Below, piece after piece: positions 1 through 64,000 of a DNA stretch of 64,000 bases (positions are counted from its first letter, which is position 1; every line of letters starts with the position of its first letter). Under the pieces are notes generated by a model that worked only from the letters and a program-made list of their open reading frames with translations, was not told where the DNA came from and made no database searches. The stretch covers positions 1 to 64,000 of IMG/VR virus record IMGVR_UViG_3300040751_000875. One strand, given 5' to 3'. A program made the translations under genes and the position numbers. Source of the DNA: a virus.

Positions 1-102
1 TGGAAACAAGAGGCTTCTAAAAATTTTACTGTTGCCCCTGCATATAACAAGGGCGCATATCAAGTGATCCCATCAAAAGATATACAACATATAGGAAAGT
101 AA
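1..102 (+). CDS. C-terminal fragment of a conserved small phage protein
   Basis: Open from the window edge to a TAA; 33 residues are visible, including APAYNKGAYQVI, then ending IGK. This tail resembles small uncharacterised proteins of T4-like marine phages from memory, and no function is known to me. The next ATG follows two bases after the stop, so it belongs to the same tightly packed operon. Confidence 0.6.
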   Translation, partial: WKQEASKNFTVAPAYNKGAYQVIPSKDIQHIGK

Positions 103-104
103 AT

Positions 105-263
105 ATGGAAAGTGTAGAAGCATTTAAGGTTCTAGCAGTAGACAAAGAAACTGATAAGATGGTTGCAGAATATATCTTTGAATCGTTGAAAGAGGCAATG
201 AAATTTCATGCTGAAATGACGGTTAAAGGTTACCTATCTATCTTAGAAAGAATTAAGGTATGA
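105..263 (+). CDS. Small hypothetical protein (52 aa)
   Basis: Starts ATG two bases after the upstream stop and ends TGA, overlapping the next ATG as ATGA. The protein starts MESVEAFKVLAVDKET and looks like a short alpha/beta polypeptide with a Lys-rich C-terminus. No family recognised. Support is the tight translational coupling on both sides and lack of any competing frame. Confidence 0.55.
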   Translation: MESVEAFKVLAVDKETDKMVAEYIFESLKEAMKFHAEMTVKGYLSILERIKV

Positions 264-424
264 TAGAATACTTTTTAATTTTGGGAGGATGTATTATAGG
301 AGTCGGATACTCATCATATAAAATTGGTATCAGAGAGGGCGCAGAAAAGACCCTAGAGAAATTAAAGCAGATTAATATTATAAACATTGATCAAGAAGGA
401 AGAATATCTCCTAAAAAGCTGTAA
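260..424 (+). CDS. Small membrane protein (54 aa)
   Basis: ATG overlaps the upstream TGA (ATGA). One hydrophobic Gly-rich segment at about residues 4-18 (FLILGGCIIGVGY) is followed by a charged helix, which suggests a single-pass inner-membrane protein with its C-terminus in the cytoplasm. No family recognised. It is the last gene before the late promoter at 442. Confidence 0.5.
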   Translation: MIEYFLILGGCIIGVGYSSYKIGIREGAEKTLEKLKQINIINIDQEGRISPKKL

Positions 425-441
425 GTGTATTGCCAAACTAT

Positions 442-449
442 TATAAATA
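442..449 (+). promoter_or_regulatory. T4-type late promoter TATAAATA
   Basis: TATAAATA followed by GTATTATAATAACC. Counting the final A as -6 puts +1 near 455, a 28-base leader carrying AAAGGGA before the ATG at 483. The octamer matches the T4 gp55-dependent late consensus, and gp33 is encoded in this window. Confidence 0.65.
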
Positions 450-482
450 GTATTATAATAACCTATTTTTAAAGGGATAACA

Positions 483-1766
483 ATGGACTTACTACCAATA
501 AAATTTGAAAAGAGAGCAGACTCTGACAAATATTTAAACGAAATTCGTATTGCTAAAAGACTAGGAAATTTCTTTGTTAGAAAAATTAAGGCAGTATGGA
601 CTACATTAAAAAGGGCAATCGTTAAATTATTTAGAAGCAAAGTTAGAAAGGCAAAAATATTTGATACGGTCGAAATTACCATACCTCGTCAGGTAAAGGA
701 AGATATAATGAACGATATGCCAATATTAAATGAAGAATCAGGTGCCATAGGAGCAATTAAGGGTAACTATAACGAAGCACTTGTTTGCCAATTTCTCTTT
801 GATCATAAAGGACAGGGCGTTAATATATCCAAAGATTATGAGAAATATAGAGCAGGTATTAAACAAACCGTAAGCGATTGGGATAGTAAATTAAAAGTTG
901 CCGATCAAAAAAGTTATTCTAAGAACATAAAAATTATCCGTAAAGGTAGTGCTGATATGGCCAACTACCTTATCTCTGCCGCAGTAGGTGAAGAAGCCAC
1001 AATCGTAGGTGCTTACTTAGACAATCTTGCATTCATGGATGGAATTGATTTCAAAGCAGATATTAGAGTTGCTGTGATGAAAGAAGGTAAAGAAATTCTT
1101 GATGGCTATTCTCTTAAATTATATTCAAACAAAACAGTAGGTCTTGCAAATACAACCGCAAGAGGCCTATGTGGGCATTTAGGTGGCGCTGCAGCAGAAA
1201 AGAAATTCGATAGCATCTCTAAAAAAGATAATATACTACAAGATTTAATTGGCAAAGCTAAAGCCATTAACCATATTAAACAAGATTTTAAAAAGCATTT
1301 AAAAGGTGATACCGCTGCCACTAATCGTCTTAAAACACGACGTGGCCTTACCGATGCTGAAATTGAAAAACTGGATGTGAATGTATTAGATGCCGAAAGA
1401 AAAGAGGCTCGATCCCCTATTAATACTAGAGTTGCTGCATTAGTATATCAGGTATTAAAAGAATATGAAGGTACTGAAACTCTTGGAGAAAAAATACTTG
1501 ACATTTTAGGATTTAATGATAAAGAAACTAAAATGTTAATGGCAATAACAACCGAAAAGAAAAGTGAAATTATTGCTGCACACCCCGATTTGGATTTAAG
1601 TCAAATTAAAATTGAAGATCCTAATGGTAGGGTATCAATTAATATTATTGGACCAACTGGTAAGAGAATTGTATCGTTCAACGTGAAAGAAGGCGAACAA
1701 AGAAAAGTAAGTGGATCTGTTTCATTCGCAGGAATTGATCCAGAGGAGTATGACGAATACCTATGA
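483..1766 (+). CDS. Conserved hypothetical protein, possible PD-(D/E)XK-like core
   Basis: 427 aa. The N-terminal 65 residues are very basic. Around residues 190-220, DIRVAV is followed by a DGYSLKLYS strand. An acidic residue, then a strand ending in S-L-K, is the layout of a PD-(D/E)XK nuclease core, but this is only a resemblance. First gene of a late transcription unit (promoter at 442) and overlaps the next gene by ATGA. It lies next to the capsid-targeting-leader cluster but lacks that leader. Confidence 0.6.
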   Translation: MDLLPIKFEKRADSDKYLNEIRIAKRLGNFFVRKIKAVWTTLKRAIVKLFRSKVRKAKIFDTVEITIPRQVKEDIMNDMPILNEESGAIGAIKGNYNEALVCQFLFDHKGQGVNISKDYEKYRAGIKQTVSDWDSKLKVADQKSYSKNIKIIRKGSADMANYLISAAVGEEATIVGAYLDNLAFMDGIDFKADIRVAVMKEGKEILDGYSLKLYSNKTVGLANTTARGLCGHLGGAAAEKKFDSISKKDNILQDLIGKAKAINHIKQDFKKHLKGDTAATNRLKTRRGLTDAEIEKLDVNVLDAERKEARSPINTRVAALVYQVLKEYEGTETLGEKILDILGFNDKETKMLMAITTEKKSEIIAAHPDLDLSQIKIEDPNGRVSINIIGPTGKRIVSFNVKEGEQRKVSGSVSFAGIDPEEYDEYL

Positions 1767-3004
1767 AAACACTAACAGGTTACTTATCAGAGGCCGCAGG
1801 AAAGAATACTCATATGACTCATATTGAGGATTTGATTCTTGACGGCGGGGTTAAGGGGGCGCGCCAGGCTATCCTAGCATTAAGGTCACTGCGGGATATG
1901 TTGAGTGGTAATTCAAAATCACCTGTGGATATCACTGTTAAATGGGACGGCGCCCCCGCCGTATTTGCTGGAGAGGATCCAAGAGACGGATCCTTTTTTG
2001 TAGCAAAGAAAGGCATCTTTAATGCCAATCCAAAAATTTATAAGTCACATGAGGATATAAAGGCTGATACTTCGGGTGACCTTACCAAGAAATTACTTCT
2101 TGCATTTGATGAATTACAGAAACTAGGAATTAAAGGTGTAATTCAAGGTGACTTCATGTTCGACAAGTCAGATTTAAAAAATGAGAAAATAAATGGAATA
2201 CCACATATTGTTTTTCATCCTAATACCATTGCTTATGCTGTCCCTGATGGTACGCCCTTAGCTAGAGAAATTAAAGCAGCAAAAATAGGTATAGTATGGC
2301 ACACAATATATACTGGAGCAACATTTGAAACAATGCAAGCAGAGTTCGGAAGGGAAATTGTACCCAAGTTAAAGAAATCAAGTTCAGTGTGGATGCAAGA
2401 TGCCACTCTGCCCGATTTGTCTGGTACTGCTACATTTACTGCAAAGGAAACCGAAAAAGTAACTAAAAAGTTATCAGAGGCAGGTAAAATATTTAAACAG
2501 ATTTCTTCTTCTACCTTAAAAGAAATAGAACAGAACAAAGAATTAAATACAATTATTAATGTGTATAACAATAGAAAGGTAAGAGAAGGCCAAAGAATTA
2601 CTGATACAAAGAAACATGCTACTGGATTAATTATGTTCGTAAATGATAGGTGGCAAAAAGAGATAGATAAAGTATCCCGTCCAGAAACTAAGGCGGCAAA
2701 GGCTGGTAAAAGAGATGAATTATTAAAGTTTTTTGATAAAAAGAACCTAAAAAATCTACAAAAAGTCTTTGATTTGCAGAATTTGGTGGTTGATGCGAAA
2801 TTAATTATTATAAATAAACTTAACAGTCTTAATAAAATTGGGACGTTTGTAAAAACTAAATCCGGATTTAGAGTAACCAACCCAGAAGGTTTTGTTGCTA
2901 TTGATCGAATGGAAGGTGGCGCTGTTAAACTTGTTGATAGAATGGAATTTTCTACTAACAACTTTAGCAAAGATATTATAAAAGGTTGGGACAACCCCAA
3001 CTAA
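1763..3004 (+). CDS. DUF6267-like protein with capsid-targeting-like leader and KxDG nucleotidyltransferase motif
   Basis: 413 aa. Residues 1-11 are MKTLTGYLSEA. This closely resembles the T4 internal-protein targeting leader, with an LxE/A site for the gp21-type prohead protease after Glu10, the same position as in T4 IPIII. The body contains VKWDGAPAVF with Lys60, the KxDG motif I of covalent nucleotidyltransferases (DNA/RNA ligases, capping enzymes), then FFVAKKG and VIQGDFMF (128-133), a plausible motif III. It resembles the phage family DUF6267, whose function I do not know to be established. Inference: a ligase-like protein packaged in the head. Overlaps the upstream gene by 4 bases. 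Confidence 0.65.
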   Translation: MKTLTGYLSEAAGKNTHMTHIEDLILDGGVKGARQAILALRSLRDMLSGNSKSPVDITVKWDGAPAVFAGEDPRDGSFFVAKKGIFNANPKIYKSHEDIKADTSGDLTKKLLLAFDELQKLGIKGVIQGDFMFDKSDLKNEKINGIPHIVFHPNTIAYAVPDGTPLAREIKAAKIGIVWHTIYTGATFETMQAEFGREIVPKLKKSSSVWMQDATLPDLSGTATFTAKETEKVTKKLSEAGKIFKQISSSTLKEIEQNKELNTIINVYNNRKVREGQRITDTKKHATGLIMFVNDRWQKEIDKVSRPETKAAKAGKRDELLKFFDKKNLKNLQKVFDLQNLVVDAKLIIINKLNSLNKIGTFVKTKSGFRVTNPEGFVAIDRMEGGAVKLVDRMEFSTNNFSKDIIKGWDNPN

Positions 3005-3023
3005 ATGGGAAACCGAGGATAAA

Positions 3024-3407
3024 ATGAAATCATTCAAAGAATACACAGCTGCCAATGAAGCATTAAATATGGCGCAACGCCAGAAAAGAAAGGCTGCGTT
3101 TAGGAAGAATAAAGCTAAAATAATGATTGCCCGTAAAAAGGCATCTAAGAAACTCGCCAGTCCAGAGAAATTAAAAGCACGAGCTCAAAAAGCGGCTCGT
3201 CAACTCATCATTAAAAAGATCCTTAAGAATAAAGGTAAAGACGACCTCTCCTTTGCTGCAAGACAAGAACTAGAAAAGAAAGTTGATAAGAAGAAATCTG
3301 CAATAAACAGAATTGCAAAGAAACTTTTACCTCAAGTTAAGAAGAAAGATAGAGCAAAATTGAGTAGACATAAAACTCAAACACCTGGACAGACACGAGA
3401 TGATTAA
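3024..3407 (+). CDS. Highly basic protein with capsid-targeting-like N-terminus
   Basis: 127 aa. It starts MKSFKEYTAANEA, the same MKSF.EY leader as neighbouring genes, though the protease site is not a clean L/I-x-E. The rest is extremely Lys/Arg/Ala-rich and helical (RQKRKAAFRKNKAK), like an internal nucleoid or DNA-condensing protein. No enzyme motifs seen. SD-like GAGG precedes the ATG. Overlaps the next gene by 8 bases. Could equally be a head or scaffold accessory protein. Confidence 0.65.
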   Translation: MKSFKEYTAANEALNMAQRQKRKAAFRKNKAKIMIARKKASKKLASPEKLKARAQKAARQLIIKKILKNKGKDDLSFAARQELEKKVDKKKSAINRIAKKLLPQVKKKDRAKLSRHKTQTPGQTRDD

Positions 3408-4776
3408 GAGTTTTAACGAATATATAACAGAAGCGAAAGGAGAGATTACATTTGTCTTTGGCAGATTTAATCCACCTACGACTGGGCATGAAAAATTATT
3501 CGATACATTACAGAAAGTATCAGGTGGGACGTATAGAATATACGGCTCTAAATCACAAGACCCTAAAAAGAATCCCCTTACATTTAAACAGAAAGTAAAA
3601 TTCTTGCGTAAGATGTTTCCTAAACATGCAAGAAAGGTTATGGCCGATTCTGATGTAAGACACGTAATGGATATTGCAGTTAAACTATACGACCAAGGAT
3701 ATACTAAGGTAAGTATGGTTGCCGGTTCTGATCGTGTACCAGAATTTAAGGCGTTACTTAATAAGTATAATGGCGTTAAGGCAAGACACGGGTTCTATGA
3801 ATTCAAAGATGAAATCGAAGTAATCTCTGCTGGAGAAAGAGATCCAGATGTAGAGGGTGTTACAGGTATGTCTGCTTCTAAAATGAGAGCAGCGGCAGAA
3901 GAGGGTTCACTACAAACATTTGCAAAAGGTGTTCCTGGTGGATATAATCCAAAAGAATTATTTAATGCTGTACGTAAGGGAATGGGAATTAAAGAATCTC
4001 CTAAATTTAGAGAGCATGTGGAACTTCCTAAAGTATCCGAGACAAGAGAAGAATATGTTGAAGGTAATTTATTCTCTGAAGGCGATACTGTAGTATTAAA
4101 AGAAACAAGTGATGTTGGAAAAATTCTTGTCTGTGGTAGTAATTATCTAGTAGTAGAATTTGGTCAATGGAAAAAGAGAGTTTGGTTAGACCAAGTCGAG
4201 TTATTAGAAAAATCAGGTGCTGGTGATTTTGGTACAGATGAAGTAACCAATGCATATAAGAAAGAAACCCCCGGCCAACAAGTAAAAGAAAAGATGACAG
4301 TTGCACAAAAAAGAAAGAAAAGCAACTATTATAATGATGATTCAAAGGATGGAAAGTTATCCAAATCAACTGCGGCAAAAAGACACGCACAATTTGCAAA
4401 ACAGGCCAAGATGGATGATGATAATCCAGCGGCATACAAACCTGCTCCTGGAGATGCAGATGCAAAAACAAAACCATCAACACATACAAAGAAATATAAG
4501 CAAATGTATGGGGAAGATTTGTTATCATTTGAGGACTATAATATAGATGAAGGTAAGGCAGACGCGGCCCTTAAAAAGAAGGCAGATAAATCTGGTATGC
4601 CTTTGGCAATTTTAAGAAAGGTTTATAATAGAGGAGTTGCTGCATGGAGAACAGGTCATAGACCTGGGACTACTCCACAACAGTGGGGCTTGGCAAGAGT
4701 AAATTCCTTTGTAACTAAATCGTCGGGTACATGGGGTAAGGCAGATAAAGACCTTGCGGCCAAAGTAAGAGGGTAA
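3400..4776 (+). CDS. HxGH-type nucleotidylyltransferase with capsid-targeting-like leader and C-terminal DUF5824-like domain
   Basis: 458 aa. The leader MIKSFNEYITEA offers a gp21-type ITE/A site after Glu11. Residues 15-200 form a cytidylyltransferase-like fold: GRFNPPTTGH at 21-30 (HxGH-like) and GMSASKMR at 156-163 (ISSTxxR-like). These are the active-site motifs of NMN or nicotinate adenylyltransferases and cytidylyltransferases. A small beta-rich middle domain (about 215-265) and a Lys/Asp-rich linker follow. The last 75 residues (VYNRGVAAWRTGHRPGT, then WGLARVNSF) resemble a phage domain I know as DUF5824. Substrate unknown; NAD salvage is one option. Confidence 0.8.
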   Translation: MIKSFNEYITEAKGEITFVFGRFNPPTTGHEKLFDTLQKVSGGTYRIYGSKSQDPKKNPLTFKQKVKFLRKMFPKHARKVMADSDVRHVMDIAVKLYDQGYTKVSMVAGSDRVPEFKALLNKYNGVKARHGFYEFKDEIEVISAGERDPDVEGVTGMSASKMRAAAEEGSLQTFAKGVPGGYNPKELFNAVRKGMGIKESPKFREHVELPKVSETREEYVEGNLFSEGDTVVLKETSDVGKILVCGSNYLVVEFGQWKKRVWLDQVELLEKSGAGDFGTDEVTNAYKKETPGQQVKEKMTVAQKRKKSNYYNDDSKDGKLSKSTAAKRHAQFAKQAKMDDDNPAAYKPAPGDADAKTKPSTHTKKYKQMYGEDLLSFEDYNIDEGKADAALKKKADKSGMPLAILRKVYNRGVAAWRTGHRPGTTPQQWGLARVNSFVTKSSGTWGKADKDLAAKVRG

Positions 4777-4777
4777 A

Positions 4778-5143
4778 ATGAAATCATTTAACGAATACAA
4801 TGAAGGTAAATTATCGGATATTAAAAAGAAATTATCCAAGATAAAGGGCCTTAAGGCAGACCAATTACAAGTATTGCAAAGTTTGCCAATGCCTGTTATT
4901 ATCTCTATTGTAAATCAGTTAAGTATGATAGTATCTGATACAGAATTACAAGAGGCTCCTTTGGTAATGAGCCATGCTGATATATTAGATACTATATGGA
5001 AAAAATTAAAACCAAATTTGGAAAAAGAATTAGGGAAAGGTAAAGTAGAAACAGTAAATAATCTTGCACGTATGGTAAAATATAAAGTGTCTACTAAGGG
5101 ACAACAGAAAGGTCGTTCATACAGATACGATTTAAAGAAATGA
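4778..5143 (+). CDS. Hypothetical protein with MKSFNEY leader
   Basis: 121 aa. Begins MKSFNEYNEGK, sharing the leader with its neighbours; a possible protease site is N-E/G at residues 9-10. The remainder is helical and charged, ending YKVSTKGQQKGRSYRYDLKK. The segment SHADILDTIWKKLKP may be a small helical domain. Start is one base after the previous stop and the end overlaps the next gene by 4 bases. No function recognised; grouped with the putative head-internal proteins by its leader. Confidence 0.65.
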   Translation: MKSFNEYNEGKLSDIKKKLSKIKGLKADQLQVLQSLPMPVIISIVNQLSMIVSDTELQEAPLVMSHADILDTIWKKLKPNLEKELGKGKVETVNNLARMVKYKVSTKGQQKGRSYRYDLKK

Positions 5144-5820
5144 TAACTCTTAAAGAATATTTAAAATTATCAGAAGGGGTTAATGATCCTTCTATTTTTA
5201 AGGCAGTATTCCTTGCAGGTGGCCCAGGCTCTGGTAAATCATTTGTAGTAGGTAAAACTTCCTTAAAGGCATTAGGATTTAGATTAATTAATTCTGATGA
5301 TGCTTTTGAAAGGGGTCTTTCAAAGGCTGGTCTGACGACAGACCCAGATGATATTGCATCTGCCCAAGGTCAGGCAGTTAGAGGTAAGGCAAAGGCATTA
5401 ACAGGTAAAATGCTCGATCGAGCCTTAAAGGGTAGAATGGGTATAGTAATAGACGGAACGGGTAAAGATTACGAGAAGATCAAGAAACAAGTTGACATGG
5501 TAAGAGATATAGGATATTCCGTACATATGATATTTGTCAACACAGATTTAGAAACTGCATTAGACCGTAATAAGGCAAGACCTAGAAGTTTACCGGATGA
5601 TATGGTAAAACAAATGTGGAAAGATGTTCAGAATAATATAGGTAAATTCCAAGGATTATTTAGAGGTAGAATGACTATTGTAGATAATTCAAAAGGTTCT
5701 GATATTAATACAGCCACTATGGCCGCGTATAAAAAAATTAAGACCTGGTCTGAAAAACCACCCGAAAATGCTATAGCAAAAAGTTGGATAAGAAGTCAGA
5801 TACCAGGCCCGAGGAAATAA
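5140..5820 (+). CDS. P-loop kinase (zeta-toxin/polynucleotide-kinase-like) with capsid-targeting-like leader
   Basis: 226 aa. N-terminus MITLKEYLKLSEG gives an LSE/G site after Glu12. Walker A is AGGPGSGKSF at 26-35. INSDDAFERGL follows as in zeta-toxin and nucleic-acid or nucleotide kinases, and IVIDGTGKDY near 104-113 resembles Walker B. DRNKARPRSLP is a lid-like Arg-rich segment. Family-level assignment to P-loop kinases is firm; substrate (5'-OH ends, nucleotides or sugars) is not visible. ATGA overlap with the upstream gene. Confidence 0.75.
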   Translation: MITLKEYLKLSEGVNDPSIFKAVFLAGGPGSGKSFVVGKTSLKALGFRLINSDDAFERGLSKAGLTTDPDDIASAQGQAVRGKAKALTGKMLDRALKGRMGIVIDGTGKDYEKIKKQVDMVRDIGYSVHMIFVNTDLETALDRNKARPRSLPDDMVKQMWKDVQNNIGKFQGLFRGRMTIVDNSKGSDINTATMAAYKKIKTWSEKPPENAIAKSWIRSQIPGPRK

Positions 5821-5821
5821 A

Positions 5822-6256
5822 ATGGATAAGAATAAAATAGTTAGTTCGTTTAATGGTAAATGGAAGTATAGGAAAGATAAAGAGCAGTACGGTATGGCCG
5901 ATGCTTGGAAAATTATCTATTCGCCAAATGCAGAAGGTAAGTATGTAGGGGACTGTGAGGATTACGCCTTATCAATTCTTTACAGATTATGCGGAGAAAG
6001 TCACTTAAAGATGTGGTGGATGTTAATTACCCATCAGGCAGGAATCTGTTGTGTAGGTCCAAGTAAGTGGAAAATGTCTCATGCCGTATTAAGATATAAG
6101 GGCGAATACGTAGATAACTGGACAAAGAAACTTGGTCCTAAATCTGCAATAGAAAAGAACCACACTTTCCATATTTTTTATGGACATGGATGGGCATACT
6201 TTACTGCATTAAAAATGATCATAAGTAAAGTAGTGAGAACTATTAAGGGTATATAA
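5822..6256 (+). CDS. Transglutaminase-like cysteine peptidase
   Basis: 144 aa. GDCEDYALS places Cys45; MSHAVLRY places His87; YVDNW places Asp98. This Cys-His-Asp order and spacing fits the bacterial transglutaminase-like cysteine proteinase fold. It could cleave or cross-link proteins. There is no capsid-targeting leader and no signal peptide. It lies between leader-bearing genes in the same operon and overlaps the next by one base (TAATG). Confidence 0.7.
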   Translation: MDKNKIVSSFNGKWKYRKDKEQYGMADAWKIIYSPNAEGKYVGDCEDYALSILYRLCGESHLKMWWMLITHQAGICCVGPSKWKMSHAVLRYKGEYVDNWTKKLGPKSAIEKNHTFHIFYGHGWAYFTALKMIISKVVRTIKGI

Positions 6257-6627
6257 TGCATAGTTTTTTAGAACATATAGAAGAAAGATTTGGTATTTAC
6301 GAGGGTAGACACGTACCTCTAGAGCAACCTATGATTGAATCCGAATATAAGGGTAAAGACATAGAATTGAATCAACCAAAAAGAGGCGGTAAGGCTAAAT
6401 ACTATGTATATGTTAAGAATGATAAAGGTAACGTAATTAAAATCCAATTTGGAGATACTACAGGCCTTAGTGCAAAAATTAATGATAAAGGAGCGGCAAA
6501 GAATTTTGCTGCAAGACATCAGTGTCATTTAAAAAATGATAAAACCAAGGCAGGATATTGGGCGTGTAGGTTACCAAAATATGCTAAACAATTAGGACTT
6601 AAAGGTGGTGGAAATTACTTTTGGTAA
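6256..6627 (+). CDS. Conserved phage protein (DUF5872-like C-terminal domain)
   Basis: 123 aa. N-terminus MHSFLEHIEERFG loosely matches the shared leader, with a possible IYE/G site at Glu16. The C-terminal half contains AKNFAARHQCH and KTKAGYWACRLPK. This is a conserved motif of T4-like phage head-region proteins that I associate with DUF5872. Function not established. The stop lies inside the next coding region. Confidence 0.65.
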   Translation: MHSFLEHIEERFGIYEGRHVPLEQPMIESEYKGKDIELNQPKRGGKAKYYVYVKNDKGNVIKIQFGDTTGLSAKINDKGAAKNFAARHQCHLKNDKTKAGYWACRLPKYAKQLGLKGGGNYFW

Positions 6628-6883
6628 ACCGTACTGGGAAGACGGGGAAATAAGAAAATTTGATCCGACTAAGGATGATTCGGAGTTTGTCTGGCACCGA
6701 GACAATGAGGATAGAGAAATAGAAATTTTAGAGGGTGAAGGTTGGCAATTTCAAGTAGATAAATGTTTGCCTTGGCTACTAAAAGAGGGCATGGTATTTA
6801 ATATTAAGAAAGAAGAATACCATAGATTAATAAAGGGGGTAACTCCCCTAAAGTGTAGGGTTTATAAATATGCCAACAGCTAA
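6605..6883 (+). CDS. Small cupin-like conserved phage protein
   Basis: 92 aa from a GTG start that overlaps the upstream gene by 23 bases. No in-frame ATG exists before the conserved body, so GTG is the likely start. Sequence such as EILEGEGWQFQV, LPWLLKEGMVFNI and EYHRLIKG suggests a small beta-barrel (cupin-like) fold. Similar proteins are common in T4-like phages; role unknown. Ends inside the next gene. Confidence 0.6.
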   Translation: MVEITFGKPYWEDGEIRKFDPTKDDSEFVWHRDNEDREIEILEGEGWQFQVDKCLPWLLKEGMVFNIKKEEYHRLIKGVTPLKCRVYKYANS

Positions 6884-7169
6884 TGAGCAACGTGCCGAAC
6901 AGTCGGCAAGATTAGATAGAATCGAACAGAAAATAGACCAAATGTCAGAGGCTATTATTGCTTTAGCACGTGCTGAAGAAAAAATTATAACTCTTACAGA
7001 ATTTGGTAAACAACAAGGTGAGCAGATTCTAACCCTTATAAATAGAGTAGACAGATTGGAAGATTTAGTAAGACAAAATGCTTCTACTGTTAACATTATT
7101 AATAAAATATTCTGGATAGTCATTGCGGCAGCTGCCACAGCTATTACAGGAATGCTTTTCATACAATAG
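6870..7169 (+). CDS. Coiled-coil protein with C-terminal membrane anchor
   Basis: 99 aa. Residues 5-72 are a heptad-rich coiled coil (RLDRIEQKIDQM, INRVDRLEDLVRQ); residues about 79-97 are a hydrophobic transmembrane helix (IFWIVIAAAATAITGMLFI). Tail-anchored topology. Comparable proteins occur in T4-like marine phages without known role. Overlaps the upstream gene by 14 bases; a clean AGGAG lies after its stop for the next gene. Confidence 0.65.
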   Translation: MPTANEQRAEQSARLDRIEQKIDQMSEAIIALARAEEKIITLTEFGKQQGEQILTLINRVDRLEDLVRQNASTVNIINKIFWIVIAAAATAITGMLFIQ

Positions 7170-7178
7170 GAGAAAAAT

Positions 7179-8078
7179 ATGAAACTCAATGATGAAAAAA
7201 CTAGAAGCGTTGCTGCAGCAGTCAGTGATGTCCTAGAAGGAAAAAATAAAATGAAAAAAGAGGAAGTAAAATATCCTCATAAGATGTATTCTAAAGATGG
7301 TAAGGATGAAGTAGAAGTCAAAGATAAGGCTGAACACGACAAGTATGCTGCTAAAGGATATGTCCACGAAAAACCAGAGGTTAATGAAGTCGAAGAGCCA
7401 AGAGCAAAAGGCGAGAAAGACTTTAAGGCCAAACATGTGATTAAAAAGTCTGGCGAAAATAATGACGGTACTGTCACTAAAGAAGGTAAGAAAGTTGACG
7501 AGGTACTAGGGTTCGATAAGGACAATCCTCATAAAGACGAAGACGAAGACGAGAAAGAAAAAGAGAAGAAGGAAGGTAATGCCTTTACTAAAGCTCTTAA
7601 TGCTGCTCGTAAAAACGGCGATGACGATTTTGTTGTTTCAGGAAAAAAATATAAAGTCGAAGATTATGATGAGGAAGAGGACGAAGATGAAGTCGAAGAA
7701 AGGTCAATGACTCCGATGAAAGATAAGTTCGGCCCCGATAAAAACCTTGTTAAGAAAGCCGTTGCTCTTGCTACTAAAATGGGTGGTAATATGACAGGTG
7801 CTGTTAAAAAAATCGAAAAGATGCAGAAAGGGTTGTCTAAAGATAAAGACGTGGCCGCTGCTCTACGACTTGCTAATGAAGAAGTAAGTGAATCAGTATT
7901 GGATGAAGCCAAACGAATGAATGAAGCTGAAGATAAGAAAACTAAGTATAGAAAATTCTTTGACAAAGCTTTGAAAAAGTTTGGTGTAAAATCACCTGCT
8001 GAATTGAAAGGCGACAAGAAGAAGGAATTCTTTGATTACGTTGATGCAAATTATGAAGCGGAGAACGAGTCAGACTAA
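7179..8078 (+). CDS. Acidic/charged scaffold-like protein with conserved C-terminal domain
   Basis: 299 aa, dominated by Lys, Glu and Asp, with a poly-acidic stretch near residues 120-180. SD AGGAGAAAAAT precedes the ATG. KYPHKMYSKDGK followed by AEHDKYAAKGYVHE is a motif I know from phage scaffold-like or head-core proteins. The last 45 residues (FGVKSPAELKG, KKEFFDYVDANYEAE) form a small helical domain widespread in large myophages. Probable role: prohead core or internal head protein; inference only. TAATG overlap with the next gene. Confidence 0.6.
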   Translation: MKLNDEKTRSVAAAVSDVLEGKNKMKKEEVKYPHKMYSKDGKDEVEVKDKAEHDKYAAKGYVHEKPEVNEVEEPRAKGEKDFKAKHVIKKSGENNDGTVTKEGKKVDEVLGFDKDNPHKDEDEDEKEKEKKEGNAFTKALNAARKNGDDDFVVSGKKYKVEDYDEEEDEDEVEERSMTPMKDKFGPDKNLVKKAVALATKMGGNMTGAVKKIEKMQKGLSKDKDVAAALRLANEEVSESVLDEAKRMNEAEDKKTKYRKFFDKALKKFGVKSPAELKGDKKKEFFDYVDANYEAENESD

Positions 8079-8428
8079 TGAAATCTTTTAAGCAAATCAG
8101 AGAAGACATTTTCAAATTAAAGAACTTTAAGGATCGTGATCGTAAAGGTCATGAGGCTTATATGAATATCGAAATTGTTAAGGGTAATACCAGTAATAAG
8201 TATGATGATGATTTCGGTTTCAATAAGCAAGAACTAGGTGTTATGGATAAGGTTATTAGTAAAATTAAGAATATGCATATTTCTAGTTTTGATGGTGGTA
8301 ACACTGCTCCTGCATCTTTAGAGTTTTATGGGGATGAGGCTTCTTTAAAGAAATTTGCATCAGATAAAAATGTACAAAAGATTGTTAAAAAATACAAAGG
8401 TAAAGTATCTGGACCATATAAAGCTTAA
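8078..8428 (+). CDS. Hypothetical protein with MKSFKQ leader
   Basis: 116 aa. Starts MKSFKQIREDIF, partly matching the shared leader but without a clear protease site. The body is a small alpha/beta domain with SFDGGNTAPASLEFYG and a Lys-rich end. No known family recognised. One-base overlap with the previous gene and last of this tightly coupled set before a 21-base gap. Confidence 0.6.
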   Translation: MKSFKQIREDIFKLKNFKDRDRKGHEAYMNIEIVKGNTSNKYDDDFGFNKQELGVMDKVISKIKNMHISSFDGGNTAPASLEFYGDEASLKKFASDKNVQKIVKKYKGKVSGPYKA

Positions 8429-8449
8429 TTGACTTATATATAATATATA

Positions 8450-8818
8450 ATGAAAGTATTTGACGAATTAAATAGACGTAATTTTGAATTATATGCTTCT
8501 CAGAATTATAATAACCCTGAGTGCATTGACATAGAAGAATTCAAAGAGGACTTGGCAAGATTTAAATATCTAAAAAGACTTCTGAGAAGGTATGAGGTAA
8601 CCGAAGACTTGCAAGAAAGATTGATTTTAAATCATCTGATTGTGTTATATAACGTCTTCGGTATAACTGCTGCCAATAAAATGATATGGTATAAAATAGA
8701 AAGGGAACACTGGACTTATATTAAACCATTTCTAGTCTTCCTTAATTACTTACCAGTGGATGAAAAGGTTGATATACCTTTAGATCCATATATTGTAGAC
8801 GTACTTAGGAAAATTTAA
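8450..8818 (+). CDS. Conserved T4-like phage hypothetical protein (122 aa)
   Basis: Largely helical: MKVFDELNRRNFELYASQNY, then FKYLKRLLRRYEVTEDLQERL and a hydrophobic LNHLIVLYNVFGI segment. From memory, similar proteins lie in the same position in marine T4-like genomes, paired with the downstream gene. No function known to me. No clear SD precedes the ATG; the upstream 20 bases are nearly pure A/T. TAATG overlap with the next gene. Confidence 0.65.
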   Translation: MKVFDELNRRNFELYASQNYNNPECIDIEEFKEDLARFKYLKRLLRRYEVTEDLQERLILNHLIVLYNVFGITAANKMIWYKIEREHWTYIKPFLVFLNYLPVDEKVDIPLDPYIVDVLRKI

Positions 8819-9402
8819 TGAGTGTAGTATCAAGAACAGCTGATTTATTTTACGCCTTTAGGTTTCTAAAGTTGTTGGTTACTCCATGGGATAAAATGGG
8901 TGCATACGAATATGGTATTGTTGACGAGAATGGAAAAGTTTTAATTAAGGGTAAAGATATAACAGACCCTAAGGCAAAGGCAGAGTACACGGTTTTTCAT
9001 AGGTTGGTATTTAACCTAAAAAGGATTTTAAATAAACTGCCTTTCGGTAAAACAAAACTGGCATCTTATGCTGCCGCTTTGTTTTTAATAAAGGAAAATA
9101 CTGGACTAACAGAAGAACAAATTAGAAAGGTATTGGAAGAAATTTTAGAGGATATGGATGAATCACTAAATGAGGAAGTATTCTTCGTTAAAGATGATGT
9201 CATTAATCCTGGTAAATATAAATTAGTTTCTGAAATGGCTAGTATGGATACGGGAGAAATTATTGCTTTTCCTGGCCAAGAAGTGGTAATATCACTTCAC
9301 AGTAAACCAGTAGACTATATGTTTAATACTGGAATTTACGAGGTAACACATACTTTAACACAACAGAAATTATATATAACTAGTGGAGATATACAAAAAT
9401 GA
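8818..9402 (+). CDS. Conserved T4-like phage hypothetical protein (194 aa)
   Basis: Two parts. Residues 1-120 contain TPWDKMGAYEYGIVDENGKV and helices. A beta-rich C-terminal part (DDVINPGKYKLVSE, GQEVVISLHSKPVDYMFN) looks like a small barrel. From memory, it is a conserved partner of the gene before it in T4-like marine phages. Not an enzyme by visible motifs; a virion or head-related role is possible. ATGA overlap with the next gene. Confidence 0.6.
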   Translation: MSVVSRTADLFYAFRFLKLLVTPWDKMGAYEYGIVDENGKVLIKGKDITDPKAKAEYTVFHRLVFNLKRILNKLPFGKTKLASYAAALFLIKENTGLTEEQIRKVLEEILEDMDESLNEEVFFVKDDVINPGKYKLVSEMASMDTGEIIAFPGQEVVISLHSKPVDYMFNTGIYEVTHTLTQQKLYITSGDIQK

Positions 9403-9842
9403 AAAAATTTAAAGACGTATGGGAAGATGCAGCGGCCAATTCCGTGGCAAAAGGCGGTGTCTCCCTGCCTGCAGATGCAGTTCATGATAAGAAAAAGAGG
9501 AAAAAAGCAGTGTACGATGGAAGAACAAAGGAAGGCCGTAAATTCGTAGAACGAATGTTGGCAAGAAGAAAGTCCAAAAATGAAAAGGCTCAAAAGAGTT
9601 TACAGGCGCAAAATTTAAAATCCGTTGAAGTAAAAGAAGACAGCGTAGAAGAAGCTAGAAAAGCCCCACAGATTAAACATTTAAATATTTACGGTTCAGA
9701 GATTAGTGGTTTAAGATCCGGAGGCAAATATTATATGGCAATGGCAATTGATATGAGAGGCAAACTTATGTATAAAGTAATCGATGAGTTTGGTTCTATT
9801 GAAACCATTGACCTTAAAACATTCGCAAAAAGATTCGGTTAA
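9399..9842 (+). CDS. Basic hypothetical protein with MKKFKD leader
   Basis: 147 aa. Starts MKKFKDVWEDAAANS, a variant of the shared leader. A Lys/Arg-rich middle (DKKKRKKAVYDG, RRKSKNEKAQKS) is followed by a folded C-terminal segment, YMAMAIDMRGKLMYKVI. Possibly another head-internal protein; no family recognised. Overlaps the upstream gene by 4 bases and is followed by 16 bases before the spanin-like gene. Confidence 0.6.
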   Translation: MKKFKDVWEDAAANSVAKGGVSLPADAVHDKKKRKKAVYDGRTKEGRKFVERMLARRKSKNEKAQKSLQAQNLKSVEVKEDSVEEARKAPQIKHLNIYGSEISGLRSGGKYYMAMAIDMRGKLMYKVIDEFGSIETIDLKTFAKRFG

Positions 9843-9858
9843 TTATATAGGTTAGATT

Positions 9859-10251
9859 ATGTCAAAAATATTGATGGGTATTATAGGAGCAATGGGGCTG
9901 GCAGGTTTCATGTATTATAATTTTTCTGTAGTACCAATGAAGAATAAGTTGGAAGAACAAGCAAAGGTTATTATTGCTCAAGACCTACGTGATCAAGAAC
10001 AAAGAGCTACTATAGAGTCAATTCAAAGTAATCTGACTAGAACCACACAAGCCCTTTCTGGGTTACAAATTCAAAATCAACAATACGAAGTAGAGATGGC
10101 TGAATACTTGGATATATTCAGACGTCATAACTTATCTAAATTGGCTAGTGCAAAACCTGGGATGGTAGAATTAAGAGCTAATAATGCAACTAAGGAGGTA
10201 TTCGATGCGATTGAAGCAGATAGCGCTCGTATTTCTAGCCTTAACGATTAG
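9859..10251 (+). CDS. Inner-membrane spanin-like protein (Rz-like)
   Basis: 130 aa. A single N-terminal transmembrane helix at about residues 4-20 (ILMGIIGAMGLAGFMYY) precedes a long periplasmic coiled coil (MKNKLEEQAKVIIAQD, RATIESIQSNL). This is the i-spanin architecture that links to an outer-membrane lipoprotein to disrupt the envelope at lysis. An overlapping lipoprotein gene in another frame follows directly, the classic Rz/Rz1 arrangement. Spanins evolve fast, so the call rests on architecture and context. Confidence 0.65.
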   Translation: MSKILMGIIGAMGLAGFMYYNFSVVPMKNKLEEQAKVIIAQDLRDQEQRATIESIQSNLTRTTQALSGLQIQNQQYEVEMAEYLDIFRRHNLSKLASAKPGMVELRANNATKEVFDAIEADSARISSLND

Positions 10252-10705
10252 TGGTTGTAGTTTACTTCAACAGTCTCCAAGAGAAGTTGAGATAATTACC
10301 AAACCAGTTAAAGTTGATATTGTTCAACCAGTACTACCTAGACCTATTGACTTAAAAGAACCTAAATGGTATGTGGTATCAGATACCAAAATTATAGAGG
10401 CATGTCTAAAGAGTCCAGAAACTAATAAACCTGACTGTAAGTTAGGTAGAGAAGATAAGTATCCAGAAGGATACACATATTTGGATAGATTTATAGATGA
10501 CATCAAAAAGAAACATGGCGGAGATATAGTATTTTATGCCATGACTGTGGACGATTATGAGTTAATGGCTTATAACACACAGGAAATTAAACGTTATATT
10601 AATCAACTCGGAGAAGTGATTATTTATTATAGGAATGTAACTATCGATGATGAGAAAGGCGCAGCAGTTGGTATCAAAGTGGAGGAAGAAAATGGCAACG
10701 ACTAG
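10205..10705 (+). CDS. Outer-membrane lipoprotein, o-spanin candidate (Rz1-like)
   Basis: 166 aa from the ATG at 10205, preceded by a strong AAGGAGG (10192-10198). An upstream in-frame ATG at 10184 lacks an SD and would spoil the signal peptide. The start MRLKQIALVFLALTISGC is a type II signal peptide with lipobox ISGC. Mature part: Pro-rich stretch (VQPVLPRPIDL), then a folded domain with MTVDDYELMAYN. Longer than classical Rz1, so it may carry an extra function. Overlaps the i-spanin-like gene by 47 bases and the lipase by 14. Confidence 0.65.
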   Translation: MRLKQIALVFLALTISGCSLLQQSPREVEIITKPVKVDIVQPVLPRPIDLKEPKWYVVSDTKIIEACLKSPETNKPDCKLGREDKYPEGYTYLDRFIDDIKKKHGGDIVFYAMTVDDYELMAYNTQEIKRYINQLGEVIIYYRNVTIDDEKGAAVGIKVEEENGND

Positions 10706-11453
10706 AATGAAAGAAGAAATGGGCAAATGGGATAGAGCAGAAATAGCTGCACGTCTATCTGCAATTGCATATATGAATGAGAAACCAGCACAGACTGCTG
10801 CTAAGAAATTAGGTTTTGCATGGGTAAAATTAATCAGTAAAGATGGGGCAGAAGTATTAGTGGCTAAAGATAGAAATGATTTATGGTTTGCATTTAGAGG
10901 TACTGAACCTTCTAAAATGAATGATGTTATGGCTGACCTTAAAATTATTAAGAATACTGCCAAGGCTGGTGGTAAAGTACACGGTGGATTCCAACAAGAA
11001 GTAAATGATTTATGGATGGACATTGTAAAAGAACTAGAACACAACGACCAATTAAAAGTAAGAAAAGATGTGTATATGACTGGACATAGTCTAGGCGCCG
11101 CCATGGCAACTATTGCATCTACTAGATATCAACCAGAAGAATTATTCACTTTCGGATCTCCAAGAGTTGGTGGGCCAAGATTCATTAAAAATATTAAGTG
11201 CCCACATTATAGATTTATGAATAATAACGATATAGTATGTAGAATACCACCTGCATGGTTAGGGTTTAGACACCATGGAACTATGATTTATTTCGATAGA
11301 AATGGTAATAAGGCTCCTAAACCAACATGGGGAGATTTGTTTTATGGTATTCTAAACTCGTGGAAACGATTTAAATTCTTCGATGGTGTTGTAGACCACG
11401 GAATGCCACACTACGTTAAGGCATTGCGCAAACTGGCTAAGGTAGAAAAATAA
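10692..11453 (+). CDS. Class 3 lipase-like alpha/beta hydrolase
   Basis: 253 aa from the ATG at 10692, preceded by GGAGGAA; a longer in-frame start at 10647 has no SD. GHSLGA places nucleophile Ser133; NNNDIVCRIPP places Asp180; DHGMPHY supplies His236 or His240. FAFRGTEPSK is the oxyanion-region motif of the fungal-lipase family. No signal peptide is visible. It lies directly between spanin-like genes and a membrane protein, so a role in membrane disruption at lysis or lipid remodelling is plausible but unproven. Confidence 0.8.
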   Translation: MATTRMKEEMGKWDRAEIAARLSAIAYMNEKPAQTAAKKLGFAWVKLISKDGAEVLVAKDRNDLWFAFRGTEPSKMNDVMADLKIIKNTAKAGGKVHGGFQQEVNDLWMDIVKELEHNDQLKVRKDVYMTGHSLGAAMATIASTRYQPEELFTFGSPRVGGPRFIKNIKCPHYRFMNNNDIVCRIPPAWLGFRHHGTMIYFDRNGNKAPKPTWGDLFYGILNSWKRFKFFDGVVDHGMPHYVKALRKLAKVEK

Positions 11454-11770
11454 TGTATTGGCTTCTTATTCTTACTGTTAAATCAATATTGAGTTCTGTT
11501 ATAGGATCATCTTTCTATAACTGGTTTCAAGGTACTACATTAGGTATATGGTTTCAAAAACAAGTAGACAGATTTATGCAACACTTTGCAGAAAAATATA
11601 ACTTAGAGGTTATAAAGAAAGATGCCAAGTTTAGGAAGCAATTTCCTCTGGCAGCAGAGAAGTTGGATAGGGTTGTAAAAAATTCTCATCCATGTAAAGA
11701 ACTGCATGAATTTGACGCTTATCCCAAATTGATAGCTAGAATAGAAGAGCTAGAAAAAAAAGTAAAATAG
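11453..11770 (+). CDS. Membrane-anchored hypothetical protein
   Basis: 105 aa. TAATG overlap with the lipase gene. N-terminal hydrophobic segment at about 2-20 (YWLLILTVKSILSSVIGSS) then an amphipathic FYNWFQGTTLGIWFQ and a charged helical C-terminus ending ARIEELEKKVK. Position after spanin-like and lipase genes makes a lysis accessory or holin-like role possible, but only one clear transmembrane helix is visible. Function unassigned. Confidence 0.6.
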   Translation: MYWLLILTVKSILSSVIGSSFYNWFQGTTLGIWFQKQVDRFMQHFAEKYNLEVIKKDAKFRKQFPLAAEKLDRVVKNSHPCKELHEFDAYPKLIARIEELEKKVK

Positions 11771-11773
11771 TTG

Positions 11774-11802
11774 TTTACATTTCATGTGAAATGTGATATA
11801 AT
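11774..11802 (+). promoter_or_regulatory. Sigma70-type promoter for nrdA
   Basis: TTTACA (11774-11779), 17-base spacer, TATAAT (11797-11802), with TGTGA in front of the -10. Predicted +1 near 11809, giving a 20-base leader before the ATG at 11829. Confidence 0.8.
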
Positions 11803-11828
11803 ATATACTATTAAAACATGGAATAATA

Positions 11829-14144
11829 ATGAATGGGATAAATGCAATGAAAATCAATGTCACTAAACGTGACGGTTCACAACAAGAATTTGACTTAGAA
11901 AAAGTACACAAGGTACTAGAATGGGCAGTTGACGGTATTACGGGCGTTAGTATTTCCGAAATAGAGCTCAAGGCTAATATACAGTTATATAATAATATAC
12001 CTGCATACGATATACATGAACTATTAATTAAGTCAGCAGCAGAATTAATTTCTGAACAAACTCCTAACTACCAATTCGTGGCAGCTAGGTTAATCAATTA
12101 CAAACTGCGTAAAGAAGTTTATGGTGAATATGAACCCTGGCCTCTTGCTCAGTTAATTATAGAAAATATTTATCGTAATGTATATGACGGCGAGATTATG
12201 ACAAATTATACTAGGGATGAAATTGATGAGCTAGACAAATACATTAAACACGAACGTGATGATACCTTTACCTATACTGGTATGGAACAGTTTAGAGGTA
12301 AGTACTTAGTCCAAGACCGTAAGAACAAACTCCATTATGAAACACCCCAGATGTTGTATATGTTAGTATCAGCTACGTTGTTTATGAACTACCCTAAAGA
12401 AACCCGATTAAAATATGTCAAGGATTATTATGATGCTATATCTCAGTTCTATATCTCGCTCCCTACGCCGATTATGGCTGGTGTACGGACGCCGACCCGT
12501 CAGTTTTCAAGTTGTGTGCTTATCGAATCTGGTGATAGTCTTGATTCTATTAACGCTACTGCCACTTCAATAGTAAAGTATATCAGTAAGAAGGCTGGTA
12601 TCGGTATTGGTGCAGGTGCAATCAGGGCAGAGGGTGCAAAAGTAGGAGACGGTTCCGTAGTGCACACTGGACTTATCCCATTCTTAAAATACTTTCAAGC
12701 GGCAGTTAAATCATGTTCACAAGGTGGTGTTCGTGGTGGTGCAGCGACAGTATATATTCCAGTGTGGCACTACGAATTCGAGGATCTGGTTGTTCTAAAG
12801 AATAATAAGGGAACAGAAGAGAACAGAGTCCGACACATGGACTATGCATTCCAATTTAATAAACTAATGTATGAAAGGTTACTTACAGGTGGCAATATTA
12901 CATTCTTTGATCCTAATGACGTCCCTGGTTTATATGATGCATTCTTTGCAGACCAAGATAAATTCAAAGAGCTATATGAGAAGTATGAAAGAAAAACATC
13001 TATTAGGAAAAAGTCATTACCAGCAATTCAGGTATTCTCACAATTCTTAACAGAGAGAAAGGATACGGGTAGAATATATCTAATGAATGTTGACCATGCA
13101 AATGAACATGGTGCTTTCTTGCCGGATCGAGCCCCTATTAGAATGAGTAATCTATGTTGTGAAATTGATTTACCTACTTCTCCGTTGGATGCATCTGATG
13201 AAAATGTAGGGGAAATATCACTGTGTACTTTATCAGCAATCAACTGGGGACTCATAAATGATCCAAAAGACTTTGAGAAATATTGTAATCTTTCTGTTAG
13301 GGCTCTTGATGAGCTTCTTGATTATCAAGGGTATCCAGTACCTGCCGCTAAGAGAGGTACTCTCAGCCGAAGACCTCTTGGAGTTGGTATTATTAACCTC
13401 GCATACTTCCTTGCCAAACGTGGCCTAAAATATGATAAGTCTGCATTCGAGGTTGTGGATGAATATGCAGAGGCGTGGAGTTACTACCTTATTAAGGCAT
13501 CTGCTGACTTGGCAGAAGAAAAAGGTAAAATTCCTTTAAATAATGAGACAAAATACGGCCATGGAGTTCTTCCAATTAATACATATAAGAGTGCAATAGA
13601 TAATTTAATAGGGCACAAAGAACGTATGAATTGGGACGAATTGAGAACTCAACTCAAGGCCACAGGAATTCGTAATAGTACCCTCATGGCATTAATGCCG
13701 TCAGAAACATCTGCACAGATTAGTAATAGTACAAATGGTATCGAGCCACCTAGAGCATTGGTATCATATAAACAAAGTAAGGATGGTGTTATGGCCCAAG
13801 TAGTGCCAGGGTATCATCACTTAAAGAATAAGTATGATTTACTGTGGGATCAAAAATCTCCTGAAGGATACTTGCATATCTGTGCCATCTTACAGAAGTA
13901 TATTGACCAAGGTATCTCGGTTAATACTTCATACAATCCGGAACACTTCGAGGACAATAAAATCCCTATGTCAGAAATGATAAAGGATACAGTTACTGCC
14001 TATAAGTATGGATTAAAACAACTGTATTACTTTAACACCTTTGATGGTGCTGGAGAAATGACAGACGAGACCACACATCACACATATTATGAAGGTGAGT
14101 CCGAAACATACGAAGATGATGATTGCGAGAGTTGCAAGATTTGA
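11829..14144 (+). CDS. nrdA: Class Ia ribonucleoside-diphosphate reductase, alpha subunit
   Basis: 771 aa. It converts ribonucleotides to deoxyribonucleotides with NrdB. An ATP-cone-like N-terminus (KRDGSQQEFDLEKVHKVL) is followed by FSSCVLIESGD (redox Cys). NLCCEIDLPTSP carries the Asn-Cys-Glu catalytic set, EISLCTLSAINW the second redox Cys, and ALMPSETSAQISNSTNG is conserved. The protein ends in CESCKI, the CxxC swinging arm reduced by glutaredoxin, which is encoded nearby. Full length. An alternative start is the ATG at 11847. Own strong promoter. Confidence 0.97.
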   Translation: MNGINAMKINVTKRDGSQQEFDLEKVHKVLEWAVDGITGVSISEIELKANIQLYNNIPAYDIHELLIKSAAELISEQTPNYQFVAARLINYKLRKEVYGEYEPWPLAQLIIENIYRNVYDGEIMTNYTRDEIDELDKYIKHERDDTFTYTGMEQFRGKYLVQDRKNKLHYETPQMLYMLVSATLFMNYPKETRLKYVKDYYDAISQFYISLPTPIMAGVRTPTRQFSSCVLIESGDSLDSINATATSIVKYISKKAGIGIGAGAIRAEGAKVGDGSVVHTGLIPFLKYFQAAVKSCSQGGVRGGAATVYIPVWHYEFEDLVVLKNNKGTEENRVRHMDYAFQFNKLMYERLLTGGNITFFDPNDVPGLYDAFFADQDKFKELYEKYERKTSIRKKSLPAIQVFSQFLTERKDTGRIYLMNVDHANEHGAFLPDRAPIRMSNLCCEIDLPTSPLDASDENVGEISLCTLSAINWGLINDPKDFEKYCNLSVRALDELLDYQGYPVPAAKRGTLSRRPLGVGIINLAYFLAKRGLKYDKSAFEVVDEYAEAWSYYLIKASADLAEEKGKIPLNNETKYGHGVLPINTYKSAIDNLIGHKERMNWDELRTQLKATGIRNSTLMALMPSETSAQISNSTNGIEPPRALVSYKQSKDGVMAQVVPGYHHLKNKYDLLWDQKSPEGYLHICAILQKYIDQGISVNTSYNPEHFEDNKIPMSEMIKDTVTAYKYGLKQLYYFNTFDGAGEMTDETTHHTYYEGESETYEDDDCESCKI

Positions 14145-14317
14145 AAAAGAAAGAACGAATTCCACTAAAAGGTGGAGAAGAGTTTGACGCACTTACACCA
14201 GCACGTAAACGGTATAAGTATTTAACTAGCCCTGGTGTTACCAAAAACATTAAAAAGGGTTATAATAAACGATTTAGAAAAAAAGGAAAAATTAATGTCA
14301 GTATTGAAGAAGAATAA
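14123..14317 (+). CDS. Small basic conserved phage protein between nrdA and nrdB
   Basis: 64 aa from ATG 14123. TTG at 14141, overlapping the nrdA stop as TTGA, is an equally good coupled start. The body, with GGEEFDALTPARKRYKY and IKKGYNKRFRKKGK, matches a small Arg/Lys-rich family I recall from many T4-like phages. Overlaps nrdA by 22 bases and nrdB by 23. Function unknown. Confidence 0.6.
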   Translation: MRELQDLKKKERIPLKGGEEFDALTPARKRYKYLTSPGVTKNIKKGYNKRFRKKGKINVSIEEE

Positions 14318-15368
14318 AAAGTCCCATCTGGAGAAAAATATGTTCTTAGATGAAGGCGTAGATATTCAAAGATATGATGAACTAAAATACCCACAATTAG
14401 ATAAGATTACCGAAAAACAATTAGGATTCTTTTGGAGACCCGAAGAGGTAGATATTTCAAAAGATAAAAAAGATTTCGATTCTCTTACCGAACATGAGAA
14501 GCATATTTTTACATCAAATTTAAAGAGACAGATTGTATTGGATTCGGTACAGGGCCGTGCACCTAATCTTGCATTCTTACCTATTGCATCTCTACCAGAA
14601 GTAGAGAACTGGATTGAAACTTGGTCATTCTTTGAAACAATTCACAGCAAGAGTTATACACATATCATTCGTAATATATATCCAGACCCTTCGAAGGTAT
14701 TTGATGGCATTTTGGATACTAAAGAAATTGGCAATTGTGCAGATTCTATTAGTACCTACTATGATGATTTGGTTACATCAAATAATGGGCCGACTAATAA
14801 AATGCAACATAAGAGAGCTATTTGGATGGCGATGATGTCTGCAAATGCATTAGAAGGAGTAAGGTTCTATGTATCATTTGCATGTTCGTGGGCCTTTGCA
14901 GAGTTAAAGAAAATGGAAGGTAATGCAAAGATTATCAAGTTTATTGCTCGTGATGAAAATGTGCACCTTGCATCAACTACTACAATGTTAAAACTCTTAC
15001 AGAAAGAAGATAAAGACTTTGCAAAGATTGCAAAACAAACTGAAAAAGAATCCATTCAGTTATATGTAGATGTAATTGAACAAGAAAAGGCATGGGCCGA
15101 ATACCTGTTCCGTGACGGTTCTATGATTGGTCTAAATTCAAAACTCTTATGTGACTATATAGAATGGATTGGTTGTAAAAGAATGAGGGCAATTGGATTA
15201 CCTTGTCCGTATACAGTTACTCAAATGAATCCATTACCATGGACAGAAAAATGGATTTCTGGAGGTAATGTTCAAGTAGCACCACAAGAGACCGAAATAA
15301 GTTCCTATGTGGTTGGGGGTGTAAAACAAGACGTAGATGACAACACACTAAAAGGACTCAGTCTATAA
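14295..15368 (+). CDS. nrdB: Class Ia ribonucleoside-diphosphate reductase, beta subunit
   Basis: 357 aa from ATG 14295, preceded by AAGGAAAAATTA. An earlier in-frame ATG at 14235 adds residues unlike the family. Supplies the diferric-tyrosyl radical for NrdA. Metal ligands visible: FFETIHSKSYTH (Glu, His and radical Tyr four residues on), ALEGVRFYVSF (Glu), RDENVHLAST (Glu, His). Full length for NrdB. TAATG overlap with the next gene. Confidence 0.96.
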   Translation: MSVLKKNKKSHLEKNMFLDEGVDIQRYDELKYPQLDKITEKQLGFFWRPEEVDISKDKKDFDSLTEHEKHIFTSNLKRQIVLDSVQGRAPNLAFLPIASLPEVENWIETWSFFETIHSKSYTHIIRNIYPDPSKVFDGILDTKEIGNCADSISTYYDDLVTSNNGPTNKMQHKRAIWMAMMSANALEGVRFYVSFACSWAFAELKKMEGNAKIIKFIARDENVHLASTTTMLKLLQKEDKDFAKIAKQTEKESIQLYVDVIEQEKAWAEYLFRDGSMIGLNSKLLCDYIEWIGCKRMRAIGLPCPYTVTQMNPLPWTEKWISGGNVQVAPQETEISSYVVGGVKQDVDDNTLKGLSL

Positions 15369-15565
15369 TGCCAACACAACTTAAATTTAATTTTGACAAA
15401 CCTCGAGATTGTACTCCTAAGGAACAAAAAGAGTGGATCGGCGGCGAACTTAAATATTGGGCTGATATTCAAGGCAATATTATTATAGGTTTATCAATTT
15501 TACAAGTAAGTCTTTTAGGATTCATGTTAGGTATGATGTGTGTCATAGAAAATACAATAGCTTAG
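15368..15565 (+). CDS. Small membrane protein
   Basis: 65 aa. A soluble N-terminal half (LKFNFDKPRDCTPKEQKEWI) and one transmembrane helix near 39-58 (IIIGLSILQVSLLGFMLGMM). Coupled to nrdB by TAATG and followed by AGGAG for the glutaredoxin. No family recognised. Confidence 0.55.
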   Translation: MPTQLKFNFDKPRDCTPKEQKEWIGGELKYWADIQGNIIIGLSILQVSLLGFMLGMMCVIENTIA

Positions 15566-15574
15566 GAGAATATA

Positions 15575-15805
15575 ATGAAAATAGAAATTTTTAGTAAGGA
15601 TAATTGCCCTTACTGTGATATGGCAGTGCACAAGGCACAGTCAATGATACAAGAAAGAAACGATATAGAATATTCAGTCTTTAAATTGGGAATTGATTTT
15701 GGTAGAGAAGAAATGCTAGAGAATTTCCCAGGAGCAAGAACCTTTCCCCAAATAAGAGTTGATGGGGAGAATATTGGCGGGTGGTTAGAATTTCAAAAGA
15801 TTTAA
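15575..15805 (+). CDS. Glutaredoxin
   Basis: 76 aa. The NCPYC active site (Cys11, Cys14), cis-Pro motif TFPQIRVDG and terminal GG are intact. Functional analogue of T4 NrdC: supplies electrons to the NrdA CxxC tail. SD GGAG precedes the ATG. Its place right after nrdA/nrdB supports the role. Confidence 0.92.
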   Translation: MKIEIFSKDNCPYCDMAVHKAQSMIQERNDIEYSVFKLGIDFGREEMLENFPGARTFPQIRVDGENIGGWLEFQKI

Positions 15806-15822
15806 CAAATAAGGAGTTACTT

Positions 15823-16029
15823 ATGGCATACGGAACTGCACCGACACATTGGTACGTGCATGATTGTCAATTTTGTTATAAACGATCATTTATTTCAATA
15901 GAGGATGAATGGGATACGGACGATAGATTCTGCCCTAATTGTGGTATATCATCAGAAGTGGATGCAACTTCAGACTATGGTGATACTACCGTAGAAACTT
16001 TGGATTATGACGAAGATTACGAGGAATAA
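15823..16029 (+). CDS. Small double-CxxC zinc-ribbon protein
   Basis: 68 aa from ATG 15823, preceded by AAGGAG; an in-frame ATG at 15781 lies inside the glutaredoxin gene and is unlikely. CQFC (15-18) and CPNC (37-40) form a zinc ribbon, followed by an acidic tail ending DYDEDYEE. Could be a small nucleic-acid or protein-binding regulator; no family name known to me. Overlaps the next gene by 23 bases. Confidence 0.7.
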   Translation: MAYGTAPTHWYVHDCQFCYKRSFISIEDEWDTDDRFCPNCGISSEVDATSDYGDTTVETLDYDEDYEE

Positions 16030-16456
16030 TCCCCCATGGGTATATCAAGGCATCGAGTGGCAACCACCCGAAGACTTCGATCCGAGCGACGTATATGGTT
16101 TTGTCTACATAATAACCAATCTGAAAAATCAGAGGAAATACGTAGGGAAGAAGTTCTTTTGGAGTCAGAAAACTTTACCTATAACCAAGACAAGAAAACG
16201 CAGGAAGAAGCTTAAGGTTGAATCTGATTGGAGAACCTATTGGGGCTCTAATAAACATTTAGTTGCAGAGATAGAAGAATTCGGTACAGATAATTATACC
16301 AGAGAGATTCTTCACTTATGTAAGACTAAAGGTGACTGTGCATATATGGAAGCTAAGGAACAATTCGATAGAGACGTATTACTTACCGAAGAGTATTATA
16401 ACGGAATCATATCTTGTAAAATCGGTGGACAAACCGTTAAAAATTTAATTAAATAG
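16007..16456 (+). CDS. SegE-like GIY-YIG endonuclease-family protein
   Basis: 149 aa. YGFVYIITN at 30-38 and KYVGKK at 44-49 form the GIY...YIG core. ESDWRTYWGSNKHL and EEYYNG match the SegE-like variant of the family common in T4-like phages. Likely a homing-type or stand-alone nuclease, or a domesticated relative. No ATG lies closer to the domain in frame, so the start overlapping the upstream gene is used. Confidence 0.75.
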   Translation: MTKITRNNPPWVYQGIEWQPPEDFDPSDVYGFVYIITNLKNQRKYVGKKFFWSQKTLPITKTRKRRKKLKVESDWRTYWGSNKHLVAEIEEFGTDNYTREILHLCKTKGDCAYMEAKEQFDRDVLLTEEYYNGIISCKIGGQTVKNLIK

Positions 16457-16459
16457 GGG

Positions 16460-16488
16460 TTTACATTTATGGAAAAGTGTAGTATAAT
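16460..16488 (+). promoter_or_regulatory. Sigma70-type promoter with near-leaderless start
   Basis: TTTACA (16460-16465), 17-base spacer, TATAAT (16483-16488). Predicted +1 near 16495; the ATG of the next gene is at 16498, so the leader is about 3 bases and has no room for a Shine-Dalgarno. Confidence 0.75.
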
Positions 16489-16497
16489 ATACCTATT

Positions 16498-16839
16498 ATG
16501 AAGAACAATATCATACAATTTCCGACTGGGCGAAGACAAGCACAGATTGAGGAAGAAAGGGACTGGGAGTATGAGAACTTCACAGACGAATGTGTAGATA
16601 CTGCTCAGTTTGCTCTACTGCTATTGGAAGATTATATTGATTCAGATGAAGGTAGTAATCTTAAAGAACTTGATTTTAGAAATCCAGAGTACGCAGAGTC
16701 CCGTGATATGTTTGTAGTAGTAAATTTATTGTCTTCTATGTTTATGCGTTATGGTGGTATAAAACACTTCTTGCAAAAAGACCTAGAAACTCTATTCACT
16801 AAAATACAAGAAACCCGAGAACCTAATGATATTACTTGA
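16498..16839 (+). CDS. Conserved phage hypothetical protein upstream of RNase H
   Basis: 113 aa. Starts MKNNIIQFPTGRRQAQ, then acidic, with helical FALLLLEDYID and MFVVVNLLSSMFMRYGG. The IIQFPTG start recurs in small phage proteins I have seen near replication genes. Function unknown. Overlaps RNase H by 14 bases, so the two are probably co-translated. Confidence 0.65.
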   Translation: MKNNIIQFPTGRRQAQIEEERDWEYENFTDECVDTAQFALLLLEDYIDSDEGSNLKELDFRNPEYAESRDMFVVVNLLSSMFMRYGGIKHFLQKDLETLFTKIQETREPNDIT

Positions 16840-17680
16840 CTATAGTCAGATCGCACTATCCAACATCATAGTGCAAAAACTTAATGATGAAAATATGATA
16901 CGCCATATGATTCTTAATAGTATCCGTATGTATAACAAGAGATACCGACAAGAGTATGGCCAAATGGTTATATGCGCTGATGGCATGAATACATGGCGAA
17001 GAGAATACTTCCCAGAATACAAGGCAATGCGCAGGAAAGGTAAAGAAGAATCTGATACCGATTGGTCTGAAATTTTTAGAATACTTAATCTAGTACGAGA
17101 AGAAATCCAAGAAAATTTACCATATAAAGTACTGCATATGGAAGGGTGTGAGGCCGATGATATTATAGGCGCACTTACTATCCGTACCCAAGAATTTGGT
17201 CATGGAGAACCTGTAATGATTGTTTCATCCGATAAGGACTTTATTCAATTACAAAAATTCAATAATGTAAAACAATGGTCTCCTATTCAAAAGAAAGTAG
17301 TAACTGATAAGAACCCTAGAATGTATTTATTTAATCACGTCATGCGAGGTGATTCCGGTGATGGAGTTCCTAATGTATTATCAAAAGATGATACGTTTAT
17401 TACAGAGGCAAAACAAACTCCATTAAGACAGACACGTATTGACGATTGGTTAGAAAGAAGTGATAATTTAAAAGACGCGATGCCAGAAGAAGTATATCGC
17501 AACTATCAGAGAAATAAAAAATTAATTGACTTGACAGAAATCCCAGAGGACATACAAGAATCAATTATAAATAATTATGATAATCAAAAACTACCTATGA
17601 AAATGAAAGTTTTGAATTACTTAATTAAGAAAAGATGTAACAACCTGATTGAATGCGTGGAGGAGTTTTATAATGCGTAG
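16826..17680 (+). CDS. rnh: T4-type RNase H (5'-3' FLAP-family exonuclease)
   Basis: 284 aa. It removes RNA primers and flaps during lagging-strand synthesis. Acidic metal-binding motifs of the family are visible: LLDYSQ (Asp5), ICADG, EYFPEYKAMR, GCEADDIIG, SSDKDFIQL and MRGDSGDGVPN (helix-hairpin-helix region). Close in size to T4 RNase H. Last bases overlap the next gene. Confidence 0.92.
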   Translation: MILLDYSQIALSNIIVQKLNDENMIRHMILNSIRMYNKRYRQEYGQMVICADGMNTWRREYFPEYKAMRRKGKEESDTDWSEIFRILNLVREEIQENLPYKVLHMEGCEADDIIGALTIRTQEFGHGEPVMIVSSDKDFIQLQKFNNVKQWSPIQKKVVTDKNPRMYLFNHVMRGDSGDGVPNVLSKDDTFITEAKQTPLRQTRIDDWLERSDNLKDAMPEEVYRNYQRNKKLIDLTEIPEDIQESIINNYDNQKLPMKMKVLNYLIKKRCNNLIECVEEFYNA

Positions 17681-18098
17681 AAAATTAATATCCGAGGTCT
17701 TTGTAGAGGCCGCAAAACTAAATACTAAGAGTGCGAAGATTGCTTATTTGCAAAAGAATAATTCAGCGCCACTTAGAGATATTATCAGAATTAACTTTGA
17801 TGATGATATCGTTTCACTATTACCGAAAGGTGCACCACCCTATAAGAAAGATGATATGGTCGATGGCCATAATTATTCTACGCTGTATCATAAATTTAGA
17901 CAGTTTAAATATTTCTTTAAGGGCCCAAAGACCAATATGAGCCAAGTAAAAAGAGAATCGGTATTTATTTCTTTACTTGAATCAATTCATCCAAATGATG
18001 CAGAATTGTTCATTCAGGCAAAAGATAAAAATTTGAAGTATAAGGGAATTACAAAGAAGCTTTGTCAAGATGCATTCCCTAATTTAATTAGTAAGTAA
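17673..18098 (+). CDS. DUF6433-like conserved phage protein
   Basis: 141 aa from ATG 17673, preceded by GAGGAG; an in-frame ATG at 17649 is deeper in rnh. MRRKLISEVFVEAAKL, IIRINFDDDIVSLLP, YHKFRQFKYFFKG and a C-terminal GITKKLCQDAFPNL match a family of T4-like phages that I associate with DUF6433. Usually next to replication genes. Function unknown. Confidence 0.7.
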   Translation: MRRKLISEVFVEAAKLNTKSAKIAYLQKNNSAPLRDIIRINFDDDIVSLLPKGAPPYKKDDMVDGHNYSTLYHKFRQFKYFFKGPKTNMSQVKRESVFISLLESIHPNDAELFIQAKDKNLKYKGITKKLCQDAFPNLISK

Positions 18099-18179
18099 TA
18101 ATAACATGATAATAAGGAGGGCAGTCTATATAAAACCTTTATAATGATAGAATTCAATTAATCAACATGGAGAAACATT

Positions 18180-18344
18180 ATGCATGTACAAATTGAACGC
18201 CTTAAAAAAGACCAAAAAGAGGCAATATACTATCAAAAGAAACTGAAGCGTAAGGGGAAAGATGTTCTAGCATATAAGATGCAGAAAAAAATCGAATACC
18301 TAAATAAATTTATTGAAGATATGGCGGCAGTTCAAGGAGGTTAA
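18180..18344 (+). CDS. Small basic coiled-coil protein (54 aa)
   Basis: ATG at 18180, preceded by GGAGAAACATT. The protein starts MHVQIERLKKDQKEAIYYQK and ends DMAAVQGG; a single Lys-rich amphipathic helix. No family recognised. The 81 bases in front of it show a TATAAT (18140-18145) but no convincing -35. Confidence 0.55.
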   Translation: MHVQIERLKKDQKEAIYYQKKLKRKGKDVLAYKMQKKIEYLNKFIEDMAAVQGG

Positions 18345-18358
18345 ATAACCGGGGTTAA

Positions 18359-18378
18359 GGCCCTGGTAAAACAGGGCC
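18359..18378 (+). other. RNA hairpin before a membrane-protein gene
   Basis: GGCCCTG, six-base loop GTAAAA, CAGGGCC: a perfect 7-bp GC-rich stem in very AT-rich surroundings. No T-run follows, so it is not a classical terminator; it lies 8 bases before the ATG at 18387 and could affect translation or mRNA stability. Confidence 0.5.
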
Positions 18379-18386
18379 AATTACCT

Positions 18387-18698
18387 ATGACAGAAGAAAT
18401 TAAATTTACTAAAGAAGAACTTGCAAATTCTAAAAGAATTTATAAGTCGGCAACACCAAAGTATACCTACGACTGGTATCTAAAATGGGTATCAAGTGTT
18501 ATCATTCTATGTGCAATAACAATCAGAGCGGCTGGAGTCCCAGAATTAATGTGGATGGATATGCTGTTATCTTGGATTGGAGCAATGGGCTGGTTTGTTG
18601 TAGGATTTATATGGCAAGATAGAGCACTTATCTTATTAAATGGAGTTATAGGCATTATATTATTTTCGGGGCTAATTAGATATTACTTTGGAATGTAA
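18387..18698 (+). CDS. Three-helix membrane protein
   Basis: 103 aa. A soluble N-terminus (TEEIKFTKEELANSKRIYKS) precedes hydrophobic segments at about 32-48, 57-74 and 80-99. YDWYLKWVSS and WIGAMGWFVVGF resemble a small membrane family of marine T4-like phages that I tentatively associate with DUF6552. No function known to me. A GC hairpin sits just before the start. Confidence 0.65.
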   Translation: MTEEIKFTKEELANSKRIYKSATPKYTYDWYLKWVSSVIILCAITIRAAGVPELMWMDMLLSWIGAMGWFVVGFIWQDRALILLNGVIGIILFSGLIRYYFGM

Positions 18699-18714
18699 TG
18701 AATTTAAATAATGG

Positions 18715-18743
18715 TTGACAAATACCAATTGATGTGATATAAT
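18715..18743 (+). promoter_or_regulatory. Strong sigma70-type promoter, near-leaderless
   Basis: TTGACA (18715-18720), 17-base spacer, TATAAT (18738-18743) with TGTGA in front. Predicted +1 at about 18750, with ATG at 18751. Confidence 0.85.
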
Positions 18744-18750
18744 ATACATT

Positions 18751-19326
18751 ATGAATATTTTTATACTTAACGAAGACCCAGTAATTGCAGCACAAGAACA
18801 GTGTGACAAACATGTGGTAAAAATGATTGTAGAGTCGGCACAAATGCTATCTACTGTACACAGAATGTTAGACGGCTCGATCGAGCAACGTCCATCCAAA
18901 TCAGGAAAAAGAATCTTAAAATATTACAAATTACCAGACGAAAGAGAGGACTTGTATTACAAGGCTGTACATCACAATCATCCATGTACTGTATGGACAC
19001 GCGAGTCTTGTTGTAATTATTCTTGGCACTATGAACATTTTTGTGCACTTATGGATGAATATACATATAGGTATGGTAAGATACATTCAACGGATACTAA
19101 ATTAAGAAAGGCCCTAAAACAGTTGCCAGATAATATCAATAGAACAGGTGGCAGAACTCACTTTAAATTGGCTATGGGTTCTAATCCAGAGTGTGTAGTA
19201 TATGGGTTGGGTGGTACTGATCCTGTACAGTCTTACAGAAATTTCTATCAAACAAAGCAATCGAGGTTTAAAATGGATTGGACAAAACGTAAAGTGCCGG
19301 AGTGGTTTAACTATGCCGCTGTATGA
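18751..19326 (+). CDS. Conserved T4-like phage protein, unknown function
   Basis: 191 aa. MNIFILNEDPVIAAQEQCDK, HVVKMIVESAQML, a His-rich AVHHNHPCTVWTRE, EYTYRYGKIH and FKLAMGSNPECV are hallmarks of a family found in many large myophages. It is sometimes labelled a pyrimidine-dimer glycosylase, but I see no DenV-type N-terminal Thr/Arg catalytic layout and do not adopt that name. Overlaps the next gene by 14 bases. Confidence 0.75.
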   Translation: MNIFILNEDPVIAAQEQCDKHVVKMIVESAQMLSTVHRMLDGSIEQRPSKSGKRILKYYKLPDEREDLYYKAVHHNHPCTVWTRESCCNYSWHYEHFCALMDEYTYRYGKIHSTDTKLRKALKQLPDNINRTGGRTHFKLAMGSNPECVVYGLGGTDPVQSYRNFYQTKQSRFKMDWTKRKVPEWFNYAAV

Positions 19327-19558
19327 TTTTGAAGATAAAGTAACGGGCGAAATCGTTACAAAAATGATTAAGATATCCGATAAGGATCAATTCTTAAAGG
19401 ATAATCCTAATCTAAAACAAGTAATTTTATCTACACCATCAATTGTTGGTAGTGTAGGTGGAACACTGTCTCGTGCAGGAGACGGATGGAAAGAAGTGCA
19501 AGATAAAATTAAATCGGGTTTACCCCCACGGTTAAAGGATAATATTAGAACAAAATGA
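19313..19558 (+). CDS. FmdB-like small phage protein lacking zinc cysteines
   Basis: 81 aa from ATG 19313 (an in-frame ATG at 19202 lies inside the previous gene). MPLYDFEDKVTGEIVTKMIK and PSIVGSVGGTLSRAGDGW match a family widespread in cyanomyophages and related to FmdB regulatory ribbons, but no CxxC is present. Ends by overlapping phoH by 4 bases. Function unknown. Confidence 0.7.
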   Translation: MPLYDFEDKVTGEIVTKMIKISDKDQFLKDNPNLKQVILSTPSIVGSVGGTLSRAGDGWKEVQDKIKSGLPPRLKDNIRTK

Positions 19559-20247
19559 GTCAAAGACCTTCACGTTTAAGAACAGAACATTTAATTACAT
19601 TAGAACCTCTCACAGAAGCACAAAGCTTTGTGTTTGAATCATGGAAAGATGGATTTAATCTAGTCTTATCTGGTTCTGCTGGTACAGGTAAAACCTTTAT
19701 TTCAATTTACTTGGCATTATTGGATGTTCTAAATAAAGAACTTCCGCAAGATAAATTAGTCATAGTGAGATCGGCAGTACCTACACGAGATATGGGATTC
19801 TTGCCTGGAACATTAGAAGAAAAAGAAGATGCATATAAAATTCCATATAATGCAATTCTATCCGACCTCTTTGAAGACAAAGATGCATGGAAAAAACTAG
19901 AAACTGTAAAGAACATTGAATTTTTAACTACCTCGTTTATAAGAGGAGTCACACTTAATAATTGTATTGTTTTAATTGATGAATCACAGAATCTTAATTA
20001 TCACGAATTGTGTTCGGTCATTACTCGATTGGGTAATAATACCAGAATTATTTTATGTGGTGATTATTATCAAACAGACTTTACAAAAAATGTTGACATG
20101 TTAGGTTTGGCCAAGTTTACTGCAATTTTAGAAAATATGAAACACTTTGAACATATTACGTTTAAATGGAAAGACATTGTCAGATCGAGCCTTGTAAGGG
20201 ACTTTATAATGACAAAGGAAATGATGGAAAATGATGACTTTAAATAA
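19555..20247 (+). CDS. phoH: PhoH-like P-loop ATPase
   Basis: 230 aa. Walker A GSAGTGKT (40-47), Walker B VLIDESQN, and RSAVPTRDMGFLPGT plus GDYYQTD are family signatures. PhoH-like proteins are common in marine phages; in bacteria some are linked to RNA metabolism, but the phage role is unclear. No pho-box analysis is possible here. Overlaps the neighbours on both sides. Confidence 0.9.
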   Translation: MSQRPSRLRTEHLITLEPLTEAQSFVFESWKDGFNLVLSGSAGTGKTFISIYLALLDVLNKELPQDKLVIVRSAVPTRDMGFLPGTLEEKEDAYKIPYNAILSDLFEDKDAWKKLETVKNIEFLTTSFIRGVTLNNCIVLIDESQNLNYHELCSVITRLGNNTRIILCGDYYQTDFTKNVDMLGLAKFTAILENMKHFEHITFKWKDIVRSSLVRDFIMTKEMMENDDFK

Positions 20248-20944
20248 AGGGAATTTTATACATGAAAAAGTGGATTTGGGATATAACGACCTTTCTGCAA
20301 AGACAGGCTCTGGTGGTAGAACATACACCGCTCCTGATGGTAGTACTTATCCTTCTATTACAACAGTTCTGTCCATATTAGGCAGAGAGGCAATCCAGGC
20401 ATGGAGAGCAAGAGTAGGGGAAGAAGAGGCAAATAAAATATCAAGAATTGCCTCAACAAGGGGTACAGCAGTACACGATATGTTAGAAAAGTATGTGGAT
20501 AATGATCCGAACTTTTCTGAAGGTGTACTGCCACATATTCTACAATCATTTTATGATGTAAAAAATGTACTCGATACTAATTTACAAAAAGTTTATGCAC
20601 AAGAGGCTCCTCTGTATTCGGAACATTTAGGTCTGGCAGGTAGAGTGGATTGTGTTGGGGTATGGAATGGTAAAAATTCAATTATTGATTATAAAACATC
20701 CCGTAAACCCAAAAAGAAAGAATGGATTGATGGTTACTTCATGCAGTGTGCAGCATATGCAATAATGTGGGAAGAAAGAACCGGAATGCCCATTACACAA
20801 TTGGTTGTTATGATTGCTGTAGATAACGAAGACCCTCAAGTCTTTATAGAACATAGAGATAATTGGGTTGATAAATTATTTGAAGTAATTGAACAGTATA
20901 AACTCGAAAAGAAACGAGAACATATATTTGGAGAAAGGAGGTAA
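20231..20944 (+). CDS. RecB/Cas4-like PD-(D/E)XK exonuclease
   Basis: 237 aa. GTAVHDMLE (His82), LAGRVDCVGV (Asp140), NSIIDYKTSRK (Asp153, Lys155) and YFMQCAAYAIMW (Gln, Tyr) give the complete H-D-DxK-QxxxY motif set of RecB/Cas4-family nucleases. Likely a recombination or DNA-degradation exonuclease. No Cys cluster for an Fe-S centre is apparent, unlike typical Cas4. Start could be ATG 20231 or 20234. Confidence 0.82.
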   Translation: MMTLNKGNFIHEKVDLGYNDLSAKTGSGGRTYTAPDGSTYPSITTVLSILGREAIQAWRARVGEEEANKISRIASTRGTAVHDMLEKYVDNDPNFSEGVLPHILQSFYDVKNVLDTNLQKVYAQEAPLYSEHLGLAGRVDCVGVWNGKNSIIDYKTSRKPKKKEWIDGYFMQCAAYAIMWEERTGMPITQLVVMIAVDNEDPQVFIEHRDNWVDKLFEVIEQYKLEKKREHIFGERR

Positions 20945-20945
20945 T

Positions 20946-21467
20946 ATGTTAAGTGTCGGAGATAAATTTCCTGCCTGTACTTTGCAGGGAGTAGATGAAA
21001 ATAATGCTTTTGTCGAAGTAAAAATTGAGAATGGTTATACACCACATAAAAAAGATTGGAGTGTGGTTTATTTCTATCCAAAAGATTTTACCTTTATCTG
21101 TCCTACGGAAATTGCAGGAATGGATATGTTGGTAGAAGAAGCAAATGTTGTCGGTATTAGTGGTGATAATGAATTTTGCAAACTTGCATGGAAACAGAAC
21201 AACGAATTAATCGGAAGTATTAATCACGTTCTTGCTGCAGATTGTGGATTAGGATTATCACATAAGCTAGGTATTGTCAACGAAGAAGAAGGTGTGTGCT
21301 ATAGAGCAACATTTATCTATGATAGAGATATGGTGATTCAACACGTATCTGTCAATGCATTAGATACAGGTAGAAATGCACATGAAGTATTAAGAACTTT
21401 ACAAGCACTTAAGGCTGGTGGTTTAACTGGCTGTGAGTGGAATCCAGGAGAGGAGTTTGTAGCATGA
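20946..21467 (+). CDS. 2-Cys peroxiredoxin (AhpC/TSA family)
   Basis: 173 aa from ATG 20946 behind AAAGGAGGT; an in-frame ATG at 20889 lies in the previous gene. It reduces peroxides with a thiol. DFTFICPTEI places the peroxidatic Cys52 in the PxxxTxxC motif, CYRATFIYD holds the conserved Arg120, and LTGCEWNPGEE places the resolving Cys163. All catalytic residues are intact, so activity is expected. It sits in the same region as a phage glutaredoxin. Typical bacterial length is slightly greater; the C-terminus is short. Confidence 0.9.
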   Translation: MLSVGDKFPACTLQGVDENNAFVEVKIENGYTPHKKDWSVVYFYPKDFTFICPTEIAGMDMLVEEANVVGISGDNEFCKLAWKQNNELIGSINHVLAADCGLGLSHKLGIVNEEEGVCYRATFIYDRDMVIQHVSVNALDTGRNAHEVLRTLQALKAGGLTGCEWNPGEEFVA

Positions 21468-21688
21468 GAGAAAGAATGATAATTGCATTAAAGAATCATT
21501 ATCACGGTGAGATTGGTAAACATAAAATGAATGTTGAGACGTTTCTAGCCAACCCAGTAGGCGTTGGAGAACATATCGACATTATGGAAACCATATCTGG
21601 CGAGATTGGTAAGATTGCCGAATATGAAGATAAATTAATGACTTTGGAAACACATTTTATTCTTCCAGAAAAAGAAATAAAAATTTAA
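21464..21688 (+). CDS. Conserved small phage protein (74 aa)
   Basis: ATG 21464 overlaps the peroxiredoxin stop (ATGA). MRERMIIALKNHYHGEIGKH, KMNVETFLANPVGVGEH and IAEYEDKLMTLETHF match a small helical family found in T4-like cyanophages. Function unknown. The A-rich promoter of the next gene begins right after its stop. Confidence 0.65.
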   Translation: MRERMIIALKNHYHGEIGKHKMNVETFLANPVGVGEHIDIMETISGEIGKIAEYEDKLMTLETHFILPEKEIKI

Positions 21689-21695
21689 AAAAGTG

Positions 21696-21724
21696 TTGAC
21701 AAAGTGTGGTATATTTGATATAAT
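21696..21724 (+). promoter_or_regulatory. Strong sigma70-type promoter, leaderless start
   Basis: AAAAAAGTG then TTGACA (21696-21701), 17-base spacer, TATAAT (21719-21724). Predicted +1 at 21731, which is the A of the ATG. Confidence 0.88.
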
Positions 21725-21730
21725 ATACCC

Positions 21731-22195
21731 ATGAAAACAATTAAACATATTATCTTTGATATTGATGGAACCATTGCAAATGTACAGCATAGGCGTAAGT
21801 TTGTTGATGGTTCCCAACCCAAAGATTGGCCCGCCTTTAAAGCTGCTACAGTAAATGATACCCCTATTCAGTGGGTATGCGATGCGGCTAAACAACACGT
21901 ACAGAATCAAGACGTTGTAATATTCGTATCTGCAAGAAATACCACAGAAAGAGATATTACAGTAAAACAAATACAAGACTGGATTGGTATACAAGATCCT
22001 ATCTTATTCTTAAGGCCTGAAGGTGATTACAGACCAGACCACGAATTTAAAAGTGATGTATTGGCTGAAATTAAGAATGCAATAGGTGGTAATCCAGACT
22101 TGGTTTATGATGACAGAAATATGGTTGTTGATATGTGGAGATCACACGGAATAACCGTAAATCAAGTTGTTGATAGAGTTGCAGGTAATTTTTAG
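21731..22195 (+). CDS. PseT-like 3'-phosphatase domain protein (HAD family)
   Basis: 154 aa. FDIDGTIANV gives catalytic Asp10 and Asp12. VIFVSARNTTE is motif II, and LVYDDRNMVVDMWR matches the C-terminal phosphatase half of T4 polynucleotide kinase (DDR..VVEMWR). The kinase half is absent, so this is a stand-alone 3'-end phosphatase. Possible partners are the DNA ligase downstream and the P-loop kinase at 5140. Leaderless from its own promoter. Confidence 0.85.
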   Translation: MKTIKHIIFDIDGTIANVQHRRKFVDGSQPKDWPAFKAATVNDTPIQWVCDAAKQHVQNQDVVIFVSARNTTERDITVKQIQDWIGIQDPILFLRPEGDYRPDHEFKSDVLAEIKNAIGGNPDLVYDDRNMVVDMWRSHGITVNQVVDRVAGNF

Positions 22196-22196
22196 T

Positions 22197-22265
22197 GAGG
22201 ATACTAGGTTCGGGACATCATACAGAGATTATAAACTACCCGGTAATCATCACCCTAGTATCCTC
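22197..22265 (+). ncRNA. Large stem-loop RNA element
   Basis: GAGGATACTAGG (22197-22208) pairs perfectly with CCTAGTATCCTC (22254-22265). Within the 45-base loop CGGG and CCCG can form an inner stem. No coding frame crosses it and no T-run follows. It sits between a stop codon and a strong promoter. It might be a processed RNA end, an attenuator or a small RNA; tRNA was considered and rejected. Confidence 0.45.
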
Positions 22266-22299
22266 TCTAAAATTACTTGAAAAAAGTTTTAAAAAAGTG

Positions 22300-22328
22300 T
22301 TGACAAGATGTGTAAAATGTGTTATAAT
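22300..22328 (+). promoter_or_regulatory. Strong sigma70-type promoter
   Basis: TTTTAAAAAAGTG then TTGACA (22300-22305), 17-base spacer, TATAAT (22323-22328). Predicted +1 near 22335. Confidence 0.87.
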
Positions 22329-22351
22329 ATACACATATGATAAGGAAAAAT

Positions 22352-22930
22352 ATGAAAGATAATATAATTTTAGTTGACTGTGATGGAGTGTTATGTGATT
22401 GGGAATATGCATTCACACAGTTTATGCACCACAAAGGGTTCCCAACCCTTGATACTACGGAATATAACGTAGGTAAAAGATTCGGATTTACCAGAGAACA
22501 AGGTCACACATTTGTTGAAGAATTTAATGATTCTGCGGCCATTGCGTTCTTACCCCCTCTAAGAGATTCTGTGTATTACATGAAAAGGCTCAATATGTTA
22601 CATGGGTTTAAATTTCATTGTATTACATCACTCAGTACAAACAAGTATGCTCAGAAACTAAGAATTCAAAACCTAGAACTTTTATTTGGTAAAGAATTAT
22701 GGGACGATTTTATTTTCCTACCATGCGGCGCGGATAAAGACGAGGCACTTGAAAACTACGAAGATACTGGTTGTTTCTGGATTGAAGATAAACCAGCAAA
22801 TGCTCAAGTAGGGCTTGATATAGGTCTTAATTCTATCCTAGTTGCCCATGAACATAACAGTTCCGAGACAAACATTCCTAGGTATTGGAAGTGGAAACAT
22901 ATTTACAAGCACATTGTGGGAGAACTATAA
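22352..22930 (+). CDS. 5'(3')-deoxyribonucleotidase-like HAD phosphatase
   Basis: 192 aa from ATG 22352 with AAGGAAAAAT in front; an in-frame ATG at 22337, two bases from the predicted +1, is an alternative leaderless start. LVDCDGVLCDWEYA holds Asp9 and Asp11; HCITSLS is motif II; FWIEDKPANAQ is motif III/IV. This matches the NT5C family that dephosphorylates (d)NMPs and would help recycle host nucleotides. TAATG overlap with DNA ligase. Confidence 0.8.
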   Translation: MKDNIILVDCDGVLCDWEYAFTQFMHHKGFPTLDTTEYNVGKRFGFTREQGHTFVEEFNDSAAIAFLPPLRDSVYYMKRLNMLHGFKFHCITSLSTNKYAQKLRIQNLELLFGKELWDDFIFLPCGADKDEALENYEDTGCFWIEDKPANAQVGLDIGLNSILVAHEHNSSETNIPRYWKWKHIYKHIVGEL

Positions 22931-24198
22931 TGCAACCATGGGAAATAATTAAACACATCGAATCGGATAACAGTAGGTTATTTAAAGAGGATGTCCTTAA
23001 ACAACACATGGATAATCAAGAATTCGTCAAGGGCCTACAGAAGTGTTTCGACCCTTTGATTACCTTTGGGACGAGGGAAGTACCTGTAAAGAAAGAACCC
23101 AACGGATTAATCGAGCCATGGTTTACATGGGATCAGTTTGAACAACTCTGTTATAATTTAGAGACCAGAACTCTTAGTGGTCATGCTGCAAGAGATGCCA
23201 TACTTAATGCTATGGCAATTTGTGATCAAAATGCATGGAATTTCTGGTATCGTAGAATTCTATTAAAGTCAATCGATGCAGGATTTGGAGAAAGAACTAT
23301 CAATAAAATTGCTAAGGGTACAATCCCAAGATTTGGTTGTATGTTGGCAAAAGATGGTAAAGATGGTAAAGGTCTTGTAGGTAAGTGTCTTATTGAATAC
23401 AAGTATGATGGTGTAAGGTGTATTGCAATTGTAAAGAATAATATTGCTACTCTTTATAGTAGAAACGGTAAAGTATTTCCCAATTTTCCTCACATAGAGG
23501 CCGCTTTAAGTAAACCTGAATTTAATGATTGTGTCTTCGATGGCGAGATTATGAGTGAGAATTTTCAGGCATTAATGAAACAAGTTTATAGAAAGTCTGA
23601 TGTCCAAACAGAAGATGCATTTATGGCTCTATTTGATATAGTGGATTTACAAGAGTGGGAGAAAGGTAAAGGACATTTAAATACAATCGAAAGAAAAGAA
23701 ATCATAGATAATATGAGCTTTGAAGATTGTATTAGACCAGTTGATTACACATTGGTAGACTTTGATGCCGAAAATGGTAACAAGACTTTCAAAGATATGA
23801 ATAAAGAGGCATTAGAAAAAGGCTACGAAGGATTAATGGTTAAACCTATAGAGGCCTTATATGAATGTAAAAGATCTGCCTCTTGGTTAAAAATCAAACC
23901 TATTATTGAAGTCACTCTTATGGTAGAATACATAGAAGAAGGACAAGGTAAATTTATAGGTACAACTGGTGCCTTGGTTTGTGAAGGTGTTGATGATGGA
24001 GTACCTATTAAGGTTAATGTCGGATCTGGACTTACAGACGAATTACGAGATGCGATTTGGAATAATCAAGAAGATGTATTACATCAATTGGTTGAAATTA
24101 GAGCAGATGCCATTACTCAAAATGAGGATGGTAATTACAGTTTAAGGTTCCCTAGATTTAAAACGTTTAGGGGTTTTGAAATAGGCGAAAAAATATAA
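22930..24198 (+). CDS. 30: ATP-dependent DNA ligase (T4 gp30-like)
   Basis: 422 aa from ATG 22930 (overlap with the upstream stop). Motif I EYKYDGVR with Lys158 as the adenylated residue; motif III VFDGEIMS; motif IV YEGLMVKP; motif V WLKIKP. The OB-fold C-terminus contains TLMVEYIEEGQGKF. Seals nicks in replication and repair. Shorter than T4 ligase but all motifs intact. Followed by AAGGAG and two small genes. Confidence 0.93.
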   Translation: MQPWEIIKHIESDNSRLFKEDVLKQHMDNQEFVKGLQKCFDPLITFGTREVPVKKEPNGLIEPWFTWDQFEQLCYNLETRTLSGHAARDAILNAMAICDQNAWNFWYRRILLKSIDAGFGERTINKIAKGTIPRFGCMLAKDGKDGKGLVGKCLIEYKYDGVRCIAIVKNNIATLYSRNGKVFPNFPHIEAALSKPEFNDCVFDGEIMSENFQALMKQVYRKSDVQTEDAFMALFDIVDLQEWEKGKGHLNTIERKEIIDNMSFEDCIRPVDYTLVDFDAENGNKTFKDMNKEALEKGYEGLMVKPIEALYECKRSASWLKIKPIIEVTLMVEYIEEGQGKFIGTTGALVCEGVDDGVPIKVNVGSGLTDELRDAIWNNQEDVLHQLVEIRADAITQNEDGNYSLRFPRFKTFRGFEIGEKI

Positions 24199-24207
24199 GG
24201 AGTTAAT

Positions 24208-24444
24208 ATGAGCTTTTCAGGAACTAGCATAAAATATAGAGGCATTGCAAAGGATTCAACCATTGTGTGGAAACCTAAGACATATGCAATCGATGCATTT
24301 GATTACGATAAGGTTAAGGCCAGAGTAGAAAAATGTAAAGAAGAGGGTGATAAAAAGGCCCTAGAGGTAATCACAAAAAATATCAAAAGGGTATGTAAAG
24401 ATAACCCAGAGATATTTGATGATTTTTTAAAACTTGTAACATAA
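24208..24444 (+). CDS. Small hypothetical protein (78 aa)
   Basis: AAGGAG six bases before the ATG. MSFSGTSIKYRGIAKD, then a charged helical body ending IFDDFLKLVT. No family recognised. Lies in the DNA-ligase operon with 9-base spacing. Confidence 0.6.
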   Translation: MSFSGTSIKYRGIAKDSTIVWKPKTYAIDAFDYDKVKARVEKCKEEGDKKALEVITKNIKRVCKDNPEIFDDFLKLVT

Positions 24445-24452
24445 GGAGAATA

Positions 24453-24647
24453 ATGCCAGTAAAATTAGGAAAGTCTTACAAGACTGTTGACAGAGCCACT
24501 AAAAAGGCGACTGTAGTAAATCCATACATAAAGGGTATGGCAAAAAAGGATCTCATAGAAAAGTATAACGATAAAAATACTAGACCGAGAGATAAAAGGA
24601 AGATTAAAAATGAGTTGGTTAGGAGAGGCGGCGTCGTCTTTAATTAA
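24453..24647 (+). CDS. Small basic protein (64 aa)
   Basis: AAGGAG then ATG. MPVKLGKSYKTVDRATKKAT, MAKKDLIEKYND and RDKRKIKNELVRRG; very Lys/Arg-rich, possibly nucleic-acid binding. Similar small proteins are common in marine T4-like phages. The next small gene starts inside it. Confidence 0.6.
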   Translation: MPVKLGKSYKTVDRATKKATVVNPYIKGMAKKDLIEKYNDKNTRPRDKRKIKNELVRRGGVVFN

Positions 24648-24729
24648 AGGTATATTCAATACCATCAAATGGGTAATCATATTCTGCACAGTCGTTGCAG
24701 TTTGTATGACTACTATCGAAGTATTCTAA
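24610..24729 (+). CDS. Very small membrane protein (39 aa)
   Basis: ATG 24610 lies inside the preceding gene in another frame. MSWLGEAASSLIKGIFNTIK is followed by a hydrophobic helix (WVIIFCTVVAVCM) and a short tail. Looks like a single-pass membrane peptide with an amphipathic N-terminus. No family known. A late promoter follows 12 bases after its stop. Confidence 0.5.
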   Translation: MSWLGEAASSLIKGIFNTIKWVIIFCTVVAVCMTTIEVF

Positions 24730-24740
24730 TTATCTGGCTG

Positions 24741-24748
24741 TATAAATA
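24741..24748 (+). promoter_or_regulatory. T4-type late promoter, leaderless
   Basis: TATAAATA followed by five bases and ATG at 24754. Taking the last A as -6, +1 equals the A of the ATG. Confidence 0.8.
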
Positions 24749-24753
24749 GATAT

Positions 24754-24912
24754 ATGGCCAGATCTGCAAAAATTATAAAGACAATTGTTTCTAAACCCAA
24801 GTGTACTTCACAGGGTATAGGTGGACGTGGTCGTTCAACCAAAATAGGGTTGAGTACTATGAATAAAGACAAAAAGAGGAGTCATAAGGCATATCGTGGG
24901 CAAGGTAAGTAA
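24754..24912 (+). CDS. Small basic phage protein (52 aa), late
   Basis: MARSAKIIKTIVSKPKCTSQ, GIGGRGRSTKIGLSTMNK and HKAYRGQGK: very basic with Gly/Arg. Similar short proteins occur in T4-like marine phages. Expressed from the TATAAATA promoter, so probably a virion or assembly component. The next gene starts at a GTG within its 3' end. Confidence 0.65.
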   Translation: MARSAKIIKTIVSKPKCTSQGIGGRGRSTKIGLSTMNKDKKRSHKAYRGQGK

Positions 24913-25111
24913 AAACGATATTACTGGAGACAGTATTCAAACAAAAGTAGCAAGTAATGCATATTGGGATAACTATGATGCAATATTTGGGAAAAAACAA
25001 AAACTAAAGCAACAGTCAATGACTGAACTTAATTGGGATGGAAATGAAGACCGAGGCAGATATGGAGAAGACGAGTCGGCACAAAACAAGGTATCATCGG
25101 GTTCTGTTTGA
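24896..25111 (+). CDS. Small hypothetical protein (71 aa), GTG start
   Basis: GTG 24896 overlaps the previous gene by 17 bases. GKVSKNDITGDSIQTKVASN, YWDNYDAIFGKKQKLK and an acidic tail ending NKVSSGSV. The VSKNDITGD start recurs in related marine phages, which supports the frame. Function unknown. A further reading frame (25044) overlaps its 3' half. Confidence 0.6.
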   Translation: MGKVSKNDITGDSIQTKVASNAYWDNYDAIFGKKQKLKQQSMTELNWDGNEDRGRYGEDESAQNKVSSGSV

Positions 25112-25211
25112 TCAGGACAGTCCATTCAAGCGTCATCGAGTTGTTCCCAATAAAAAGAAAAATATACCCAGAAAGAATAAGAATGGGAATATAAATATAA
25201 GAGAGGATTAA
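25044..25211 (+). CDS. Small basic protein overlapping in another frame (55 aa)
   Basis: ATG 25044 or the in-frame ATG at 25062. The conserved-looking core RYHRVLFDQDSPFKRHRVVP is followed by a Lys/Arg/Asn-rich end. The motif hydrophobic-FD-x-D-SPFK recurs in small phage proteins I have seen, often followed by RKPKH-like ends. Overlaps the upstream gene by 68 bases out of frame and stops three bases before the next ATG. Confidence 0.55.
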   Translation: MKTEADMEKTSRHKTRYHRVLFDQDSPFKRHRVVPNKKKNIPRKNKNGNINIRED

Positions 25212-25213
25212 AT

Positions 25214-25477
25214 ATGGCAGATTTATTAGATTTTGATTTCGGGTTTACCGCAGTTGATGAAAATGAACTAGAAGCAGTCCAAAAGGTTACTACCGAGGCT
25301 TCTAGCACGTCCGCTTCTCTACAAGAAACAGAAGAGAAACTTAATAAATTGTATAATTCGATCTTGCCACTTCTTACCAATTTAAAGAAGAATCCCGAAA
25401 AGGAATATATTCTCTGGCCAAATAGAGTAGAAAAGATAGAGCAATTTGAAGATTTAATTTCGGGGATAATTAAATGA
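25214..25477 (+). CDS. Conserved small acidic phage protein (87 aa)
   Basis: AGAGGATT precedes the ATG. MADLLDFDFGFTAVDENE, a helical Glu/Ser middle, then LTNLKKNPEKEYILWPNR near 55-71. The NPEK-Y-I-x-WPNR signature is highly conserved in T4-like marine phages. Function unknown; probably a virion or assembly factor given its late position. ATGA overlap with the next gene. Confidence 0.7.
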   Translation: MADLLDFDFGFTAVDENELEAVQKVTTEASSTSASLQETEEKLNKLYNSILPLLTNLKKNPEKEYILWPNRVEKIEQFEDLISGIIK

Positions 25478-26808
25478 CATTAATTTCAAGTGGGGCATTG
25501 GCATTAAAAGATAATGGCACAAACCCGTCAAGTAGCACGATACATGATACTGGATATAATGCATTTTCTCTTGCATCTGATACGTCGTTTTCTTTACACC
25601 AAGCTTATCGGTTATTTTTTGATGGCGAATTCAATCAGTGGGAATATGATGTCGATGTACTCGTTGATGGGACTGCATATGTATATAAAAGGTCATCAAC
25701 TTCTGCATATCATGATTCAGGCCACCAAAACAATATATTTTCAACAAGCGGATTCAATGCCGATATAGGTACTGCATTACAATTATCCGGAACAGCAACT
25801 GGAAATGCATCACAAACTTATATTTCTGGAATAGGTTTAAATGCTAGTTCAAGTTCTACACTAGGAAGTTTATCCGCATCTGCTCAAACATTTACATCAC
25901 CTGATGGTAGTGGACGTACTATTAGTGATTTCGGAATGTGCCAAAATACAAATTCAAATACGGGTTATAACACATCCCAAGATAAGGGTAATATAATTTG
26001 GTTCGGCCTAGTTGGTCAAGTAAGTAATAGTGATACTGCAGCATTTTATAATCTGACTTTGTATGATAATAATGGTAATGGAATAACCAGTCTTTTAAGA
26101 TCAAATGCAACTTATAGATATGATGGTAATGTTACAATTTGGACTTGGCATAATGTTGTCGATTCTAATATGAATTCTATAAACCAAAGTAATGTCACTA
26201 GAGTAATATTGACTAGTGCCTCTGCAGTAACATATAATAATGGTATTTCCGAAGAGATGTCAGGCGGTACCGATTCTAATCCAATTGAAATAAGTGATTA
26301 TTATAAAGATGGTATATACCACAATACAACTGGAATACCTACTTCCGGCCAAATAGAATTTTCAGACTTTTATGGAAAGGCAAGAGTTGGAGCAGGCGGC
26401 ACTAGTATACATGCATCTGCCTGGGTTGGTGAATTTAATTGGAACTATGTGTCGTTTTCTGGATATAATAGCTCAACAAGTCTAGGATCTATAAGCAGTT
26501 CTTCTTTTACTTATCCAAGTAGCACTACTGCAACAATCATTACTCTTTACAATATTAATAACGGAACTACTTATTTGACTTTAAGTGGAGCTTCGTTTCC
26601 AAATAGTGGTTGGTCGAATTTAAAAATATGGACAAATAATTCCACCGGATCGGGTAGTCCGACTTATACTCTTACCCGAAGTAGTGCCACAGCGTCTTAT
26701 AATACAGGTACTTCTCCGCATCAAGTCACTTGGTATTGGAGTGTTGCTCATGCATATGCACCGGCAAGTATTGGATCAACATATAATAACTATTTGGTAA
26801 TCGACTAA
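25474..26808 (+). CDS. Ser/Thr/Gly/Asn-rich virion or tail-fibre-like adhesin
   Basis: 444 aa, low in charged residues and rich in Ser, Thr, Asn, Gly and Tyr: beta-structured. SGALALKDNGTN at the start and GIPTSGQIEFSDFYGKA near residue 288 are typical of phage tail-fibre or receptor-binding modules, where IPTSG-x-I-x-x-SDFYG is a recurrent structural motif. The C-terminal third (SATASYNTGTSPHQVTWYWS) may be the variable tip. Likely a host-recognition protein; exact structure unknown. Confidence 0.65.
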   Translation: MTLISSGALALKDNGTNPSSSTIHDTGYNAFSLASDTSFSLHQAYRLFFDGEFNQWEYDVDVLVDGTAYVYKRSSTSAYHDSGHQNNIFSTSGFNADIGTALQLSGTATGNASQTYISGIGLNASSSSTLGSLSASAQTFTSPDGSGRTISDFGMCQNTNSNTGYNTSQDKGNIIWFGLVGQVSNSDTAAFYNLTLYDNNGNGITSLLRSNATYRYDGNVTIWTWHNVVDSNMNSINQSNVTRVILTSASAVTYNNGISEEMSGGTDSNPIEISDYYKDGIYHNTTGIPTSGQIEFSDFYGKARVGAGGTSIHASAWVGEFNWNYVSFSGYNSSTSLGSISSSSFTYPSSTTATIITLYNINNGTTYLTLSGASFPNSGWSNLKIWTNNSTGSGSPTYTLTRSSATASYNTGTSPHQVTWYWSVAHAYAPASIGSTYNNYLVID

Positions 26809-27692
26809 TGGAATATACATATAAAAATTTGGGTGGTGAATCTATACTTGCGGATGAAAACTTACCGAGTCCTAAACATCCAATTATTAGAGTTACTGAT
26901 AATAATGGTAATTTTTCTGAAAAACAAATGGTCTATACCGACAATGCATTAGACTTTGATAAAAGTGAAAGATCTGTTTTGGCAGGTTACGAAATGGCTA
27001 TAGGTCAAGGTAAGACCCACATGGACTATACTTTTGCAAATTTAGGAAAGGTATGGAGAGATGATGTATATATGGCTGGGGAATTAGCCAGACAAGATAT
27101 TTCTATCTCAACAGATGAAGGTTCTTCTATAGTAGATAAATTAGAAGCAGGATGGGACGGATTTATTCCTGATTACAGGACACGGAATATTAATTTAGTA
27201 TCAGAGTTTACTCCTTTGAGAGCGCCGTATGTCAATGATAGCATTTCTTTCTATGAACAGAATCCACCAAGCGAAGAATTAATTACTCAGTATGGTCTAC
27301 CCTATGAAACATATTTGCCATGGTATGGTTTAAAATTCGACAAAGTTACTGATTCTGTTGCAATGAAGGCTGTATTACCATTATTTGAAATGCACAGAGT
27401 ACACTCAGACATTGCTACGAAAATAGAAAAGTTAATACCAGTTTGCGGTAATCATTTCTTTGCAGTTATATATAATACCGAGAAAGAAATAAATAGTAAT
27501 ATTGATGTTTATTTTTATGCAAGTCACGATACTGTTTCAAACTGGATTAATATTAAAAATCCGGACATGGTAATACCATATACAGATACTTCATTAAATG
27601 ATAAACTATGGATTTGGGGCGCTGTATATAATACAGAATTAAATAGACTTACGCATCTTAAGGCGTATATAAGATATTATTTAGAGGATTAA
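26808..27692 (+). CDS. Hypothetical protein next to adhesin (294 aa)
   Basis: TAATG overlap with the adhesin-like gene. MEYTYKNLGGESILADENLP, then an alpha/beta body with YETYLPWYGLKFDKV. No known family recognised, no signal peptide or membrane helix. Possible tail-fibre assembly partner or second receptor-binding component from position alone. One base separates it from lysozyme. Confidence 0.55.
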   Translation: MEYTYKNLGGESILADENLPSPKHPIIRVTDNNGNFSEKQMVYTDNALDFDKSERSVLAGYEMAIGQGKTHMDYTFANLGKVWRDDVYMAGELARQDISISTDEGSSIVDKLEAGWDGFIPDYRTRNINLVSEFTPLRAPYVNDSISFYEQNPPSEELITQYGLPYETYLPWYGLKFDKVTDSVAMKAVLPLFEMHRVHSDIATKIEKLIPVCGNHFFAVIYNTEKEINSNIDVYFYASHDTVSNWINIKNPDMVIPYTDTSLNDKLWIWGAVYNTELNRLTHLKAYIRYYLED

Positions 27693-27693
27693 T

Positions 27694-28158
27694 ATGTTTT
27701 TTAATAGAGACAAAGAAATTGACGTTGATCAATTAAGAGAACAACTAATTATTGACGAGGGACAGGTAAATGAAATTTATCATGACCATTTGGGTTATCC
27801 TACATTTGGGATTGGACATTTGGTTATCGAAGGAGACCCAGAACATGGGCTGGAGGTCGGTACTCCAGTGGCAGAGGATAGAGTTATTGAAGTCTTTGCC
27901 AAAGATGTAGAAACAGTTATAAAGGATTGTAAAAAATTACATGATGGTTGGGACGGTTACCCCCAAGAGGTAAAACAGATCGTTGCAAATATGATGTTTA
28001 ATATGGGACTCACGCGCTTGAGCAAATTTAAGAACCACAACGCAGCGCTGCAATGTGGTGATTGGAAGGAGGCGGCCAAAGAAGGTCGTGATTCAAGATG
28101 GCACAAACAAGTGACAAATCGAGCAGAAAGACTTATGTCGAGACTAGAGGCGGTATAA
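27694..28158 (+). CDS. e: T4-type endolysin (GH24 lysozyme)
   Basis: 154 aa, close to the size of T4 lysozyme. The catalytic triad is intact: Glu22 in IIDEGQ, Asp31 in YHDHLGY and Thr37 in PTFGIGH. RWHKQVTNRAERLM matches the C-terminal lobe. No signal peptide or SAR domain, so it would need a holin to reach the peptidoglycan. Candidate holins lie just downstream. Confidence 0.93.
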   Translation: MFFNRDKEIDVDQLREQLIIDEGQVNEIYHDHLGYPTFGIGHLVIEGDPEHGLEVGTPVAEDRVIEVFAKDVETVIKDCKKLHDGWDGYPQEVKQIVANMMFNMGLTRLSKFKNHNAALQCGDWKEAAKEGRDSRWHKQVTNRAERLMSRLEAV

Positions 28159-28283
28159 AATACTATCAGACCGACGAACCTCAAACGGAAAGGGGATGGT
28201 ATTGGTGTTACGAAAAGAAAGGTCTTTTCAGATACACTGATTGGAATTTAACAATAGAAGAAATGGAGAAAAAATATGGCTGA
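28098..28283 (+). CDS. Small hypothetical protein overlapping lysozyme
   Basis: 61 aa. ATG 28098 lies 61 bases inside the lysozyme gene in another frame. Most of the distinctive sequence (GIKYYQTDEP, GWYWCYEKKGLFRYTDW, NLTIEEMEKKYG) lies beyond the lysozyme stop and looks like a compact real domain. The true start may be further downstream at a non-ATG codon. Overlaps the next gene by 8 bases. Confidence 0.5.
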   Translation: MAQTSDKSSRKTYVETRGGIKYYQTDEPQTERGWYWCYEKKGLFRYTDWNLTIEEMEKKYG

Positions 28284-28524
28284 ATCAGTCAAAATTTTAG
28301 GGACGGAAACAGATTTAACAGCTGCAACTGCTGTTGGTAATGCTACTTTGGTTAGAGTATATAATTCAGGCGCTGCTGCACAGGTTACACTAAAAACTGG
28401 AGCAACTATTGCAGGCACAGTTACCTTAAAGCAATACGAATGTATAAATCTTCAAAAAGCCCCTACGCAAACATTAGAGGGTGGAGCAGCGTTTAAAGTA
28501 GTAAAAATAGCATTTACTAACTAA
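28276..28524 (+). CDS. Small beta-rich virion-type protein (82 aa)
   Basis: GGAGAAAAAAT precedes the ATG. MAESVKILGTETDLTAATAV, ATLVRVYNSGAAAQVTLKTG and FKVVKIAFTN: alternating hydrophobic strands. Similar short proteins occur in T4-like marine phages near structural genes and are probably virion decorations. Function unproven. Confidence 0.65.
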   Translation: MAESVKILGTETDLTAATAVGNATLVRVYNSGAAAQVTLKTGATIAGTVTLKQYECINLQKAPTQTLEGGAAFKVVKIAFTN

Positions 28525-28551
28525 TAACCATCTAACTTAAGGCCTCTTACT

Positions 28552-28559
28552 TATAAATA
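28552..28559 (+). promoter_or_regulatory. T4-type late promoter, leaderless, ahead of the curli-type cluster
   Basis: TATAAATA, five bases, ATG at 28565; last A as -6 makes +1 the A of the ATG. It is the only TATAAATA I see between here and the end of the cyclase gene apart from one inside that gene (34696), so it may drive the whole membrane-curli-cyclase unit. Confidence 0.8.
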
Positions 28560-28564
28560 GAAGT

Positions 28565-28861
28565 ATGGCCGAAATCTTTGAACTTATTGCTCAAGTTGGT
28601 GCTCCTATTGCTGGAGCACTTGCAATGGGCGTCTTTATTTTTCTAATTATAAAACAAATATTAGAAGGGCTAGTCGGTCAGATTAGAACCCTTACAATAT
28701 TCTGCGAGTCCTTAGAAAATAGAGCTAGAACTATGGCGAATGAAATGATTAAAATTGATATGTTAGTCAGTAGTGCGCTAAAACTTAGGCCAGATATAGA
28801 AAGGGTTGCGCGCGCAGAAAACTTTGTCGAAGACGGCAAGGTTGATGTGAGGCGCGATTAA
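28565..28861 (+). CDS. Single-pass membrane protein, holin-like candidate
   Basis: 98 aa. Transmembrane segment at about 9-31 (VGAPIAGALAMGVFIFLIIK) followed by an amphipathic helix and a cytoplasmic coiled-coil-like tail. First gene behind the late promoter, soon after lysozyme, so a holin-like role is possible. TAATG overlap with the next gene. No family identified. Confidence 0.6.
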   Translation: MAEIFELIAQVGAPIAGALAMGVFIFLIIKQILEGLVGQIRTLTIFCESLENRARTMANEMIKIDMLVSSALKLRPDIERVARAENFVEDGKVDVRRD

Positions 28862-28968
28862 TGGTAGATGAAATTGAAATGGTTCAATATTCATTTTCTA
28901 AAGACTTCATATTGGTATGCTCAATAGGGCTTAATATAGGGTTTTTAATTGGGTTATTATTCATATAG
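28861..28968 (+). CDS. Very small membrane protein (35 aa)
   Basis: ATG 28861 overlaps the previous stop (TAATG). MVDEIEMVQYSFSKDF precedes a transmembrane helix (LVCSIGLNIGFLIGLLFI) that runs to the C-terminus. AGGAG for the next gene follows. Tiny N-in membrane peptides in such positions are often lysis or antiholin elements; inference only. Confidence 0.5.
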   Translation: MVDEIEMVQYSFSKDFILVCSIGLNIGFLIGLLFI

Positions 28969-28977
28969 GAGTAAACA

Positions 28978-29235
28978 ATGGATCAATTGGTAAACGGTAT
29001 ATCTGATTATGGTTTTCCTATTGTTGCATGTGTTGGATTTGGATACTTTTTATATTATATTTGGTGTTTTATTTCGGATGTGATAGAACCTGAAATTGAA
29101 AAAATGCATATGGCATTAATTAGAGTTATTGATCAAACAAGAATGCTGGATCAAGATTTAATAAGGTTACAGCAAAAGGTCAATGTGGTATTGGAATATA
29201 AGGAAAATGAAAAGAAAAGACAAACTGAAGAGTAA
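28978..29235 (+). CDS. Membrane protein with cytoplasmic coiled coil (BhlA/YvlB-like layout)
   Basis: 85 aa. An N-terminal transmembrane helix near 12-32 (FPIVACVGFGYFLYYIWCFI) is followed by a heptad-rich charged tail (RMLDQDLIRLQQKVNVVL). The layout recalls small BhlA/UviB-type holin-like proteins. It immediately precedes and overlaps csgF by 29 bases, so it may be a holin or an inner-membrane partner of the export genes. Confidence 0.55.
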   Translation: MDQLVNGISDYGFPIVACVGFGYFLYYIWCFISDVIEPEIEKMHMALIRVIDQTRMLDQDLIRLQQKVNVVLEYKENEKKRQTEE

Positions 29236-29725
29236 ACTAGAACTGGGTACATTAATAGGTATATTCTTACTATCAGTAATATCTATTGTCCCAGTCAATG
29301 CTGATGAAATAAAATTTGGGTTTAAAAATCCATCTTTTTCTGGCGTAGGAACAGGAGCACATTATTTAACAATTGAGAACCAAGAGCACTCTCGTAAAAA
29401 GGCAATAGAAGATGCTTTAGAGGCAGCAAGAAAGGCCGCTGAAAGAGAGGAAAATAATTCAACACTAGCTAAATTTATTAGAAACTTAGAAAGTAGAATA
29501 TATGCTCAAATGGCAAAACAAATGGTTGAATCTATGTTCAGTAATGACGGTTCAGTAAGATATGGTTCATTTACATTAGAAGGTAACGTAGTAACATACG
29601 AAGTTATAACCAATGAAGATGGATCGGAAGTTATTAGAATGACGATTGTGGATACTGATGGAACAGAAACTGTTATTGAAATTCCTGTCGGGACTGGTAA
29701 TTTTGGGCAGGATCCAGATGGTTAA
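29207..29725 (+). CDS. csgF: CsgF-like curli assembly protein
   Basis: 172 aa from ATG 29207 with AAGGAAA in front; a longer in-frame ATG at 29183 is less likely. Signal peptide to about Ala32 (LIGIFLLSVISIVPVNA). The mature start IKFGFKNPSFSG matches the CsgF N-terminus (F-x-F-x-NPxFGG) that plugs the CsgG pore. The C-terminal domain has strands FTLEGNVVTYEVI and ETVIEIPVG. In curli systems CsgF binds CsgG and anchors the nucleator. Placed directly before csgG, overlapping it by 8 bases. Confidence 0.87.
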   Translation: MKRKDKLKSKLELGTLIGIFLLSVISIVPVNADEIKFGFKNPSFSGVGTGAHYLTIENQEHSRKKAIEDALEAARKAAEREENNSTLAKFIRNLESRIYAQMAKQMVESMFSNDGSVRYGSFTLEGNVVTYEVITNEDGSEVIRMTIVDTDGTETVIEIPVGTGNFGQDPDG

Positions 29726-30689
29726 GTACATACTCGTATTATCACTATTATTATCTGGGTGTGCATCATTTCCAGTATGGAGTCCTAATCCACAAGATTG
29801 TAATGATTTAGATGGTAAATATGATGAGGGATTTAATAGGCATCTTCAAATGGGTATACAAAAGGCAATGGCCAGAAAGTATATCTGTGTTGATGAACCA
29901 ACTGCAGTAAGGTTACCTGCATATGTAGACTTACTAATGTTACCACCTGCAAAGGAAAGACCCGTAGTTGCAGTATATGGTTTTGCAGATAAGACAGGTC
30001 AAAGAAAATCAGTAGATAATATTGCGTCATTTTCTACTGCAGTTACCCAAGGTGGGACTGAATTGTTAATAGACGCTCTAAAAACAGCCGGAGGCGGCAC
30101 ATGGTTTAGAGTGGTCGAAAGGCAAGGAATTGATAATCTTGTAAGGGAAAGACAAATTGTGAGGTCTACCCGACAAGATGTAGCTAAACTCGAAGGGACT
30201 GATCCGAAAGGAGTAGGTCCATTATTATTCGCAGGAATGATAATCGAGGGTGGTATTATAGGGTATGACTCTAACATGGAAACAGGTGGTCGAGGCGCAC
30301 GAACACTTGGTGTTGGGTTTACTAAAATGTATCGTAAAGATGTCGTGACTGTATCTGTGAGAGCAGTATCAGTTTTGACAGGTGAAGTATTATTAAACGT
30401 CCAGGCTAAGAAATCGGTACTTTCTTACGGCGGTGGGGGTGACCTATTCAGGTTTATTGAACAGGGAACTCAACTTGTTGAATATGAGGACGGAGTGGGA
30501 AATAATGAATCAGTGACGTATGCAGTACGTGCAGCTATTGAGGCCGCCGTGTTGGAATTAATTTACCAGGGCCATGACCGTAAATTCTGGGATATAAACG
30601 AGGGTCATAGACATCCGCATCAAATCAATGGCGCGAATGCTAGACACTCATTAAAAGAGGATAATAACGAAAATGAAGAAACTAATTAG
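29718..30689 (+). CDS. csgG: CsgG-like outer-membrane curli secretion lipoprotein
   Basis: 323 aa from ATG 29718. Lipobox LLSGC with Cys15. Family blocks are clear: VVAVYGFADKTGQ, SFSTAVTQGGTELLIDAL, WFRVVERQGIDNLVRERQI, EGGIIGYDSN, GGRGARTLGVG, VSVRAVSVLTGEVLLNV, FRFIE and AIEAAVLELI. CsgG is a nonameric ungated secretion channel. The C-terminal about 40 residues are His/Asn-rich and extra. In the constriction loop the Phe is kept (SFSTAV) while the E. coli Asn is Ser. Overlaps the curlin gene by 17 bases. Confidence 0.95.
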   Translation: MVKYILVLSLLLSGCASFPVWSPNPQDCNDLDGKYDEGFNRHLQMGIQKAMARKYICVDEPTAVRLPAYVDLLMLPPAKERPVVAVYGFADKTGQRKSVDNIASFSTAVTQGGTELLIDALKTAGGGTWFRVVERQGIDNLVRERQIVRSTRQDVAKLEGTDPKGVGPLLFAGMIIEGGIIGYDSNMETGGRGARTLGVGFTKMYRKDVVTVSVRAVSVLTGEVLLNVQAKKSVLSYGGGGDLFRFIEQGTQLVEYEDGVGNNESVTYAVRAAIEAAVLELIYQGHDRKFWDINEGHRHPHQINGANARHSLKEDNNENEETN

Positions 30690-31410
30690 TTTAAGTTTAT
30701 TATTAATGACGACATCATTCGTTTTCGCACAGGCCACTGATGATAATGAAATCATGATAGAGCAAAGTGGTGACACTTTAACCCTATATATTGATCAAGT
30801 TGGATACGGTAACAAGATCGGTTTGGATGATTTTACATCTTCTGGTTCTGATATGACTATTACAGGTTCAAGTTTAACATTTGACCTGGATATGATTGGT
30901 AATGAAAATTTAATTTTTGGACCAATTGAAATGGACTCATCAAGTTTAACATTTACTTTAACTGGTGATTCTAATGAAGTGGATTGGAATATTGGATATG
31001 TAGGAAGTGCAGATAGTTCTAACTATAACTTTGCTATAACTGGTGATTCAAATACTTTTGATATTGATCAAGGTTATACAGTGAGTGCAGAAAGATTAGA
31101 TGCAGATCTAGTATTACTTGGTACTTCTAACGTATTTGATTTGGATTTTGAGTCTGATGACGCGACATGGAATTTTGATATTACTGGAGATAGTAATAAC
31201 GTTAATACATTACAAAAAGATGGAGAACATCAACTAACAGTAGAATTAACGGGCGACAGTGCTGATATTGATATTAATCAATTATCTGGTACTTGTGCAA
31301 CCGGTGCTGGAGTTGGATGTGCTACACCAAATGCAATTATTAATTTAGATATTACTTCCGATAATGCTACAATTCAAATTAATCAGAAAGACGTTTCTAA
31401 CGACAGCTAG
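30673..31410 (+). CDS. Secreted curlin-repeat protein (CsgA/CsgB-like)
   Basis: 245 aa. Sec signal peptide, cleaved near residue 20 (LLLMTTSFVFA). The mature protein has repeated strand-loop units with curlin features: IEQSGDTLTLYIDQVGYGNK, TGDSNEVDW, TGDSNTFDIDQGY, TGDSNNVNTL and IQINQKD, i.e. Gln/Asn/Gly positions in a beta-solenoid. Predicted substrate of the adjacent CsgG/CsgF pore. Very acidic, unlike E. coli CsgA. The next gene begins inside its 3' end. Confidence 0.82.
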   Translation: MKKLISLSLLLMTTSFVFAQATDDNEIMIEQSGDTLTLYIDQVGYGNKIGLDDFTSSGSDMTITGSSLTFDLDMIGNENLIFGPIEMDSSSLTFTLTGDSNEVDWNIGYVGSADSSNYNFAITGDSNTFDIDQGYTVSAERLDADLVLLGTSNVFDLDFESDDATWNFDITGDSNNVNTLQKDGEHQLTVELTGDSADIDINQLSGTCATGAGVGCATPNAIINLDITSDNATIQINQKDVSNDS

Positions 31411-32479
31411 TCTTTTATTCATTAGTGGGGTTACTCAAGCAAGTGACCCCATAGGTGATATAGTAGAATCAACTGGAATTGGATCTATTCTGAGAAACAA
31501 TGTTGAGCTACCTCATCAGACCAATACTGAAATAGTTTTAAACGACGAAGCCCGTACGGGTAATGGTCGTATGAAAATTGAGTTTTTAGATAAGGCAGAA
31601 CTCTCCTTAAAAGAACACTCGGAAGTATTAATTGATGAAATATATTATGACCCTGATCCATCATTATCAAAAATGAGCATGAAATTTACCATGGGAACTG
31701 CAAGGTTCGCATCAGGTAGATTAGGTCTTGTAAATAAAGCAAACATAGATATTCAAACTCCAACTGCATCTATTGCGGTAAGAGGGACTGACTTTACTAC
31801 AACCGTAGATGAGTTAGGTAGGTCTTTGGTTATTTTATTACCTGATGCAAATGGAGACCCTTCCGGCGAGATAGAGGTATTTAATGAAGGAGGATCTGTT
31901 ACACTAAAAGAAGCATATGCAGCGACAATGGTTTCATCATTAGACCAATCTCCAACACAGACTGTTAAGATTAATGGAATTACTCCAGCACTAATTGATA
32001 ATATGTTTATTGTGTCACCCCCACCAGAAGTCGAAGATAGAATAAAAGAAGAAATGGCTGACGAGGCCGATGATGACCAAGGCCTATTGGATATTGATTT
32101 TTTAGAATTTGATGAATTAGAAAAAGACGAACTTGCAGAATCCGAAGAGAATTTAGAATTTAACGAACTTGATATTAATGAATTGGATGTTGAGTATCTA
32201 GTGGATGTTTTAGATATAGTTGATTCATCCGATCTATTTGATTCTATAGGAGAATTTGATATTAAAGGTGCAACGAGAGGCCTTAATGAAGAATCTCAGT
32301 TTAATGTATTCTTACAAGATGGCTCATTGGTTTTATATAGAAAAGTAAACGGCACGATAAGAATAAAAATTGCTGCAGGTGGTAATTTTACACTTGATAC
32401 TATTACTCCAACATGGGAAGGTGTTATAACTGGTAATGAATCCGAGGATATTTTAATTTACATTAATCAGCAAAATTAG
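31364..32479 (+). CDS. Secreted FecR-domain protein
   Basis: 371 aa. Signal peptide MLQFKLIRKTFLTTASLLF to about Ala26. A FecR-type beta domain follows (about 30-190): IGDIVESTGIGSILRNN, VLNDEARTGNGRMKIEFLD, KFTMGTARFASGR, IDIQTPTASIAVRGTDF; the last is the FecR hallmark. Then a very acidic linker (DELEKDELAESEENLEF) and a C-terminal strand-rich domain. No anti-sigma helix is visible, so it is probably an extracytoplasmic structural or sensor module rather than a sigma regulator. Overlaps the curlin gene by 47 bases. Confidence 0.8.
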   Translation: MLQFKLIRKTFLTTASLLFISGVTQASDPIGDIVESTGIGSILRNNVELPHQTNTEIVLNDEARTGNGRMKIEFLDKAELSLKEHSEVLIDEIYYDPDPSLSKMSMKFTMGTARFASGRLGLVNKANIDIQTPTASIAVRGTDFTTTVDELGRSLVILLPDANGDPSGEIEVFNEGGSVTLKEAYAATMVSSLDQSPTQTVKINGITPALIDNMFIVSPPPEVEDRIKEEMADEADDDQGLLDIDFLEFDELEKDELAESEENLEFNELDINELDVEYLVDVLDIVDSSDLFDSIGEFDIKGATRGLNEESQFNVFLQDGSLVLYRKVNGTIRIKIAAGGNFTLDTITPTWEGVITGNESEDILIYINQQN

Positions 32480-32488
32480 GATATAAAT

Positions 32489-33325
32489 ATGAATATGAAA
32501 GAGAAATTTTTTAAATATTGGATCCAGCCCTGGCATCCTAATCATATACAATCAAATGAGGAGAGGGCATGGGAAATGTTAAAACAGGCACAAGGCCCAG
32601 GTATATGGACAGGTAAAGATTTGTTTAAGGCATTTCTTTTTGGTTTATTCTTAGGTTTATTAATGTTAAGTCCTGTTCTACTTGCAGATGATAATCAAAT
32701 ATCATTAGAGCAATCTGGTAATAATTTATTACTAGAAATCGAACAAGTAGGATATAATAATCAGATCGGCATGCTAGATTCTGCATCGTATATTAATAAT
32801 GCACCTAACCTAGATATTCACATAGTTCAATATAATTTTACAGATAATACTAACAAAATATTATTTGATGAGGTATCGGGTTCAAACAATACATTCAAAC
32901 TAGCACAAGGTGTTGCTTGGACTGATTCAGAAGATTCATATACTTATGATGGCGCAGAGGGCGGTGGCCACTATATGGAAATAGATTTATATGGTAGTAA
33001 TAATTCTGTTAAATGGCATCAGAGTGGCGCAACAGATGGTCACAATTTTAATTTTCATCTAGCTGGTGATTGGAATGAGGTTAATGGAAGACAACAATCA
33101 AGTGGCTCAAAAGAAATGGAACTTACGATTTATAATGATGATAATTTAGTTAATATGAGACAGAAAGGTGCAAATGCAACCCATAGTGCAACAGTAACAC
33201 TTGATGGAATATATGGAACGGATTTAACACTTATACAATTAGGAACAACTACACAATCTTATTCACTATCACAGACTTGTAATACAGTAGGTGGTTGCAC
33301 AGTATCAGTAACACAAGGGCAGTAA
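32489..33325 (+). CDS. Second curlin-repeat protein with membrane/signal anchor
   Basis: 278 aa. A 45-residue cytoplasmic-looking N-terminus (WIQPWHPNHIQSNEERAWEM) precedes a hydrophobic helix at about 46-64 (AFLFGLFLGLLMLSPVLL) ending LLADD. Curlin-like units follow: ISLEQSGNNLLLEIEQVGYN, GSNNTFKLAQG, GSNNSVKWHQSG, DDNLVNMRQKG. The long N-terminus suggests an uncleaved anchor or an atypical signal peptide, so this could be a membrane-tethered nucleator. One-base overlap (TAATG) with the cyclase gene. Confidence 0.75.
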   Translation: MNMKEKFFKYWIQPWHPNHIQSNEERAWEMLKQAQGPGIWTGKDLFKAFLFGLFLGLLMLSPVLLADDNQISLEQSGNNLLLEIEQVGYNNQIGMLDSASYINNAPNLDIHIVQYNFTDNTNKILFDEVSGSNNTFKLAQGVAWTDSEDSYTYDGAEGGGHYMEIDLYGSNNSVKWHQSGATDGHNFNFHLAGDWNEVNGRQQSSGSKEMELTIYNDDNLVNMRQKGANATHSATVTLDGIYGTDLTLIQLGTTTQSYSLSQTCNTVGGCTVSVTQGQ

Positions 33326-35163
33326 TGAAATACGTTACTTCGATATGGACTACATTTGTAATTATTGCATTAGGTCTCTTAATAAGAATACAAGACCCAG
33401 ATTTCTTACAGCAGATACGTCTCACAGTATTTGATCAATATATAAATTCTCTGCCTGTAAAACATTCCGACCAGATTGTCCTAGTAAATATCGGAGAAGA
33501 ATCACTAGGAGAGTTTGGTCAATATCCATTTCCAAGACAATTATATGCTCAATTAATTTCAGATTTAAGAAGTGCCAATGCTGGTATTATAGGATTCACT
33601 ATAATGTTTCCAGAGGCAGATAGATTTGGAGGTGATGAAGTATTTGCATCTTGGGTAAAAGACAATGGAATTATACTATCACAAGATGCTGACAATAGTG
33701 GTAGAAGTACAAAGGCGCCTTATGTGGGTACTGCAACTTTTGGATCAGGAGATCCGTTGGATCATGTAATACGTTATAAAGGTCTTGTGACTAATATTTC
33801 GGAAATAGAAGAAGGTGCATGGGGCCATGGTTTAATAAACGCTATGCCAGAAGTTGATGGTGTTGTTAGAAGAATACCACTCATATCTCAAATTAATCAA
33901 GAATTATATCCATCCTTTGCATTAGAAACAATAAGAATTCTTAACGAAAAGCCTTCTTATACTGTAAAGGTTAACGATGTAGGAATTGAAGAAATTATTT
34001 TAAGGCCTTATCGACTCCAAACCGACGGGATTGGCTCGATCTGGATTAATCCTAGATACCATTTTCAGGATATAGAATATACTTCTGATCCATTTCCTGA
34101 TCTGCAAGGGAAGACCGTTTTGATCGGTCTAACGGCAAAAGGCTTGTCTTCTCAGATACCAACTTCTCAAGGATTAAAATCGGCACATCAGATTCAAGCA
34201 TCTGCAATTCAGACGATAATAAATGGGGATCAGATAACCCGTCCACTGTGGGCTGATATTCTGGAGATTGGGGTTTCTCTTGTTGGGGCTCTATTGATTG
34301 TACTGGCAGTTTATTATCTACCAATTTGGAGTAGTGGTTTAACCTTCTTTGCCGTTGTTGGTTTATCATCCTACGGCGCATGGACTTCCTGGAACGAATG
34401 GGGTATACTCCTTGACCTTAGTTATTCACTAATATTATATATACTTTCCTTTACCTCATCAGCATTCAACAACTTCTATAAACAGTTTGCTCTCAGACAA
34501 CAAATTAAGAAACAGTTTGAAACTTATTTGGATCCAAGACAGGTTATGTTATTACAGAAAGACCCATCTCTGTTAAAATTAGGTGGAGAAAGAAAAGACA
34601 TGACCTTTCTGTTTATGGATATAGTAGGGTTTACTCCTATATCAGAGCATTATAAAAACAATAATGACCCAGAAGGCCTAGTAAAGATTATAAATAGTTA
34701 TTTGGACAGTATGACTAAGGTGATACTAAAACATGGTGGCACAATTGATAAATACATGGGCGACTGTATTATGGCATTTTGGAATGCCCCTTTACCCTGT
34801 AAGAATCATGCTGAATGTGCAGTAGAAGCCGCAAAGGAAATATTAGAAACTGCTGATGAACTCATTAAACAACTTGAAGAACAAGGCCTTCCTCGTATTG
34901 ATGTTGGCATTGGTGTCAACACCGGCACATGCATTGTTGGAAACATGGGATCAGACTCTCGATTTGACTATTCCGTCATTGGAGATGCCGTCAACCTCGG
35001 TGCTCGACTCGAAGGACAAACTCGTAATTATGATGGGGTACGACTGTTGTTGGGACCCGAAACTTATAGAGGCTGTCCGAATGGAGCATTCTCTGAAGTC
35101 GATAGAATACTCGTTAAGGGTAAAACAGAGAAGGTACGAATATACACCCCAATCGTGGATTAA
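33325..35163 (+). CDS. CHASE2-domain class III adenylate/guanylate cyclase
   Basis: 612 aa from ATG 33325. N-terminal transmembrane helix (about 7-20), periplasmic CHASE2 sensor domain (about 25-295: DQIVLVNIGEESLGEFGQYP, VDGVVRRIPLI, KTVLIGLTAKG). Three transmembrane helices follow (about 305-385), then the cyclase domain (from about 420). Metal Asp in FLFMDIVGF, base-selecting Lys in DKYMGDCIMAFW, and Asn/Arg in VIGDAVNLGARLEG are present; Lys with Ser in YSVIGD points to ATP. All catalytic residues are intact. Last 83 bases (35081-35163) overlap another coding frame, possibly 308. Confidence 0.92.
   Translation: MKYVTSIWTTFVIIALGLLIRIQDPDFLQQIRLTVFDQYINSLPVKHSDQIVLVNIGEESLGEFGQYPFPRQLYAQLISDLRSANAGIIGFTIMFPEADRFGGDEVFASWVKDNGIILSQDADNSGRSTKAPYVGTATFGSGDPLDHVIRYKGLVTNISEIEEGAWGHGLINAMPEVDGVVRRIPLISQINQELYPSFALETIRILNEKPSYTVKVNDVGIEEIILRPYRLQTDGIGSIWINPRYHFQDIEYTSDPFPDLQGKTVLIGLTAKGLSSQIPTSQGLKSAHQIQASAIQTIINGDQITRPLWADILEIGVSLVGALLIVLAVYYLPIWSSGLTFFAVVGLSSYGAWTSWNEWGILLDLSYSLILYILSFTSSAFNNFYKQFALRQQIKKQFETYLDPRQVMLLQKDPSLLKLGGERKDMTFLFMDIVGFTPISEHYKNNNDPEGLVKIINSYLDSMTKVILKHGGTIDKYMGDCIMAFWNAPLPCKNHAECAVEAAKEILETADELIKQLEEQGLPRIDVGIGVNTGTCIVGNMGSDSRFDYSVIGDAVNLGARLEGQTRNYDGVRLLLGPETYRGCPNGAFSEVDRILVKGKTEKVRIYTPIVD
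34696..34703 (+). promoter_or_regulatory. Possible internal late-promoter octamer
   Basis: AAGATTATAAATAGTTATTTGG inside the cyclase coding region contains TATAAATA. It could serve the overlapping downstream frame, but a chance match in an AT-rich gene is as likely. Confidence 0.25.
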
Positions 35164-35467
35164 CGAACCAGTAAATCCATACGTATACTATGGATTTTGG
35201 GTTCTACATATAGCAGATGTTTGGACAACAAATAGAGGAATGGATTATGATTGTGTCTTTGAAGCAAATCCTCTCTTACCTAAAGTCCCTCACATAAACA
35301 GATTACTATTACATAAGGCAGTCTTTTTATCACCTTTCAGTACTTTGTATTCAGAAAAAGTTATAACCAATGGTGAGATGATTTTTCCTATATTAATGAC
35401 AGGATATGTTATCGATAATAATTTGAGAGTAATAGACCGCGCGTCAACCAAATGTAATAAAAGGTAA
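35081..35467 (+). CDS. Conserved membrane-type phage protein (DUF5658-like), overlapping the cyclase
   Basis: 128 aa from ATG 35081, which has AGAGG 9 bases upstream. The same frame is open back to an ATG at 34856, where the translation reads like a signal peptide (AFLVLMLALVSTPAHA). The C-terminal part has hydrophobic FWVLHIADVWTTNRGMDYDC, EANPLLPKVPHINRLLLHK and IFPILMTGYVI, recalling small DUF5658-like membrane proteins with a TT-x-RG...NPLL motif. Function unknown. Overlaps the cyclase by 83 bases, or 308 if the longer start is used. Confidence 0.6.
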   Translation: MEHSLKSIEYSLRVKQRRYEYTPQSWINEPVNPYVYYGFWVLHIADVWTTNRGMDYDCVFEANPLLPKVPHINRLLLHKAVFLSPFSTLYSEKVITNGEMIFPILMTGYVIDNNLRVIDRASTKCNKR

Positions 35468-35499
35468 TAACATTATAACAAAATATTCTTAAAAAAGTG

Positions 35500-35527
35500 T
35501 TGACAAATTGGATTGGCGTGGTATAAT
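35500..35527 (+). promoter_or_regulatory. Strong sigma70-type early promoter
   Basis: CTTAAAAAAGTG then TTGACA (35500-35505), 16-base spacer, TATAAT (35522-35527). +1 near 35534; leader of about 26 bases to the ATG at 35560 with AGAGAG as RBS. Confidence 0.87.
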
Positions 35528-35559
35528 AATACCATAATTAAGTGATCAGAGAGAAGACC

Positions 35560-35808
35560 ATGCCATACTATACTCACACAGAGAACCCCATCGGAAACTT
35601 CATCGAGAAAGACTTCGGAAACAACTTTGAATATAGCGTTAACGAGACTGGTATGTTCCCAGAGTATCCCCATATTGTATGGGTTGGAAGTATAGGAGAC
35701 CAAGGATTTAGATTTGCCAAAGTCAAGAAGACCGTGGCATATATTCTTACTGGAGACGACACTTTGGAAAGATGGTTCTTAAAATCAAATCAGGAGTATG
35801 TAGTATAA
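35560..35808 (+). CDS. Conserved early phage protein (82 aa)
   Basis: ATG 35560 with AGAGAG upstream; an in-frame GTG at 35542 is possible. MPYYTHTENPIGNFIEKDFG, EYPHIVWVGSIGDQGFRFAK. Similar proteins occur in T4-like marine phages. First gene behind an early promoter, so possibly involved in host takeover. One-base overlap with the SprT-like gene. Confidence 0.65.
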   Translation: MPYYTHTENPIGNFIEKDFGNNFEYSVNETGMFPEYPHIVWVGSIGDQGFRFAKVKKTVAYILTGDDTLERWFLKSNQEYVV

Positions 35809-36236
35809 TGCCAATGATACTATTAAACGGGCAGGTTAAGGGAAAGGCATCAGGCCTCATAGACCTATATGTGTTTAACCTATGTAAAGAACTCGGCATA
35901 GGCCGTATGCATAGAAAACTCATTGAAATAGATTTTGTTACGGACCAAGAAGGCCAGTTAGGTAATGCTTGGGGTGATGAAAAAGAAGGGTATGCTCACA
36001 TTAACATTGCCCGTAAATGTGAAGGTGCCAAAGTAGAGTATGCTGAAATGATGCAGACCCTAGCACACGAAATGGTTCATGTGAAACAGTACTTCCGAAA
36101 AGAGCTTGACGGATCCAATTGTAGATTCAAGTGGAAGGGCCGCAATGCCGACGGATACAAGTACGAAAACCAACCATGGGAACGCGAAGCCTTCCGTAGA
36201 GAGGCTGACTTATACCAAAAGTGTTGGCCCTTATAA
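35808..36236 (+). CDS. SprT-like zinc metallopeptidase
   Basis: 142 aa from ATG 35808, overlapping the previous stop; an upstream in-frame ATG at 35772 lies in the preceding gene. LAHEMVHVKQYF gives the HExxH motif (87-91). YAHINIARKC and a distal PWEREAFRREAD supply the remaining family features. Probably cleaves or remodels host or phage proteins early in infection, or acts in DNA-protein repair like Spartan; substrate unknown. Confidence 0.8.
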   Translation: MPMILLNGQVKGKASGLIDLYVFNLCKELGIGRMHRKLIEIDFVTDQEGQLGNAWGDEKEGYAHINIARKCEGAKVEYAEMMQTLAHEMVHVKQYFRKELDGSNCRFKWKGRNADGYKYENQPWEREAFRREADLYQKCWPL

Positions 36237-36242
36237 CAAAAT

Positions 36243-36309
36243 GTTCCAAAAACATTGGAAATATTGGAACGAAAATTAAGTGTTACATTTGTGTTACAAC
36301 TATGTTACA
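36243..36309 (+). promoter_or_regulatory. Operator-like repeats upstream of an early promoter
   Basis: TTCCAA (36244-36249) faces TTGGAA at 36255-36260 and again at 36264-36269. Then TGTTACA occurs three times at 36281, 36292 and 36303, exactly 11 bases apart. The array ends 26 bases before the -35. Helical phasing suggests cooperative protein binding. Confidence 0.55.
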
Positions 36310-36334
36310 TTTATGAAACTTTTTAAAAAAAGTG

Positions 36335-36363
36335 TTGACAAGTGGTGCTAGATAGGTTATAAT
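36335..36363 (+). promoter_or_regulatory. Strong sigma70-type early promoter
   Basis: TTTTTAAAAAAAGTG then TTGACA (36335-36340), 17-base spacer, TATAAT (36358-36363). +1 near 36370; the leader carries AAGGAG before ATG 36396. Confidence 0.9.
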
Positions 36364-36395
36364 AGTACCATAATTAATTGATAAGGAGTTAAATT

Positions 36396-36902
36396 ATGAA
36401 AAATATTGTTATTAATACCCAGTATATGGAAAACTATGGGGATTCTTTAAACCCATATATGAAATTTAAAGGTGGTTCTACCTATGTCGTTAAGACCCTT
36501 AACGATTCCATTAATGAGAACGAAGTAGCTACAATCGTGGCTCAAGTAAGACCTCTTATCCAAATGACTATGGCCGATACTAATGGCGGCTGTGAGGAAT
36601 ACATTATTGACTTCCAACTTTACGATACTCTTGCAGATGCACAGATTCCTGAGTGGGAAGCAATTACAGAGCTTTGGTTTGATGATAAGCCTGGTGGTGG
36701 CTCATGGAAGGCCATTAAGGTCACAGATAACCGTGACAACGGTTGGATGAAGAAAGAAATCCTTGAAAAAACAGAGGCATGGACTTGCGGTCTAGCCCAG
36801 GAAAGAAACGATTATTCTGTTTCCTTCCTCTTGGAAGATGGCGATATTGTCGACAGTAATGATGAACTCAAAGAGTGGTTGGATGCCAAGGAGGCAGCAT
36901 AA
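36396..36902 (+). CDS. Conserved early phage hypothetical protein (168 aa)
   Basis: AAGGAGTTAAATT precedes the ATG. MKNIVINTQYMENYGDSLNP, KGGSTYVVKTL, EEYIIDFQLYDTL, and a C-terminus ending WLDAKEAA. Small alpha/beta acidic protein. Similar proteins occur in cyanomyophages and vibriophages near early genes. Strong promoter with operator-like repeats. Function unknown. TAATG overlap with the next gene. Confidence 0.7.
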   Translation: MKNIVINTQYMENYGDSLNPYMKFKGGSTYVVKTLNDSINENEVATIVAQVRPLIQMTMADTNGGCEEYIIDFQLYDTLADAQIPEWEAITELWFDDKPGGGSWKAIKVTDNRDNGWMKKEILEKTEAWTCGLAQERNDYSVSFLLEDGDIVDSNDELKEWLDAKEAA

Positions 36903-37105
36903 TGAAGAATAAATTAAAAGGAATTTTATACGGCACTATTTTAGGAGTGCTATTTGGATATGGTTTACATCTTGGGTTTTCAATACCCGAAGTACAGATG
37001 AGCCATTCAACTGGAGAGTGTGTTAAGGTTATTAACTATGACAAAGATGATCACTTCACTTGTGAAAACCTCCCATCTCGTTATAACCACGTGTGGGTTA
37101 AATGA
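36902..37105 (+). CDS. Small membrane-anchored phage protein (67 aa)
   Basis: From ATG 36902, overlapping the previous stop. Hydrophobic Gly-rich segment near 8-28 (ILYGTILGVLFGYGLHLGF) then VQMSHSTGECVKVINYD, which resembles a conserved motif of T4-like marine phages (STGECV-V). Probably anchored with the C-terminal part in the periplasm. Function unknown. ATGA overlap with the next gene. Confidence 0.65.
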   Translation: MKNKLKGILYGTILGVLFGYGLHLGFSIPEVQMSHSTGECVKVINYDKDDHFTCENLPSRYNHVWVK

Positions 37106-37401
37106 TTAGGGTTCTCCAAGAAATTACAGATTGGGGGGATTTAAAAATTGCCAATGGTATATACTATGTCAATGAACACGGACATCTTGTCCAGCACAAT
37201 GACAAGGTATTCAAAACACCTATGAAACAATTTTCTACAGCGCGTAGGAAGTTTAAGGAACTTCGTGTTATTGATAATGGCAATTCAGGCACTCCAGTAA
37301 AAGGATCAAAGGGTAATACATATTATATTAAAAATGGTAAATGTACTTGCCCAGGATTTAAATTTAGAGGTAATTGCAAACATATATTGGAGGTAGCATA
37401 A
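37102..37401 (+). CDS. SWIM zinc-finger protein
   Basis: 99 aa. C-terminal KCTCPGFKFRGNCKHI provides the CxC...CxH SWIM motif (Cys81, Cys83, Cys92, His94), used for DNA or protein binding. The N-terminal part has strands (GIYYVNEHGHLVQHN) and a basic segment, TARRKFKELRV. Likely a small nucleic-acid-binding early protein. Overlaps both neighbours by 1-4 bases. Confidence 0.82.
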   Translation: MIRVLQEITDWGDLKIANGIYYVNEHGHLVQHNDKVFKTPMKQFSTARRKFKELRVIDNGNSGTPVKGSKGNTYYIKNGKCTCPGFKFRGNCKHILEVA

Positions 37402-37616
37402 TGGCAGAATTTTCACGAGCACCTTATATTTCTTGGTCAATTATTCTTCCAGCATTAAAAACAGATGCAGAATCAAACCAAGGAATTATGGAAGGAGTAA
37501 GTAATCCTATTGAAGTTGCACCACCCCGTGGGTATATCACTAATCACAAGCATGAAATTATTTGCAGTGATATGACTGGCAACAAGTATAAAATCACGGT
37601 ACAAGATATTACATGA
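37401..37616 (+). CDS. Small hypothetical protein (71 aa)
   Basis: ATG 37401 overlaps the SWIM stop, with GGAGG 6 bases upstream. MAEFSRAPYISWSIILPALK, VAPPRGYITNHKHEIICSDM. No family recognised; compact alpha/beta. ATGA overlap with the glycosyltransferase. Confidence 0.6.
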   Translation: MAEFSRAPYISWSIILPALKTDAESNQGIMEGVSNPIEVAPPRGYITNHKHEIICSDMTGNKYKITVQDIT

Positions 37617-38662
37617 AGATACTAATGCCATATAAAGCCGATCGAGGATTTGATATCGGAAGTGATATGGTTACCGGTGGTATCGAGAAATTCATATCGG
37701 ATGTGAACACCAACTTTGATGTAATACCCGTACGTTTACCTTTAGGTCATTCTAAATTTAATGGAAAGAACCGTAAACAAATTATGGCAGAAGCAGTTGC
37801 CCAATATAATCCAGACATCATATTTTTAAACAGCATTGAATTAACTGGTGGTATGGTCAGACATGGTATTCCAATTGTTGCAATATTTCACATAGGTATA
37901 GAGAAGGGCATTACACTTCTTAGCAGTTTACCAGCACTTCAAAAGTTAACCAATGAAGGACACCACATATATTTTGTAAGTGAACATCAGCATGATTTCT
38001 GGAAATCTAACTCGGAAAGATTAAAGACACCCTTTGAAATTAAAGGATATATTAACCCATCTTACGTTTCTGTAACAGACAATATATCAAATATTGAGTA
38101 TGATGTAGGTACGATTGGACGATGTTCAACGTGGAAAAGGCCGTTTTTATTACATACCAAGAGTATGGATAACCTTTCTAGTTTAGTGATATCTACTGCC
38201 CCTAACGAATCTAGCATGCAAAAGGAACTAGATTATTATCAGAATAACCTTAATTGGTCACCACCCCAAACAACAATGTGGGACTTACCCCACACCCAAG
38301 TAATAAAAGAAATAAGTAAGGCATCTGTTTATTGCTCTACCTGCCCCGATGAATCGTACGGTATCACGTCGCTAGAGGCGTTATCTCAAGGATTACCTAT
38401 TATACTATTATGTGATAAAAGCATGAATCATGCGAGCGAATGCATTCCAGCTAGTACTACGCATTATGTGAAGTTATCAAATAAGTGTAGTCCAGAAGAA
38501 TTTAAGAGTGCCGTAGAATCATTACAAGTGCTGGATCGAGCAGAGATTGCACAAATGACTAGGGAAAAACATTCATTGGAGAATTGGAAAAAGTCAATTC
38601 AAACCATATTTGAGAATAGGTTATCAGATAAAAATATGCATAATTTAATGAACTTTTTTTAA
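37613..38662 (+). CDS. GT-B fold glycosyltransferase (family 4-like)
   Basis: 349 aa. An N-terminal Rossmann-like part (MKILMPYKADRGFDIGSDM, GGIEKFISDV, PDIIFLNSIEL) and the C-terminal DESYGITSLEALSQGLPII are classic GT4 donor-site motifs with the E-x7-E pattern. No signal peptide. In this early-gene setting it could glycosylate hydroxymethylated DNA bases or a cell-envelope sugar to block other phages. No base-hydroxymethylase is visible in this window, so the acceptor is unknown. Confidence 0.8.
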   Translation: MKILMPYKADRGFDIGSDMVTGGIEKFISDVNTNFDVIPVRLPLGHSKFNGKNRKQIMAEAVAQYNPDIIFLNSIELTGGMVRHGIPIVAIFHIGIEKGITLLSSLPALQKLTNEGHHIYFVSEHQHDFWKSNSERLKTPFEIKGYINPSYVSVTDNISNIEYDVGTIGRCSTWKRPFLLHTKSMDNLSSLVISTAPNESSMQKELDYYQNNLNWSPPQTTMWDLPHTQVIKEISKASVYCSTCPDESYGITSLEALSQGLPIILLCDKSMNHASECIPASTTHYVKLSNKCSPEEFKSAVESLQVLDRAEIAQMTREKHSLENWKKSIQTIFENRLSDKNMHNLMNFF

Positions 38663-38670
38663 AAAAAGTG

Positions 38671-38699
38671 TTGACAAGTATGTTTTTATGTGATATAAT
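38671..38699 (+). promoter_or_regulatory. Strong sigma70-type early promoter
   Basis: TTTTTTTAAAAAAAGTG then TTGACA (38671-38676), 17-base spacer, TATAAT (38694-38699) with TGTGA in front. +1 near 38706; AAGGAG before ATG 38734. Confidence 0.9.
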
Positions 38700-38733
38700 A
38701 GTACCTATAATTTAATGGATAAGGAGTTATTTT

Positions 38734-39012
38734 ATGAATAGATTAGAACTAATCAAAGCGGCCGCAGAAAAGGCCCAGATTAAAAAGGCAATAAACAATG
38801 TTGCTGCTCGTAAAGCCGCACTTAAGGCTGAAATGAAACTTCATAAGAAGTTAACCAAGTCAGTTAAGAAGGCTGAACATCAGGCCCCTAAAAGTTTAGA
38901 GGCATTTTCAGAAGAGAATTTATATTACACGGATAAGGAAACCAAAGACTATTTGGCAGGAACCTCTTATATGGAAACCTATGAATCAATGAGGAGTCAA
39001 GATGAATACTAA
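38734..39012 (+). CDS. Small helical Lys/Ala-rich protein (92 aa)
   Basis: AAGGAGTTATTTT precedes the ATG. MNRLELIKAAAEKAQIKKAI, then ARKAALKAEMKLHKKL: a long basic helix, followed by an acidic tail with EENLYYTDKETKDY. May bind nucleic acid or a host protein. No family recognised. The next gene starts inside its last codons. Confidence 0.6.
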   Translation: MNRLELIKAAAEKAQIKKAINNVAARKAALKAEMKLHKKLTKSVKKAEHQAPKSLEAFSEENLYYTDKETKDYLAGTSYMETYESMRSQDEY

Positions 39013-39175
39013 AATTCACAGTGTCAGTTTAGAAGTAATTGAAAGGTTGGTAAAAGAAAACACCAATGATTATGATTTAGGCGAAGCGGTACGCGAGTTA
39101 TATAATAAAATTGTCGACGGGCCAATTGTCGATGATGCCGGATGTGATATCAAGACAGGGAAGTTCCTAGGATGA
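39002..39175 (+). CDS. Small early protein (57 aa)
   Basis: ATG 39002 overlaps the upstream gene by 11 bases, with GAGG in front. MNTKIHSVSLEVIERLVKEN, TNDYDLGEAVRELYNKI, then PIVDDAGCDIKTGKFLG. Similar small proteins occur near early genes in T4-like marine phages. ATGA overlap with the next gene. Confidence 0.6.
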   Translation: MNTKIHSVSLEVIERLVKENTNDYDLGEAVRELYNKIVDGPIVDDAGCDIKTGKFLG

Positions 39176-39336
39176 TGTCAATGGAATTAGCAGTAACTCG
39201 CCTTAATGCTTTAAAACGAGCAGAGCAAAAGGCAACGAATCCGGAGTTTAAAGAACTGTGGAAAAATAAACGAAAAGAACTTGTTGAATTATTACAATCC
39301 GGCAACTCTTATGACGAACATGGAGAACTATTATAA
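39172..39336 (+). CDS. Small early protein (54 aa)
   Basis: ATG 39172 overlaps the upstream TGA; further in-frame ATGs at 39175 and 39181 are possible starts. MELAVTRLNALKRAEQKATN, a basic helix, then ELLQSGNSYDEHGELL. No family known. TAATG overlap with the next gene. Confidence 0.55.
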   Translation: MMSMELAVTRLNALKRAEQKATNPEFKELWKNKRKELVELLQSGNSYDEHGELL

Positions 39337-39530
39337 TGGACTATATAGGTATGTTTTTTGTATTATTTTTTATGTTCCTTTTTAGTTATGTGGGATTTCA
39401 CATAGCGATTGAAAAGGATATGAAAAAGCATATACCTTTGCCTTGGGAACCAGGTGGGTTTCTTAATAGGCAAGATGTAAAACCTTTTAACAAGAGCGAT
39501 ATTAAATATCGAGATGGAGATAACACATGA
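39336..39530 (+). CDS. Small membrane protein (64 aa)
   Basis: ATG 39336 overlaps the previous stop. Transmembrane helix at about 4-25 (IGMFFVLFFMFLFSYVGFHI) then a cytoplasmic tail with LPWEPGGFLNRQDVKPFN. Could be an early membrane-exclusion or takeover protein; no direct evidence. ATGA overlap with the next gene. Confidence 0.6.
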   Translation: MDYIGMFFVLFFMFLFSYVGFHIAIEKDMKKHIPLPWEPGGFLNRQDVKPFNKSDIKYRDGDNT

Positions 39531-39769
39531 GTGACGGAAAAATGTCATATATGGAAATCAGTTCTTATTTTGAAAAGAACCGACAGGCTGATGTGATACG
39601 AACAGTAGGCCTTAACGAAGACAATTATTTTGGAGTACGATATAGTATTGATAACCAGGTGCTAGGCATTGAATGGTATCCTACTAAATCTGAATCCTAC
39701 TCCGAGAGTGCGGCAGAAAATTATGTAATGGGAATAAAGGAATACCCTTCAAATCCTGCACTTGATTAG
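39527..39769 (+). CDS. Conserved small phage protein (80 aa)
   Basis: MSDGKMSYMEISSYFEKNRQ, NYFGVRYSIDNQVLGIEWYP and YVMGIKEYPSNPALD: a small alpha/beta fold. The ENYV-GIK end recurs in related marine phages. Last gene of the early module; followed by a terminator 9 bases later. Confidence 0.65.
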   Translation: MSDGKMSYMEISSYFEKNRQADVIRTVGLNEDNYFGVRYSIDNQVLGIEWYPTKSESYSESAAENYVMGIKEYPSNPALD

Positions 39770-39778
39770 TTTTGTGAA

Positions 39779-39836
39779 CCCTCTGATGGCCCCTTCAACT
39801 CCTTATCACACGAATGCCATCAGGGGGTTTACTTTT
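39779..39836 (+). terminator. Rho-independent terminator closing the early module
   Basis: CCCTCTGATGGC (39779-39790) pairs with GCCATCAGGGGG (39816-39827), 12 bp with one G-T wobble and a 25-base loop, followed by TTTACTTTT. The T-rich tail is shared with the -35 of the next promoter. Confidence 0.75.
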
Positions 39837-39856
39837 ATTGAAAAGCGTGGTATAAT
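39828..39856 (+). promoter_or_regulatory. Sigma70-type promoter for the replication genes
   Basis: TTTACT (39828-39833), 17-base spacer, TATAAT (39851-39856). +1 near 39863; AAGGAG before ATG 39882. It starts inside the terminator tail. Confidence 0.7.
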
Positions 39857-39881
39857 ATACATATCACATTAAGGAGTAATT

Positions 39882-41057
39882 ATGGTTAGTAAAACATTAG
39901 AAAAGAAAAGAGTTCAAGGCAGGAAAAATCGTGTCACCATTGAAGATAAGTATTTAGGCCCAGAGCCATGGTGGGATGAAGATAATCCACCACCTACCGA
40001 TAAAAGCGGCCGAAGTATTGCTTGGTCAAAGGCCGCCCATTGGTACGGGTACTTTTTAAAGACTAAGGATTATGTACCCTTTATTATCCGTTATGCAGAA
40101 GAAGTCCACGGGTTCAATAACACCCAAATTGAAGCTATCAAGGCACTAAAAGATTACGAAATCATGCATCATTGTGGTGCAGTTGCACGTTTACATTTCC
40201 GTGGTTGGAATCATGAAGAGGAATTGCACCAACGATTACTTGAAGAATTAAATAAAAAGGTAGAGAAAGGTAAAGAGCTCTTAAAAGAAAAGAAAGAAAT
40301 TAAAAAGACTGCTCCGCCTGTTATCAGTCCTGCTCAAAGGGCATATATGAATATGATGGAAACCATTCATGCCGATTGGGATGAAATGGTAATTGATAGT
40401 TGGATGGATGGAAACTTTAATCCAGTCTTTAATGTATACGAATTGTGGAAGAAACACGGCCTGAAAGGTAATGTAATTAATGCCTTTAAGGAAAAAGTTC
40501 AAATGGAATATGATATAGTATCTGATGCTTATAACAATAATTGTGACCAGGCTGTAGAGGCATATTCTCATATCACAAGGCGTAGACAAAAGAAGATGTT
40601 GAATCTCATGGATAATATCTTTGCAGATCTTGATAAATTAAAAGACAGTTTCAAGGCTGTAAGAATGCCTAGAGCTAAGAAACCAAAGTCAACAGATGCC
40701 CAAGTTGCAAATCTAAAATACTTGCAAGAGGACATCGATTCAAAAGTAACCTCTATTAACCCTGTACTAATACCAGGCAAAGAACACTTACTTGTATATA
40801 ATGTAAAATACAAGTCACTTGCTCATTATGTCAGTACTGCTACTAAAGGGTTTGAGGTAAGAGGTACTACTCTTTATAACTTTGATGAAAAATTATCGAA
40901 GGGAGCAAAATTAAGAAAGCCAGAAGATGTATTACCTGAAGTGTTGAAACTCACGCCTAAACAAATTGATAAAAGAGTTTGGGATAAATTAACAACGAAG
41001 ATAGGTAGTCCAAACGGTCGAATAAACAAAGACTGTATACTACTTAGAGTAATATAA
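39882..41057 (+). CDS. Conserved T4-like marine phage protein upstream of gp33/gp59/gp32
   Basis: 391 aa. MVSKTLEKKRVQGRKNRVTI, then GPEPWWDEDNPPPTDKSG and IAWSKAAHWYGYFLKTKDY. Long helical middle with YELWKKHGLKGNV and ITRRRQKKMLNLMDN, and a C-terminal FEVRGTTLYNFDEKLS. No enzyme motif seen. From memory, a counterpart occurs near gp33/gp59/gp32 in cyanomyophages, which suggests a replication or transcription role. Function unknown. Confidence 0.72.
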   Translation: MVSKTLEKKRVQGRKNRVTIEDKYLGPEPWWDEDNPPPTDKSGRSIAWSKAAHWYGYFLKTKDYVPFIIRYAEEVHGFNNTQIEAIKALKDYEIMHHCGAVARLHFRGWNHEEELHQRLLEELNKKVEKGKELLKEKKEIKKTAPPVISPAQRAYMNMMETIHADWDEMVIDSWMDGNFNPVFNVYELWKKHGLKGNVINAFKEKVQMEYDIVSDAYNNNCDQAVEAYSHITRRRQKKMLNLMDNIFADLDKLKDSFKAVRMPRAKKPKSTDAQVANLKYLQEDIDSKVTSINPVLIPGKEHLLVYNVKYKSLAHYVSTATKGFEVRGTTLYNFDEKLSKGAKLRKPEDVLPEVLKLTPKQIDKRVWDKLTTKIGSPNGRINKDCILLRVI

Positions 41058-41064
41058 GGAAGGC

Positions 41065-41301
41065 ATGATTGAGCAAAAAATTATGACACGTAAACGATTC
41101 TCTACTGCGGTAGAGAATCTTGTTTCAGAAGGTAAGGGGTTGTCCTACATTGAGGCAGCTGCTTACTTAATAGAGCAAAGGGGAATGGACTTTAAAAGTC
41201 TTAACAGATTGTTGTCTGATTCCCTTAAACAAAAAATTGAGGCGGAAGCCAGTGATTTAAATTTACTAAGGACTAAACAGACAAATAAGTTACCACTATG
41301 A
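41065..41301 (+). CDS. 33: Late transcription coactivator gp33
   Basis: 78 aa. VSEGKGLSYIEAAAYLIEQR and LKQKIEAEASDLNLLR align with T4 gp33 (GMSYLEAT...EK-SEA-DENLL). In T4, gp33 links RNA polymerase to the sliding clamp for late transcription from TATAAATA promoters, several of which occur here. Shorter N-terminus than T4. ATGA overlap with gp59. Confidence 0.85.
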   Translation: MIEQKIMTRKRFSTAVENLVSEGKGLSYIEAAAYLIEQRGMDFKSLNRLLSDSLKQKIEAEASDLNLLRTKQTNKLPL

Positions 41302-41885
41302 TGGATCCCTTTGAATCTTATAAACTATATAATGCATTAAAACTTCATTTTGAAACAGATGGTTACGATGCCGTAAAATACAATTATAAATCAAACGTGA
41401 CACCCCAGTCATTCTTTAAAAGAAAGGATAAGTACTTCTTTGCAAAGTTGGCCAAGAAGTATAATGGGAATTTAAAGGACTTTTACATTTCACAATTCGT
41501 TAACACAGAATCATATGTTGGCGATATGATGGATGAAGAGGCAGAAAAGAACTATTTAAATTATAAAAGAATTCAAGAAAGCATACATCGTGTGTTTTCA
41601 ATTGATATAAATATACTAGGTGAACAAGAAAGGAAGTTTGATGAGCTCTTTAAGAGTTATCACGGACAACTACCCTTGGTCGTCAAGTTATGGCTTCAAG
41701 AGGAAATCAGTTTAGAAACTGTAGTGATTCTTGATTCCATATTGGGGTTTGTAGAACGTGAATCCGATAATATAACAGATACCATTATATGGCCTGATTT
41801 AAAACGGAGAATCAATAAATATAAACCCTTCGTAAATTATACGGAAGATAAATGCATGAAGTTGTTGACAAATGTGTTTGTTTGA
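41298..41885 (+). CDS. 59: Helicase loader gp59
   Basis: 195 aa. DPFESYKLYNALKLHFETDG is the conserved gp59 start, and FFKRKDKYFFAKLAKKY matches the N-terminal domain. A helical C-terminus follows. Loads the replicative helicase onto gp32-coated forks in T4. Placed between gp33 and gp32, a known T4-like arrangement. Confidence 0.9.
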   Translation: MMDPFESYKLYNALKLHFETDGYDAVKYNYKSNVTPQSFFKRKDKYFFAKLAKKYNGNLKDFYISQFVNTESYVGDMMDEEAEKNYLNYKRIQESIHRVFSIDINILGEQERKFDELFKSYHGQLPLVVKLWLQEEISLETVVILDSILGFVERESDNITDTIIWPDLKRRINKYKPFVNYTEDKCMKLLTNVFV

Positions 41886-41893
41886 TGTATAAT
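41865..41893 (+). promoter_or_regulatory. Strong sigma70-type promoter for gp32
   Basis: TTGACA (41865-41870), 17-base spacer, TATAAT (41888-41893), inside the last codons of gp59. +1 near 41900. Confidence 0.85.
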
Positions 41894-41905
41894 ATACATA
41901 TAATT

Positions 41906-41974
41906 ATGAATAAAGTGAAATACAACAGAAACGACTACACTAGAGTCGTAATACAACGCAATACGGAGAAATAA
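41906..41974 (+). CDS. Possible leader peptide in the gp32 5' region (22 aa)
   Basis: ATG about 6 bases after the predicted +1; reads MNKVKYNRNDYTRVVIQRNT then EK and TAA, ending one base before the gp32 ATG. A 6-bp hairpin, ACGACT (41931-41936) with AGTCGT (41944-41949), lies within it. It may simply be a non-coding regulatory leader; T4 gp32 represses its own translation through its leader RNA. Confidence 0.35.
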   Translation: MNKVKYNRNDYTRVVIQRNTEK

Positions 41975-41975
41975 A

Positions 41976-42872
41976 ATGTCATTTGCAAATCTAAAGAGCA
42001 CTCGAGGCTCGTCAATCGACAAACTCGTAAAGGCTGCGGAAGCAGTATCAACTAAAACAGAATCTAATTCCTATGGGGATGACAGATTTTGGAAACCTAC
42101 CAGAGATAAAGCAGGAAACGGTTATGCCGTAGTCAGATTCTTACCTGCCAAAGAGGGTGAAGACCTTCCTTGGGTAAGATATTGGGACCATGGTTTTAAA
42201 GGCCCTACTGGTCTATGGTATATCGAAAACTCTTTAACTTCTATTGGACAAGATGATCCAGTATCAGAGATGAACTCTGTTCTTTGGAACTCTGGTCGTG
42301 ATGAAGATAAAGCTATTGCAAGGGAGAGAAAAAGACGTTTACACTATGTAAGTAATGTTCTCGTTGTTTCTGACCCTAGTAATCCAGAAAACGAAGGAAA
42401 GGTATTCTTATACAAGTTTGGTAAGAAAATCTTTGATAAGATTATGGAGTCAATGCAACCTGCATTCGAAGACGAAGATCCTATCAATCCTTATGACTTC
42501 TGGGAAGGAGCGGAATTTAAAATTAAAATCCGCAAAGTAGAAGGTTGGGTAAACTATGATAAGTCAGAGTTTGCTACACAGTCTGCATTATATGATGGTG
42601 ATGAAGACAGATTAGAAGAAGTATACAATAAATTGTATTCACTTCAGGATTTCCTGGATCCTTCTAATTATAAATCATATGATGAATTGAAATCCAAAAT
42701 GAATAAAGTTTTGGGTATCGATGCAGGTGCTCCTTCTATGGAAATGCCAGAAATGAATGTGGTTGAAGAAACTCCAGTGGCAGCCGTGTCAACGCCTGTT
42801 ATGGAAGAACCAACTAGTGACGATGAGGATGATACATTATCATACTTTGCTAAACTGGCTAAAGAATCATAA
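41976..42872 (+). CDS. 32: Single-stranded DNA-binding protein gp32
   Basis: 298 aa. MSFANLKSTRGSSIDKLVKA resembles the LAST-type N-terminal cooperativity region. Core: GNGYAVVRFLPAKEG, PWVRYWDHGF and GLWYIENSLTSIGQDDPVSE. Acidic C-terminal tail ending DDEDDTLSYFAKLAKES recruits partner proteins. The zinc-binding cysteines of T4 gp32 are absent, as I recall for cyanophage gp32. GGAG in the leader overlaps the putative leader-peptide end. Confidence 0.93.
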   Translation: MSFANLKSTRGSSIDKLVKAAEAVSTKTESNSYGDDRFWKPTRDKAGNGYAVVRFLPAKEGEDLPWVRYWDHGFKGPTGLWYIENSLTSIGQDDPVSEMNSVLWNSGRDEDKAIARERKRRLHYVSNVLVVSDPSNPENEGKVFLYKFGKKIFDKIMESMQPAFEDEDPINPYDFWEGAEFKIKIRKVEGWVNYDKSEFATQSALYDGDEDRLEEVYNKLYSLQDFLDPSNYKSYDELKSKMNKVLGIDAGAPSMEMPEMNVVEETPVAAVSTPVMEEPTSDDEDDTLSYFAKLAKES

Positions 42873-42894
42873 TAATAATAATTAGTATTCTTTT

Positions 42895-42919
42895 GGGGGA
42901 CTTCGGTCCCCCTTTTTTT
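42895..42919 (+). terminator. Strong rho-independent terminator after gp32
   Basis: GGGGGAC, TTCG tetraloop, GTCCCCC, then seven T. UUCG-capped GC stem with U-tract: near-ideal terminator. It separates gp32 from the converging minus-strand genes; the reverse orientation lacks a T-tract. Confidence 0.95.
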
Positions 42920-44783
42920 ATCTAGTGGCGTTTGCCTCTCTAGTTTTATTAGGTTTGGGTGGATTCATAATAACGGTATCTCCACCTCTAGTTTGTGAAT
43001 TGTTTGTAGCAACTGATACGTTACTTGCAGCTTGTTGTCCACCGGCCATTCTAAGGTCTACATTTTCTGCTGATACATTCATTAGCCCTACTCCAGTAGT
43101 ATTTTGATTTGCATCTATTGATGTACCATCTGGGGTGTCCATATTTAACACACCCTTCAGCCTATTAATGTTCAATACCGCTTGTTCTACATCATCAGAA
43201 ATCTTTGCAAGACCTTCTACTTTAAAGTCATTGAACATGCCACCAATTTCTACTTTACCGCCCATAATGACGGTTTCTAAAATCTTGGAAGATGTGGCTA
43301 AATCTGTGGCAAACTTTTCGGCATCAAACTCGACACCACCAATACCATTAAATCGTTCTACCGAATCGGCAAATCTTTCAAATGCATCAACACCTTTATT
43401 AACGGTATCTGCATTCTCTCCTAAATGGATTGCAGATTCTATAGGGGATTTATTACCACTTAAAAAGTCCAGTGCTGTAGAGGCTGCATTGGCTAGAGAA
43501 CCTACGAATGAACCCCCACCAAATGCGGCAAGTCCTGCACCTAATGCTCCTAGTGCAAGTACTGTTTCATCAATCTTGTCTATATTTCCCAGACCACCTA
43601 TTGAAAGTAAAGTAGCAACTTCATTCTTAATTGATTCTCCACTCATCACTCCATCGCCGATTCCTGCAAAGAATGAACCAACGCCAAAGGCCGCAAGTCC
43701 AGTACCTAATGCAGTTAATGATCCTACTGCCTTAGTTACTCCTTCTCCTGTTGCATTTGGGTCTTCTGCAATAGAAAGTAAATGGCCAACTGTTTCACGT
43801 ATTGCCTCTCCCTGGCCTTCGTGTGAACCTTTTGCAAAGAATGCACCTACTCCGAATTTAAGTAATCCACCTGATAAGGCTCCTAAATCATCAGAAACTG
43901 CTTGACCTGATCCTAAATTAGGATCTTGTGATATAGAAAGTAGTGTTGCAACCGAGTCTTTTACCTCTTGTGCCTGAGTTGCACTTGCTGCATTTGCAAA
44001 GAATGATCCAATACCAAAGGCAACGAGTCCAGTTCCTATAGCGCCAAGAGTACCGAATACTCTTAAAGTATCTCCTTCTTTACCTGGCAATTGAGCAATA
44101 CTTAAATATGTGGCTACTGCCTTCTTAACTTCCTGTGCAGTGTCATCAGAAGCGGCCTTTGCAAAGAATGACCCTATTCCAAATGCAGCGAGGCCAATGC
44201 CTATTGCACCTAGTGTTCCCATTACTCTTAAGGCATCACCTTCTTCGCCTGGTAATCTAGAAATTTCTAATAGGTCTTTTACATTAGCAACAATCTTTTT
44301 GCCATCCATCTTTTCTAGTGTATCAAGTAAGAATGCACTAGAGGCAAATACTGCTGCTACACCTGCAGCTGCTGCACCAACTCCGATACCTGCACCACTA
44401 AGTAGTTTACCTACCCCGGCCATCTTACCACCGCCTGAGTCACCACCAGAAGATGAGCCACTATTTTCTGGTATACCAGAAGACCTCATGGCCTTTAATT
44501 CATCACGTATTTCTTCAAAGATACTGGCTCTTTCAGTGGCCTTTTCTTGGTCTGACAATTTATTTGCATTCATTGTCTCGAAGAAATTATCAAATCCTAT
44601 ATTAACCCTATCACTCATTTCCAAAGAGGCTTGTTGGATCTTTTTCATCTCCAATAAGTGTCTTCTTGTATTTCTACCATCACGCTCAATCTCGCTAGTC
44701 GCACGATTATTCTCGGTCATGAGTTCTACAAGTTTAGATAAACTTTGCTCTTCTTTATTCGGTGGTGTAGGATTATCTTTCAT
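42918..44783 (-). CDS. Repetitive hydrophobic tail tape-measure-like/structural protein
   Basis: 621 aa. N-terminal coiled coil (about 10-100), Ser/Gly linker, then an Ala/Gly hydrophobic run (VGAAAAGVAAVFASSAFLLD). Five tandem modules of about 45-60 residues follow, each with LLSI-like helix, GALG-x-GLAAFG-x-GSFFA. C-terminal part has beta-like segments. Repeats with periodic hydrophobic helices fit a tape measure or a central tail component; T4 gp29 similarity is not visible to me. End of a minus-strand baseplate/hub block. Adjacent to the strong terminator on the other strand. Confidence 0.55.
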   Translation of the reverse strand: MKDNPTPPNKEEQSLSKLVELMTENNRATSEIERDGRNTRRHLLEMKKIQQASLEMSDRVNIGFDNFFETMNANKLSDQEKATERASIFEEIRDELKAMRSSGIPENSGSSSGGDSGGGKMAGVGKLLSGAGIGVGAAAAGVAAVFASSAFLLDTLEKMDGKKIVANVKDLLEISRLPGEEGDALRVMGTLGAIGIGLAAFGIGSFFAKAASDDTAQEVKKAVATYLSIAQLPGKEGDTLRVFGTLGAIGTGLVAFGIGSFFANAASATQAQEVKDSVATLLSISQDPNLGSGQAVSDDLGALSGGLLKFGVGAFFAKGSHEGQGEAIRETVGHLLSIAEDPNATGEGVTKAVGSLTALGTGLAAFGVGSFFAGIGDGVMSGESIKNEVATLLSIGGLGNIDKIDETVLALGALGAGLAAFGGGSFVGSLANAASTALDFLSGNKSPIESAIHLGENADTVNKGVDAFERFADSVERFNGIGGVEFDAEKFATDLATSSKILETVIMGGKVEIGGMFNDFKVEGLAKISDDVEQAVLNINRLKGVLNMDTPDGTSIDANQNTTGVGLMNVSAENVDLRMAGGQQAASNVSVATNNSQTRGGDTVIMNPPKPNKTREANATR

Positions 44784-44786
44784 TTC

Positions 44787-44909
44787 TTATTCCTTATCTT
44801 TAAATCGGCTATCTATCCAACATTTTCCGTAGTATATAATACCTAACCAAACGGTAAGAACAATGCCATCAAAGTAACTTAGATTATTTAATTCTGCTAA
44901 ACCTTCCAT
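44787..44909 (-). CDS. Very small membrane protein (40 aa)
   Basis: ATG at 44909 overlaps the upstream HAD gene stop (TAATG). MEGLAELNNLSYFDG, transmembrane IVLTVWLGIIYYGKCWI, then SRFKDKE. No family known. Stops three bases before the tape-measure-like gene. Confidence 0.5.
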   Translation of the reverse strand: MEGLAELNNLSYFDGIVLTVWLGIIYYGKCWIDSRFKDKE

Positions 44910-45517
44910 TATTTTATCCTCTTTACATTACCATTTTTATCAGCCAAATAGGCAAACATTTCAACCTGTGGATATTTACTCTTTAAATCCAACAAAGCTT
45001 GTAAATTTTCTTTATGGTCATCAAACAATCTGACCCTTGCATATTCACCTGTATCTAAATACTTTTTAAACACTACTGTTTTATTTTGTGCGCTGTTTCC
45101 ACCACCAATATTACCAGCTCTCTCAACATAAACATTTTTCATTGGTATTCCATGTGATTCAAATGTTTTGATAAAGAGTTTTTTATCGTCCATGTCTGCT
45201 CTTGCAGTAACGATAATCACTTTACTACCTTTTGCTGTGGCATTTTTAATTATTGCCTTTGCTTTTGCAATCATTCTTGCGATTGGAGTTGCTGTTTGGT
45301 AGAATATTTTGGCTGATTTAAATTCACCAAAATCATATTCCTCTTGGTTACTTAATTTATAATCATTGAACTGTTGAGGAGTTAATGGTTTTGTTTTACC
45401 AGTAGTTTTGTTTTTAACCAATACACGAGCTTTTGATACAAACATAGTATCATCAATATCAAAGATTGTTAAACCTTTGCCTGCAGCTTCTATAATGTAT
45501 TGTTTAAAACTTTGCAT
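44909..45517 (-). CDS. HAD-family phosphatase with capsid-targeting-like leader
   Basis: 202 aa. N-terminus MQSFKQYIIEAAG carries an IIE/A site after Glu10, exactly as in T4 IPIII. Catalytic FDIDDTMF gives Asp20 and Asp22; motif II VIIVTARAD; VRLFDDHKENL is motif III/IV. The phosphatase set is intact. Could be a 3'-end or nucleotide phosphatase delivered with the DNA. It lies in a structural gene block rather than in the main leader cluster. One-base overlaps with both neighbours. Confidence 0.8.
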   Translation of the reverse strand: MQSFKQYIIEAAGKGLTIFDIDDTMFVSKARVLVKNKTTGKTKPLTPQQFNDYKLSNQEEYDFGEFKSAKIFYQTATPIARMIAKAKAIIKNATAKGSKVIIVTARADMDDKKLFIKTFESHGIPMKNVYVERAGNIGGGNSAQNKTVVFKKYLDTGEYARVRLFDDHKENLQALLDLKSKYPQVEMFAYLADKNGNVKRIK

Positions 45518-45843
45518 TATTTCTTACTCGAAAATGCCTGTGAACCAAAGAATGCGGCCACAATACCTGCAACGGCTACAAAATAAGTTGCCGCCATATC
45601 TCCTAGTATATTACTTGCTTGTTCAAGTCCTGCCAATACTGCGATAACAACTGCAAATGGATATAATAACATCCCACCTAGGGCAAACCATGCCATTTTA
45701 CGTTGTGCATCTCGCATTGCATCTGCATCTTCGAGTTCTTTTCTTTTGAACTCCATATACATTTCTTGTTCTTTACGAGAAACTTTGCCGTCACCATTTG
45801 TATCAGCTGGATGATGACCACTTGCCTTAATTTCTTCTTCCAT
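45517..45843 (-). CDS. EF-hand protein with two membrane helices
   Basis: 108 aa. DTNGDGKVSRKE at 14-25 is a canonical EF-hand calcium loop. A charged helix and two transmembrane segments follow, at about 50-70 (FALGGMLLYPFAVVIAVLAG) and 83-101 (MAATYFVAVAGIVAAFFG). Similar small membrane proteins exist in marine phages. Could be a calcium-sensing holin or tail-associated protein. Adjacent to the frameshift product of gp26. Confidence 0.7.
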   Translation of the reverse strand: MEEEIKASGHHPADTNGDGKVSRKEQEMYMEFKRKELEDADAMRDAQRKMAWFALGGMLLYPFAVVIAVLAGLEQASNILGDMAATYFVAVAGIVAAFFGSQAFSSKK

Positions 45844-46040
45844 TACATACCTCTATAACCCGTTTTGGATTTATGTTTTAAATTTTCTTCCTCTATATGT
45901 TGTTTTAAAAGGGCAACATATATTTGCCTCTCCCATGGTATCATACCTTCTAATTCAGTCAACCTATATCCATGATGTTGCATTAATGCAAAATTAGTTT
46001 GGTAAAAATTTTCCAAACTTTCATGTGAGAGGCCTATGAA
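45843..46040 (-). CDS. Second frame of gp26, probably made by -1 frameshifting (G/GT-like)
   Basis: 65 residues in the -1 frame relative to gp26: FIGLSHESLENFYQTNFALM, EGMIPWERQIYVALLKQHIE. No SD or good start codon exists in this frame. It begins exactly where the T-run at the gp26 end allows a shift. LTELE-MIPWER-IYV-LL resembles the T part of tail-assembly chaperones. Product: a gp26 C-terminal extension replacing the last two residues. Confidence 0.65.
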   Translation of the reverse strand, partial: FIGLSHESLENFYQTNFALMQHHGYRLTELEGMIPWERQIYVALLKQHIEEENLKHKSKTGYRGM

Positions 46041-46753
46041 AAAAAACTATTCAGTCCTTTCAGTTCGACCTCATTCACTGTTTTACACTTATTACAAGTA
46101 AACTCAGTATAGTATGATACTGCTGGAGTATCTTGGAAGAATGCCTGAACCAACTTAAACTGTTCTGAACTTAGACTTTCAATGAATTCTTCCAAATCTT
46201 CTTTGGTTTCATTCTTTGCATCGAACACATTATCATCATCAAAGATAGAATCAATACACTCTATAATTAAATCCATAATTCCTTCAACAGAATTAAATTT
46301 TTCTGGATTAATTCTTCCAATTGTGTCAACAGATGGGTATTTCATTTTAATACCAACACCTTGTTTCTTATCAAGGATAATGGTATCACTCATTTCTTTT
46401 TCAGGTTTAGAGATAACCACATCATCTATGTTAACAGAAATAGGATTCATTGTTCCACATTCTTCTGTCTTGCATTTGATTTGGATATTCATTTCTTCTC
46501 CAACAGACTTTGCTCTTAGTTGTAAAAACAACATTTCGATATCAAAGACTGTTAAATTATCTAATGTATCCAATTCATAACAAGACTTGATGATATTTCT
46601 AACTGCTTGAGTTATCTGTTCGGGGTCATTCGACTCCAAGGCAATCATCAGTACCTTTTCTTCTTTTACCAAATATGGTCTCATATTTAATTTGGCTCCA
46701 GTAGAGGGTAATTCAACCGTATACCGAGGCACATTCATTTTTGGTAATGCCAT
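46034..46753 (-). CDS. 26: Baseplate hub subunit gp26
   Basis: 239 aa. MALPKMNVPRYTVELPSTGA, MRPYLVKEEKVLMIALES, VRNIIKSCYELDTLDNLTVF and a C-terminal FTCNKCKTVNEVELKGLNSF. CKTEECGTMNP and CNKCK could bind zinc. This matches gp26 of T4-like marine phages. The 3' end carries a slippery T-run feeding the next frame. Start is preceded by AGGAGAATATA. Confidence 0.8.
   Translation of the reverse strand: MALPKMNVPRYTVELPSTGAKLNMRPYLVKEEKVLMIALESNDPEQITQAVRNIIKSCYELDTLDNLTVFDIEMLFLQLRAKSVGEEMNIQIKCKTEECGTMNPISVNIDDVVISKPEKEMSDTIILDKKQGVGIKMKYPSVDTIGRINPEKFNSVEGIMDLIIECIDSIFDDDNVFDAKNETKEDLEEFIESLSSEQFKLVQAFFQDTPAVSYYTEFTCNKCKTVNEVELKGLNSFFS
46040..46046 (-). other. Putative -1 ribosomal frameshift site T TTT TTT
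   Basis: In gp26 frame the codons read AGT TTT TTT TCA TAG, so the heptamer fits X XXY YYZ in the right phase. Shifting -1 gives TTC ATA GGC and an open frame of 65 codons to 45843. The stop is only one codon beyond the slip site, which would favour pausing. Confidence 0.65.
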
Positions 46754-46771
46754 TATATTCTCCTAATTATA

Positions 46772-47398
46772 TTATATTCCTAAAGCACCCAATGCACTTC
46801 TAAATCCAGATAGGGTAGAAGATAGTGGGCCTTCGGGAACGTAGTTATCGTAACTAAATGTTACAGTCATTTTCTGGGCAGCATTTTCACTATTGTTGTC
46901 CAGAGTAATTCCAGCCACAGTAGTAGGAAAGGCATTCTCTAACCTTACTCCATAAACTGGAATGTTCTTTGAATTCAGTTGCTGTATTACAACATCTGAA
47001 GTAAATTCTGTTTTATATTTTGCGTGATACTTATCCGTATCAAAAACTTGTTCTAACCAATTATCAAATAATGTTTTCATATAATAATCATTGGTTAGTA
47101 AAAACGTGCACTGTACATCCTCATTGATAAATGTATATGGAATCTTTACTGCCTGTTTTTCTGCAATGTAATCTAGGGTCGTAACATTACGACCAGGGAT
47201 TGTTACGTTTTCACATAACATAGATATGTCTCTAGGATCATTAACTAAAGATTTAAGGCCGCCACCTGATGTCAACGCGCCAATGATATTTCCACCTAAC
47301 AAAGATCCTTGTGGAGGAGTAAAGATAATTTGGAATCTATTTGGCTTTGCAAGACCACCACGTTTACCTATAGTACTTTTTAATTTATCAATCGACAT
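46772..47398 (-). CDS. Tail-tube-fold baseplate protein (gp54/gp19-like)
   Basis: 208 aa. NRFQIIFTPPQ, ISMLCENVTIPGRNVTTLDY, QAVKIPYTFI, and VRLENAFPTTVAGITLD with MTVTFSYDNYVP. These are the beta-barrel tail-tube signature shared by gp19 and gp54. Position among hub genes favours gp54 (tube initiator) over the major tube protein. Exact paralogue uncertain. Confidence 0.65.
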   Translation of the reverse strand: MSIDKLKSTIGKRGGLAKPNRFQIIFTPPQGSLLGGNIIGALTSGGGLKSLVNDPRDISMLCENVTIPGRNVTTLDYIAEKQAVKIPYTFINEDVQCTFLLTNDYYMKTLFDNWLEQVFDTDKYHAKYKTEFTSDVVIQQLNSKNIPVYGVRLENAFPTTVAGITLDNNSENAAQKMTVTFSYDNYVPEGPLSSTLSGFRSALGALGI

Positions 47399-47401
47399 AC
47401 G

Positions 47402-47995
47402 TTATCTCCCTGAGTAAATCTTTCTGGAATCTGCCCATACCGTTCTAGAGCTCTTCTTCTTAAACTGTTGAATTGGTAGATATATTGCTGTTTCCCAATC
47501 CGTCATAGGCACTCTGGTTATTTGAGATTTAACGTGAGAGGCTAAATATCGTTTGAAACATGGTTCAAATTCTTTATACTTTCTTACACCTTGCAATAAG
47601 TCATATTTAAGTCTCATTAATCTGCTATCAGGTTTTAATTCTTTAGGGGCAAGTTTAAATAATTCGTTAAGTAATCTTGCACGTGCTACGGGATTTATAT
47701 AGTGTAAATTAAGACCTGTAAATCCACCCGGTGCTGGGCCTACAATAATTGTAAGAGGGAATCTATCATAATATGGTAAATCCTCTTTTGTTTTAGGGTC
47801 ATAGAAATACATACACATATCGCCAACAAGAGGCTTACTTCTCTTTTCTAAGGCAGGATCCTTAAGAATTTTAGTCCTTGAGGGTATTGCTAATTCCTTT
47901 ACCTTTTTTGAAAACCATTCTTCAGACTTAGGAGTCCTAGAACGGATTCCTGCCCTAAAAGCCGCTGCACTGATTGTATCGAATATTGATGCCAT
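47402..47995 (-). CDS. gp2-like DNA-end protector/structural protein
   Basis: 197 aa. MASIFDTISAAAFRAGI, then DMCMYFYDPKTKEDLPYYDR, FPLTIIVGPAPGGFTGLNLH and YINPVARARLLNELF: a strongly conserved block in large T4-like phages that I associate with proteins annotated gp2 (DNA end protector). Next to gp4, as T4 genes 2 and 4 are neighbours. Starts exactly at the predicted +1 of a TATAAATA promoter. Confidence 0.55.
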   Translation of the reverse strand: MASIFDTISAAAFRAGIRSRTPKSEEWFSKKVKELAIPSRTKILKDPALEKRSKPLVGDMCMYFYDPKTKEDLPYYDRFPLTIIVGPAPGGFTGLNLHYINPVARARLLNELFKLAPKELKPDSRLMRLKYDLLQGVRKYKEFEPCFKRYLASHVKSQITRVPMTDWETAIYLPIQQFKKKSSRTVWADSRKIYSGR

Positions 47996-48000
47996 ATAAC

Positions 48001-48008
48001 TATTTATA
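48001..48008 (-). promoter_or_regulatory. T4-type late promoter, leaderless, minus strand
   Basis: TATAAATA on the minus strand, five bases, then ATG at 47995; last A as -6 makes +1 the A of the ATG. Overlaps the stop region of gp4. Confidence 0.8.
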
Positions 48009-48455
48009 TTAGCCTTTAAGTAGTTTTATACCAAGATTGGATAAAGTGTCTTCGGTCCAGACCTGAAATTTCCAACCTTTGTGATCTGCATATTGCTGTG
48101 CTGCAGTCCATTTGGAAGTATTTTTGATATAAGTAGTCACCTCGTTAATATATCTTTTTGTCTTACGAGATGGCTTTTTAGGTGGTTGGGTTTCTTTTTT
48201 GGGTTTAATTTCAACCAAAATAATCTCTTTATTATCTAGTTCTACCAATAGGTCTACATAATATCTATGGAGTTTATTATCTGTTTTACATTTATAGGGT
48301 ACTACAATCTCTTCCGAATTCCATTTCTTTACTCTCGGATTTGATTCACACCATCTAAATGCTTGTCGTTCCCATAGAGAACGATAAACAACTTTATATG
48401 GATCGCCCATATACTTTGCTTTATTCTTAATTGTGTATTTCCCTTTATAAGCCAT
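48009..48455 (-). CDS. 4: Head completion nuclease-like protein gp4
   Basis: 148 aa. VVYRSLWERQAFRWCESNP, VKKWNSEEIVVPYK, RYYVDLLVEL, IILVEIKPKKE. The Glu, Asp and ExK residues form a TnsA-like PD-(D/E)XK core typical of the T4 gp4 (gp50) family, needed to finish the DNA-filled head. Complete. Driven by the minus-strand late promoter at 48483-48490. Confidence 0.85.
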   Translation of the reverse strand: MAYKGKYTIKNKAKYMGDPYKVVYRSLWERQAFRWCESNPRVKKWNSEEIVVPYKCKTDNKLHRYYVDLLVELDNKEIILVEIKPKKETQPPKKPSRKTKRYINEVTTYIKNTSKWTAAQQYADHKGWKFQVWTEDTLSNLGIKLLKG

Positions 48456-48463
48456 TATAAATA
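48456..48463 (+). promoter_or_regulatory. T4-type late promoter for gp48
   Basis: TATAAATACTCTTATATG abutting the gp4 start codon on the other strand. +1 near 48469; 34-base leader with AAGG before ATG 48503. Confidence 0.7.
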
Positions 48464-48482
48464 CTCTTATATGTTAAAATAT

Positions 48483-48490
48483 TATTTATA
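48483..48490 (-). promoter_or_regulatory. T4-type late promoter for gp4, minus strand
   Basis: TATAAATA on the minus strand; +1 near 48477; leader of 22 bases with AAGAG before ATG 48455. Its transcript start overlaps the plus-strand start at 48469. Confidence 0.7.
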
Positions 48491-48502
48491 AGGTAAATTT
48501 AC

Positions 48503-49282
48503 ATGGCCGGAGAACAAAAAACCGAGGAAAATAAGCAGACCCAAGAAACCAAAACATTTGTATTCCCCTCAAGGCTAAGAAGTGAGGTGGATGGAGGGGC
48601 TGCTCATATTAGAATTCAAACACTAGACGCAGATGGTATAGGGCCTACTGTTCACTTATATATGCCACAGGGAGTTAACGTACCCGATGCTGCAAACTTT
48701 ACTACAATGGATTTAGGACTTATAGGTGGTGCAGAAGGAGTTGCTGAAGGTAGGGCAACTGAAGCAGATGCAATTGCAAAGGCCGCTATGGCTGGTGGGT
48801 TGATAGATTTAAAGGCTGGTGGTGCAACTTTAGGATTAGGAGCGGCCGCAGGTGGAGTTACTGCACTGAGAGCAGGTATTGCATCTAATCCATATACTGA
48901 AACTCAATTTGTAAATAGTAATATTAGGTCATTTGGACTTACGTTTAAACTCGTATCTGAATCAGAAGAAGAATCTGACACAGCATTAGAAATTGAAAAC
49001 TTCTTTAGAGAAAATATGTACCCTGAGATTGCAGGTGCACAGGCATTAAAATATCCTAATAAATTTTCAATTAAATTTTTCAATGGTGGTCAGCCAAATA
49101 AATTCATGCCGACTATTGCAGAGTGTTATCTAGCTACTTTTAACACTACATATAATTCAACGGGTAATTCTTTTCACAAAGGAGGTCAGCCAGTAGAAAT
49201 TGATATGGCATGTACTTTCCAAGAAACAAGAACTCTAACGAAAGGTGATTTATATCCCGATGAAGATACAGGAGAAGAATAA
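48503..49282 (+). CDS. 48: Baseplate tail-tube cap/junction protein gp48
   Basis: 259 aa. KTFVFPSRLRSEVDGGAAHI, HLYMPQGVNVPDAANFTTMD, an Ala/Gly-rich middle, IRSFGLTFKLVSESEEESDT, ENMYPEIAGAQALKYPNKFS and TFQETRTLTKGDLYPDED. These are gp48 features of cyanophages and pelagiphages. It caps the baseplate where the tail tube starts. TAATG overlap with gp53. Confidence 0.85.
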   Translation: MAGEQKTEENKQTQETKTFVFPSRLRSEVDGGAAHIRIQTLDADGIGPTVHLYMPQGVNVPDAANFTTMDLGLIGGAEGVAEGRATEADAIAKAAMAGGLIDLKAGGATLGLGAAAGGVTALRAGIASNPYTETQFVNSNIRSFGLTFKLVSESEEESDTALEIENFFRENMYPEIAGAQALKYPNKFSIKFFNGGQPNKFMPTIAECYLATFNTTYNSTGNSFHKGGQPVEIDMACTFQETRTLTKGDLYPDEDTGEE

Positions 49283-50097
49283 TGGCCTTTTTTAGATTAT
49301 TTCCAAAGGTAGGATATGACTTAAATAATACTGGCGTATTACAAAATATTGTTAATATCTACCGATCAGTAAGACCTTTACAGGAATTTGTTGATGATAT
49401 TAGTTCTTATAAATTATATGAAATAAAAAATGGAGAAAGGCCAGATATTGTCTCTCAAAGATTATATGATTCTCCGGATTTTTATTGGACATTTTTTATT
49501 GTGAATGAATATTTACACGACGGTCTTGCATCATGGCCTATCTCACAAGAAGATTTACAGACATATATGGCCAAAGAATATAATGGATTTGCAATTACAA
49601 CAAGACCTATTATTAGAAGAAACAGTGATCAACTTATTATCGACCATGAAAATTCTTTATCAGGTAGATTTCAATTAGGAGAAACACTTACAGGTTCAGC
49701 AAATAATGCAACAGGCACAATTACAAGAAAGAATATTGATTTAAATCAATTAATTGTACAAGATTGTACAGGTACTTTTGTAGGTGACCCAGATGCAAAT
49801 CCCAATATTACAGAAACCGTAACAGGTGGCACTACAGAAGATTCAGTAGATACTTATAGAGTATTTAAATATATTGATGCTCCATATTATTATTATAGAG
49901 AGAACGATCCAGAAAAAAGAATTTCAGATAATGGAATTTTTATTGAAGGAGCTACACCCGAAAGTGATTTAAATTATGTAACCAACAGAGAATATTTAAT
50001 TAATTCTAATGATGAAAGATCAAGAATGAGAGTAATTGATCCACAATATATTGGCCAGTTTGTTGACAAGTTTGAAGAAATTATAAACAATGAGTAG
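49282..50097 (+). CDS. 53: Baseplate wedge gp53
   Basis: 271 aa. YKLYEIKNGERPDIVSQRLY, DSPDFYWTFFIVNEYLHDGL and ASWPISQEDL are the conserved gp53 N-terminal (LysM-like) block. Middle domain has LGETLTGSANNATGTI, an insertion typical of marine relatives. Joins wedges around the hub. Overlaps the hub gene by 8 bases. Confidence 0.88.
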   Translation: MAFFRLFPKVGYDLNNTGVLQNIVNIYRSVRPLQEFVDDISSYKLYEIKNGERPDIVSQRLYDSPDFYWTFFIVNEYLHDGLASWPISQEDLQTYMAKEYNGFAITTRPIIRRNSDQLIIDHENSLSGRFQLGETLTGSANNATGTITRKNIDLNQLIVQDCTGTFVGDPDANPNITETVTGGTTEDSVDTYRVFKYIDAPYYYYRENDPEKRISDNGIFIEGATPESDLNYVTNREYLINSNDERSRMRVIDPQYIGQFVDKFEEIINNE

Positions 50098-51421
50098 AAA
50101 CACTTCCAGATTATTTGGGGAAAAGTCGGTAAGTCCCTCTTCCTTTTATCTATCGAAATGCATTTTAACGACTGCAGTCCTTGGTCAAGAGATAGATATA
50201 CGAGAACTTGTAACCAACATTACCATTACTGAAAGTCTTTATATGGGATCAATTGATGCTGATCTTATAATTCTTGATGGTGTAAATTTATTGGAGTCAT
50301 TTAAAATTAATGGTGACGAAAAAATTAAAATAGAAATTAAAAGAAAGCCAATTGATAATCCAGTTAATGAAGTACATAAACATGAGTTTTATATTTCAGA
50401 AATATTAAATTATAGTAGGTCGAATCCAGGATCAGCATCATATATATTCAGATGTGTTTCACTTCATGCATATGTAAATAATTCTGTTACTATAAAGGGA
50501 TATAAGAGCGGCACTATAGGAAAGATAGTAAAAGATATTTGCAAAGATTTAGGGGTTACTACATCAGATATAAATGAAGCAACTGATAAAGTAGTAAATT
50601 GTATTATCCCTAGGTTAAGACCTCTTGCTGCAATTAAATGGTTAAATTCTAATGCATTTACTACTACTGGTGCTCCTTTTTATTTTTATGAGACCTTAAA
50701 GAATAAGGTTAAATATAAATCATTTGAAGATTTTATTGATGAAGATATTATTGCAGAATTTGAGCATAGACCCACACTTCAAAAAACAATTGGAGAAGAA
50801 GAATACTTTACTGAATCAGCAAAAAGAATCCGAAAGGTTTCATCTGAACTTAATTTGTCAAAATATATATCCACAGGCGAAGGTGCATTCGCCTCTACCA
50901 CACATTCAATTGACATTTCAACAAAGACATATAAAGAACCTAAAGAATTTGCATATAGTGGTAAGATAAAGAAAATAAACAAGAATAAACCATATCCCGA
51001 TCGAGCAGATAATACACAATATGGTGGAAGAAAAATTGATGAAATAAAAACTGGCAAAAATTATTTCATTTCGGAAAATGATTTGGCATTTGGAAATGCT
51101 AATAATTTTCACTCTCCTGTACGGGATAATATTTCTACTTCACAATCATATTTGTCAACCGAAGATACCTTAACACATGATATAACCATTAATGGTAATT
51201 TTAATTTAGAGGTTGGTAATATCATTAAGGTAAGAGTAGAAAAGACAAATATATCTGATCATAAATCTGATCCAGTAGATAAAATGCAATCGGGTAATTA
51301 TTTAATTACTTCTATTATACATGATTTTGGAGATGAATATACCCAACAATTAGAAATTAAAACGAATTCTTTTAATCCACCATTGGAAGATATATTACAA
51401 ATTGAGAAGAATACAGCATGA
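50090..51421 (+). CDS. Baseplate hub protein (gp27-like)
   Basis: 443 aa. FYLSKCILTTAVLGQEIDIR, ITITESLYMGSIDADLIILD, YIFRCVSLHAYVNN and a barrel-like C-terminus (FNLEVGNIIKVRVEKTNISD) fit the tail-hub ring fold of gp27/gpD. Sits directly before gp5, its usual partner. Sequence similarity to T4 gp27 is weak, so I name it by fold and place. ATGA overlap with gp5. Confidence 0.72.
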   Translation: MSRNTSRLFGEKSVSPSSFYLSKCILTTAVLGQEIDIRELVTNITITESLYMGSIDADLIILDGVNLLESFKINGDEKIKIEIKRKPIDNPVNEVHKHEFYISEILNYSRSNPGSASYIFRCVSLHAYVNNSVTIKGYKSGTIGKIVKDICKDLGVTTSDINEATDKVVNCIIPRLRPLAAIKWLNSNAFTTTGAPFYFYETLKNKVKYKSFEDFIDEDIIAEFEHRPTLQKTIGEEEYFTESAKRIRKVSSELNLSKYISTGEGAFASTTHSIDISTKTYKEPKEFAYSGKIKKINKNKPYPDRADNTQYGGRKIDEIKTGKNYFISENDLAFGNANNFHSPVRDNISTSQSYLSTEDTLTHDITINGNFNLEVGNIIKVRVEKTNISDHKSDPVDKMQSGNYLITSIIHDFGDEYTQQLEIKTNSFNPPLEDILQIEKNTA

Positions 51422-51909
51422 GAAAAGACGAATTTATAGGCGGACAGTTTGAGTGGTTTACTGGTATCATAAAAGATATTGATGACCCAAAAGGACTTAA
51501 TAGAGTAAAGGTTCACTGTTTAGGATTTTATGATGGTGTATCTACTAATGACTTACCATGGGCTACTGTAATGATGCCAACAACTACTGCATCTCTTAAA
51601 GGTAATGGCGGTAATCATCACTTGGAAGAAAATTCTTGGGTAGTTGGATTCTTTAGAGATGGCCCTAGTGCGCAAGACCCTATTGTTATGGGTTCTATTG
51701 CAACACAAACTGATGGTACAAAAGATTTACCATCTGAGGCGTCAGTTGATAATAAAGTATATAAATCCAAATCAGGACACTTAATAGAAATTGATAATAG
51801 TGATGGCGGAGAGAGAATTAATATTAAACATAAATCCAATTCAAGGATTACAATGAATGCAGATGGTACTATTACTATCGTTGCCTCTAATATTAAATTA
51901 AATGCGTAA
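51418..51909 (+). CDS. 5: Baseplate hub spike gp5, lysozyme-less
   Basis: 163 aa. FEWFTGIIKDIDDPKGLNRV, LPWATVMMPTTTAS, SWVVGFFRDGPSAQDPIVMG form the gp5 OB-fold. A short beta-helix start (GHLIEIDNSDGGERINI, RITMNADGTITI) follows. The lysozyme domain of T4 gp5 is absent, a common state in marine relatives. Forms the cell-puncturing spike base. TAATG overlap with the next gene. Confidence 0.87.
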   Translation: MRKDEFIGGQFEWFTGIIKDIDDPKGLNRVKVHCLGFYDGVSTNDLPWATVMMPTTTASLKGNGGNHHLEENSWVVGFFRDGPSAQDPIVMGSIATQTDGTKDLPSEASVDNKVYKSKSGHLIEIDNSDGGERINIKHKSNSRITMNADGTITIVASNIKLNA

Positions 51910-53258
51910 TGACAAGTACAACTATTACAATACCATGCGAGGGAAGTTTATTACCAAAACCTGCTGATCTGACTAATATATTTAATCAGATTACAAATTC
52001 TATTGCAACTTTAGAATTGGCAGGACTTCCTGAAGAAGCACAAAAGGTTAGAGATATATTAGATGATATAGAATCCGTCTTGGGTAATTTTCCTGTTTCT
52101 ATTTCTAAGCCAGTATTTGGTACATTAGAAATTCCAGAAGTAGAATGGGAAAAAAGAATTAATGCGATGATAGAAGAATATCATCTTTTTATTCAAACCA
52201 AATTTATGGAAATAATTAATAGTGTATTACCTATTTCTTTTGCTGTACCCGTACCACCTTTTGGAATATCAGTAGATGTTGTAAAATTATTCTCTGACCC
52301 TGCATATAAAGGTACTATTAAACAACAATTTGTGGATGAAGTAGAGACATTCTATCCCATATTACCAGATATTTATAAATCATTTGATGGTACTTATGGA
52401 TTAGAATCTGCAGATATGAAAGCAGAGGCAGTATGGGAATATGTAATGACACAATTAAATAAAGGTGCATTGGCAATTCTCCACGGAGCATTTGGTGGCC
52501 TGATAGATAAGTTTGATGAAATATGGGACGCACTTGGTTTACCTTCTCTCCCAGGGTTGACAAATTTAAATGTCCAGAGTATAATAGAAGGAAAAATAGC
52601 CTCAATTGAGGAACAAATAAAGTCTGCACCGGACGACCTAAAAGATGAATTAAGAAAACAAGCAATTGCTCAGTTGGAGTCCATTTCTATTGTAGGTTAT
52701 TCTCTTATGGATTTATTGGGTGGAGAACCTAATGACTTTGTTGAGAGTATGGAAAGAAAGATGGATAGGTTTAAACGAAGACTGAAAAACTTTGGAGAAG
52801 AATGGCCTAAATATCTTATACAAGAATGGATGCAATTAGTACAAAAATTCTTTAAGGCTATTGGACTTGGTGCTCTTATAGAATGGATTACATTTACGTT
52901 CTGCGATTTCTTAAAATTAATTGGTTTACCGAGTAGTATTACACTCAGTACTGAACAAATTATTACTGGTGTTATAGGTGCAACTGCAACCTCACTTCCG
53001 AGTTTATCTCCTGTAACAACTGTGATGATTGGAGATCCAGACAGTCCGGATATACATGAATATACAGCGTCCGAAGGTCAAACAGATTTTGTATTCCCAG
53101 GTGGTACTCCGACTCTCGTTACTGTCAATGGAGTTGCACAACATACAATAGTCGAAGAACCTTACAGCAAGACAGTACATTGGACAGTAATAAATACTAT
53201 ACTTCGACTTGATAATTCTACAAAAGAAGGCGACCAGGTTCTTATAATCCTTGAATAA
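51909..53258 (+). CDS. Baseplate-region structural protein, unknown (449 aa)
   Basis: N-terminal PCEGSLLPKPADLTNIF, a long helical region with PISFAVPVPPFGISVDVVKL and LKNFGEEWPKYLIQEWMQLV, and a C-terminal beta domain (EYTASEGQTDFVFPGG, TPTLVTVNGVAQH) of the kind attached to tail proteins. Similar genes occur between gp5 and gp25 in cyanomyophages. Presumed virion protein; role unknown. Confidence 0.68.
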   Translation: MTSTTITIPCEGSLLPKPADLTNIFNQITNSIATLELAGLPEEAQKVRDILDDIESVLGNFPVSISKPVFGTLEIPEVEWEKRINAMIEEYHLFIQTKFMEIINSVLPISFAVPVPPFGISVDVVKLFSDPAYKGTIKQQFVDEVETFYPILPDIYKSFDGTYGLESADMKAEAVWEYVMTQLNKGALAILHGAFGGLIDKFDEIWDALGLPSLPGLTNLNVQSIIEGKIASIEEQIKSAPDDLKDELRKQAIAQLESISIVGYSLMDLLGGEPNDFVESMERKMDRFKRRLKNFGEEWPKYLIQEWMQLVQKFFKAIGLGALIEWITFTFCDFLKLIGLPSSITLSTEQIITGVIGATATSLPSLSPVTTVMIGDPDSPDIHEYTASEGQTDFVFPGGTPTLVTVNGVAQHTIVEEPYSKTVHWTVINTILRLDNSTKEGDQVLIILE

Positions 53259-53263
53259 AAGTG

Positions 53264-53271
53264 TATAAATA
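53264..53271 (+). promoter_or_regulatory. T4-type late promoter, leaderless, for gp25
   Basis: GTG then TATAAATA, five bases, ATG at 53277; last A as -6 makes +1 the A of the ATG. Confidence 0.82.
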
Positions 53272-53276
53272 GTTAT

Positions 53277-53738
53277 ATGGCAACTACAGGTTCAACAAAG
53301 ATATTATCCGATAAAAGTATTATCGGTGATTTGACTAAGGCAAAAATCACTTCTCGTATTAAGGGATGGAGAGATTTAGACTTGTCTTTAAAACTACATC
53401 CCATTAGAAAGGATATTATGCCTCTAAAGGATGATAATGCAATTAAAAATGCTGTAAAGAATTTGCTTATCTCAAATTTTTATGAAAGACCTTTTAGTAA
53501 AGATAAGGGTGCAAATTTAAGAGCTCTACTCTTTGAACCTGCAGATGCAATTACTGAAATTTCTATAAAAGAAAATATTAGAAGGGTAATAAGAAAATAC
53601 GAACAGAGAGTACAGGTTAAAAATATTCGTGTATTATACATGGATGACCAAAATGCATATCGTATTACGGTAAATTTTAAAATTAAAGAACACGACACTA
53701 GACAAGATGTTGAAATCGTGTTAAGAAGGTTAAGGTAA
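53277..53738 (+). CDS. 25: Baseplate wedge gp25
   Basis: 153 aa. DLDLSLKLHPIRKDIMPLKD, IKNAVKNLLISNFYERPFSK and RALLFEPADAITEISIKENI are the gp25/GpW signature. ENIRRVIRKYEQRVQVKNIR continues the fold. Core wedge protein of contractile tails. Followed three bases later by gp6. Confidence 0.94.
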   Translation: MATTGSTKILSDKSIIGDLTKAKITSRIKGWRDLDLSLKLHPIRKDIMPLKDDNAIKNAVKNLLISNFYERPFSKDKGANLRALLFEPADAITEISIKENIRRVIRKYEQRVQVKNIRVLYMDDQNAYRITVNFKIKEHDTRQDVEIVLRRLR

Positions 53739-53741
53739 AAT

Positions 53742-55622
53742 ATGGCGAGTAATTTAAATGTAACAGAGCTAGATTTTGATCAGATTAAACAGAATCTAAA
53801 AAATTATTTAAAAACTCAATCAGAGTTTAACGGTTATGATTTTGAAGGTTCTGGTTTAAGTACCCTTCTCGATGTATTAGCATATAATACTCACTATAAT
53901 GCCGTTGCTGCTCACTTTTCTTTAAACGAGGCATTCTTGGACTCAGCACAAATTCGTGGTAATGTAGTTACAAGAGCAAAACTTTTAGGTTATGTACCAC
54001 GTTCGGTACTTGCGCCTAGAGCAAAAGTAAATGTTGTTATTGATGTTACATCAGAAGTTGGTACTTTACCTAATACGCTTACAATGAATAGAGGCACTAA
54101 ATTAAGTACTTCTGTTGCACAAGAACAATATCAATACGTAACACTACAAACACAAACTGCAACACTTATTGTTGATACTACAACAAACCCACCTACAAAA
54201 ACATATTCATTTAATAATGTGGATATTGCACAGGGGTATTATAAGTCATTAAGGTATAGAGTTGATAATGATATAGAAAACCAAAAATTTCAATTATCTG
54301 ATGAAGATGCAGATACGAGTACACTTAGAGTTCGTGTGCAAGAAAACGAAGAATCGTCCTCATTTGACATTTATACAAGATTTGAAACACTATTAAATGT
54401 GAATTCTACATCACAGGTTTATTACTTACAAGAAAATTCATCTAATTATTTTGAAATATATTTTGGAGATGGAGTTACAGGTAAGAAGCCAAATAACAAT
54501 AATATTATTACTTTGGACTATGTATATACCGAGGGTGCAGAATCAAATGGAGCAAATGTATTTACTCTTTCAGATTCTATTGGAGGATTTGGCACTTCAT
54601 CCGTCACTACCGTAACGGCAGCTGTAGGTGGTTCAGAACAAGAAACTTCCGAATCAATTAGATTTAATGCTCCTCTTACATTTACATCACAGAATAGAGC
54701 AGTTACTTCTGACGATTATAGAGCAATTATTCAAAGAGAATTTACAAATATTTCATCCATTTCATGTTGGGGCGGAGAAGATAACGATCCACCTGACTAT
54801 GGTACTGCATATATTTCTATCAAACCTATTATTGCAGAAACTTTAACACAGGCAGAAAAGGATGAAATAACGGGTACTATATTAAAGGGTAAGAACGTAG
54901 TATCTATTACTCCAGAAATTGTGGATCCAAACTATACATATTTGGAACTCGATGTGTTCTTTAAATATAACCCCAATCTTACAGATAGAACTGCAGTAGA
55001 ATTAACATCGGTTGTCAGAGATACAATTTCAGATTATAATTTTAATAACCTAAATAAGTTTGATGGTGTATTCAGACACTCTCAATTAACATCATTAATT
55101 GATAATTCGGATCCTGCAATACAAAACTCAACTGTACGTCCTTATATGTTTATGAATATTACGCCTTCTATAACTGAAGGTGCAAATAACTTTACCTTAA
55201 AATTTACCTCACCATTTTATAAGAGTGGCGCTAGTATAGATTTTATTTTATCATCAACTTCATTTAAACTGGCATATTCTTCAAGTATTGAACACTACTT
55301 TGGAGATATACCACTTGCTGGTACAGTAAACAGACAAGTAATTATTTACAAAATTGTTGATGGAGTAAATGTCACGGTGGTTAATGATGCTGGACTTATT
55401 GATCCAGATAAAGGCACAGTTACCTTAAATAATTTTACTTCATATAATACAGATCCGATTAGAATTACCATCACACCAAATTCATTGGATCTTGCACCTA
55501 AAAGAGATCAGTTAATTGCAATTGATCCACTCAGAGTTCAAATTACTCCAAGTGTTGACACGATTTCTGTTTCAGGTTCTACTGGTACAATTAATTACAC
55601 CACACCATCGAGATTAAGATAA
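53742..55622 (+). CDS. 6: Baseplate wedge gp6
   Basis: 626 aa. FNGYDFEGSGLSTLLDVLAY, NTHYNAVAAHFSLNEAFLDS and RAKLLGYVPRSVLAPRAKVN are the gp6/gpJ N-terminal block, and FTSQNRAVTSDDYRAIIQRE the middle block. A beta-rich C-terminus follows. Forms the baseplate inner ring that controls sheath contraction. TAATG overlap with gp7. Confidence 0.94.
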   Translation: MASNLNVTELDFDQIKQNLKNYLKTQSEFNGYDFEGSGLSTLLDVLAYNTHYNAVAAHFSLNEAFLDSAQIRGNVVTRAKLLGYVPRSVLAPRAKVNVVIDVTSEVGTLPNTLTMNRGTKLSTSVAQEQYQYVTLQTQTATLIVDTTTNPPTKTYSFNNVDIAQGYYKSLRYRVDNDIENQKFQLSDEDADTSTLRVRVQENEESSSFDIYTRFETLLNVNSTSQVYYLQENSSNYFEIYFGDGVTGKKPNNNNIITLDYVYTEGAESNGANVFTLSDSIGGFGTSSVTTVTAAVGGSEQETSESIRFNAPLTFTSQNRAVTSDDYRAIIQREFTNISSISCWGGEDNDPPDYGTAYISIKPIIAETLTQAEKDEITGTILKGKNVVSITPEIVDPNYTYLELDVFFKYNPNLTDRTAVELTSVVRDTISDYNFNNLNKFDGVFRHSQLTSLIDNSDPAIQNSTVRPYMFMNITPSITEGANNFTLKFTSPFYKSGASIDFILSSTSFKLAYSSSIEHYFGDIPLAGTVNRQVIIYKIVDGVNVTVVNDAGLIDPDKGTVTLNNFTSYNTDPIRITITPNSLDLAPKRDQLIAIDPLRVQITPSVDTISVSGSTGTINYTTPSRLR

Positions 55623-58144
55623 TGGCTGGAGATTCTCACTGGACAAATGATGTATCATCCCCTGGGTATGTTGAATTAACTGCATCTACTACTCGTAAGA
55701 GTAAAGAAAAATTAAGAATTGATTCACTCATACCATCAGAGATACTAGAAAATTCAGAAGGTATAAAAAACCTATTAGAGGCATATTATACTTTTATGAA
55801 TCTGGATGAATTTATTTATGCAGAGAATGAATCATTTGAAGATGTAGTACTTGATGGAAAAGCAGTATTTAGAATTTCAGATCCAAAAAATGAAAATGAC
55901 GAATTCTTTACTGATGAACAAGGAGCAGATTCTACTTTACAAATTACAACAGCTTCGGGTTCAATAGTAAATATACCTCTTACTGATATTAATGTTAATA
56001 TATCGAACGGTAATGAATTACCTGGGTCTTTGGCAAATTTAACTTCGGAAATAGGTAAAACATTTCAAGTTAATGGTCTTGATTCTTATAATGGGGGGAC
56101 TGCAAGATTAACTACTCCTGTAAAACATTGGGTAGGCCCTGGGCCATCTCATGTAATGAATAATATTGAAAGGGCAATGGACATTGATTCTAATAGCCAA
56201 AAATATTTGGAGTTAATGCAAAAAGAAATCGCATCAGTAATTCCAAGGGATATTACAGTTAATAAAAGAAACCTTTATAAAAATATTATTGACTATTATA
56301 AGGTAAGGGGATCTGCAGATTCTATTGAAATCTTTTTCCGACTATTGTTTAACGATGAAGTGGAAGTACAATACCCATGGGATAAAACACTAATACCTTC
56401 ATCTGGTAATTGGGATGTAAATCCTGCACTACCAAGGGGTGGTCAGTATCTGGATAATAAAGGCCAATTATCTAACGTAATTCGATTACAAGATTCATTA
56501 CGATACCAAAAATTCTCATATCTGATTAGAACAGGGCAGAACGTTTCTACTTGGGAAAATGTATTTAATAGATTAGTACACCCTGCTGGATTTAAATTCT
56601 TTGGAGAAATTCTAATGATTATAGAATTATCCAAAGCAATATTAGGTGAAGATACTACAGAAGGTGATACATTAATTCGTAAAGTACTCTCAGCAATGCC
56701 AGACAGACAACCTGGTGCAATTGGCTTAGAGGACATCCCATTACTCGTACAAATGTTTGCTTCAGTGTTCTTACCATCCATACAAGGTAAAATACATAAA
56801 CATGGAGCAATTGCACTAAGCATTAATAATGGTGTAATTACTACGGTAAATATAACTAATCCGGGAAGTGGATATTTAACTTCTCCAACAATTAGTTCAA
56901 CAGATCTTGGTGTACCTGCAGGACATACTCCTGCTACATTTACTACGACATTGTTAAATGGTGGTATTGATAGTATAACAATATCCAATGGTGGTAAAGA
57001 TTTCCAAAGTCCATCAGTAACTGCAGCTGCACCACCTCCAATTATATTTGATGGTAGTACTGCTCCAATAGTGGATGTGACTAACGATACAATTTTACTT
57101 ACTACAGAACAACAAGAGGCGCTCCCTCCAGGATCACAAGTAACTTATGATTCGGGTGGTGGTACATCAATTGGTGGTTTAGTATCAGGTAATCAATATT
57201 ATGTATTGTCATCTGCAGCTGGATTAATTACCCTATCAGCAACAAGTGGTGGGTCTATTATTAATATTACATCTGTAGGTAGTGGGACAACTCATTCATT
57301 TACAGGTACTACTGCCACATTTACTGCCTCTAAAACGGATGGTCAAATAGGTGGTGTAGAAATTAGAGATGCTGGTTTTGGATATACCTCTGCTCCTACC
57401 ATTACCGTTAACGGACAACCAACAAGTGGTAATACTCTTACTACTGCAACTATTACAATAGGTATCGACTCTAAGGGCAGATTAGAAATTGATACAGTTA
57501 ATATAACGAATCCGGGTGCAAACTATGCATCTGCATTTGGAAATGTAGCGGCTAACCCTAATGCTGGTTCATTGGCCTCTATAGAAATTGCTGGAGGTGC
57601 AGATAAAAATTATAGAACTGCTCCTTCGATTATTGTATCAGAACCTACTGCAACAGATGCCGATGGTGTCTTACTATCTTCTAACGTACAGGCAACTGCT
57701 AATTTCACAATCGCGCCTGATAATATACTATATACTGCACAAGAGGAAACAGATGATTTAGCATTACCAGAAGGAGAAAGAATTGGTGCAATTGAGGGTA
57801 ATATTAAAATACATAAAGGAGAAATAACTGGAGTACAAATTCCTACTCCTGGATCTGGCTATACTGCTGATCCAATTTTAAGAATCGACTCAAATGCAAA
57901 TAATGAGATTAGAGGAAAGGATCTTAGACCAATCCTCATTTTATATCTTAACCATTTGCTAGACAGATCAAGAACTCAACCTGACAATAATTATTTTAAT
58001 TTAAAAGGTAATACATATCTTGATTCAACTAAGAAGTTTGATTTTAACGAGAGGATAGAGGTATTTGGAGACGTACAAATCCAAAGTACTGATACAACCA
58101 ATATAAATAAATATAATGTGAATTCTTTTATTCATACTAATTAA
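55622..58144 (+). CDS. 7: Baseplate wedge gp7-like protein
   Basis: 840 aa. DSHWTNDVSSPGYVELTAST, LLEAYYTFMNLDEFIYAENE, then RNLYKNIIDYYKVRGSADSI and FNDEVEVQYPWDKTLIPSSG, hallmarks of gp7 in T4-like marine phages. The region about 400-720 holds several beta modules with repeated INNGVITTVNITNPGSGYLT-like motifs (NPGSGY, DAGFGYTSAPTITV), as in surface-exposed tail domains. Ordered as in T4 (6, 7, 8). Confidence 0.82.
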   Translation: MAGDSHWTNDVSSPGYVELTASTTRKSKEKLRIDSLIPSEILENSEGIKNLLEAYYTFMNLDEFIYAENESFEDVVLDGKAVFRISDPKNENDEFFTDEQGADSTLQITTASGSIVNIPLTDINVNISNGNELPGSLANLTSEIGKTFQVNGLDSYNGGTARLTTPVKHWVGPGPSHVMNNIERAMDIDSNSQKYLELMQKEIASVIPRDITVNKRNLYKNIIDYYKVRGSADSIEIFFRLLFNDEVEVQYPWDKTLIPSSGNWDVNPALPRGGQYLDNKGQLSNVIRLQDSLRYQKFSYLIRTGQNVSTWENVFNRLVHPAGFKFFGEILMIIELSKAILGEDTTEGDTLIRKVLSAMPDRQPGAIGLEDIPLLVQMFASVFLPSIQGKIHKHGAIALSINNGVITTVNITNPGSGYLTSPTISSTDLGVPAGHTPATFTTTLLNGGIDSITISNGGKDFQSPSVTAAAPPPIIFDGSTAPIVDVTNDTILLTTEQQEALPPGSQVTYDSGGGTSIGGLVSGNQYYVLSSAAGLITLSATSGGSIINITSVGSGTTHSFTGTTATFTASKTDGQIGGVEIRDAGFGYTSAPTITVNGQPTSGNTLTTATITIGIDSKGRLEIDTVNITNPGANYASAFGNVAANPNAGSLASIEIAGGADKNYRTAPSIIVSEPTATDADGVLLSSNVQATANFTIAPDNILYTAQEETDDLALPEGERIGAIEGNIKIHKGEITGVQIPTPGSGYTADPILRIDSNANNEIRGKDLRPILILYLNHLLDRSRTQPDNNYFNLKGNTYLDSTKKFDFNERIEVFGDVQIQSTDTTNINKYNVNSFIHTN

Positions 58145-58158
58145 TAGGAAATAGAAAA

Positions 58159-59562
58159 ATGACTGCAATAGTAACATCAAATTTTAGGGTAGTAAATGCC
58201 GAAAATTTTAAGGAAGATGTCGCTGATGCTAATACCAGTGTATATGTGGGAATTGGTAAATCTGATGTTTGGTCTTTAACAACATCAGATACAACCGATA
58301 CTACACCATTTACTCCGGTTGATGCATTAGACGGCTTAGGTGAGGCATACCAAAACATGATTGGTATGAAATTAATAGGAGCGGCAGATATCTCGCATGT
58401 AGTGCCAAGATACACTTGGGCATCAGATACGAGTTATTATGCATGGGATTCTGATGATGGTTCAATCTTCGATAAGAAATTCTATATTGTAACCTCAGAA
58501 TTTAAGGTTTATAAGTGTATTAAGGCAGGTGGTTCAGTATCTACTGTTCAACCTACTCAAACTCTTACTGATCCTCAGGCAGAATCGGATGGATATATTT
58601 GGAAATATATGTATACCATTTCTGTTGCAGATGCAGAGAAATTTTTAACCAATTCTTATATGCCAGTTAAAACAGTAGATCCTAGAGCAGGAGGGCAGTC
58701 ATCCGATTACTCTAGTGATAGTACTGCAGAGGCCGCATTATCTGAGGCAGATTATGCACAATATCTAAACCAAAAGGCTTCAGTACAGTCAACTACAGCC
58801 GCTGGTATTGAAAGAATTGAAGTAACAGACGGAGGTACCTATTCCGTAACACCTACTGTTACTATTTCTGGAGATGGAACAGGCGCTACTGCTACAGCAG
58901 TTATGAGTGGTAGTGGATCTAACCAAACTGTTGCAAGTATCACAGTAAATAATAAAGGCACTAATTATACAGTTGCTGACATTACTTTCAGTTCTGGAGA
59001 TGCAGCTGCAAGAGCAGTTATTGCACCCGAACTTGGACATGGCACTCAACCTATTAAGGAATTGGGAGCATTCTTTATTGGTCTTAATACTCAATTAACT
59101 GGTACTGAAAATAATGACCTTACAGTAGGTAATGATTTCAGACAGGTTACACTTATTAGAAATCCAAAATTATATGGCCCAGGTGCAGTAGCAACTGCAA
59201 GTACTCTTAAGGCATTAAAATATTTGGACTTTTCTAGTGGTGTTACAGTAACAGATTATCAAGTTGATGAATTAATTGTTGGAGGTACATCAGGTGCACA
59301 GGCATATGTTGTAGAAATTGATTCTGGTTCTGGATATATCTATTATCATCAGAATTCAAAAACTGGTTATAAGGCATTCCAAAGCGGAGAGACTATTACA
59401 GGACAAACAAGTAATACTGCAGGAGCACTAGAAAGTTCTAATGCATTAGGTACTCCTGAAGTGCATCCTGGTACAGGAGATATTATGTTCTTGGAGAATA
59501 GAAACCCTATTAATAGAACAACTACACAGATTGAAGATATTAAAGTTATTATTGAATTCTAA
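58159..59562 (+). CDS. 8: Baseplate wedge gp8
   Basis: 467 aa. ATSNFRVVNAENF-like start (IVTSNFRVVNAENFKED), TSVYVGIGKSDVW, YQNMIGMKLIGAADISHVVP, SDGYIWKYMYTISVADAEKF and a C-terminal IMFLENRNPINRTTTQIEDI. These are the gp8 family blocks. A YSVTPTVTISGDGTGATATA insertion resembles the repeats in gp7. AGGAAATAG precedes the ATG. Confidence 0.88.
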   Translation: MTAIVTSNFRVVNAENFKEDVADANTSVYVGIGKSDVWSLTTSDTTDTTPFTPVDALDGLGEAYQNMIGMKLIGAADISHVVPRYTWASDTSYYAWDSDDGSIFDKKFYIVTSEFKVYKCIKAGGSVSTVQPTQTLTDPQAESDGYIWKYMYTISVADAEKFLTNSYMPVKTVDPRAGGQSSDYSSDSTAEAALSEADYAQYLNQKASVQSTTAAGIERIEVTDGGTYSVTPTVTISGDGTGATATAVMSGSGSNQTVASITVNNKGTNYTVADITFSSGDAAARAVIAPELGHGTQPIKELGAFFIGLNTQLTGTENNDLTVGNDFRQVTLIRNPKLYGPGAVATASTLKALKYLDFSSGVTVTDYQVDELIVGGTSGAQAYVVEIDSGSGYIYYHQNSKTGYKAFQSGETITGQTSNTAGALESSNALGTPEVHPGTGDIMFLENRNPINRTTTQIEDIKVIIEF

Positions 59563-59601
59563 TATACATATTAGTGTATTACTAAAAAGAGAAAGGACAA
59601 C

Positions 59602-62600
59602 ATGAGCACAACTACAATCAAAAATTATTCTATAGCGCCCTATTATGATGACTTTGATGAAACAAAGAATTATCATAGGATTCTATATCGTCCTGGGTAT
59701 GCAGTACAAGCAAGAGAACTTACTCAAATGCAAACTGCACTTCAGGCGCAACTTGATAGATTTGGCCAGTATGCCTTCAAACATGGCTCCAGGGTTGTAG
59801 GGGGTAAAGTAACGGTTAATACCGAATATGACTTTATTAAAATAGATTCGGCATTTACACATACAGTAGGCGGTACACTTAATTCAGATGGTTATCTTTC
59901 TAATTTTGTGGGTACTACTATTACCGGTTCTGCTAGTTCGGGCACTCAACTTAAAGCTAAAGTTATTGCAATAGTTGCATCTGATGGTTCTGACCCAAAC
60001 ACTCTTTATATAAAGTATATCAATAAGGGTGGATCGAATAGAAACATTGCTACATTTGCAGCAGGTGAAGAATTCCAAAGTGATGGATCGACCACATATT
60101 ACGGTAAAGTACAAAGCACAGGAACTCCCACCGGACAGGGATCCAGTGCAAATATAGAAGAAGGTGTTTACTTTATTTCTGGTACATTTATTTATGTTCC
60201 AGCCGCTTCTCTAATTTTAGACAAATATACTAATACTCCATCATATACAGTAGGTCTTAATGTCTCTGAGACAATCGTTGATACCGATGTTGATGTAACA
60301 CTTAAAGATAATGCGCAAGGTACTCCTAACGAGGCTGCACCTGGCGCGACAAGATATAAAATTTCAACAACTCTTGTTAAAGAATCTCTCACAAATCTTA
60401 ATAGTTCAAACACAAATTATGTAACTCTTTTAAGAATTGAAAATGGAATTACACAAGTTGATAAGACAGATGCAACAAATGTAAGTACTGAATTATCTAA
60501 AAGATTGGCCAGAAGAACATTTGAAGAATCTGGTAACTATGCAGTTAAACCATATCAGTTGGATATTAAAGAGCATCTTGACGACGGCACTAATAACGGA
60601 TATTTAATAAGTGCTAACGGCGGTGATGCTGCTAAACTTGCAATAGGTGTTGAACCTGGGGTGTCTTATGTACAAGGTTTTAGAAATGAAAATATTGCTA
60701 CAAAATATATCATTATTGATAAACCCAGAGATGCTTCAGATTCTATTAACATTGATGCTAATGCAAATGTTGCAACACCTGTAGGTAATTATGTAAGAGT
60801 TACAGAATCAAGTATTACTGGAGTTCCAGATTTATCTACGTTTACTCCAATGGATTTATATAGTGGCCCTAATCAAACTGGTTCTACTGTTGGTGCTGCA
60901 CGTGTAAGAGCCATGGAAAAAATCGGTAATGAAATTCGATTACATTTATTTGATATTGCCATGGCAAATGGAGACTTTAGTGCAGTAGAAAGCTTTCAAC
61001 AAACTGCGGCTAATGGAATTAATTTTAAAGGTAATATTTCAGATGCAACTGCATTAAGATTTGATATTGGTAATAATGGTTTAGTATTTAAACTTCCATA
61101 TACTGCCATTAATACCCTTTATAACGGATCTGCAAATACTACTGAATACACAGTAAAAAGAGATTTTAGTACAACCGTAACATCTAACCAATGTACTATT
61201 AGTATACCTTTAGGTGAAGGCCATTTTACAAATGTAAATACTGCAACAATGATTTCGGTTGGTACTACTGTACTTGATACAACTCCTACCTTTGTGGGTA
61301 GTAGCAATGACGGTGTTACCTCATTAACCTTCTCAGTATCTGCAGCTAATGGTACTGCAGTTCGTGCTCTTGCAGATGTAGAGGTTGATGGTTCGGACAA
61401 AGTACAGAAAGAAAAACTTAGACAAAATAATGCTGTAGTAACAAACCAAGTAGTAAACCCTGACGGAATTTCTTATAATTTAAATAAGGCAGATATTATT
61501 AGAATTGTTAGTGTAGTAGATGCAACAGGTACTGACGTAACTGAGAGATTTACTCTTGACAATGGCCAAAGAGACAACTTTTATGACACTGGTAAGATTA
61601 TAAAGAATGCTGGTACATCACCAGTATCTGGTAACCTCACTATTACCTTTGATTATTATACACATGGTGCAGGAGATTACTTTACCGTTGACTCATATCC
61701 ACCTGCAGACTATGATAGTATTCCTACATTTAACTCTGCCCAAGGTCTTGTAGAATTAAGAGATTGTATAGACTTTAGACCAAGAAAGGCAGATACAGTA
61801 AATGACTTTACAAGTACCGGTGCGGCACTTTCTTTTGCACCGGATCCTTCTCATGCAATTTCAATGTTCATTAAATATTATATGCCTAGAATTGACAAAT
61901 TATATATTACAAAAGAAGGCGAAATTAAAACTGAAAAAGGTGTACCATCTGATAATCCTAAGGCTCCTGCAGCACCGGATGATTCGATGGGATTATATGA
62001 CTTAAAACTTGCCCCATACGTATTTGACGTAGGTGATGTTATTCCTAGACTTATTGATAATAAAAGATACACCATGCGAGATATTGGTGCTATTGATAAG
62101 AGAGTCAAGAACCTAGAATATTATACATCACTTTCTTTATTGGAACAACAAGCGGCAAATACTCAATTATTTGATAGTGGTAATTTTAGTAGAACAAAGA
62201 ACGGATTTGTTGTAGATGGATTTAGAGGCCATAATGTTGGCGATACTGCTAATCCAGATTATGAAATTGCCATAGATAAATCAACTGGTACTTTAAGACC
62301 TAAATTCGATGAAAGAAATATTAATTTAATTCGTAAACCAGGAGATACTGGAACCGTAGTACAGAATGCATCTTTATGCACACTACCACATACAACTGCT
62401 AATTATATTAATCAGCCATATTCATCTGTTGCTGTTAATGTGAATCCTTATAATGTATTTACTTGGAGTGGTATGATTACACTATCACCCGAATCCGATG
62501 AATGGAAAGAAACTGATGTTAGGCCAGATGTTATTATTAATGACGAGGGCTTATATGATCAATTCGTGGCCATGGCAGAAGAAACTGGTATATTAGGAAC

Positions 62601-64000
62601 AGTATGGAACGAATGGGAAACAAATTGGACTGGAGTTGAAACCGACGTAAGTGTTGAAAGAATTACTGGAGGTGGTCGTGGTGGTGATTTCTGGTGGGAT
62701 TTTGGTGAAGAACAACGAGGAAGATTTAGAGCACCTGGCCGTGGTGGTAGATTAGGAACTCAAACAACTACTGCAGTAACTGTTACTGAACAACAATCAA
62801 GGACTGGTCTTACTACTTCTATTTCAGCCGATACGGTTAATAAAGAATTAGGGTCTAAGGTAGTAGAAGTCAACTTCGTGCCATTTATGAGATCAAGAAA
62901 GATTTACTTTAAAGCAGAGTTACTAAAACCTGATACTAAAGTTTATCCATTCTTTAATAATACTGATGTTTCAACATATTGTAGAGAAGAAACTTTCCAA
63001 GAATTTTCCGGAAGAACAGACGTGGTAACATATGAAGGTGCGACTACTCACCCAGCTGGAAGTACAGCATTGATATCAGATTCAACAGGTAGAATCGAGG
63101 GGTCGTTTGTAATACCTAGAAATAGTTCCTTAAGATTTAAAACAGGAACAAGAACATTTAAATTAACTGATTCTCCTACAAATAATTCTAGCGATGGTAG
63201 TGAAACAACTTTTGCAGAAGCGCAATTCCATGCAGAAGGTCTAATCGAGTCAGTACAAAAAGAAATTCTATCTACTAAGGTTCCATCATTCGTGACTACG
63301 GAATTAAACGCCAGTAGAACAATAGTAGACACAACAGTAAGTACACGAACTGAATGGGTAGATCCACTTGCCCAGACATTCTTAATTGATACAGATGGTG
63401 GTATATTCTGTAAGTCTCTTAATTTATATTTTAATACCAAAGACCCATTAATTCCTGTGAGGGTAAGCATCAGGTCAGTAGAGAATGGTATTCCTACTCA
63501 AAAGATTGTCCCAGGTGCCGATAAAGTAGTTTATCCATCTAGTGTTAATACAAGTTCGGATGCATCTGCAGCAACTACAATTACATTTGATCATCCTATT
63601 TACTTGGCTCAAAACCAAGAATACGCAATTGTTATTATGGCACAGTCTGATAATTATGAGGCATGGGTTGCTGAGATGGGCGGATTTGATAAGACAAACC
63701 CAAATAATAGAATTACAAAACAACCATACGGTGGTGTATTCTTTACTTCACAGAACGCTTCTACATGGACTCCAGAACAAAGTAGAGACCTTAAATTTAC
63801 ATTAGAAAGATGTGTCTTTAGTGGATCAGGTGGTGAATTAAACTTAGTGCATGATAGTGTTCCTGCAAGACTTTTACCTCTTAACCCTATGTCAACTACT
63901 AGTGGTAGTGGAGTAATTACAGTACAGCACAAAAACCATGGTATGCAAAATGCAAATAATCCTATAGTGGTAATTAGTGGTGCAGCTGCATTTAATGGAA
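59602..64000 (+). CDS. Giant structural protein, DUF4815-like/gp10-region, runs off the window
   Basis: At least 1466 codons, open to the window end; no stop seen in frame. AGAGAAAGGACAAC precedes ATG 59602. The start YSIAPYYDDFDETKNYHRIL, RPGYAVQARELTQMQTALQA and KHGSRVVGGKVTVNTEYDFI matches the DUF4815-type N-terminus of large baseplate or tail-fibre proteins next to gp8 in marine T4-like phages. Later: a Gly/Arg-rich stretch near 62670-62760 (GGGRGGDFWWDFGEEQRGRF). Probably the wedge pin or a fibre-attachment protein. Confidence 0.82.
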   Translation, partial: MSTTTIKNYSIAPYYDDFDETKNYHRILYRPGYAVQARELTQMQTALQAQLDRFGQYAFKHGSRVVGGKVTVNTEYDFIKIDSAFTHTVGGTLNSDGYLSNFVGTTITGSASSGTQLKAKVIAIVASDGSDPNTLYIKYINKGGSNRNIATFAAGEEFQSDGSTTYYGKVQSTGTPTGQGSSANIEEGVYFISGTFIYVPAASLILDKYTNTPSYTVGLNVSETIVDTDVDVTLKDNAQGTPNEAAPGATRYKISTTLVKESLTNLNSSNTNYVTLLRIENGITQVDKTDATNVSTELSKRLARRTFEESGNYAVKPYQLDIKEHLDDGTNNGYLISANGGDAAKLAIGVEPGVSYVQGFRNENIATKYIIIDKPRDASDSINIDANANVATPVGNYVRVTESSITGVPDLSTFTPMDLYSGPNQTGSTVGAARVRAMEKIGNEIRLHLFDIAMANGDFSAVESFQQTAANGINFKGNISDATALRFDIGNNGLVFKLPYTAINTLYNGSANTTEYTVKRDFSTTVTSNQCTISIPLGEGHFTNVNTATMISVGTTVLDTTPTFVGSSNDGVTSLTFSVSAANGTAVRALADVEVDGSDKVQKEKLRQNNAVVTNQVVNPDGISYNLNKADIIRIVSVVDATGTDVTERFTLDNGQRDNFYDTGKIIKNAGTSPVSGNLTITFDYYTHGAGDYFTVDSYPPADYDSIPTFNSAQGLVELRDCIDFRPRKADTVNDFTSTGAALSFAPDPSHAISMFIKYYMPRIDKLYITKEGEIKTEKGVPSDNPKAPAAPDDSMGLYDLKLAPYVFDVGDVIPRLIDNKRYTMRDIGAIDKRVKNLEYYTSLSLLEQQAANTQLFDSGNFSRTKNGFVVDGFRGHNVGDTANPDYEIAIDKSTGTLRPKFDERNINLIRKPGDTGTVVQNASLCTLPHTTANYINQPYSSVAVNVNPYNVFTWSGMITLSPESDEWKETDVRPDVIINDEGLYDQFVAMAEETGILGTVWNEWETNWTGVETDVSVERITGGGRGGDFWWDFGEEQRGRFRAPGRGGRLGTQTTTAVTVTEQQSRTGLTTSISADTVNKELGSKVVEVNFVPFMRSRKIYFKAELLKPDTKVYPFFNNTDVSTYCREETFQEFSGRTDVVTYEGATTHPAGSTALISDSTGRIEGSFVIPRNSSLRFKTGTRTFKLTDSPTNNSSDGSETTFAEAQFHAEGLIESVQKEILSTKVPSFVTTELNASRTIVDTTVSTRTEWVDPLAQTFLIDTDGGIFCKSLNLYFNTKDPLIPVRVSIRSVENGIPTQKIVPGADKVVYPSSVNTSSDASAATTITFDHPIYLAQNQEYAIVIMAQSDNYEAWVAEMGGFDKTNPNNRITKQPYGGVFFTSQNASTWTPEQSRDLKFTLERCVFSGSGGELNLVHDSVPARLLPLNPMSTTSGSGVITVQHKNHGMQNANNPIVVISGAAAFNG

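Follow-up and report, generated by a model that had tools for sequence, protein, structure and literature searches.

Phage lambda makes a short tail assembly chaperone, gpG, and a longer form, gpGT, which is extended by a −1 frameshift close to the 3' end of the short gene. Both products coat the tape measure protein, the T part recruits the tail-tube protein, and neither product is part of the virion (PMC5009743). The same 2016 review named T4 as an exception to G-T frameshifting. The chaperones of T4-like phages are the subject of Vladimirov, Gautam & Davidson (2022, Virology 566:9-15), which we know through the PRFect paper (PMC10274946) and the phage Adele paper (PMC12846349). Both papers credit that study with the finding that in some T4-like phages a fused long gene accompanies a short one; the Adele paper also credits it with poly-T as the −1 signal in the TAC-N genes of T4-like phages. 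In the TAC genes of Pakpunavirus and Vandenendeviridae, a different phage family from the one studied here, the −1 frame is likewise conserved and a GTTTTT motif is conserved at the end of TAC-N (phage Adele; PMC12846349). The dnaX gene of E. coli has a three-part layout of upstream Shine-Dalgarno (SD) stimulator, slippery heptamer, and downstream stem, and many IS elements also employ a 5' SD stimulator (PMC5009743). Finally, cyanophage gp51 was described as being without its first ~200 residues (Sullivan et al., 2010, PMC3037559); a search of its main text by term gave no mention of frameshifting.

Here we consider a T4-like phage with marine relatives, represented by a 64,000-nt stretch of DNA (the window) that is most of a 65.6-kb virus record. 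We assign a probability of about 0.92 to the reading that one locus in the window encodes short and long versions of a G/GT-like tail assembly chaperone, with the long form arising by −1 frameshifting on T TTT TTT. The original prediction, which proposed this pair, knew of no such description for T4 gp26. That statement has been overtaken: according to the two papers above, Vladimirov et al. (2022) had already identified tail assembly chaperones in T4-like phages. Going by those papers, frameshifting in the chaperone is itself a known trick, reported for T4 relatives, and the window is a further case.

The chaperone gene and its slippery site

The short form is a gp26 homologue of 239 amino acids on the minus strand (46034..46753), as are the other features of the locus. 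It matches the T4 gp26/gp51 family profiles PF12322 (2.7e-62) and phrog_150 (2.4e-67). An SD sequence, AGGAG (46760..46764), lies 6 nt ahead of its ATG (anti-SD energy of −7.0 kcal/mol), and its TAG stop is at 46034..46036. AlphaFold gave a confident model (mean pLDDT of 93) from an alignment of the window and the fetched IMG/VR loci only, and the best BFVD match in a fold search was a baseplate hub assembly chaperone (E = 1.3e-19). In the comparison to the HK97 gp13 fold, the HK97 chaperone (2ob9) was below significance in a fold search of the PDB (E = 2.5, probability 0.35), and a sequence search of gp26 against solved structures gave no relevant match.

A tail-tube-like gene (phrog_45) lies immediately upstream of gp26. 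On the other side, a 621-aa ORF (42918..44783, minus strand) is a tape-measure candidate by position only, with no convincing match in Pfam, PHROGs, or NCBIfam; ORFs of 576-742 aa with weak similarity to it occupy the same position in relatives. We rejected this ORF as a homologue of T4 gp29 (hhalign probability of 9.8%, not significant). Between the chaperone and the tape-measure candidate is a gene for a 202-aa HAD/polynucleotide-kinase-like phosphatase (phrog_415; 44909-45517, minus strand). A 108-aa ORF (45517-45843, minus strand) has an EF-hand-like DTNGDGKVSRKE motif and hydrophobic stretches, and Agrobacterium phage OLIVR6 has a similar motif, DTNHDGRISPEEF, after its chaperone.

The gp26 gene ends with CTG AAA GGA CTG AAT AGT TTT TTT TCA TAG. 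The heptamer T TTT TTT (46040..46046) is in phase and one codon ahead of the stop, and it is part of a run of eight T's (46046-46039). As in G/GT-type pairs, a short ORF thus carries an in-phase slippery heptamer close to its 3' end; the difference from lambda is that the slip site is T TTT TTT with an upstream SD-like tract. In the long ORFs of the window, with ~17,800 codons, T TTT TTN occurs in phase three times. Because only the site in gp26 has both a stop close by and a long −1 extension (188 nt), this combination is not due to chance. The sole other slippery-type site in the window with a long extension is T TTA AAG, one codon before a stop at 5131 (plus strand). We rejected it as a frameshift, as its long −1 frame is an ordinary overlapping neighbour gene at 5140. 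An Rfam scan of the locus gave no match above gathering.

The −1 frame and the gp51 domain

Reading in −1 from the heptamer yields FIGLSHESLENFYQTNFALMQHHGYRLTELEGMIPWERQIYVALLKQHIEEENLKHKSKTGYRGM. The resulting frame of 65 codons (45846..46040, with its stop at 45843..45845) matches phrog_634, which is gp51 or "baseplate hub assembly catalyst" (8e-27), and positions 235-280 of phrog_150 (8.3e-07). It corresponds to the C-terminal (T-like) domain of gp51. The motif MIPWER at codons 33-38 (45927..45944) has a counterpart, MIPAER or MLPVER, near the end of T4-type gp51. The end of gp26, the in-phase heptamer, and a 65-codon frame with MIPWER were all in the original prediction, and their coordinates, frames, and codons are correct; the identity of the second frame as the gp51 domain goes beyond that prediction.

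To compare relatives, we used 240 fetched IMG/VR loci and junctions from isolates, which gave 248 junctions with a recognisable downstream frame, including the window. From these we took 105 representatives (<75% identity), which were picked as heptamer-bearing junctions, yet no −1 junction was dropped for want of a heptamer. Selection was tested over codons 4-18 of the −1 frame, which are mostly beyond the gp26 stop and ahead of Met20. Across 1,957 pairs, pn/ps was 0.25 in the −1 frame, versus 1.27-1.45 in the other two frames. None of the 105 representatives has a stop in this region in the −1 frame, while 105 and 98 of them do in the other two frames. These comparisons indicate that selection at the protein level acts on the −1 frame from immediately after the gp26 stop, at codons that precede any usable start.

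Could the second frame instead be an independent short gp51 gene? Most database records give gp51 its own CDS, and the window frame does contain candidate starts ahead of MIPWER, a TTG at codon 9 and an ATG at codon 20, that could be used by coupling or re-initiation. However, codons 4-18 are upstream of Met20 and are under selection. Also, the anti-SD energies of the two codons are −1.5 and 0 kcal/mol, so the window has no SD for the second frame, as the original prediction had it. The same holds on average for the representatives: the candidate internal starts have a mean of −1.05 kcal/mol, which is weaker than random positions (−1.42), in contrast to −5.0 for gp26 starts. Nor are these starts conserved. 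Within the first 19 codons, ATG is absent from 59 of the 105 representatives, and 34 lack ATG, GTG, and TTG altogether. An independent gp51 would also leave the invariant heptamer unexplained. Also in its favour is Synechococcus phage S-SCSM1 (discussed below), which resembles a separated pair with its own ATG. Overall, we consider a separate gp51 gene to be very unlikely. The second frame, which is open, protein-coding, and without a start signal of its own, as in G/GT-type pairs, is very probably translated from the slip.

In public records such as L095, L096, L098, and L081, gp51 is annotated as a separate small CDS that starts at an internal codon, and the gp51 of P-HM2 is given just 30 codons. 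The small CDSs in public records are probably fragments of the frameshift product, and the part that is missing from cyanophage gp51 is gp26.

Conservation of the slip site and its surroundings

The −1 geometry is present in 247 of the 248 junctions, and none of these 247 lacks an in-phase T TTT TTN in the overlap. In every representative, the codon ahead of the first Phe ends in T (105 observed, whereas the codon use of each gene predicts 63) and the first Phe codon is TTT (105 observed, 78 expected). The corresponding probability products are 6e-26 and 8e-16, which assume independent sequences and so overstate the strength of the result. The second slip codon alternates among TTC, TTT, TTA, and TTG, so that the amino acid changes while T TTT TT is kept. 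Because the T-ending codon and TTT are invariant while the amino acid of the second slip codon varies, the heptamer is selected as a nucleotide sequence.

The isolates that bear the cassette include cyanophages, Pelagibacter phage Mosig, Methylophilales phage Melnitz, Vibrio PG216, Pseudomonas Astolliot, Rhizobium N34, Agrobacterium OLIVR6, and Nitratidesulfovibrio SRB7757. (A search with the Nitratidesulfovibrio gp26 as the query found no relatives.) For five divergent isolates with no tblastn match to the downstream domain, we read the junctions by eye. Xanthomonas X1, Citrobacter Ci1, and Variovorax V45v66 combine T TTT TTC with an open −1 frame. Menlow and Vibrio 1.244.A, both from the Ackermannviridae, have an open −1 frame with MPWH-type motifs and no canonical heptamer. 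In the two Ackermannviridae loci (L092, 3780-3990, and L093, 3660-3890), the −1 extension stays open past gp26 and carries an MPWH-type motif, with ATT TTC or CTT TTT at the junction. The T run and the downstream frame, whose conservation the original prediction had proposed to check, are kept across highly diverged T4-like phages. It had also named relatives with the two frames joined, or separated without a slippery run, as evidence that would count against it. The frames are joined only in T4-type gp51, which is a paralogous long form, and T4 gp26 has no slippery codons. Clear separation of the two frames was seen in one case, S-SCSM1 (L083, 3960-4030). This phage keeps T TTT TTC, but its junction is longer by ~8 bases and includes a GATCCATATGGATC palindrome, which puts the downstream frame in +1. 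Its junction reflects either a genuine separation into two genes or an artefact of sequencing.

Upstream of the heptamer, by 8 nt, is an SD-like purine tract, AAAGGA (46055..46060). In the representatives, the 8-mer that begins 15-17 nt ahead of the heptamer hybridises to the anti-SD better than in synonymous shuffles (at −15, a mean of −5.6 versus −4.6; z of about −8.7). Initiation is not the cause of this tract in the window, as no start codon follows it at SD spacing. It is a conserved signal and a putative stimulator, placed upstream of the slip as in dnaX. Downstream, 20 nt past the heptamer, there is a possible stem, AGTTTGG...CCAAACT (45996..46019), whose role is uncertain. Across the relatives, folding is enriched from +10 to +52 (mean z of −1.8 to −1.9, versus −0.3 to +0.1 for control windows). 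Relative to permutation of synonymous codons within columns, z was −9.9, which is an overstatement because the permutation breaks shared ancestry. The stems differ from clade to clade. In the L228-L260 clade, there were 11 double-change cells versus 3.7 in shuffles (0 of 500 shuffles), with one slid control near the same covariation score. In the window's own clade, RNAalifold predicted 7 pairs, of which 0 are compensatory and none shows a double change, and we do not claim a conserved hairpin there. Compared to dnaX, then, the layout in the window differs in that the shift leads to a longer product, the heptamer is made of T's, and the stem is only a candidate.

A second alternative is transcriptional slippage: the polymerase would add or drop U's at the T run, and normal translation of the edited mRNAs would give the fusion. 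The window's eight T's are close to the runs of about nine A's or T's that are known slippage sites in bacteria (PMC5009743). However, the run is just six T's in 81 of the 105 representatives and seven in 8 of them. The run also keeps one fixed position relative to the codons (xxT TTT TTN), which Phe codons favour too, and the SD-like tract and downstream structure suit ribosomal pausing better. We view slippage by the polymerase as marginally less probable still than a separate gp51. Third, homopolymer runs are error-prone and both parts form one protein in T4 gp51, but the idea that a sequencing or assembly error split one gene is negligible, given that the same split occurs in hundreds of contigs and in isolates from very diverse phages, mostly with six T's and with differing flanks.

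Ribosomal frameshifting to a long chaperone is supported because the heptamer is invariant, the −1 frame is selected, and the internal starts have no SD. Counting against it, in E. coli T TTT TTT is reported to shift less readily than A AAA AAG (PMC5009743). Other points against it are the downstream pairs of the window's clade, none of which is compensatory, the +1 frame of S-SCSM1, the two Ackermannviridae without a canonical heptamer, and the tape-measure neighbour without homology support. As for how the locus would work, we infer the slippage and its rate as follows. The majority of ribosomes would halt at TAG to give the short form, gp26, with 239 amino acids, and a minority would slip by −1 on T TTT TTT to give a long form of 303 amino acids, with gp26 followed by the C-terminal domain of gp51. 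The SD-like tract, and in many relatives a downstream stem, probably pause the ribosome at the slip. By analogy to lambda G/GT, the expected role of the domain that is common to both forms is to coat the tape measure protein, and that of the extension is to bring in tail-tube subunits.

The two forms in T4 and in its relatives

T4 gp26 and gp51 belong to the same protein family and are short and long forms, with the same C-terminal domain on the long form as in the window phage. Both match PF12322. T4 gp26 (208 aa) covers positions 14-235 of phrog_150, which is only the first part of this joint profile, whereas T4 gp51 (249 aa) covers positions 13-280, the whole of it, and also matches phrog_634. 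The two genes are on opposite strands. From these profile spans and strands, the short form in T4 is gp26 and the long form is gp51, encoded by two paralogous genes, and gp51 is the joined long form as a single protein; the window phage instead has one gene and a −1 frame. T4 gp26 retains an EFF motif in its protein sequence, but the codons are GAG TTC TTT, which are not slippery. This suggests a reason for the T4 exception: T4 makes the same two products from two genes.

In an unrooted tree, all of the N-domains of gp51-type proteins form one group (support of 100/99), 6 of the 7 duplicate gp26 proteins cluster weakly, and the frameshift users form one group with the Ackermannviridae (98/97). 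As the tree is unrooted, it is the wide distribution of frameshifting that leads us to infer that duplication replaced frameshifting.

T4-like phages are abundant in marine environments, and annotations still present their gp51 as a tiny "baseplate hub assembly catalyst" of its own, truncated because it begins at an internal codon. The fusion is probably the correct product. In the literature that we examined, with Vladimirov et al. (2022) represented by the papers that cite it, we found neither a description of the SD-like tract nor one of how widespread and nearly invariant T TTT TTN is, and that study may cover part of this. The upstream SD-like signal is a candidate stimulator that is open to direct test.

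More broadly, we lean slightly toward the view that in phages with a T4-type gp26 outside of the T4 lineage proper, frameshifting is the general route to the long chaperone, by one three-part cassette (an SD-like tract, a near-invariant T TTT TTN, and clade-specific stems), and that the T4 lineage swapped in a gene duplication. If so, then slippage was lost in the T4 lineage, which left the two forms open to separate tuning.
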